Source: a virus. Taken from it: 23,379 nt of DNA. How positions within the stretch are numbered: position 1 is the first letter of the stretch; each line of letters starts with the position of its first letter. The stretch is from positions 1 through 23,379 of IMG/VR virus record IMGVR_UViG_3300035698_003048, one strand, 5' to 3'. Positions 1-23,379 of this stretch are shown piece by piece. A model generated the notes under the pieces. That model worked only from the letters and a program-made list of their open reading frames with translations. It made no database searches and was not told where the DNA came from. A program made the translations under genes and the position numbers.

Positions 1-2
1 AA

Positions 3-77
3 TATGTAGTACCTACTTCTAAGGGTAGGACTATTGGTGAGAAGGGTACTAGATTCTTAAATAACGTAGGAGGATAG
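3..77 (+). CDS. C-terminal tail of an upstream gene (partial)
   Basis: Only one frame is open from the left edge: 24 codons ending in TAG at 75-77, with the tail ...GRTIGEKGTRFLNNVGG. The other two forward frames stop within the first 25 bases. The frame ends one base before the next start codon, the tight spacing typical of this genome. The fragment is too short to assign a family, and it could be chance reading through an intergenic region. Confidence 0.45.
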   Translation, partial: YVVPTSKGRTIGEKGTRFLNNVGG

Positions 78-78
78 T

Positions 79-831
79 ATGAAGTATATAGAGTCAACTA
101 TCAGAGGTGATCATGGATATCTATTACCTATGGGTGATATGCATTTAGGTGATAAGATGTGTGATATCAAGAGGATCAAAGACCACGTAGACTGGGTTAA
201 AGAGAGGAAGAACACTAGAGTATTTCTAATGGGAGATATACTCAATGTAGCTACTACTAGTTCTAAGTCTTCTGTGTTTAACCAAAACATGACACTTGAT
301 GAACAAATAGAAGCAGCTATATTATTGTTTAAACCTATAGCTAAACAGATTATAGGTTGTATATCTGGTAATCATGAACAAAGACTAGAACACTTTGTAG
401 GTTATAATCCTCTAATACCTATATGTCATAGACTCAAGATAGCTTATTTAGAGTACTCTGCTGTTATGGCAATAAGAGTTGGTAAGAAACCTAATATATA
501 TGTAGGTTATGCTCATCATACTACAGGTGGTGGAGGTACACCAGGTGGTAAGATGAATAGAGTAGCTAAGTTAAGAGAGTTAGTATCAAATGCTGACTTC
601 TATCTTGGTGCTCACAATCATATGTTAGGTGTTATACCTGCAGAGACTAGAGTTATTGATGTACAGAAGAAGTGTATCACCAGGAAGAGACAGTTATTCA
701 TAGACTGTGGTTCTTTCTTAGGGTGGGATGAGAGTTATGCTGAAGCTAAGCAGATGATACCAACTAAGTTAGGATCACCTAGGATTAGGTTATCTGGTAC
801 TAACAAGAGAGATGTTCACTGTTCAATATAG
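79..831 (+). CDS. Calcineurin-like metallophosphoesterase
   Basis: This 250-residue protein shows the full metallophosphoesterase motif series: GDMH (D20, H22), GDILN (D53, N56), GNHE (N98, H99), YAHH (H146, H147) and GAHNH (H179, H181). These residues bind the two metal ions and the phosphate in this superfamily, which includes Mre11/SbcD nucleases and phage phosphatases. The length fits a single catalytic domain with no extra nuclease-specific domain. The ATG is preceded by GTAGGAGGA, a strong ribosome binding site, two bases after the previous stop. It begins a rightward run of genes. The substrate (DNA end, nucleotide or protein phosphate) cannot be read from the sequence. Confidence 0.88.
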   Translation: MKYIESTIRGDHGYLLPMGDMHLGDKMCDIKRIKDHVDWVKERKNTRVFLMGDILNVATTSSKSSVFNQNMTLDEQIEAAILLFKPIAKQIIGCISGNHEQRLEHFVGYNPLIPICHRLKIAYLEYSAVMAIRVGKKPNIYVGYAHHTTGGGGTPGGKMNRVAKLRELVSNADFYLGAHNHMLGVIPAETRVIDVQKKCITRKRQLFIDCGSFLGWDESYAEAKQMIPTKLGSPRIRLSGTNKRDVHCSI

Positions 832-839
832 GAGTAGCA

Positions 840-1094
840 ATGAAGAAACCTAAACCAGTATGTGTTAAGTGGGAGGATGCTGTCACTCTAAATAATAATG
901 ATTTAGCTGGAGTCAAGAAACATGAGCCAGAGATAGTAATAACATATGGTATATTACACAAGACTAAGAAATATATCATAATAGAAACCCATGATGGTGG
1001 TAAGAATGCGGAGAGTAGTGACTTCTTAAAGATTCCAATAGAGTTAGTTAGAGAGATAATAGTGTTACAAGAGATATATAAGAAGGAGGTATAG
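840..1094 (+). CDS. Hypothetical small phage protein
   Basis: This is an 84-residue soluble protein with no membrane segment or cysteine motif. The N-terminus reads MKKPKPVCVKWEDA and the middle has alternating beta-type residues (IVITYGILHKTKKYIIIET), suggesting a small beta-rich fold. The ATG follows TAGGAGTAGCA and lies eight bases after the phosphoesterase stop. Its TAG stop shares its last base with the GTG start of the next gene, so the two are probably translationally coupled. I do not recognise a family. Confidence 0.7.
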   Translation: MKKPKPVCVKWEDAVTLNNNDLAGVKKHEPEIVITYGILHKTKKYIIIETHDGGKNAESSDFLKIPIELVREIIVLQEIYKKEV

Positions 1095-1534
1095 TGGAGT
1101 TACCAAATGATCTACCAGCAGAGCCAAGACGATTAAAGACATTATGTGGTACACTTAATCTTATATTAAATAGGTATGAAGATAGACTAGTACGAATAGA
1201 GATACATCTAGGTAAAGGTGGTAGTTGCCAATGTGAGATGCTATTAGGTATAGGTACACTCATATCAGGTATACTACAGAATGGTAACTACTTCCAGATC
1301 AAGAATACCTTAGAAGAGTTGTTACAGATTAATTGTGGTAATCATATACATAATATAGGAGAGCGTGGTTATTATAAGAAGGCTGATAAGTACTTCTCTT
1401 GTATAGATTGGATAATTGATATAGTATTAACTATAAAGAAGGAGGAATATGATAGAGAGCAAGTGGACAAAGCAGTGGAAGAAACAAAGAAGAGAGATGA
1501 ACAAGTCTCATGCGTGGAGCATGACGCCAAGTGA
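1094..1534 (+). CDS. Hypothetical protein
   Basis: This 146-residue protein starts at GTG, overlapping the previous stop by one base and preceded by AAGGAGGT at 1084-1090. It is rich in Leu/Ile and Cys (CQCE near residue 45) and ends in a charged, helical tail (EEYDREQVDKAVEETKKRDEQ). No catalytic motif is recognised. The last 86 bases overlap the start of a small gene in another frame, which has its own ribosome binding site. It is probably part of the early region. Confidence 0.65.
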   Translation: MELPNDLPAEPRRLKTLCGTLNLILNRYEDRLVRIEIHLGKGGSCQCEMLLGIGTLISGILQNGNYFQIKNTLEELLQINCGNHIHNIGERGYYKKADKYFSCIDWIIDIVLTIKKEEYDREQVDKAVEETKKRDEQVSCVEHDAK

Positions 1535-1625
1535 GTATAAAGCTTATAACAAATCCATCAAAGAGTATCGGAAGAAGAAGTTATCTTATGATACTAGAGC
1601 ATGGGTAGATAGAGAGGAAGTATGA
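1449..1625 (+). CDS. Small basic hypothetical protein
   Basis: This 58-residue frame starts at ATG after AAGGAGGAAT and ends at TGA, whose first bases belong to the next start (ATGA). The product is very basic and aromatic (MIESKWTKQWKKQRREMNKS at the start, then EYKAYNKSIKEYRKKK), which may suit nucleic-acid binding. It overlaps the 3' end of the preceding gene in another frame. Support is the good ribosome binding site and the coupled junction. No family is recognised. Confidence 0.5.
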   Translation: MIESKWTKQWKKQRREMNKSHAWSMTPSEYKAYNKSIKEYRKKKLSYDTRAWVDREEV

Positions 1626-1801
1626 AAGAGCCGATTGATTATTGGATGGAGAAACATAGCGTTAACTGTTACTTTTGCGGTGTTTTAGTAGATGAGAGAG
1701 AGTGCTATGACGCAAATGTATGGAATAATAACGATGGTGGGGGTATATGTGAAGATTGCCAAATACATAAAGAGGCTGAACAGTTAAAAAAAAAGGAGTA
1801 G
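1622..1801 (+). CDS. Small putative zinc-binding protein
   Basis: This 59-residue protein has two CxxC pairs (C16/C19 and C43/C46) in the pattern of a small treble-clef or ribbon zinc knuckle, followed by a lysine-rich tail. The ATG overlaps the preceding TGA stop (ATGA), implying translational coupling. Such small zinc proteins are common in phage early regions as transcription or host-takeover factors, but nothing here identifies the role. Confidence 0.55.
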   Translation: MKEPIDYWMEKHSVNCYFCGVLVDERECYDANVWNNNDGGGICEDCQIHKEAEQLKKKE

Positions 1802-1807
1802 TAAATA

Positions 1808-1879
1808 ATGTCTAAACATTGTTGGCAGAAAAGAAAACAGGATAGGGGGAGAGATGCCAGGACAACAAAAGAAAGCTAA
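1808..1879 (+). CDS. Possible very short peptide (23 residues)
   Basis: An ATG six bases after the previous stop, with AAAGGAG upstream, opens a 23-codon frame for a basic peptide. It overlaps the start of the next candidate gene. The ribosome binding site is the only support. It may be a leader-like or non-functional frame. Confidence 0.25.
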   Translation: MSKHCWQKRKQDRGRDARTTKES

Positions 1880-1997
1880 GTTAGTTTTAATGGGCAAGCC
1901 AGCATTTAAAAGAAACGGGTGTTTTGGTAAGCCTAATCAGACAAAGACAGGGATTGACAGTAAGGAATGGAAGGAGGAGTGCCGTGCTAAAAGATGA
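1854..1997 (+). CDS. Small basic hypothetical protein
   Basis: This 47-residue frame starts at ATG after AGGGGGAGAG and ends at TGA. The product is lysine/glutamine rich (MPGQQKKAKLVLMGKPAFKR), with two cysteines and no recognised domain. It overlaps both the preceding 23-codon frame and the next GTG frame. Its ribosome binding site is plausible, but coding status is uncertain. Confidence 0.4.
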   Translation: MPGQQKKAKLVLMGKPAFKRNGCFGKPNQTKTGIDSKEWKEECRAKR

Positions 1998-2073
1998 GTT
2001 GGAGAAGATATTGCACGATGAGTATGGAGGTACAGCAAGGTTTAGTAGTGAACGAGAGATGTTGGGGTTATGA
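1984..2073 (+). CDS. Possible micro-protein (29 residues)
   Basis: GTG start seven bases after AAGGAGG (1971-1977). It encodes an acidic helical peptide (VLKDELEKILHDEYGG...) whose TGA stop overlaps the ATG of the next frame (ATGA). The strong ribosome binding site and coupled junction argue for translation. The length gives no functional clue. Confidence 0.35.
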   Translation: MLKDELEKILHDEYGGTARFSSEREMLGL

Positions 2074-2150
2074 AGATATTTTATATAGTCTGTTTTATTG
2101 TTTTTATAACAGGGTGGATTGCTTTTGCTATCAACCATTTTACTAAGTGA
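2070..2150 (+). CDS. Single-span membrane micro-protein (26 residues)
   Basis: The frame runs from an ATG coupled to the upstream stop (ATGA) to TGA. It consists of a short start (MK), one hydrophobic stretch from about residue 3 to 21 (IFYIVCFIVFITGWIAFAI) and a short polar tail NHFTK. This is the shape of a one-helix membrane peptide. Comparable phage peptides act as host-membrane modulators or superinfection-exclusion factors, but no homologue is claimed. Confidence 0.45.
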   Translation: MKIFYIVCFIVFITGWIAFAINHFTK

Positions 2151-2171
2151 ACAAAGTGAAGGTAAGGGGGA

Positions 2172-2333
2172 ATGATGAATAAGTATCAATGTAAGTATTG
2201 TGATAAACCTAGAGAGTTTGTTAGATTCATAGGTACACCTTCAGTTAGAGAGAATGTATGCTTTGACAAAGAGTGTGATATGAAGAGTCAAGTTAGACAT
2301 GGCGTGTATAAGCCTATAATAGGTACAAGATAA
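2172..2333 (+). CDS. Small zinc-finger-like protein
   Basis: This 53-residue protein (52 if the second ATG at 2175 is used) follows AAGGGGGA. It has a CxxC pair (C7, C10) and a second pair (C30, C35), consistent with one zinc site, and many basic residues. Its TAA stop overlaps the ATG of the radical SAM gene (TAATG), so the two are probably coupled. No family is recognised. Confidence 0.55.
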   Translation: MMNKYQCKYCDKPREFVRFIGTPSVRENVCFDKECDMKSQVRHGVYKPIIGTR

Positions 2334-2707
2334 TGCCTTGCGAAAACTATAAGCCTGAGTATCCGTACAATAGTATAGTATTACCATACTCATATAACTA
2401 TATAGAAGCATATCTAACATATGCTTGTAATATGAAGTGTGACTATTGTATCAATAAATACAGTAATAAACCTAAGAGCAAGCAGCTATCTGGTACGGAG
2501 TGGGTGAAGAACCTTAATAGGATTGCAGCTCGATCTGATCTCCCTATTACATTGGGAGGCGGTGAGCCTACAATGCACCCTGACTTCTATGAAATAGTTA
2601 ATAGGATAGACCCTAGTATCAAGCTAGACCTACTCACTAATGGTATGTTTGATGTAAGAAAGTTTTGCATCTTATGTACACCCCGACAGATTCAAGAGAG
2701 ATGCTAA
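2333..2707 (+). CDS. Radical SAM enzyme, N-terminal part (frameshifted)
   Basis: This frame contains the radical SAM signature C32-x3-C36-x2-C39 (YACNMKCDYC), whose cysteines hold the 4Fe-4S cluster that cleaves S-adenosylmethionine. It also has the SAM-contacting GGGEPTMHPDF motif and the following beta strand (LDLLTNG). The frame runs off register at the T4 run 2663-2666: removing one T makes the protein continue as FASYVHPDRFKRDAKYASIR and join the downstream frame. As read, it ends early at a chance TAA... TAG-type context with a 124-residue truncated product. The start overlaps the upstream stop (TAATG). The substrate is unknown. Possibilities include nucleoside, peptide or sugar modification. 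Confidence 0.75.
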   Translation: MPCENYKPEYPYNSIVLPYSYNYIEAYLTYACNMKCDYCINKYSNKPKSKQLSGTEWVKNLNRIAARSDLPITLGGGEPTMHPDFYEIVNRIDPSIKLDLLTNGMFDVRKFCILCTPRQIQERC

Positions 2708-3224
2708 GTATGCATCAATACGTATAAGCTTCCATCCAGGGTATAGTGATGTAAGTAAGCTTATATATAATACTGAGTTCTTGTTGACTAGAGGATATAG
2801 TGTAGGTATATGGGCTGTAAATCATCCTGAGCATGTACATCTTATTAAGCTTGTACGTAAGATATCAGGTAAGGCAAAGATAGACTTTAGGCTTAAAGAG
2901 TACTTAGGTATGTATGAGGGTAAGATGTATGGTACATATACATATCCATATGCTGTAGATGGTGTAGCTAAGGAACGTCTATGTCAACCTACTGAGCTGC
3001 TGATAGCTCCCAATGGTGATATACATAGGTGTCACTATTGTTTATACAAGGGTACTGATGCATATGCCAATATACAAGATGTTCTAGTAAAACCGCAAGA
3101 CTTCTACAAGAAATGTGAGTCTTGTGGCTTATGTAACTTATGTGATATCAAGAGCAAGTTCAATAGGTTTCAAGAGCTTGGTCATTGTTCAGTTAATATA
3201 ATACCAACTGGGGAACCTAAATGA
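2658..3224 (+). CDS. Radical SAM enzyme, C-terminal part with extra cysteines
   Basis: This is the continuation of the radical SAM gene in the next frame. It is open from 2658 and could be started internally at TTG 2781, which has no convincing ribosome binding site. It carries the rest of the TIM-barrel-like core and a cysteine-rich C-terminus (CQPTELLIAPNGDIHRCHYC, then CESCGLCNLC), resembling SPASM/twitch-type auxiliary Fe-S cluster regions. Joined with the upstream half it would give about 296 residues, normal for a radical SAM enzyme. The TGA stop overlaps the ATG of the next gene. Either a real one-base insertion, a sequencing error or programmed slippage splits the gene. Confidence 0.72.
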   Translation, partial: ESFASYVHPDRFKRDAKYASIRISFHPGYSDVSKLIYNTEFLLTRGYSVGIWAVNHPEHVHLIKLVRKISGKAKIDFRLKEYLGMYEGKMYGTYTYPYAVDGVAKERLCQPTELLIAPNGDIHRCHYCLYKGTDAYANIQDVLVKPQDFYKKCESCGLCNLCDIKSKFNRFQELGHCSVNIIPTGEPK

Positions 3225-4222
3225 GAACATGTGATATAGGATTAGGACTGACAGGAGACCCTCTAATAGAACAGATGGGTAAAGCAAAGGATACTAGGAA
3301 AGCCTTAGCTGAAGGTATTATATATGAGCATACTATACTCATGATAGCTGCTGATCCTGGTTGTGGTAAGAGTACAGTATCTACACAGTTAGCTATAGAG
3401 TTAGCTGCAGGTGTACCTGTATTTGGTATGTATAATGTACCTAAACCATTGAGGGTACTATATGTACAGACAGAGAGACCTATACTAGAGTTCTTAGAAA
3501 GAGCAGAGACTATTAATAAGTATATACCTATTAATGAGAATAATCTAGTAGTTACTGATGAATATAAAGTTTTGAATCTCCTTAACATCGAGCATGTTCG
3601 GGTTTTCATCGAATGCATTCATCGGGATTGCCCAGGAGTCGATATCATCTTCATAGACCCTATATATCCTATGGTGAGTGGGGGATTAAGCAAGGATGAA
3701 CCTGCATCTGCCTTCACCAAGGCTATGAGCTTGGTGCAAAAGGAGACTGGTGCTGTATTATACTATAATCATCATACTGTTAAGCAGGGATATGACCAAC
3801 AAGGCAACAAAGTAGAGAGGGATGACCCCTTTTATGGCTCACAGTGGTTAAAAGCTCATGTTACAGCATCTTATTATATGAAAGAGAAGGGTGATGTAGG
3901 AGTATCCTTGATAAAGAAGAAGGATAACTATAATATATTGCCTAAAGAGATCGTGCTTGAGTATAATCCTGAAACTGAGCTCTGCACTGTCTCAAGGGAT
4001 GAATTAAGTGTGGAAGCTAAGCTTAGAATCTTCGTAAACCAATACAAACACACAGATAGAGAGTTCTCTTTTAAGGACATTCAACTGCTGTGCAATGGGA
4101 TTTCTACAAGATCGCTTCGTGCACAGCTCTCTACGACCCTTTTTAAAAGTGTTTTTTTAGTTGTAAGTAATAAGAGCAACAAGTACTTATACAAAATAAA
4201 GCATACTGCCCCAAACCTTTAA
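3221..4222 (+). CDS. RepA/AAA_25-type helicase-like ATPase
   Basis: This 333-residue RecA-fold ATPase has a Walker A motif ADPGCGKST (about residues 44-52), a Walker B motif IIFIDP (D146) and a downstream YYNHHTV segment typical of RepA-like hexameric helicases and phage AAA_25 proteins. The last 80 residues look like a winged-helix domain. It probably unwinds or remodels DNA at replication. The start overlaps the radical SAM stop (ATGA), so translation is likely coupled. Codon choice changes inside the gene near 3565, from ATA/GTA/CTA-rich to ATC/CTC/CGG-rich, suggesting mosaicism. It could instead be a Sak4-like recombinase, but the C-terminal winged helix favours the helicase group. Confidence 0.75.
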   Translation: MRTCDIGLGLTGDPLIEQMGKAKDTRKALAEGIIYEHTILMIAADPGCGKSTVSTQLAIELAAGVPVFGMYNVPKPLRVLYVQTERPILEFLERAETINKYIPINENNLVVTDEYKVLNLLNIEHVRVFIECIHRDCPGVDIIFIDPIYPMVSGGLSKDEPASAFTKAMSLVQKETGAVLYYNHHTVKQGYDQQGNKVERDDPFYGSQWLKAHVTASYYMKEKGDVGVSLIKKKDNYNILPKEIVLEYNPETELCTVSRDELSVEAKLRIFVNQYKHTDREFSFKDIQLLCNGISTRSLRAQLSTTLFKSVFLVVSNKSNKYLYKIKHTAPNL

Positions 4223-4232
4223 AAGGGGCAGT
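4205..4232 (+). terminator. Perfect 8-bp hairpin at the end of the helicase gene
   Basis: ACTGCCCC (4205-4212) pairs perfectly with GGGGCAGT (4225-4232) across a 12-base loop holding the helicase stop codon. No U-tract follows, so this is either a weak terminator, an RNA 3'-end stabiliser or an attenuator. The GGGCAG arm can also pair with CTGCCC at 4306-4311, just before the promoter, so an alternative fold exists. Confidence 0.45.
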
Positions 4233-4311
4233 GCAGTGCAATGGTACATACTATATAAGGTATACATGACACACACTCTCAGATATCAGACAACTTTATT
4301 TTTTGCTGCCC

Positions 4312-4340
4312 TTGACATCGAGGGTAAACTAGTGTATACT
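4312..4340 (+). promoter_or_regulatory. Sigma70-type promoter
   Basis: TTGACA (4312-4317) is separated by exactly 17 bases from TATACT (4335-4340), a consensus -35 and a one-mismatch -10. The element lies in a 138-base intergenic gap and points at the gene starting at 4361, giving a leader of only about 15 bases with GGAGGAG before the ATG. It probably drives the rightward block beginning with the thiamine-diphosphate enzyme module, using host RNA polymerase. Confidence 0.8.
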
Positions 4341-4360
4341 TTAATTAAATTGGAGGAGTA

Positions 4361-4744
4361 ATGATAGAACACCCCGAAGCACCAAAGCAGTCCCTTGGAG
4401 ATGTAATTGATAAGCTGTCCATACTCATACGGAAAGTACAGTTTGGTGAGACTCAAGCCATGAAGGAGTTAGAGTATCTGCAGATTGCCCTTACTAATAT
4501 GGGATATGATGGTTCTCTCATAGTGACCATAATTGAAGTGGCTCAGGCTAACTTTGAGATATGGGAGAGAGAGAACAAGCTAAGAAATGGTGGTGAAGAT
4601 GAGTTTAGTTTGGCTGAGATAGGTAAGAGAGCTATTGAGATAAGGGATTTCAATAGGAAGAGAGTGAAAGCGAAGAATGAGATTAACCGCATAACGGAGC
4701 TTGGCTTTAGAGAGTTCAAGGTTAAACACAGAAGTCAATGCTAG
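4361..4744 (+). CDS. DUF6165-like protein
   Basis: This 127-residue helical protein follows TTGGAGGAGTA and is the first gene after the sigma70 promoter. The pattern SLGDVIDKLSIL near the start, IWERENKLRN in the middle and the C-terminal EIGKRAIEIRDFNRKRVKAK followed by NEIN resembles the DUF6165 family as I remember it, a family of unknown function often seen near sugar or surface-polysaccharide genes. It ends ten bases before the GTG start of the E1-alpha-like gene, so they are probably co-transcribed. No catalytic residues are known. The family assignment is from memory and moderately sure. Confidence 0.6.
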   Translation: MIEHPEAPKQSLGDVIDKLSILIRKVQFGETQAMKELEYLQIALTNMGYDGSLIVTIIEVAQANFEIWERENKLRNGGEDEFSLAEIGKRAIEIRDFNRKRVKAKNEINRITELGFREFKVKHRSQC

Positions 4745-4754
4745 TGGAGATATC

Positions 4755-5384
4755 GTGGAGATAACACCTAAGAAGTTAATAGCTTTTGAGAGTAAAGTTG
4801 CTAAACTCTTTAAGCAGAAGAAGATACGTGTCCCTATACACTTATCTGGTAGTGTAGATGGCTCCTATGAGAGGTTCTTGGTGGACCTCTTTACTAAAGT
4901 ACGCCCTGTCGATTATGTATTCTGTACTTGGAGAAATCACATGCACTACCTGCTTAAAGGGGGTAGCGAGAAGAAGTTACTTGATGAGATACAAGGTAAG
5001 ACTACTGGTATCTGTAAGGGTAAAGCGGGGTCTATGCATATCATAGATCACAAGCTGAGGTTTTACAGCTCAGCTATTGTAGGTGGTAACTGTGCTATAG
5101 CTGTAGGAGTAGCTATGGGGATTAAGAGGAATAAGGGTAAGGAGCATGTGTACTGCTTTATAGGAGATGGGGTTACAGATACAGGGTTCTTTTTTGAATC
5201 ATTAAGATACGCTGCTAATCGATGGCTACCTATTACCTTTGTGGTGGAGAATAATGATAGAAGTGTTGATGCTAGTGTGGAAGAGAGATGGGGTAAGAAT
5301 GTTAATACCGATAGCTTCTATAAGTATGTACGCTTTGAAGCTAAGTATCCACATGCAGGTATTGGAGAGTTCGTAGCGTTCTAA
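4755..5384 (+). CDS. Minimal thiamine-diphosphate enzyme, E1-alpha-like subunit
   Basis: The protein matches the thiamine-diphosphate-binding half of 2-oxoacid dehydrogenase E1-alpha subunits: WRNHMHYLLKGG, then GKTTGICKGKAGSMHI, then GNCAIAVGVAMG, then the cofactor motif GDG (137-139) with NN (166-167) 26 residues later, and a following SVEERWG-like loop. This motif binds the Mg-diphosphate of thiamine diphosphate. At about 209 residues it lacks roughly the last 100 or more residues of normal E1-alpha proteins (about 320-370). I chose GTG 4755, five bases after GGAG and ten after the previous stop. An upstream TTG at 4701 would add 18 unconvincing residues. Its partner subunit lies at 5626. 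The donor substrate is unknown. Confidence 0.82.
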   Translation: MEITPKKLIAFESKVAKLFKQKKIRVPIHLSGSVDGSYERFLVDLFTKVRPVDYVFCTWRNHMHYLLKGGSEKKLLDEIQGKTTGICKGKAGSMHIIDHKLRFYSSAIVGGNCAIAVGVAMGIKRNKGKEHVYCFIGDGVTDTGFFFESLRYAANRWLPITFVVENNDRSVDASVEERWGKNVNTDSFYKYVRFEAKYPHAGIGEFVAF

Positions 5385-5398
5385 ACAAAGGAGGAGAT

Positions 5399-5590
5399 AT
5401 GGGAGGAGGATTAAAAGGAAGTGGAGCATATGCTAAGTATGAAAGAGGTGAGTTACTCACAAGAGGTCAGGCTATACTAGCACATTGTTATCAGTGTAAT
5501 GGTGGCCATACAGGGGGTCTGAGCGATTCTAAGGACTGTTTAGGTACTACCTGTCCATTGTATCAGTTCTTTCCTTATAAGGGAAAGTAG
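5399..5590 (+). CDS. Small four-cysteine zinc-binding-type protein
   Basis: This 63-residue protein follows AAGGAGGAGAT and lies between the two thiamine-diphosphate enzyme subunits. It has C30-x2-C33 and C47-x4-C52 with a closing CPLYQFFPYKGK tail. This pattern (CxxC followed by DCxxxxCPLY..F.Y) recurs in small phage proteins I have seen, probably binding one zinc ion, but the function is unknown. Its position could mean it is a structural partner of the E1 pair or simply a separate cargo gene. Confidence 0.7.
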   Translation: MGGGLKGSGAYAKYERGELLTRGQAILAHCYQCNGGHTGGLSDSKDCLGTTCPLYQFFPYKGK

Positions 5591-5625
5591 AACCCCTAAA
5601 CGGCTGACGAAAGGATTACAGCATA

Positions 5626-6141
5626 ATGAAATACAAAGATCAAATAACTAAATCAATGGTTAAGTTAGCTAAAGACCCTAAGGTAGTATTTGTGGGGTAT
5701 AATACAGCTAAGGGCCACAGAATGTATGGCACCTTAGCTAAGATACCTAAGAAGAGGTGTATAGAGACACCTGTATGTGAGAACCTTATGGTAGGACTAG
5801 GTATGGGTATGAGCTTAAGGGGTATAAAGCCTGTAGTATGCTTTGAAAGGCATGACTTCCTACTCATAGCTATGGATGCTATAGTCAACCATATGGATAA
5901 GCTACCTGAGTTAAGTGGGTATCAGTTTACATTCCCTATGCTTATACGTACTGTAGTAGGGCATAATGAACCACTAGACCCAGGCTTACAGCATACACAG
6001 AACTTCACTAGGTTACTCAGAGACTTTACTAAGAACATATGGATAGAGCAGTTCAGTGATATGTTTGATGTAACTAAGTTCTATGATGGGTATAACTTTA
6101 AGGAACCAGCAATAACTGTGGAGTATAAGAGCCAATATTAA
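5626..6141 (+). CDS. Minimal thiamine-diphosphate enzyme, E1-beta-like subunit
   Basis: This 171-residue protein matches the pyrimidine-binding domain of E1-beta/transketolase-like subunits. IETPVCEN contains E52, aligned with the glutamate that activates the thiamine N1'. It is followed by GLGMGMSLRGIKPVVCFE, the AMDAIVNHMDKL helix, and GLQHTQ with H123 at the catalytic histidine position. The C-terminal transketolase domain of full E1-beta proteins (about 325 residues) is absent and replaced by a short unique tail. An active site would need the alpha-like subunit at 4755-5384 to supply the diphosphate-binding half. The ATG follows AAAGGAT. Decarboxylase/acyl-transfer or ketol-transfer activity is inferred, with unknown substrate. 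Confidence 0.82.
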   Translation: MKYKDQITKSMVKLAKDPKVVFVGYNTAKGHRMYGTLAKIPKKRCIETPVCENLMVGLGMGMSLRGIKPVVCFERHDFLLIAMDAIVNHMDKLPELSGYQFTFPMLIRTVVGHNEPLDPGLQHTQNFTRLLRDFTKNIWIEQFSDMFDVTKFYDGYNFKEPAITVEYKSQY

Positions 6142-6157
6142 CAAAGTCCAGGTCACA

Positions 6158-6253
6158 GCGGGGACAGGTATATGACTCTCAGTTGTATGCCCCTCCACAG
6201 CTAGGTAGGTTGATTTGTCCCCTACTCCTACCCCTGGGCACTATAAGGAGGAA
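6158..6253 (+). other. GC-rich potentially structured leader
   Basis: This noncoding stretch is much richer in G/C than its neighbours and has several complementary segments: GGGGACA (6160-6166) with TGTCCCC (6216-6222), GGTAGG (6204-6209) with CCTACC (6227-6232), and GGGG (6160-6163) with CCCC (6190-6193). The first two pairings interlock as a pseudoknot or exclude one another. CCTCC (6192-6196) can also pair with the AAGGAGG ribosome binding site at 6245-6251 of the next gene. A regulatory RNA leader is possible, but no known riboswitch class is recognised. Confidence 0.35.
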
Positions 6254-6256
6254 GAC

Positions 6257-6493
6257 ATGGCAGACCCGAAGTATTATAAAGTACCAGAGAAAGTAGAAGT
6301 GAAGAAAGAAGAGCCTAAGAGGGCAGAGATAAACATGACACTTAATGCAGTAGTAGCTGTACTATATCTATTACATAAAGTACACATACTCACAGGTGGG
6401 CATATTAAGAGGTTACTTAAGTCTATAGAGACAGATAAGGACCCTTTAGATATGTTGAAGGAGTTGAAGGACATTGCAGGTAATGCTGAATGA
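6257..6493 (+). CDS. Small hypothetical phage protein
   Basis: This 78-residue protein starts at ATG 6257, six bases after AAGGAGG. A longer frame from an upstream TTG at 6215 would cover the structured leader and has no ribosome binding site, so I reject it. The N-terminus is charged and proline-containing (MADPKYYKVPEKVEVKKEEP). The rest is helical (AVVAVLYLLHKVHILTGGHI) and resembles a small DNA-binding or partner protein rather than a membrane protein. The stop overlaps the next small frame (ATGA). Confidence 0.65.
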   Translation: MADPKYYKVPEKVEVKKEEPKRAEINMTLNAVVAVLYLLHKVHILTGGHIKRLLKSIETDKDPLDMLKELKDIAGNAE

Positions 6494-6636
6494 TTAGCAG
6501 GGAAGAGCTAAAGAAGCTCAGAAGCAGGCGAATCAGAAGCCTTTATAAAAAGAAGCAGCAGAAAAAAGTGGGGGAAGAAAATGATAAAAGCCGTAGACTA
6601 CACGATGCTAAGCACCTTCCTGAGGTGCAGGCGTAG
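6490..6636 (+). CDS. Small very basic protein
   Basis: This 48-residue frame starts at an ATG that overlaps the upstream stop (ATGA) and runs 56 bases into the nuclease gene in another frame. The product is highly basic (REELKKLRSRRIRSLYKKKQ), suggesting nucleic-acid contact or simply AG-rich sequence. The coupled start is the main support. The overlap with a strong downstream gene lowers confidence. Confidence 0.4.
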   Translation: MISREELKKLRSRRIRSLYKKKQQKKVGEENDKSRRLHDAKHLPEVQA

Positions 6637-7429
6637 GTATTACTATAGGATGGTCAGACATCTTGTAGGTAAGAACCCACCCATAGCTGCTCTGTATGGT
6701 CATGCCATACACACAGCACTAGATACATGGTATAAGACTAAGGATGTTAAGCAGGCTATTGAGGTATTCAATAGTGAGTGGACAGACTTTGACTCAGATG
6801 ATAAGAGGACATCTGTAGTAGCTAAGAAGATGTTAGAGCTATATGATGCACAGTATACTAACCAGAGTCTTAAGACACTAGAGATAGAGAAGTACTTCTC
6901 ATTAGACCTTATACCTGACTTGAAGTACATGGGTAGGATAGATAAGATAGTAGAGTGGGATGGTGCTATATATACTTTAGATCATAAGACTACTACTAGA
7001 TTAGGTATCACGTTCTTTAATAAGATAAAGCCTAACATGCAGTTTGCAGGTTATGTATGGGCAGCTCAACAGTTAGGGTATCCTCAGTGTAGTGGTGCTG
7101 TACTAGATGCATTACTAGTAGCTAAGGGGCTGACTAACTCATCACAGATTAGCAGGCTCACACCTGTAGCTAGAGATATATCTCCTGTGACTGTAGAGGA
7201 CTTAGCTGAGTGGATAGATGATGTATATAATATAATAGAAGACCTTAAGAGGTGTTATGACTCTCAACGATGGTGTCGTAACACAGAGGGATGCTCAGAC
7301 TTTGGTGAATGTCCTTATCGTAGGATATGTAAAGAGGATATAAACATAAGAGAAGCAGTAATCAAACAAGACTTCATCGAAGAGGTGTGGTCTCCTGAGA
7401 GGACACCAGATGTTAAAGATAAGGCGTGA
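6581..7429 (+). CDS. PD-(D/E)XK nuclease with Fe-S cluster, RecB/Cas4-like
   Basis: This 282-residue protein has the RecB-family nuclease pattern: an early cysteine in FLRCRRRYYY (C16), H44 in YGHAIHTALD, the catalytic GRIDKI (D121) and TLDHKT (D134, K136), a QFAGYVWAA helix, and a C-terminal cysteine series C232, C238, C244, C250. The split C16 plus C-terminal trio is the arrangement that holds a 4Fe-4S cluster in AddB- and Cas4-type nucleases. It most likely resects DNA ends for phage recombination together with the Sak4-like ATPase and the ssDNA-binding-like protein downstream. ATG follows GGGGGAAGAAA. No CRISPR array is present, so a Cas4 immunity role is not supported. Confidence 0.85.
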   Translation: MIKAVDYTMLSTFLRCRRRYYYRMVRHLVGKNPPIAALYGHAIHTALDTWYKTKDVKQAIEVFNSEWTDFDSDDKRTSVVAKKMLELYDAQYTNQSLKTLEIEKYFSLDLIPDLKYMGRIDKIVEWDGAIYTLDHKTTTRLGITFFNKIKPNMQFAGYVWAAQQLGYPQCSGAVLDALLVAKGLTNSSQISRLTPVARDISPVTVEDLAEWIDDVYNIIEDLKRCYDSQRWCRNTEGCSDFGECPYRRICKEDINIREAVIKQDFIEEVWSPERTPDVKDKA

Positions 7430-7661
7430 TGCTAAGACTATACTAGGCGCCTTCTATATGAATACTCGTGATCATGTAGAGTTCATAGCAGAGTATGAGT
7501 CTCAGCTGTATAGAGAGATGGAACGTAACAAGAGAAGTTTTAGTTGGGCTATTCAGAGGATATGGGTTGATGAGAACATCAACGATAACTATAAAGCGTT
7601 CTTTATATTTAGCCTGGGTAGAACATATGAAAATAACATGGGAGGGGAGGAAGATATATGA
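7410..7661 (+). CDS. Hypothetical protein
   Basis: This 83-residue protein has charged and aromatic residues evenly spread (HVEFIAEYESQLYREMERNK, SFSWAIQRIWVDENINDNYK), which suggests a small helical protein. It begins within the last codons of the nuclease gene, and its TGA overlaps the ATG of the GroES-like gene (ATGA). No motif is recognised. A later ATG at 7458 is an alternative start. Confidence 0.6.
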   Translation: MLKIRRDAKTILGAFYMNTRDHVEFIAEYESQLYREMERNKRSFSWAIQRIWVDENINDNYKAFFIFSLGRTYENNMGGEEDI

Positions 7662-7948
7662 TACCAACACAAGACTTCATCCTGTTGGAGAAACAGGAAG
7701 TGGCAACAGGTCTAGTCTTACCTGATAGTGCTAAGGACACAGTAGATGAGTCTACTATCTTTACAATATCAGCAGTAGGTCATGGATGTTACCAGAATGG
7801 CATACTCATACCTAATGAGTGCCAAGTAGGTGACGAAGTATTGGTGGCTAGCTATGCACCATTTAAGGTCCCTGGTGTAGAGAAGTCTATATTCATGGCT
7901 AGGGATAAGGATGTATTACTAATCTTAAAGCGGGAGGAGGTGGAATAA
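7658..7948 (+). CDS. GroES-like co-chaperonin (Cpn10)
   Basis: The 96-residue length is that of bacterial GroES, and the sequence follows the family through most of its length: PTQDFILLEKQE at the start, the mobile-loop position around TGLVLPDSAKD, the FTISAVGHGCYQNG turn, the QVGDEVLVASY strand, and the MARDKDVLLIL end. GroES caps GroEL during protein folding. A phage version probably redirects the host chaperonin toward capsid or enzyme folding, as T4 gp31 does. ATG follows GGGAGGGGAGG and overlaps the previous stop. Its TAA overlaps the next ATG (TAATG). Unlike T4 gp31, similarity to GroES is visible in the primary sequence. Confidence 0.85.
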   Translation: MIPTQDFILLEKQEVATGLVLPDSAKDTVDESTIFTISAVGHGCYQNGILIPNECQVGDEVLVASYAPFKVPGVEKSIFMARDKDVLLILKREEVE

Positions 7949-8697
7949 TGGAAGAACTAAATTTGGAGGAGGTAAAGCCAGATCTAAAGAAGATCTTGCT
8001 GATAGGTAAAGAGGGTACAGGGAAGACTCACTTTATCAGTAGCATGCCTAAGCCTATTTATCTGTTCAGTTTTGACAAGGGTTATCTTACTCTAGCTGGA
8101 GAAGAAGGAGTGAAGGTAGGTCTATGTATGGATGATAACAGGTATAAGCCTACAGCATGGAAAGAGTTTGAGACTAAGTTTAAAGCTCTTATTGCTGGTG
8201 AGAAGTACAAGGGTAAAGATGGTAAGGAAGTACCTTATGCTACTATAGCATTAGATAACTTATCATTCTTATCTACATACCTGTTCGATCATCTACAGTA
8301 TGTCAATAGTAATATTGATAAACCTGGTGGGTTCACTGTATACATGGCAGTGAAGTCAAGGATGAGAGATATCATTAATAAGGCTATACTATGTGCACCG
8401 TATGTATGTTGCACCACACTAGTTAAGGCTGATAAGGATGATATCACAGGTGAGATATTCTTCAACCCTGATATGGTGGGAAGTATCTCAGATGAAATAG
8501 GAGCATGGTTTGATGCTGTGTTCTATACCGAAGTAGATAAGAAAGCAGCTACAGGGGAGAAGCTGTATAAACTTATCACAGTAGGAGAGAGAAGGCAGAA
8601 GGCCAAGATTAGAGTACCGTCCAGTATATCTAGTAAGATAGCTAATGTGGAAGTACCTGATTTCAGGGTAATTCAAGATAAAATAAATAAACCATAA
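7948..8697 (+). CDS. Sak4-like/AAA_24 recombination ATPase
   Basis: This 249-residue RecA-fold protein has Walker A GKEGTGKT (residues 20-27) and a Walker B-like strand TIALDN (D103). It lacks extra domains, as in the phage AAA_24 nucleotide-binding proteins and Sak4 recombinases. These promote strand annealing or exchange with a phage SSB. Its neighbours are a PD-(D/E)XK nuclease upstream and an ssDNA-binding-like protein downstream, the usual recombination cassette. Translation is coupled to the GroES-like gene through TAATG. A packaging or other ATPase role is less likely. Confidence 0.78.
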   Translation: MEELNLEEVKPDLKKILLIGKEGTGKTHFISSMPKPIYLFSFDKGYLTLAGEEGVKVGLCMDDNRYKPTAWKEFETKFKALIAGEKYKGKDGKEVPYATIALDNLSFLSTYLFDHLQYVNSNIDKPGGFTVYMAVKSRMRDIINKAILCAPYVCCTTLVKADKDDITGEIFFNPDMVGSISDEIGAWFDAVFYTEVDKKAATGEKLYKLITVGERRQKAKIRVPSSISSKIANVEVPDFRVIQDKINKP

Positions 8698-8709
8698 AGG
8701 AGGAGTATA

Positions 8710-9099
8710 ATGGGATTAATTAATGTCAATCCAGATGCAGAAGTAAAAGGTAGTTTTGATACAGTAGCAGCAGGTAAGTATACAATGAGGATAAAGGAAG
8801 TAGAAGACAGAAACCCAGAGAAGAATGATTTGAAGTTGACTCTGGAGTTCGTTGACCCAGCAGCTTCACTTACTAACCTTGCAGGCGAGCCTTGTAAGAA
8901 TGTAGGTAATCTATTTGACTATATAATGTTAGACCCTGCAAAGCAGTGGAAGCTTAGACAGCTTGTAGAAGCTGCTGGTCTCCCTTGGGCTAACCTAGAT
9001 GCTGAAGACCTCATACAAAGAGAGCTTCAGGTTCAAGTTAAGTTAGAGGAGTATCAGGGCGAACAGAAGAATAAAGTCAGTAGATATATTATAGCTTAG
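8710..9099 (+). CDS. ssDNA-binding-like protein (DUF669-type)
   Basis: This 129-residue protein begins FDTVAAGKYTMRIKEVEDRN and continues with a beta-strand/turn pattern (LKLTLEFVDP... KNVGNLFDYIML... VQVKLEEYQGEQKNKVSRYI), which matches the OB-fold-like phage proteins annotated as DUF669 or ssDNA-binding. It directly follows the Sak4-like ATPase, the usual place for such a partner. ATG follows AAAGGAGGAGTATA. There is no acidic C-terminal tail like that of bacterial SSB. The assignment rests on pattern and context. Confidence 0.65.
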   Translation: MGLINVNPDAEVKGSFDTVAAGKYTMRIKEVEDRNPEKNDLKLTLEFVDPAASLTNLAGEPCKNVGNLFDYIMLDPAKQWKLRQLVEAAGLPWANLDAEDLIQRELQVQVKLEEYQGEQKNKVSRYIIA

Positions 9100-9114
9100 T
9101 ATCGGGACGGGGGG

Positions 9115-9151
9115 CAAGGGAAGGTGAGTTGAATACTCGCTCACCTCCTTG
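9115..9151 (+). terminator. Strong terminator-like hairpin
   Basis: CAAGG (9115-9119), a two-base bulge and AGGTGAG (9122-9128) pair with CTCACCT (9140-9146) and CCTTG (9147-9151): 12 base pairs around an 11-base loop. It starts 15 bases after the stop of the ssDNA-binding-like gene and is followed by the T-rich TTCTTATAGTTCTTT (9152-9166). This looks like an intrinsic terminator or attenuator with an interrupted U-tract. Confidence 0.6.
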
Positions 9152-9171
9152 TTCTTATAGTTCTTTGAATT

Positions 9172-9283
9172 GGTCGGTAGTGGCGTTCTGGCGTCAGGTA
9201 AGCGATTAGAAACCGCACTACAATCCAGACATTACGGTAACTGAGCAAACGGTCTGAAGGAGCAGGGTGGGGAATCCCTGTCC
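9172..9283 (+). ncRNA. Candidate structured RNA or 5' leader
   Basis: After the terminator-like hairpin, this GC-richer noncoding stretch can fold into three successive stems: GTAGTG..GTTCT (9177-9189) with AGAAAC..CACTAC (9208-9221); CAGAC (9226-9230) with GTCTG (9252-9256); and GGA-G-CAGGG (9259-9267) with CCCTGTCC (9276-9283). It has no plausible reading frame and no tRNA features. It sits 59 bases before the start of an HTH-protein gene, so it could be a processed small RNA or a regulatory leader. No known RNA family is recognised. Confidence 0.4.
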
Positions 9284-9341
9284 AAGATATATCGTAGCCT
9301 CTCTTATCATTAAACCAACAAACAAGCGAAGGAGGAAAGTA

Positions 9342-9653
9342 ATGAGATTCACAGTTAGAGAGAAAGCACAAGTAAGGAAACTAGCTAAGCAGGGATTAGG
9401 ATCAGCAGCTATAGCTAGAAGAGTAGCAGAAATGTGGGGGAGACCTATAACACAATCCACAGTATACTATAACATCAAATCTTACAAGCACAGAACCAAT
9501 GGTAAGAAGTGTAAAAGCAATGGTATGATAGCTTATATCAAACCACTCATGCAGATACTTAACACAGCAGTTGATCGTAAAGATTGGCCTGCTACTTTGA
9601 GTACGTTTGATGTGCTTAACCGTATAATAGTATCAGTAAATAAGGGAGGATAA
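9342..9653 (+). CDS. Helix-turn-helix DNA-binding protein
   Basis: I place the start at ATG 9342, seven bases after AAGGAGG (9329-9335), giving 103 residues. An upstream in-frame start at 9267 would run through the structured leader. The N-terminal half (VREKAQVRKLAKQGLGSAAI, then ARRV and QSTVYYNIKSYK) reads as a resolvase/transposase-type helix-turn-helix (Hin-like), with two helices around GLGSAAIARRV and a recognition helix near TQSTVYYNI. There is no catalytic domain, so it is more likely a transcription regulator or accessory replication factor than a recombinase. The structured leader in front may control it. Confidence 0.65.
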   Translation: MRFTVREKAQVRKLAKQGLGSAAIARRVAEMWGRPITQSTVYYNIKSYKHRTNGKKCKSNGMIAYIKPLMQILNTAVDRKDWPATLSTFDVLNRIIVSVNKGG

Positions 9654-9654
9654 C

Positions 9655-10224
9655 ATGGACACTAAGGAATTAGTAAAGATAGCGAAGACACACAGAGACG
9701 TACTAGTAGCTGAGGGTTTAACCAAGGCTGAGCTAGTCATGGCTCTAAGTCTCATCAAGGAGATGGTATTAACTGCACCCTCTGCTGAGACACCAGTACA
9801 ATCAGTAACAGCACCTGTAGCACCATCACCTCCACCTGTAGTACACAGACCTGTGGAGTATGATGATAACCCTAACTCACCAGCATACGATCCTGCACCA
9901 CCATTTGATATAGAGAGAGTACCACCTAGGGTGGAGACTACAGGTGCTATCCTAGGTAGAGAGGGAGAGGTATGTATATGTAAGCATTGTAATAGGATAG
10001 TATATACTATAGCTAAGGACATACGAGATAACTGTCAAGCTGATGCATTCTTGCATAGCTTCACACCATATGGTAAGTCACCTGCTATGCCTGAACGTAT
10101 AGACATTAACAATGCAGAAGGTGTAATCAGTATAGACTGTCCTCTATGTGGGGATAGGAAGAAGAGCCTCATCCTTGTAGGTAAGGAGAAGCCCGCATCG
10201 AGTGGGGGTGTTATAAGTGTCTAA
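9655..10224 (+). CDS. Hypothetical protein with C-terminal zinc ribbon
   Basis: This 189-residue protein starts two bases after the previous stop (GGAGGATAAC before ATG). The N-terminal helix (about 1-40) is followed by a long Pro/Val/Ala-rich linker (about 42-95: SVTAPVAPSPPPVVHRP) and a C-terminal cysteine region with CICKHC (C109, C112) and CPLC (C162, C165) that could form one zinc ribbon. The middle DDNPNSPAYDPAPP is disordered-looking. The stop overlaps the GTG of the HNH remnant. It is probably an adaptor or DNA-associated protein next to the polymerase. No family is recognised. Confidence 0.65.
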   Translation: MDTKELVKIAKTHRDVLVAEGLTKAELVMALSLIKEMVLTAPSAETPVQSVTAPVAPSPPPVVHRPVEYDDNPNSPAYDPAPPFDIERVPPRVETTGAILGREGEVCICKHCNRIVYTIAKDIRDNCQADAFLHSFTPYGKSPAMPERIDINNAEGVISIDCPLCGDRKKSLILVGKEKPASSGGVISV

Positions 10225-10585
10225 GCGAATAGAGGGAGTGGGGCCTTGTTGGAGATACGTGAATCTACAACAGTGGAGAAAGTCTGATCCTATGTATCAA
10301 GACGGACACCGTAATCCTAATTGGAAAGGTGGTGTTTCTAGATCTACTATAAGATGATATACCAAAGCTATCCTAGATTTGAATGGTATAAATCAGTATG
10401 TGTGCATGAGCTGTGGTAAGGTTAGTAAGATTAGACACAATGTACACCATAAAGATGAAGACCGTTTAAATGCTAGTATAGATAATCTAGAGGTTTTGTG
10501 CAGTCGTTGTTACAACTCAGGTTGGGTCGGTGCTAGGCACAAGCGAAAAAGGAGTGTGGAGAATGGGAGATTCAAAAAGAATTAG
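10217..10585 (+). pseudogene. Degenerate HNH homing endonuclease inserted before the polymerase gene
   Basis: From GTG 10217 the frame reads SKRIEGVGP, then an HNH-type N-terminal segment with the typical NPNWKGG motif, then an in-frame TGA (10355-10357), then an HNH zinc core: CMSCGK, VHHKDEDRLNASIDNLEVLC and CSRCYN. The final catalytic/metal histidine of the usual CxxCH is Tyr (TAC for CAC), and the stop could come from CGA to TGA, so two C-to-T changes would inactivate it. A TTG-started fragment of 68 residues from 10379 remains open. The first nine residues repeat the N-terminus of the following polymerase fusion (SKRIRVEGVGP), indicating insertion at that site. Confidence 0.7.
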
Positions 10586-12842
10586 AGTTGAAGGTGTTGG
10601 TCCCTTAGATGCTAAGATTGTTATTGTTGGTGAAGCTTTAGGAGCCACCGAAGAACGAGAAGGACTACCATTTGTAGGTACTGCAGGTCGTATCCTAAAT
10701 GGTATACTAGATGAAGTAGGTATCAAGAGAGAAGAAGTATATATAACTAATGTATATAAGTACAGACCCCCAGGTAATGACATAACTAAGGTAGATAAAG
10801 CTGAACTTGACGGTGCTGCAGCCGAGCTAGCCGAGGAGCTAACCGCCCTGCACTCGAAGAACATTGTAGTACCGTTGGGGTCTACCGCTTTGAATGCCAC
10901 ACTAGGACTTAAGCCCATTACCGCATGGAGAGGTAGTGTACTACAGAATGTAACAGGTACTAAGCATATAGCTACCTTTCATCCTGCAGCCATTGCACGT
11001 AACTGGAGCTACAGACCTATAGCTGTATGTGACTTCAAGAAAGTAGCTAAAGAGAGCCTCTCTTATGATACATATAGAATAGCACGTAATATGAAGGTCA
11101 TGCCTACCTTCGAAGAGGTTGTTAAATGTTTAGACAATCTCATGACAGAGTTATATGTAGCCTTTGACATAGAGACAGAAACAGGACAGATCACATGCAT
11201 ATCCTTTGCTTGGAGTGGGACAGATGTCCTATGCATACCCTTCTGGTTGGGTAACAGTGGTTCATTCTTTTCAGAAGAACAGGAGATGGAGATATGGAAG
11301 AAGATAAAGGAGGTGCTAGAGAATCCAAACGTGTTCAAGATAGCACAGAATGCACAGTACGATATGACTGTCCTGAGGGATCTCTATGGTATATCAACAC
11401 AAGGTTTATGGTTAGATACTATGATAGCATTCCATGCTTTATATCCAGAGTTGCCCAAGAACTTGGGTATGCTCTGCAGTCTATATACAGACGTGCCTTA
11501 CTATAAGTACCAGCGTAGGACTGATAGTATGGAGGAGTTCTTTAGATATAATGCTATGGATAGCCTTGTCACATATGAGTGTGCTATGAAGATACATGCA
11601 GAGATGGAAGATGCAGGTGTAACAGACTTCTACTATGAACACATGCACTCTCTCATAGAACCACTGATGGAGATGACACGTAAGGGTGTGAGAATCAATA
11701 CACCTCTACGTAAGGAAGCTATCAAAGACCATAAGAAACAGATAGAGGAGCTGACAGCAGGATTAGATGCTGAAGTAGGACACGAGCTCAACACAGGATC
11801 ACACAAGCAGATGACAGGGTGGTTGTATGGTGAGCTGAAACTACCCAAGCAGTATAAGAGAGTAGGTAAGTCTCGTAAGATCACAGCAGATGCTGAGGCC
11901 CTAGAAAAGCTAGGTGCTATGCATGACATACCAGCATTGAATAGTGTGTTAAAGATACGAGAGTTGAAGAAGATAGTCTCTACATACCTAGACATCAAGT
12001 ACGACAAGGACGGAGACGGTGAACGTGCTCGTACTGCATACCTCATTAGTGGTACTGAAACTGGTAGGCTCTCCTCTCATAAGAGTGTCTACAACACTGG
12101 TACTAACCTACAGAATGTACCCAAGGGTATAGCTCGTCAGATATTCATACCCGATGAAGGTAAGGTGTTCATCAATGCTGACCTCTCACAGGCTGAAGCT
12201 AGAGTAGTAGCCTTCTTAGCTAATGAGACTAGGCTTATCAATGTATTCAATGGTGGTGGTGACATACATCGTAAGAATGCTGCTGCTATATTTAGGAAGA
12301 AGGAAGAAGATGTAACTAAACGAGAGAGACAGTTAGCTAAGAAAGTAGTACATGCATCTAACTATGGTATGGGAGTGAGAACATTCGCTAAGCAGTTACA
12401 CATACCAGAGAAGGAAGCTAAGGTACTCTTGAATCAGTACTTCGCAACATACCCCAAGATTAAACTATGGCAGATGCAGATAGCGTATAATCTGAAGCAG
12501 TCTCGTACTCTTATTACACCTCTAGGAAGGAAGAGGACCTTCTTCAATGAGTGGAGTCAGAGCCTACAGAAGGAGGGGTATGCATACATACCTCAGAGCA
12601 CTGTAGCTGATATATTAAACATGGGACTACGGAGGGTATATGAAGAGTATAAAGGTACGGATGTTGACTTACTGTTGCAAATACATGACGCTATACTGGT
12701 TCAGGCTCCTGAACATAAGGTTCGTGAGGTCGCACAAAGGATTAAGGACTTGCTTACTATACCTGTGGAGATCAACCGTAGGACATTGGTTATTCCAGTT
12801 GATGTAGAGACGGGACCTAATTGGAATGAGCTTACTGGTTGA
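10563..12842 (+). CDS. Uracil-DNA glycosylase / DNA polymerase A fusion
   Basis: The 759-residue protein has an N-terminal family 4/5-like uracil-DNA glycosylase domain (about 1-165: VGEALGATEEREGLPFVG from residue 22, and HPAA at 140) without the CxxC Fe-S cysteines of family 4. A 3'-5' exonuclease follows (DIETE from D202; NAQYD; YNAMD), then a family A polymerase: motif A NADLSQAEAR (D540), O-helix RQLAKKVVHASNYG (H597 at the E. coli F762 position), and motif C QIHDAI (D709, with Ala for the usual Glu). There is no 5'-3' exonuclease. It is the likely replicative polymerase. ATG 10563 follows AAGGAGTGTGGAGA. The first 22 bases overlap the HNH remnant. The end overlaps a convergent gene by 11 bases. 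Confidence 0.92.
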   Translation: MGDSKRIRVEGVGPLDAKIVIVGEALGATEEREGLPFVGTAGRILNGILDEVGIKREEVYITNVYKYRPPGNDITKVDKAELDGAAAELAEELTALHSKNIVVPLGSTALNATLGLKPITAWRGSVLQNVTGTKHIATFHPAAIARNWSYRPIAVCDFKKVAKESLSYDTYRIARNMKVMPTFEEVVKCLDNLMTELYVAFDIETETGQITCISFAWSGTDVLCIPFWLGNSGSFFSEEQEMEIWKKIKEVLENPNVFKIAQNAQYDMTVLRDLYGISTQGLWLDTMIAFHALYPELPKNLGMLCSLYTDVPYYKYQRRTDSMEEFFRYNAMDSLVTYECAMKIHAEMEDAGVTDFYYEHMHSLIEPLMEMTRKGVRINTPLRKEAIKDHKKQIEELTAGLDAEVGHELNTGSHKQMTGWLYGELKLPKQYKRVGKSRKITADAEALEKLGAMHDIPALNSVLKIRELKKIVSTYLDIKYDKDGDGERARTAYLISGTETGRLSSHKSVYNTGTNLQNVPKGIARQIFIPDEGKVFINADLSQAEARVVAFLANETRLINVFNGGGDIHRKNAAAIFRKKEEDVTKRERQLAKKVVHASNYGMGVRTFAKQLHIPEKEAKVLLNQYFATYPKIKLWQMQIAYNLKQSRTLITPLGRKRTFFNEWSQSLQKEGYAYIPQSTVADILNMGLRRVYEEYKGTDVDLLLQIHDAILVQAPEHKVREVAQRIKDLLTIPVEINRRTLVIPVDVETGPNWNELTG

Positions 12843-13068
12843 ACTTAAAGAATCTCTTCTCGTAGTATCTCATCCTAGACTTAACCTTGGGGTCCTTAGA
12901 TATCTCATACTCTTTACTAAGCAGTATCAGGTTCTCCGCAGCATCAATAGCTAGCCTCATCTTCTTGTCTTGCCGTCTATTATAAGCTGACTGCCTGGTT
13001 GCAAGGAATGTATTCCAAGCTTCCAGGCCAGCCTTAATAGCTCCAGCAATGGTAGCTGGCGTAGTCAT
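12832..13068 (-). CDS. Small charged phage protein beside the holin-like gene
   Basis: This 78-residue helical, basic protein (MTTPATIAGAIKAGLEAWNT, then NRRQDKKMRLAIDAAENLI, ending RMRYYEKRFFKFNQ) is the last gene of the leftward block. Similar small helical proteins commonly sit beside phage holin genes, but their role is unsettled. It has no clear membrane span or signal peptide, so a spanin role is not supported. It overlaps the tail of the polymerase gene on the other strand by 11 bases. Confidence 0.65.
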   Translation of the reverse strand: MTTPATIAGAIKAGLEAWNTFLATRQSAYNRRQDKKMRLAIDAAENLILLSKEYEISKDPKVKSRMRYYEKRFFKFNQ

Positions 13069-13069
13069 G

Positions 13070-13258
13070 TTATGCCTTTAGTTTGTTGATAGCTGAACGT
13101 GCTGCACCAAGACCGAGAGCTCCTAGTATTGGTCCAACCTGCTCCCACGGTATAGCAATACCTAAAGCATCAGATATAACAGCTATACATGTGATCAAAG
13201 CTACAATGTAAGTCTTCTTACCAGTTAAAAATGCATCTATCTTTGCTAATATTCCCAT
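13070..13258 (-). CDS. Holin-like small membrane protein
   Basis: This 62-residue protein begins MGILAKIDAFLTGKKTYIVA, then has one clear hydrophobic segment (about 17-35: YIVALITCIAVISDALGIA) and a second weaker one (about 42-55: GPILGALGLGAAR) before a basic end. This is the shape of a common family of small phage membrane proteins found at the lysis end of virion gene blocks. A holin or membrane-anchor role is inferred from topology and position. No endolysin is visible in the window. A modest ribosome binding site precedes the ATG (AAAGGAGGTTTAAG). Confidence 0.6.
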   Translation of the reverse strand: MGILAKIDAFLTGKKTYIVALITCIAVISDALGIAIPWEQVGPILGALGLGAARSAINKLKA

Positions 13259-13259
13259 C

Positions 13260-14270
13260 TTAAACCTCCTTTAACAAGTTCATCTTCTGTAATCTACCAT
13301 ACCTAGCTACAATATCTCTGCCTATGTCAGTACGATACTGTAGGTTCCTACCACTGATATGATGCTTCAGCGTCCTGTATATCCTCCGTGCAGCTTCGGC
13401 ATGAGTATCCCCCCTTGCTGCAATATACCCCAGACACCCTGACTGCAATCCGCAGACCCACTCTCCAGATAGTTTGGTTAAATCTATTAGCCATGAATGT
13501 TTAAGGTTGGCATGTGATATGCCATGTATAACTTCAGGTACTTGTGGTTTACCTGCAGGGTATGGGTACACACTCACCATTACACCTGCTGCCCACTTCG
13601 ACTGAGGTTTCATCGGTTTGGATAAGTTATCAAGAACTGATGTGAGTATAGCAGTCTTGTTCTTAGCTGTGTTCTCGAATATCATATATGAGTATGGTAA
13701 CTGCATACTAGCAGATATATCATCTACGAACATCCCATCTTCATTACATACACATGACACACAGAAGGGACCTTGATGTGCTGACTTTCTAAGGAACCTC
13801 TCCAACGGATTACACACCTCTGCAAGCAGCTTATCAGCTCCAGCCCCGAAATAGGCAATGTAACCAGTCGATGGGAGAGTAACACCTAAGTCCCCTGTGA
13901 GCATCTTATGATAGTTAAACACTATAAACTTAGAGACAAACTCATTACCATTGAACCAAGTAACGATGGTAACTCTTTCACCTTTGGTATGGCCATCCGT
14001 CTTCTTATACCCTATAGCATCTATTATGTTACCCTTGTACTCATTGTCTGACTCAAGTAGAGCAGCCCAACTTGATGCACCGAGTAGCCTTGTACCCTGT
14101 TTACGTAGTTGGGGAGCTATCTTAGCATACTCCTGAGAGTCTGTGATAGCTATTGAGTAAGCTACCGTACCTTGGGCTGCTGTTGCTACTGTTACTGCAT
14201 GTCCTTCATGTTCTAGGTGTGGTATGAATCCATTCGCACACCCACCCTTACTCAAGATGAGTAATCGCAT
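13260..14270 (-). CDS. PurD-like (phosphoribosylamine-glycine ligase-like) protein, shortened
   Basis: The 336-residue protein resembles PurD over several stretches: MRLLILSKGGCANGF at the N-domain start, LLGASSWAALLE (about 62-73), GERVTIVTWFNG (97-108), GDLGVTLPSTGYIAYF (126-141), and a C-terminal GCLGYIAARGDTHAEAARR with YRTDIG (312-317). PurD normally joins glycine to phosphoribosylamine in purine synthesis and is about 420-430 residues. Here the ATP-grasp segment with the lysine/glycine-rich nucleotide loop, expected between about 75 and 95, is missing. It may be catalytically altered or act in a different ligation or binding role. Its position among virion/lysis genes is unusual. Strong AGGAGGT ribosome binding site. 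Confidence 0.72.
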   Translation of the reverse strand: MRLLILSKGGCANGFIPHLEHEGHAVTVATAAQGTVAYSIAITDSQEYAKIAPQLRKQGTRLLGASSWAALLESDNEYKGNIIDAIGYKKTDGHTKGERVTIVTWFNGNEFVSKFIVFNYHKMLTGDLGVTLPSTGYIAYFGAGADKLLAEVCNPLERFLRKSAHQGPFCVSCVCNEDGMFVDDISASMQLPYSYMIFENTAKNKTAILTSVLDNLSKPMKPQSKWAAGVMVSVYPYPAGKPQVPEVIHGISHANLKHSWLIDLTKLSGEWVCGLQSGCLGYIAARGDTHAEAARRIYRTLKHHISGRNLQYRTDIGRDIVARYGRLQKMNLLKEV

Positions 14271-14284
14271 ACTACCTCCTCGCT

Positions 14285-16165
14285 TTATTGTTTATTCTCC
14301 GTGTAAGTATCCATAAACTTAGATTGTATAGACTCTATAGCTTCGTCTATGGGTTTGTCTAGTAATACAGCTCTTGCTGCTATTGTTGTTGATTTATCAA
14401 ATATACCCTTAGCTACTGCACCAGTTGTAGGAGAGAACATCCTCTCTAATGCTCTATACATTATAGCTGTATTCTTAGGGACCATGTATGGAGCTGTTAC
14501 AACTAATCCAGTCAGAGCCCCCATCTTAGCTCCCTCTGTACCTCCTGTAGCACCCCCTACAATACTACCTACACCAGCACCTATAACTGTTTTGGGTAAG
14601 AAAGCCTTAAACCCAGAGGCTAGTACAGTAGGCTTCTGTAACCAGGAAGCTGTAGCATAATCTCTTAAATCATTCATAGTCTCTAGAGATATATCAATAC
14701 CCAATCGATCAGAGTTTTCTACTATATTAGTGATAGACTTTTTGTGATAATAATTAGTTGTATCTGTAGCGTCAAACAAATACTTAGACATATTCTTCAT
14801 AACTGAATCTTTATCTCTACCTAAAAGATCACCAACATCATCATACAAATTACTAATATCTCTATAGTTAGCAAAGTCAGTTGACTTCTGTGAGTTCAAT
14901 CCGTATCTATTAAAGATAGCATCTTGTACTTCACCTGTCATAGAAGTTATCTTTGACACCTTATTACCAGCGTGGCCAGCGTCAACCCCACGCTTCATCA
15001 ATGTAATTGCAGTTAACGCCTTTTCATATTCTTCTACGAGAGCTGTTTTCTTCGCCAACATTTCTAACTCGGTGTCAGCTATTTCCTTAATTAATTTAGG
15101 GTTAACAGGGCTACCAGATTTCATAATTTGATCAAATCTAGCTAGCTCTCTAGCATCTTTGTTAAGCCTCTCTATAGTTTTAGCTAACCCATGCACACTT
15201 CGTTTCTCATCTAGTGTGACATCTGTAATGGCATACCTCTGCAATATCTTATCTGCCTCATCAGCTAATCCACCCATATCAACATCAGATAAATGTGTAG
15301 CAGCTTTGTTCTTAAGCGCTGTAGTCTTCTGCCCCAAGAGGCCCCTAGCTTTTTTGAGTGGTGCAATAAACCCCTTCTCTATTGTATCAGCTAATTTATC
15401 ATACATCTTAGAGTTCCTAGCTATGTTAGATATCTTAGTCCAGTTACCTTTAACCCACTCTTGCATAGGTTCTGTCATTGTAGTGACGTTAGATAACATA
15501 TAAGACTCAGCAGTGTTAACACCCTTCTTGATAGCTGCTCCTATACTCTTAACTACAGGTGTATTACCCACAAACTTAGCAACACCCCTAACACCAGAAT
15601 CAACTACACTAGCTCCACCAGCTATGGCAGCTTCTCTAGCTATTCGGTTGCCTATACCAGGCTCTGTTATATCTGAACCTTTAGCGAAGTCACTCTCTTG
15701 TAAACCAGGAGTTCTTCTAGCTATGGCACGCATGATATCTATGTTCTTAGCTCGTAGCTCAAATCCAGCTTGTACTAAACCCCCAGTTAAAGCTGAACCT
15801 CCAGCAGCTACCCATGGATTACCTGCAGCTAAACCTGGTAGTTCACCAGCTAATGCCCCAGCCATCTTACCGCCTTGGACACCAACAGTCTCAGCTGTAT
15901 CAGCAACAAACTCTCGTCCACTACTGAAGGGGCCTGGTTTATCATAGTTAGGGTCAACACCGCTACGCATCATATAAGCTTTCCTTTTGTTTTCATCTGG
16001 ATAAGCAGCAGCACCATATACTCTACGTGCTATAGAGGGCTGTTTCAAGCTCGTTGAAGTAGACTCCTCCCTTCGACGCTGCAAGATACTTTGAACAGCT
16101 GTAGACGTAGTACTCTTACTTAGCTGCTCTTCACGACGTCTAGCTAATATCTCTTGTACGCCCAT
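14285..16165 (-). CDS. Putative internal virion / DNA ejection protein
   Basis: This 626-residue protein begins with a tandem motif, VQ-x-IL-x-RRREE at residues 3-13 and 24-34, followed by a low-complexity Ser/Thr stretch. An Ala/Gly-rich hydrophobic region (GGKMAGALAGELPGLAAGNP onward) and a long coiled-coil-like centre (residues about 260-410) follow, then more Gly/Ala-rich hydrophobic segments (VIGAGVGSIVGGATGG). This make-up, lying with two similar proteins in the tail block, is typical of podovirus internal/ejection proteins that enter the cell with DNA. The assignment is by composition and position, not by a recognised domain. Strong GGAGGAGG ribosome binding site, and the start overlaps the previous stop. 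Confidence 0.6.
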   Translation of the reverse strand: MGVQEILARRREEQLSKSTTSTAVQSILQRRREESTSTSLKQPSIARRVYGAAAYPDENKRKAYMMRSGVDPNYDKPGPFSSGREFVADTAETVGVQGGKMAGALAGELPGLAAGNPWVAAGGSALTGGLVQAGFELRAKNIDIMRAIARRTPGLQESDFAKGSDITEPGIGNRIAREAAIAGGASVVDSGVRGVAKFVGNTPVVKSIGAAIKKGVNTAESYMLSNVTTMTEPMQEWVKGNWTKISNIARNSKMYDKLADTIEKGFIAPLKKARGLLGQKTTALKNKAATHLSDVDMGGLADEADKILQRYAITDVTLDEKRSVHGLAKTIERLNKDARELARFDQIMKSGSPVNPKLIKEIADTELEMLAKKTALVEEYEKALTAITLMKRGVDAGHAGNKVSKITSMTGEVQDAIFNRYGLNSQKSTDFANYRDISNLYDDVGDLLGRDKDSVMKNMSKYLFDATDTTNYYHKKSITNIVENSDRLGIDISLETMNDLRDYATASWLQKPTVLASGFKAFLPKTVIGAGVGSIVGGATGGTEGAKMGALTGLVVTAPYMVPKNTAIMYRALERMFSPTTGAVAKGIFDKSTTIAARAVLLDKPIDEAIESIQSKFMDTYTENKQ

Positions 16166-17364
16166 TAGAACCTCCTCCCAGCCTGTAAGTCCTCTTGATA
16201 TAATAGCTCTTCAGCAGCTTCTCTTGTTAAATTACTATCAGCTGACAGCATCTCTTTAATCCAACGCTCGTCACTAGCAGCTTCAGACTTTATCTTACCA
16301 TTAAACTCTTTCCTACCACTCTTAGTGAATAACTGGTTATAAAGATTATCTACCTGTGCTACATCACCACTATTAAGTATACCATCTATATGTTCTATAA
16401 GCAGTATGTTAGTAGACATAGGCACCTTCAGATCAAACAGAAGGTTTTTAGCTGCGTCCTTATCTTTGTCACTAGGTCTACCTCTATTTAGGTATGATGC
16501 TATCTGCAAAGCTAGTCCATCTACTACTCTCTTTATAGCTTGTGTTGCAGGCATCTTACCTAGCTCTGAGCTTAGTCCTTGTGCCCAACCACGTACCTTA
16601 GCTCCTGCAGCAGATTCATTAGATGGTCTTCTACCCTCAGACCAAGCATTGAAGAACAATGACTTACCAGAGTTCCAAGAGTCTTTGATGGGTTTAAGCT
16701 CTCGTTGCTGTTTAGCTAATGCTATACCTTCTGACTGTTGTATAGCATTCTGTATAGCTATCTGATCCCCACTACGACTACCCAAGTTGATACTATTACC
16801 AGATATGTTTTTAAGGTATGCATCATTTTGTCCCCCTGGCCCAGCTGCACTGGGTGGTGCATTATTTAACTGTCCTGCACGTTGCCCATTAGTAAGTGAT
16901 TGATAAAGACCAGCCTGTGCTATATCCTTCTGAGCTCCTGCACGTTTACCTACACCTTCAGCAGCTTCCTTAGCAGCACCAGTATCACCTAGACCTGACC
17001 CCTCCTTAGGGGCACAGTTAGAATAAAACTGTACTACCTGCTCTAAGCCTGGGCGCATACTTTGTTTAGCAATTGATCTATGTACATTTTCCCAAGCAAC
17101 TTTACCCGTCTTATCAGTATGTGTCTTTATGGTAATACCCCATAACTTCTCACCAAACTCAGCGTAGTGTACATCACGTTCAAGCTTAAGCTTATCTGCA
17201 TCAGTCTGCGCCAGCTTAGCTTGTATCTTGAGACGTTCTTTCTCTGTAGCCATCGTGTTACGTATCTCTTTAGCCTTCAGCATCATCTCTTGCTGTTTTT
17301 GCAAATCTGCCATGAAGTCCTGAAACCCAGTATCTTGTTCTCTTTGTATTACTTTTATTCCCAT
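16165..17364 (-). CDS. Putative internal virion protein, coiled-coil
   Basis: This 399-residue protein is dominated in its first 90 residues by a coiled-coil-like charged helix (QEMMLKAKEIRNTMATEKER). A Gly/Asn/Gln-rich, low-complexity linker (about 125-200, including APPSAAGPGGQNDAYLKN) and a helical C-terminus rich in Glu/Leu/Ser follow. No enzyme motif is seen. Its place between two other Ala/Gly-rich proteins suggests it is the second of a set of ejection or internal-core proteins. Strong AAAGGAGA ribosome binding site. It ends exactly where the next gene's start (TAATG) begins. Confidence 0.55.
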   Translation of the reverse strand: MGIKVIQREQDTGFQDFMADLQKQQEMMLKAKEIRNTMATEKERLKIQAKLAQTDADKLKLERDVHYAEFGEKLWGITIKTHTDKTGKVAWENVHRSIAKQSMRPGLEQVVQFYSNCAPKEGSGLGDTGAAKEAAEGVGKRAGAQKDIAQAGLYQSLTNGQRAGQLNNAPPSAAGPGGQNDAYLKNISGNSINLGSRSGDQIAIQNAIQQSEGIALAKQQRELKPIKDSWNSGKSLFFNAWSEGRRPSNESAAGAKVRGWAQGLSSELGKMPATQAIKRVVDGLALQIASYLNRGRPSDKDKDAAKNLLFDLKVPMSTNILLIEHIDGILNSGDVAQVDNLYNQLFTKSGRKEFNGKIKSEAASDERWIKEMLSADSNLTREAAEELLYQEDLQAGRRF

Positions 17365-17383
17365 CTTAGTCTCCTTTCAGGAC

Positions 17384-18292
17384 TTATCCCGCAAATGCAG
17401 TGGGTATGTTCCATTGTGATCCTACATTAACACCACCGCCAGCTACTCCTCCTGTACTTCCTGCTGTGCCTGCTGTTCCAGCTGTTGCCATATTACCTAC
17501 TCCAGCAGTTAACATAGAAGTACCAGCCATCATCATTCCTTTACCAACACCACCACCTATGTAAGCAGCAGCACTAGGATTATCTTCCTTCTCAGCTATC
17601 ATATCAGTAACACGTAAGAAATCAAGAGCCCTATCCATGTACTTTCCTTGTTCCTCTCGTCCCCTGATCCATTCCTTGTACTCAGCATTTAAACCTAACT
17701 GCTTTATCTGTCTAGGAACCTCTAGTATAGTCTGTGCAGTCTGTAATGCTCCAGGGGCAGTCTTCATATAGTTCATAGGTGCTTCATACTTAGCTGCATA
17801 TGCTAGCTTAGCCCTCTCTGCTACAAGTGCATCATTCATTCCTTGATAACCTTTACCCACTGCACCAGCTCTAGCACCACCCCAATATCCAGCACCACTA
17901 GGACCAGCATATGACTCTTGTATCTCAGGTAGTATATCTTGTTTAAAGTTCTTCATTGCTGGGTTGTATATGGCGTCCTTATAATATTGCTCGGGGAACT
18001 CACCCTTCATAATCTCATTACCATAGTCACCTATCTGCTGACCCATTACACCAGCTCTATTCATATTAGCAGTTTCAGCGTCTGACATAGGTGCAGTGAA
18101 GTCTCCTGTGTACTTACTAATTTCATCTCCACGTTGCTGTATTCTAGCGTTAGCCCACTGAGCTACCTCCATGTTACCTTGAGGGTCTTCATACTCCCAG
18201 TTAGCATCTGCCTTAGATTTAGCGTCTAAGTATTTACTACCTCCGGATACAGCCCCCCCTACTACTACTGCTCCTACAGCTATCCAACTCAT
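17384..18292 (-). CDS. Putative internal virion / ejection protein, first in series
   Basis: This 302-residue protein opens with a hydrophobic, glycine-rich segment (AVGAVVVGGAVSGGSKYL), contains a helical middle with many aromatic and Gly residues (GPSGAGYWGGARAGAVGKGY) and ends with another hydrophobic Gly/Met/Ala-rich region (about 245-285). Such hydrophobic ends are common in podovirus DNA ejection proteins of the P22 gp20/gp7 kind, which assemble in the membrane during injection. Assignment is by composition and context. A good ribosome binding site (AAGGGAG) precedes the ATG. Confidence 0.6.
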   Translation of the reverse strand: MSWIAVGAVVVGGAVSGGSKYLDAKSKADANWEYEDPQGNMEVAQWANARIQQRGDEISKYTGDFTAPMSDAETANMNRAGVMGQQIGDYGNEIMKGEFPEQYYKDAIYNPAMKNFKQDILPEIQESYAGPSGAGYWGGARAGAVGKGYQGMNDALVAERAKLAYAAKYEAPMNYMKTAPGALQTAQTILEVPRQIKQLGLNAEYKEWIRGREEQGKYMDRALDFLRVTDMIAEKEDNPSAAAYIGGGVGKGMMMAGTSMLTAGVGNMATAGTAGTAGSTGGVAGGGVNVGSQWNIPTAFAG

Positions 18293-18293
18293 A

Positions 18294-18761
18294 TTACTCT
18301 CCCTTCAGTTTAGCTACATCCTCATATGATATGTGCATTTCGTCAAAGTCTTTCGCTATGATCTCTTCTTCTACCTTATCTAAGGATGTCTGCTCTGTAA
18401 CATGAACAGTGATCCATATTGTATCCTCATGTATATATAATATCCTCTTTGTCCCAGGCTCTGTAATACCATGGAAGGGTGCTTTTATTCGCAGTATACC
18501 TTCATCAGTCATCACAGAACATCTACCTCGCATGACAAAGTAAGGATGCTTCTTCTTGTGTATCTTACTAGTTATGAGCATACCCGCAGGCATGTGTATC
18601 TCTCTAACATATGCACCATCTACAAAGGTGTGCTTCAAAGGACAAGCTGCGTCACCAAAGACAGCACCTGGAAGTTGAGCAAGCTTTTCCTCAAATGCCA
18701 TTATACCACCACGTACCTTCTCTTTACTTATAGGTATTATCTTTACTGTTTGTAAATCCAT
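18294..18761 (-). CDS. Cupin-like phage protein
   Basis: This 155-residue protein reads as one beta-barrel: YVREIHMPAGMLITSKIHKK, then HPYFVMRGRCSVMTDEGILR, then APFHGITEPGTKRILYIHED and TIWITVHV. This is the pattern of a small cupin-fold family widespread in tailed phages, often beside tail genes. Most cupins bind a metal through His/Glu. Here histidines are present (SKIHKKKHPYF, YIHED), but the full two-motif metal set is not certain. The start at 18761 overlaps the previous stop (TAATG). An internal ATG at 18701 would give a shorter protein. Role in the virion or in host chemistry is unknown. Confidence 0.68.
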   Translation of the reverse strand: MDLQTVKIIPISKEKVRGGIMAFEEKLAQLPGAVFGDAACPLKHTFVDGAYVREIHMPAGMLITSKIHKKKHPYFVMRGRCSVMTDEGILRIKAPFHGITEPGTKRILYIHEDTIWITVHVTEQTSLDKVEEEIIAKDFDEMHISYEDVAKLKGE

Positions 18762-19003
18762 TACGCTAGTCCTGTGATTAATCCATCAGTTACTGTTACT
18801 GTACCCCCTGCGCTATCATCAAATGTACCCGATGTAGCTGTGTTGATTATAGACATAACTACTGTATCATTATCTACTAACTGTGTATATACCTTCTCTA
18901 TGTTCTCTGTTAAGCGCATAAGGTAGTCCTTGATTTCTTTATCAGCCAAGGGTGGTACTTGTACTATGAACGTCTTCCTTCCGTGTAGTAAGTTAACACT
19001 CAT
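18761..19003 (-). CDS. Small tail-block protein
   Basis: This 80-residue protein lies between the hub-like and cupin-like genes and is linked to both by TAATG-type overlaps. It has a helix in the middle (ADKEIKDYLMRLTENIEKVY) and a Thr/Gly-rich end (TATSGTFDDSAGGTVTVTDG). It is probably a small structural or adaptor protein of the tail. No family is recognised. Clear GGAGGT ribosome binding site. Confidence 0.6.
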   Translation of the reverse strand: MSVNLLHGRKTFIVQVPPLADKEIKDYLMRLTENIEKVYTQLVDNDTVVMSIINTATSGTFDDSAGGTVTVTDGLITGLA

Positions 19004-20622
19004 TATACCTCCGATCCTGGTACGAACTCTACCTTAACAAACCTGTTCTTGACTACTTCATTTGTACCATCGTTGACAAGCCTGACAGCAAAGAGCTCAC
19101 TGGTTATGTCTACATCCCACTCGTATATCTCCCAAGTGTTAGTAATAGTCTTAGCACCTTCGGGACATTGTACCCAGGACTGTGAGCCATCTATAGAGTA
19201 CCAAGCTGTGACACTACCATAGCCCATAAGCTCAGCCTTAATGGTGAGCCACCTAGACTTACTTGTACCATAGTCACTCTTATCATAGTACTTACCTGTA
19301 CCAGCATAAGCAGGGTCTATATCACCCTTAGCAGATAGATCCTTCGTATCAAATGTAAAGGTCTGTGCTGCTGTAGCACCTGTATTATATATAGAGTATA
19401 CTGACTTATCCATCTTAGCTACTTTACCTGCAGAGTCACCCATTAAGTATGTGGGTGCTCCAGCCTTAACAGTCATGTCTCCGAACTTCCAGTTCTGTGC
19501 TCCTATGTTTCCTACTAGCTCCCCTATAGTGATTGAGTTAGCTCTAGTAGTTCTACCTGTTGCTGTACATATTCTCGCCGACTTAAACCATTTATACCCA
19601 TCACCTACTTTACATACAAAGCATGTGTTAGGGTATGTAGCAGTATCAGTAGGTACATACACCCTTAGCTCATTGTCCTCTTTGATGAACTGCATGTGTG
19701 CATATGTCATAGCATCAGGATTGATAGTACCTACATACATGTTCTTAATAGCATCACTGATAGGTGTAAGTTCTCTACCACCTCTGTACTCATAGATACC
19801 TTCTCTAGTAAGTACATAATGTATAGCATCATTAGTAGCTACACATCTACGTGTAGGTATATCTAGTCCTGTGATCACCTTAGTAAACCTATACACATCT
19901 GTACCACCTACCCACTCTTGTACATGTATGCTACCTTGAAAGTATACAACTACTGCACCACCACCGATAAGCTCAGCAGTTAAGAGGTCTCCTTCACCAT
20001 CTTGTACATCTACAAAGTTAGCAGTACCCTCAGTCAAGTCAGTAGAAGTATGACCGAGTAGACCTACTTTAGTCCAACGTACTCTTTTAGCTGATTCAAC
20101 ACCCGCTTCCTGTGTATGATAGAAGTTAAGATGATTAGCGAATGATACTACTGCATATGCTTTCAATGTACTAGATGATGCTGCAGGCCATGCTGTACCT
20201 GTAGAGTTATATGCAGCCTTGTACTGTACCATATCTGCATTATTCACATAGAACATATTAGAGTTATGCATCTCAACATTGAAGAAGTCACTATCAGTAC
20301 CACTATATGCTTGACCATCATTAGACCCCCAACCAGATGCGGTAGATACATAGTTAAACATACCTGTTTTATTAAAGGCTTGTAGCTTAACAGCCTCAGG
20401 AAACACTGCTTCATATATAGCTAGTACAGGTAATGCAGGTAGCTGTGTTGCTGTTGCTCCTAAGAATGCAGATGTACCATACTCCTTCTGCACCACACCA
20501 TAGTATGCATTACCATTACCTATGGTAGGCACACTACGAGCTGGTATCATTGAGCCTGTTAGTCTAGTCTCTATACCATCTATAGGTGCTATAATCTCAA
20601 TTGCTATCTTACGTTTTGGCAT
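19003..20622 (-). CDS. Large beta-rich tail hub / stabilisation-like protein
   Basis: This 539-residue protein is beta-rich throughout. The N-terminus (MPKRKIAIEIIAPIDGIETR) is followed by repeated blade-like segments, for example around VSFANHLNFYH, GAVVVYFQGSIHVQEW, HYVLTREGIYEYRGG and ELRVYVPTDTATYPNTCFV, suggesting a propeller-like fold. A C-terminal beta-sandwich carries SVTAWYSIDGSQSW. Size, position and repeats resemble podovirus tail-hub proteins such as P22 gp10, which close the portal after DNA packaging. This is inference from pattern, not a confirmed match. Ribosome binding site AGGAG before ATG. Confidence 0.6.
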   Translation of the reverse strand: MPKRKIAIEIIAPIDGIETRLTGSMIPARSVPTIGNGNAYYGVVQKEYGTSAFLGATATQLPALPVLAIYEAVFPEAVKLQAFNKTGMFNYVSTASGWGSNDGQAYSGTDSDFFNVEMHNSNMFYVNNADMVQYKAAYNSTGTAWPAASSSTLKAYAVVSFANHLNFYHTQEAGVESAKRVRWTKVGLLGHTSTDLTEGTANFVDVQDGEGDLLTAELIGGGAVVVYFQGSIHVQEWVGGTDVYRFTKVITGLDIPTRRCVATNDAIHYVLTREGIYEYRGGRELTPISDAIKNMYVGTINPDAMTYAHMQFIKEDNELRVYVPTDTATYPNTCFVCKVGDGYKWFKSARICTATGRTTRANSITIGELVGNIGAQNWKFGDMTVKAGAPTYLMGDSAGKVAKMDKSVYSIYNTGATAAQTFTFDTKDLSAKGDIDPAYAGTGKYYDKSDYGTSKSRWLTIKAELMGYGSVTAWYSIDGSQSWVQCPEGAKTITNTWEIYEWDVDITSELFAVRLVNDGTNEVVKNRFVKVEFVPGSEV

Positions 20623-20623
20623 A

Positions 20624-21409
20624 TTATACTCCTAGTGGTATCCAATGAAGATAAGAATGTGTTCCTTTTACCAATGTAGCCTGCCAGTAATCGCCCCTCT
20701 TTACAGGGATACAACACGATCCACCACTAGCAGACGGTGAATCATGATAAGCTACAGACCTACCCCGTTCAGTAGTAGGTGGAGTACCATCGTCACTAAA
20801 CACAAGTACCACTGAAGAGTCTCCAGCCGTAGCAAGAGCAGCAACAGAAACAAACCCATCTGCTGTAGTTAAATATGGGGTGTCCACAGCTAAGGTACTA
20901 TTCCAAGTACCTAGAGCAGCTGATAATACAGCACCAGCACCTGTCCATTCTGGAGCAGCCGTAGTAGTATGTGATATAAGTACCTGCGCATCTGTAGTAG
21001 CTGCAGCTAATACCTCTACGGCATTAGCATCAGCTGAGTTAGCTATAACTATACCACCTTGCGTACCCGTGGTTATAATAGATAATACATTGTTAGAGTT
21101 AACTATCACAATCTCACCGCCTGAGGAGTCTACATAACCGAAGGGATAACCATCACCACTACTACCAACAAATAAACCCCCAGCCGTAGTCCCTGCCATT
21201 GTAGGAGCAGCAGTCTGTGCTTGGAATGTAATGAAGTTATGGTGTCCTGCTTCATTGGTTGCTGTCTGACTATCAGGCCATACATGTTCTATCCTCATTC
21301 TAGCACTAATACCTACTCGCAGGTCTTTGTTGTAATCATCTATCTGATTTGCTACTGTGTCATTTGATGGCACAGTCTCATTCCATGCACTACCATCTCC
21401 TAAAGCCAT
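20624..21409 (-). CDS. Fibre- or decoration-like structural protein
   Basis: This 261-residue protein starts MALGDGSAWNETVPSNDTVA and DDYNKDLRVGISARMRIEHV, an N-terminal anchor-like pattern. The middle is Ala/Thr/Gly/Val-rich and beta-type (GGIVIANSADANAVEVLAAA), and the C-terminal domain ends CCIPVKRGDYWQATLV and YLHWIPLG, a form often seen at fibre tips and other phage knobs. It lies next to the tail-fibre gene and has no enzyme motif. Tail fibre, head fibre or decoration are all possible. Ribosome binding site GGGAGGG. Confidence 0.55.
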   Translation of the reverse strand: MALGDGSAWNETVPSNDTVANQIDDYNKDLRVGISARMRIEHVWPDSQTATNEAGHHNFITFQAQTAAPTMAGTTAGGLFVGSSGDGYPFGYVDSSGGEIVIVNSNNVLSIITTGTQGGIVIANSADANAVEVLAAATTDAQVLISHTTTAAPEWTGAGAVLSAALGTWNSTLAVDTPYLTTADGFVSVAALATAGDSSVVLVFSDDGTPPTTERGRSVAYHDSPSASGGSCCIPVKRGDYWQATLVKGTHSYLHWIPLGV

Positions 21410-21413
21410 ATTG

Positions 21414-21851
21414 TTACCCTCCCATTATAGGGGCTAATGCTATCACCATACCGATGAAAGCTTCTTCCCTGTTATCATCAAATTCATACCTTTGGTTTCC
21501 TGCTAGCATTATCAAACCAACGCATAATACAACGTGCGAGCATGCGAGCCAAGGCGTAGTATATAGTATAGGTAATGCAGCAACAGAGTATAATAATCCA
21601 CATAGTCCCCTCATAAGGTACTTGTTTTTAAGCCACGAACCACTTCCGTATGGTACGGTAAACGAACCGAACAGCAAGACCCAAGCCAATGCAGCACTTA
21701 AGTATTGTCCGTTGAACAATGCCGATAAACATATCAAAGTCGGACATCCTAACCTCCTTATCGCTTTTGCATTTTTAAACCCACCTTTACCACCTATCCT
21801 CCAGGCTATACCACAAAGGGCTATTAATAAACATTGTATGTACCAGGGCAT
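21414..21851 (-). CDS. Multi-span membrane protein
   Basis: This 145-residue protein has several hydrophobic stretches: about residues 4-18 (YIQCLLIALCGIAWR), 37-66 (PTLICLSALFNGQYLSAALA onward), 80-98 and 105-120 (SHVVLCVGLIMLAG), so perhaps four spans. A basic loop (GGKGGFKNAKAIRR) follows the first. It is small and lies within the tail/fibre genes, suggesting a lysis-related or superinfection-related membrane protein. No family is recognised. Strong AAGGAGGT ribosome binding site. Confidence 0.6.
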   Translation of the reverse strand: MPWYIQCLLIALCGIAWRIGGKGGFKNAKAIRRLGCPTLICLSALFNGQYLSAALAWVLLFGSFTVPYGSGSWLKNKYLMRGLCGLLYSVAALPILYTTPWLACSHVVLCVGLIMLAGNQRYEFDDNREEAFIGMVIALAPIMGG

Positions 21852-21860
21852 ACTACCTCC

Positions 21861-23379
21861 TTAGCTATCTGTCAACATAATATAATATGTTGTGCCGTTT
21901 ATTTCAGTTGTTAGCTTATGACTAAATTTTTCTTCTGCCGCATCTTCAGTCACTGTACCAACAAGGTTCAACCAAGAGTTGAATGTGCCAGAGTTAGCTA
22001 ATACACCAGCCACAATGTTAGGACAGCTATAAAGATTAAGTACTGTGTTAGCTGTAATAGTTGCATAATTAGCTGTACCATTCGTAGTAACATTTATACT
22101 GCCCCCATACACATTAACTGTGGGCGTTAAAGCACCTGTTGTTCTTGCAATATAGAAACCATTAGATGTAGTGGAAGATGTACTAGCTACGGTTATATTA
22201 CTATTATGTAAATTTATAGTACCCATAGCATTCCAATAAACAGCGTGTTCTTGCAGACAAGCACCAGAGGTTAATGTTAGGTTACAATTATATAGGTTAG
22301 CATCTGAATCTACATTATAAGCATATATACAGTAATTCTGATTATTACCGTTACTAGCTGTACTCGCAGTTACATTTATATCTGTGTTGTACATAAGAAG
22401 GTCACCAGCAGCTGTAATCATTCTGATACCACTAGAGTAAGTAAGTGTAGCACCAGCATAAGTAGACACAACATTTACAACTGTGTCTCGTATCTCGAAG
22501 TTGCCGTCAGCTATATTAATAGCATGAAGCTGATTTATCGCAGCGGCAGTACTAACATTAACTATACAATCATCTACATAGTTATAATCAGTTGCAGCAT
22601 CATTAGCTGAATTAATACCAAAGTGAGTATTTGCTGTAGCTGCTGTCACATTTATAGTAAACCCCCTAAGCATACAGCCACTAGACGTTCCGAAAGTTAC
22701 AGCGTTAGCATTAGCTTGAGTAATGATTGTATTTGTCTTACTACCAGTAGCTATTATATTAAGATTATCTAAATCATAAGTAACGGTTTCTGTGTATGTT
22801 CCCTCAGCTACTAGTATTGTATCTCCAGCACTAGCGTTATCTATACCTAATGTTATAGTTGCGTAGTCACCATTGGGTCCTACGGTAATGACATCAAGAT
22901 TTTCACCAGCACCAGCACCAGCACTGGGAGAAACTTGAAATGTAGGAGCTTGATTTATACCATTAGAGGTAAGTACATGTGTAGCAGTACCCACAGCTAC
23001 CGTATCAATAACACCAGCAGCACTCCAAGTGATAAGCTCTCCAGCTGTACCGTCAGCTAGCTTAGCTATCGTTAATGCCTTATCAGCTATAGCTGTAGCA
23101 TTACCCGAAGAGGTGACTACACCTGTAAGATTAGCATTAGTAGTTACTGTAGTTACTGTATCAGATAGTGTAGCTCGTGCTACGTGTAGGTTATCTACCT
23201 TAGTAGTTGAGGTTATTGCAAACGGTGCAGTACCAATAGCTAGGGTTGAAGTTATCGCACCCGTAGCACTTAAAGTACTAAAGGCTCCCGTACTTGCAGT
23301 AGCTGCCCCTACAGTAGTACCATCTATTGATCCACCATTGATATCTACAGTAGTAACAATACCTAAGTCAGCTACTGTC
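21861..23379 (-). CDS. Tail fibre/spike with repeats and a right-handed beta-helix (5' end outside window)
   Basis: The frame is open to the window edge, so about 505 residues are visible and the true start lies beyond 23379. The upstream part shows repeats of the VDINGGSIDGTTVGAAT, GAFSTLSATGAITSTLAIGT type common in phage fibre stems. Then comes a beta-helix start (VGPNGDYATITLGIDNASAG, DTILVAEGTYTE) with many short N-rich turns (YNCNLTL, LHNSNITV, VYGGSINV) typical of pectin-lyase-fold tailspikes. The end (HKLTTEINGTTYYIMLTDS) resembles fibre tips. It probably binds or cleaves host surface polysaccharide. An internal GTG at 22994 is only an apparent start. Confidence 0.8.
   Translation of the reverse strand, partial: TVADLGIVTTVDINGGSIDGTTVGAATASTGAFSTLSATGAITSTLAIGTAPFAITSTTKVDNLHVARATLSDTVTTVTTNANLTGVVTSSGNATAIADKALTIAKLADGTAGELITWSAAGVIDTVAVGTATHVLTSNGINQAPTFQVSPSAGAGAGENLDVITVGPNGDYATITLGIDNASAGDTILVAEGTYTETVTYDLDNLNIIATGSKTNTIITQANANAVTFGTSSGCMLRGFTINVTAATANTHFGINSANDAATDYNYVDDCIVNVSTAAAINQLHAINIADGNFEIRDTVVNVVSTYAGATLTYSSGIRMITAAGDLLMYNTDINVTASTASNGNNQNYCIYAYNVDSDANLYNCNLTLTSGACLQEHAVYWNAMGTINLHNSNITVASTSSTTSNGFYIARTTGALTPTVNVYGGSINVTTNGTANYATITANTVLNLYSCPNIVAGVLANSGTFNSWLNLVGTVTEDAAEEKFSHKLTTEINGTTYYIMLTDS

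Follow-up and report, generated by a model that had tools for sequence, protein, structure and literature searches.

A virus-encoded E1-type thiamine-diphosphate enzyme predicted to retain only the PP and PYR domains, and the radical-SAM genes that accompany its relatives

The window considered here is the whole 23,379-nucleotide stretch of the IMG/VR virus record IMGVR_UViG_3300035698_003048. An initial annotation had described two of its genes as the cofactor halves of a shortened E1-type thiamine-diphosphate (ThDP) enzyme. This raises the questions of whether the two genes form a reduced but genuine enzyme or are pieces of a broken one, and of which acceptor such an enzyme could serve in a virus.

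The first gene (4755..5384, plus strand) encodes the alpha-like subunit, which corresponds to the PP half. Its open frame covers 4701-5384, and translation from the likely GTG start at 4755, which is preceded by AGTGGAG and corresponds to where the two nearest relatives start, gives a protein of 209 aa. Significant matches were obtained to Pfam E1_dh (PF00676, E=1e-19, profile positions 33-164 of 300 only) and, in a PDB sequence search, to human PDH E1-alpha (E=2e-20). The GDG motif occupies residues 137-139 and the NN motif residues 166-167, with a spacing of exactly GDG-x26-NN; the C-terminus falls shortly past NN, and the C-terminal half of E1-alpha is missing. An AlphaFold model of this subunit (pLDDT 89.7) gave top Foldseek matches that were all PDH E1-alpha structures.

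The second gene (5626..6141, plus strand) encodes the beta-like subunit of 171 aa, corresponding to the PYR half, with matches to PF02779 (Transket_pyr, E=7e-9) and to the E1-beta chains of the PDB (3e-12). Two of its residues, E52 and H123, are invariant across all 35 aligned relatives. With the beta family profile, the alignment to E1-beta covers residues 4-176 of 329, indicating that the PYR domain is complete and that the transketolase C-terminal domain (TKC) alone is missing. Profile searches detected neither Transketolase_C (PF02780) nor a lipoyl domain (PF00364) in the window record (a fragment of 23 kb) or in any of nine related virus records; control profiles matched in 14/14 genomes. 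An E2 protein of the host is possible. The motif and the two catalytic residues named by the initial annotation were all exactly as placed, the shortening of both subunits was confirmed by the profile coverage, and the reported lack of an E2 partner was borne out in these records. It is very probable that alpha and beta belong to the ThDP-binding enzymes and, as far as sequence can tell, together they are an E1-type enzyme cut down to the PP and PYR domains. A Cys-rich ORF of 63 aa lies between them (5399..5590, plus strand) with no Pfam or PHROG match, and it is probably not a part of the enzyme, since relatives have unrelated ORFs or none at that position.

Several known systems were compared with this pair. 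ComDE and RhiEF are minimal enzymes with one domain per chain. ComDE sulfopyruvate decarboxylase and RhiEF phosphonopyruvate decarboxylase provide precedent for heteromeric ThDP enzymes (PMC12141560) and belong to decarboxylase-type superfamilies, whereas phage alpha and beta match E1_dh and Transket_pyr instead. A decarboxylase of this type was ruled out because alpha matches PF00676 (1e-19) much better than PF02775 (4e-7) and beta has no PF02776 match. The split-gene transketolase of Carboxydothermus (ChTK) carries PP and PYR on separate chains (PMC7661550); an arrangement of Transketolase_N plus PYR-TKC was also ruled out here, as alpha is of the E1_dh type and beta lacks TKC. With the alpha2beta2 E1 of pyruvate and branched-chain 2-oxoacid dehydrogenases the phage pair shares the PF00676 PP domain, the PF02779 PYR domain, the GDG..NN motif, the catalytic Glu and the beta His. 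It differs in that alpha lacks the C-terminal half, beta lacks TKC, no E2 or E3 is encoded, and the reduced forms make a clade of their own.

The extent of this clade became apparent from homology searches. A single fused protein of 405 aa, PHROG 34187, covers both alpha (6e-42) and beta (3e-42), and as both halves are found on one protein the match is not due to chance. Its PHROG entry lists the function as unknown, and its chain corresponds to the fused protein encoded by the cyanophages S-SM2 (SSM2_198) and P-TIM68 (gp190), annotated as 'transketolase central region-containing protein', a cyanophage copy having been annotated already in 2010. By scanning with the beta alignment, at least 244 viral contigs and 29 cellular contigs were found to encode this mini-E1 family, and a viral-contig scan with alpha alone returned no relatives, its patterns being too specific. 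Eighty of the 244 viral contigs were kept. Among the 115 loci read, 95 encode a fused chain of ~400 aa, and the split forms come from DPANN archaea, some bacterial MAGs, a 735-kb phage (L004) and the phage group of the window. In a maximum-likelihood tree, the mini forms make one clade (100/100 against full-length E1), with split forms basal and fused forms nested; the branches of the window and of L127 are long, and their exact placement is therefore unsure.

Since every relative lacks TKC, the reduction is inherited and does not reflect a broken gene. The possibility of gene fragments broken in this genome only was rejected accordingly, with TKC-less alpha/beta genes present in more than 240 viral contigs. 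The same numbers overturn the earlier impression that such a reduction is unusual in a phage: it is a family trait, mostly borne by one fused chain and already contained in public phage genomes under vague names. These results provide a coherent identity for PHROG 34187 and the cyanophage 'transketolase-like' genes, and imply that E1- or transketolase-type ThDP enzymes without TKC can persist as stable gene families and not as fragments alone. Acquisition by phages of a common CPR/DPANN gene was considered and rejected because the family is rare there, occurring in 5/194 sampled genomes of one DPANN phylum and 1/192 of one CPR phylum.

The fused relatives also provide information on fold and genomic setting. 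The structure predicted for one of them (pLDDT 92.6, pTM 0.93) models the composite active site indirectly, and its superposition on a single-chain transketolase from the PDB was poor (TMq 0.66, rmsd 9), so the packing of its domains cannot be read from the model. A Zn-dependent alcohol dehydrogenase gene lies directly upstream of the fused gene in 84 of the 95 loci, and a PfkB kinase gene, nearest to the HldE heptose-kinase domain (rfaE_dom_I, 7.6e-32), is found within 5 kb in 87 of the 95. SDR epimerases, an HldE-C-like nucleotidyltransferase and a cupin are further genes at many fused loci, which include LPS-type clusters of cyanophages; the functionality of cyanophage LPS genes was described as not known by Sullivan et al. 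2010 (PMC3037559). The cyanophage protein of PHROG 34187 and the window's pair are homologous, with PP followed by PYR, no TKC and no E2. The former differs in being one fused chain of ~400 aa and in its neighbors, which are the alcohol dehydrogenase, the kinase and the nucleotidyltransferase rather than radical-SAM genes.

At the non-fused loci, radical-SAM genes are the recurrent companions. Two families of them were defined in this analysis and labelled c17 and c39. Of 20 non-fused loci, 17 have a radical-SAM/SPASM gene of c17 within 5 kb. The other three are the window, on whose 23 kb contig no c17 gene was found, and two loci where a fused gene is truncated by the contig end. Directly upstream of alpha, the window encodes a DKL protein of 127 aa (4361..4744, plus strand) that is conserved with alpha and beta in the DKL-bearing phage contigs. 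It is distantly similar to DUF4254/DUF6165, and an archaeal homologue matches PF14063 (4e-5) and PF19662 (5e-4); archaeal homologues adjoin glycosyltransferase-like genes. A scan for DKL identified seven further contigs, all of which have alpha, beta, c17 and c39 close by, in varying gene order. DKL as an obligate subunit was rejected, since it is present in 2/27 enzyme-bearing records and absent from the acetolactate-synthase-type cassettes described below.

A scan for c39 yielded 17 clear viral contigs. When these and the phages of the DKL scan were grouped at 80% c39 identity, with the window excluded, 15 distinct lineages were obtained, and all 15 carry c17 together with a nearby ThDP enzyme, which is of three types. 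The first is the mini-E1 (L139, L140, L144, L122, L124 and L127). The second is a split mini-transketolase without TKC and with a beta of 150-158 aa (L141, L142, L143, L146 and L155), differing from ChTK, in which ChTK-C retains TKC. The third is an acetolactate-synthase-like enzyme with chains of 550-580 aa (L145, the L148 group and L154), encoded by two ORFs in L150. PF02775 independently detected a ThDP protein in 15 of the 17 records searched, and in the two that it missed alpha subunits are present by family profile. As homologues of the mini-E1 alpha were found in only 8 of 50,697 phage records, the association of radical-SAM and ThDP genes is not a matter of chance. This pattern suggests that a ThDP-dependent C-C transfer step is conserved while the enzyme performing it is exchangeable. 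As separate observations on these contigs, the c17 gene of one cassette (L122:4404-6434) holds an intein with Hint, intein splicing and LAGLIDADG domains, and L144, L145, L150 and L154 also encode a chaperonin-like protein that by eye is of the thermosome type, suggesting archaeal hosts.

With regard to novelty, DKL had no match in isolated phages and c39 none in annotated phages, and no paper describing a radical-SAM/ThDP cassette was found among the open-licence literature. The apparent novelty lies in delimiting the TKC-less clade and in recognizing a recurrent cassette whose ThDP enzyme is of three interchangeable types. More tentatively, at somewhat under an even chance, bacterial and archaeal viruses may share an undescribed cassette of two radical-SAM enzymes and an interchangeable ThDP carboligase (two of the three superfamilies being PP/PYR-only), which would make a new class of carbon-extended or branched sugars or another modified metabolite, with the TKC-less E1 clade as a dedicated enzyme. 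The data also point to virus-borne radical-SAM/ThDP chemistry in small co-expressible proteins, either fused chains of ~400 aa or pairs of 150-230 aa.

The genes beside several cassettes are of the sugar type. In L145, a GDP-mannose 4,6-dehydratase (5e-122), which would be a candidate supplier of a 4-ketosugar, and a class I/II aminotransferase adjoin the cassette. Epimerase/dehydratase-family genes are found beside those of L150 and L155, and in L146 a putative DegT-type sugar aminotransferase and a formyltransferase, both from ORFs read by eye, lie between c17 and c39. In a complete podovirus genome, a glycosyltransferase gene comes directly after a c17-like gene and is succeeded by PhyH, methyltransferase, NodB-like and glycosyltransferase genes. 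The initial suggestion of a sugar acceptor is favored by this genomic context.

Based on these features, alpha and beta are proposed to assemble as the two subunits of a ThDP enzyme that belongs to the E1/transketolase superfamily, consists of PP and PYR only and would activate a C2 donor such as pyruvate or hydroxypyruvate. As there is no lipoyl partner, the acyl or ketol unit is proposed to pass to the carbonyl carbon of a small sugar-like acceptor, in the manner of AviB1/AviB2, Pau11/Pau12 and YerE, the last of which is acetolactate-synthase-like. Together with the c17 and c39 radical-SAM families and DKL, the enzyme would then form a cassette making a building block, namely an extended or branched sugar, that is probably destined for a glycan or glycolipid on the surface of the host or of the virion. 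Precedents for C2 addition to sugars exist in AviB1/AviB2 and Pau11/Pau12 (E1-like pairs) and in the ThDP flavoprotein YerE, the pairs of avilamycin and paulomycin biosynthesis, respectively, being proposed to use pyruvate for introducing a C2 branch on a 4-ketosugar (PMC4425429, PMC4753412). The phage enzyme, likened to them by description, is also an E1-like alpha/beta pair without E2; Pau11 and Pau12, at 325 and 345 aa, are approximately of full-length E1 subunit size, unlike the phage subunits, and the sugar-biosynthesis setting of AviB1/AviB2 is clear for relatives but not in the small phage group of the window. Taken part by part, a carboligase rather than a dehydrogenase is probable, and a sugar-type acceptor is somewhat favored. 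Sequence and context show the fold, the catalytic residues, the loss of TKC, the lack of an E2 and the co-occurrence with the radical-SAM pair; the donor, the acceptor, the order of the radical-SAM steps and the biological purpose are what we infer from this setting, and the explanation as a whole, a mini-E1 carboligase in a radical-SAM/DKL cassette that builds an unusual sugar, has about an even chance of being correct.

A true PDH-like 2-oxoacid dehydrogenase E1 that feeds a lipoyl complex of the host, or an artificial-type electron acceptor, and boosts host energy metabolism would agree with the best sequence and fold matches, which are to PDH E1-alpha and E1-beta, and with the retention of the beta His and of the R and His in the active-site segment. 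However, the missing C-terminal half of alpha and TKC of beta, the absence of an encoded lipoyl protein, the sugar and radical-SAM enzymes as companions, and the replacement of mini-E1 by transketolase- or acetolactate-synthase-type enzymes in other cassettes make this highly improbable.

The nature of the product is less evident in the window's own group. Two relatives of the window, G001 (46 kb) and G002 (40 kb), have three radical-SAM genes followed by DKL and alpha/beta within the replication region. No glycosyltransferase-2 (GT2) or epimerase gene was found in these small phages, so either host glycan enzymes would be needed there or the product is something else. The same enzyme and cassette might thus yield a modified nucleotide for DNA hypermodification, or a cofactor, instead of a glycan precursor. 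In accordance with this, the genes of the window group are embedded in the replication region, surrounded by a RepA-like ATPase, a PD-(D/E)XK nuclease and a fusion of uracil-DNA glycosylase (UDG) and PolA, and GT2 and epimerase genes are lacking. On the other hand, every gene of the cassette has relatives in glycan-type loci elsewhere, and no thymidylate-synthase-like or base-hypermodification gene was noticed among the genes read, leaving a nucleotide or cofactor product quite unlikely and a sugar building block as the preferred reading.

Another issue is the state of the window copy itself. Its c39 gene is broken by a frameshift near 2640-2680, with a 5' part at 2333..2707 (plus strand; PF04055 1.4e-11 and the c39 family alignment) and a 3' part at 2781..3224 (plus strand), in which homology resumes in another frame at 42-46% identity to relatives and the open frame extends upstream beyond the TTG at 2781. 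In related phages c39 is intact, and the frameshift could be real or an assembly error of a metagenome contig. Moreover, of 33 family positions that are nearly invariant, alpha differs at 6, including GGN to GSY and HRxxYH to WRxxMH, compared with three at most in any other member; the R and His of the active-site segment are retained, and beta departs from none of its 15 near-invariant positions. The earlier statement that all key positions survive therefore stands for the cofactor and catalytic residues and fails for the alpha family positions. In view of the c39 frameshift and these departures, the window copy may be under relaxed constraint, though the family is not.

It is accordingly conceivable that what is left here is a remnant, decaying or damaged in its sequence, of a module functional in relatives, to which its long tree branch would also conform. 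Nevertheless, alpha and beta are both open and of full length with all cofactor and catalytic residues kept, beta retains 15/15 near-invariant positions, alpha folds confidently in silico, and a lone frameshift may have arisen when the metagenome contig was assembled; a remnant is considered unlikely. Of the claim that this is a purposely reduced active enzyme, the reduction holds as an inherited trait and the activity of this copy is uncertain owing to the c39 frameshift and the divergent alpha, although activity in this very phage is still judged fairly likely.

Some additional observations were made in the course of the analysis. Foldseek searches against BFVD showed short transketolase-like proteins in Campylobacter phages. 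In the cultured phage CP21 (L158:11873-25767), a transketolase-like PP protein of 192 aa has GDG altered to SDA, and several radical-SAM genes and a weak GT2 match lie ~5-13 kb from its gene; neither this protein nor the radical-SAM proteins clearly fit the families described above, and they serve as a lead only. In the window, a 770-aa gene on the plus strand (10530-12842) fuses uracil-DNA glycosylase (PF03167, 1.5e-26), a 3'-5' exonuclease and a family A DNA polymerase, with homologues in G001 and G002. A 336-aa protein on the minus strand (13260-14270), at the start of the virion-gene strand, is kept in both relatives and has a weak match (1e-5) to GARS_C, the phosphoribosylglycinamide synthetase C domain. 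Further along the same strand (18294-18761), a cupin-like protein matches PHROG short tail fibre/adhesin families (1e-34).
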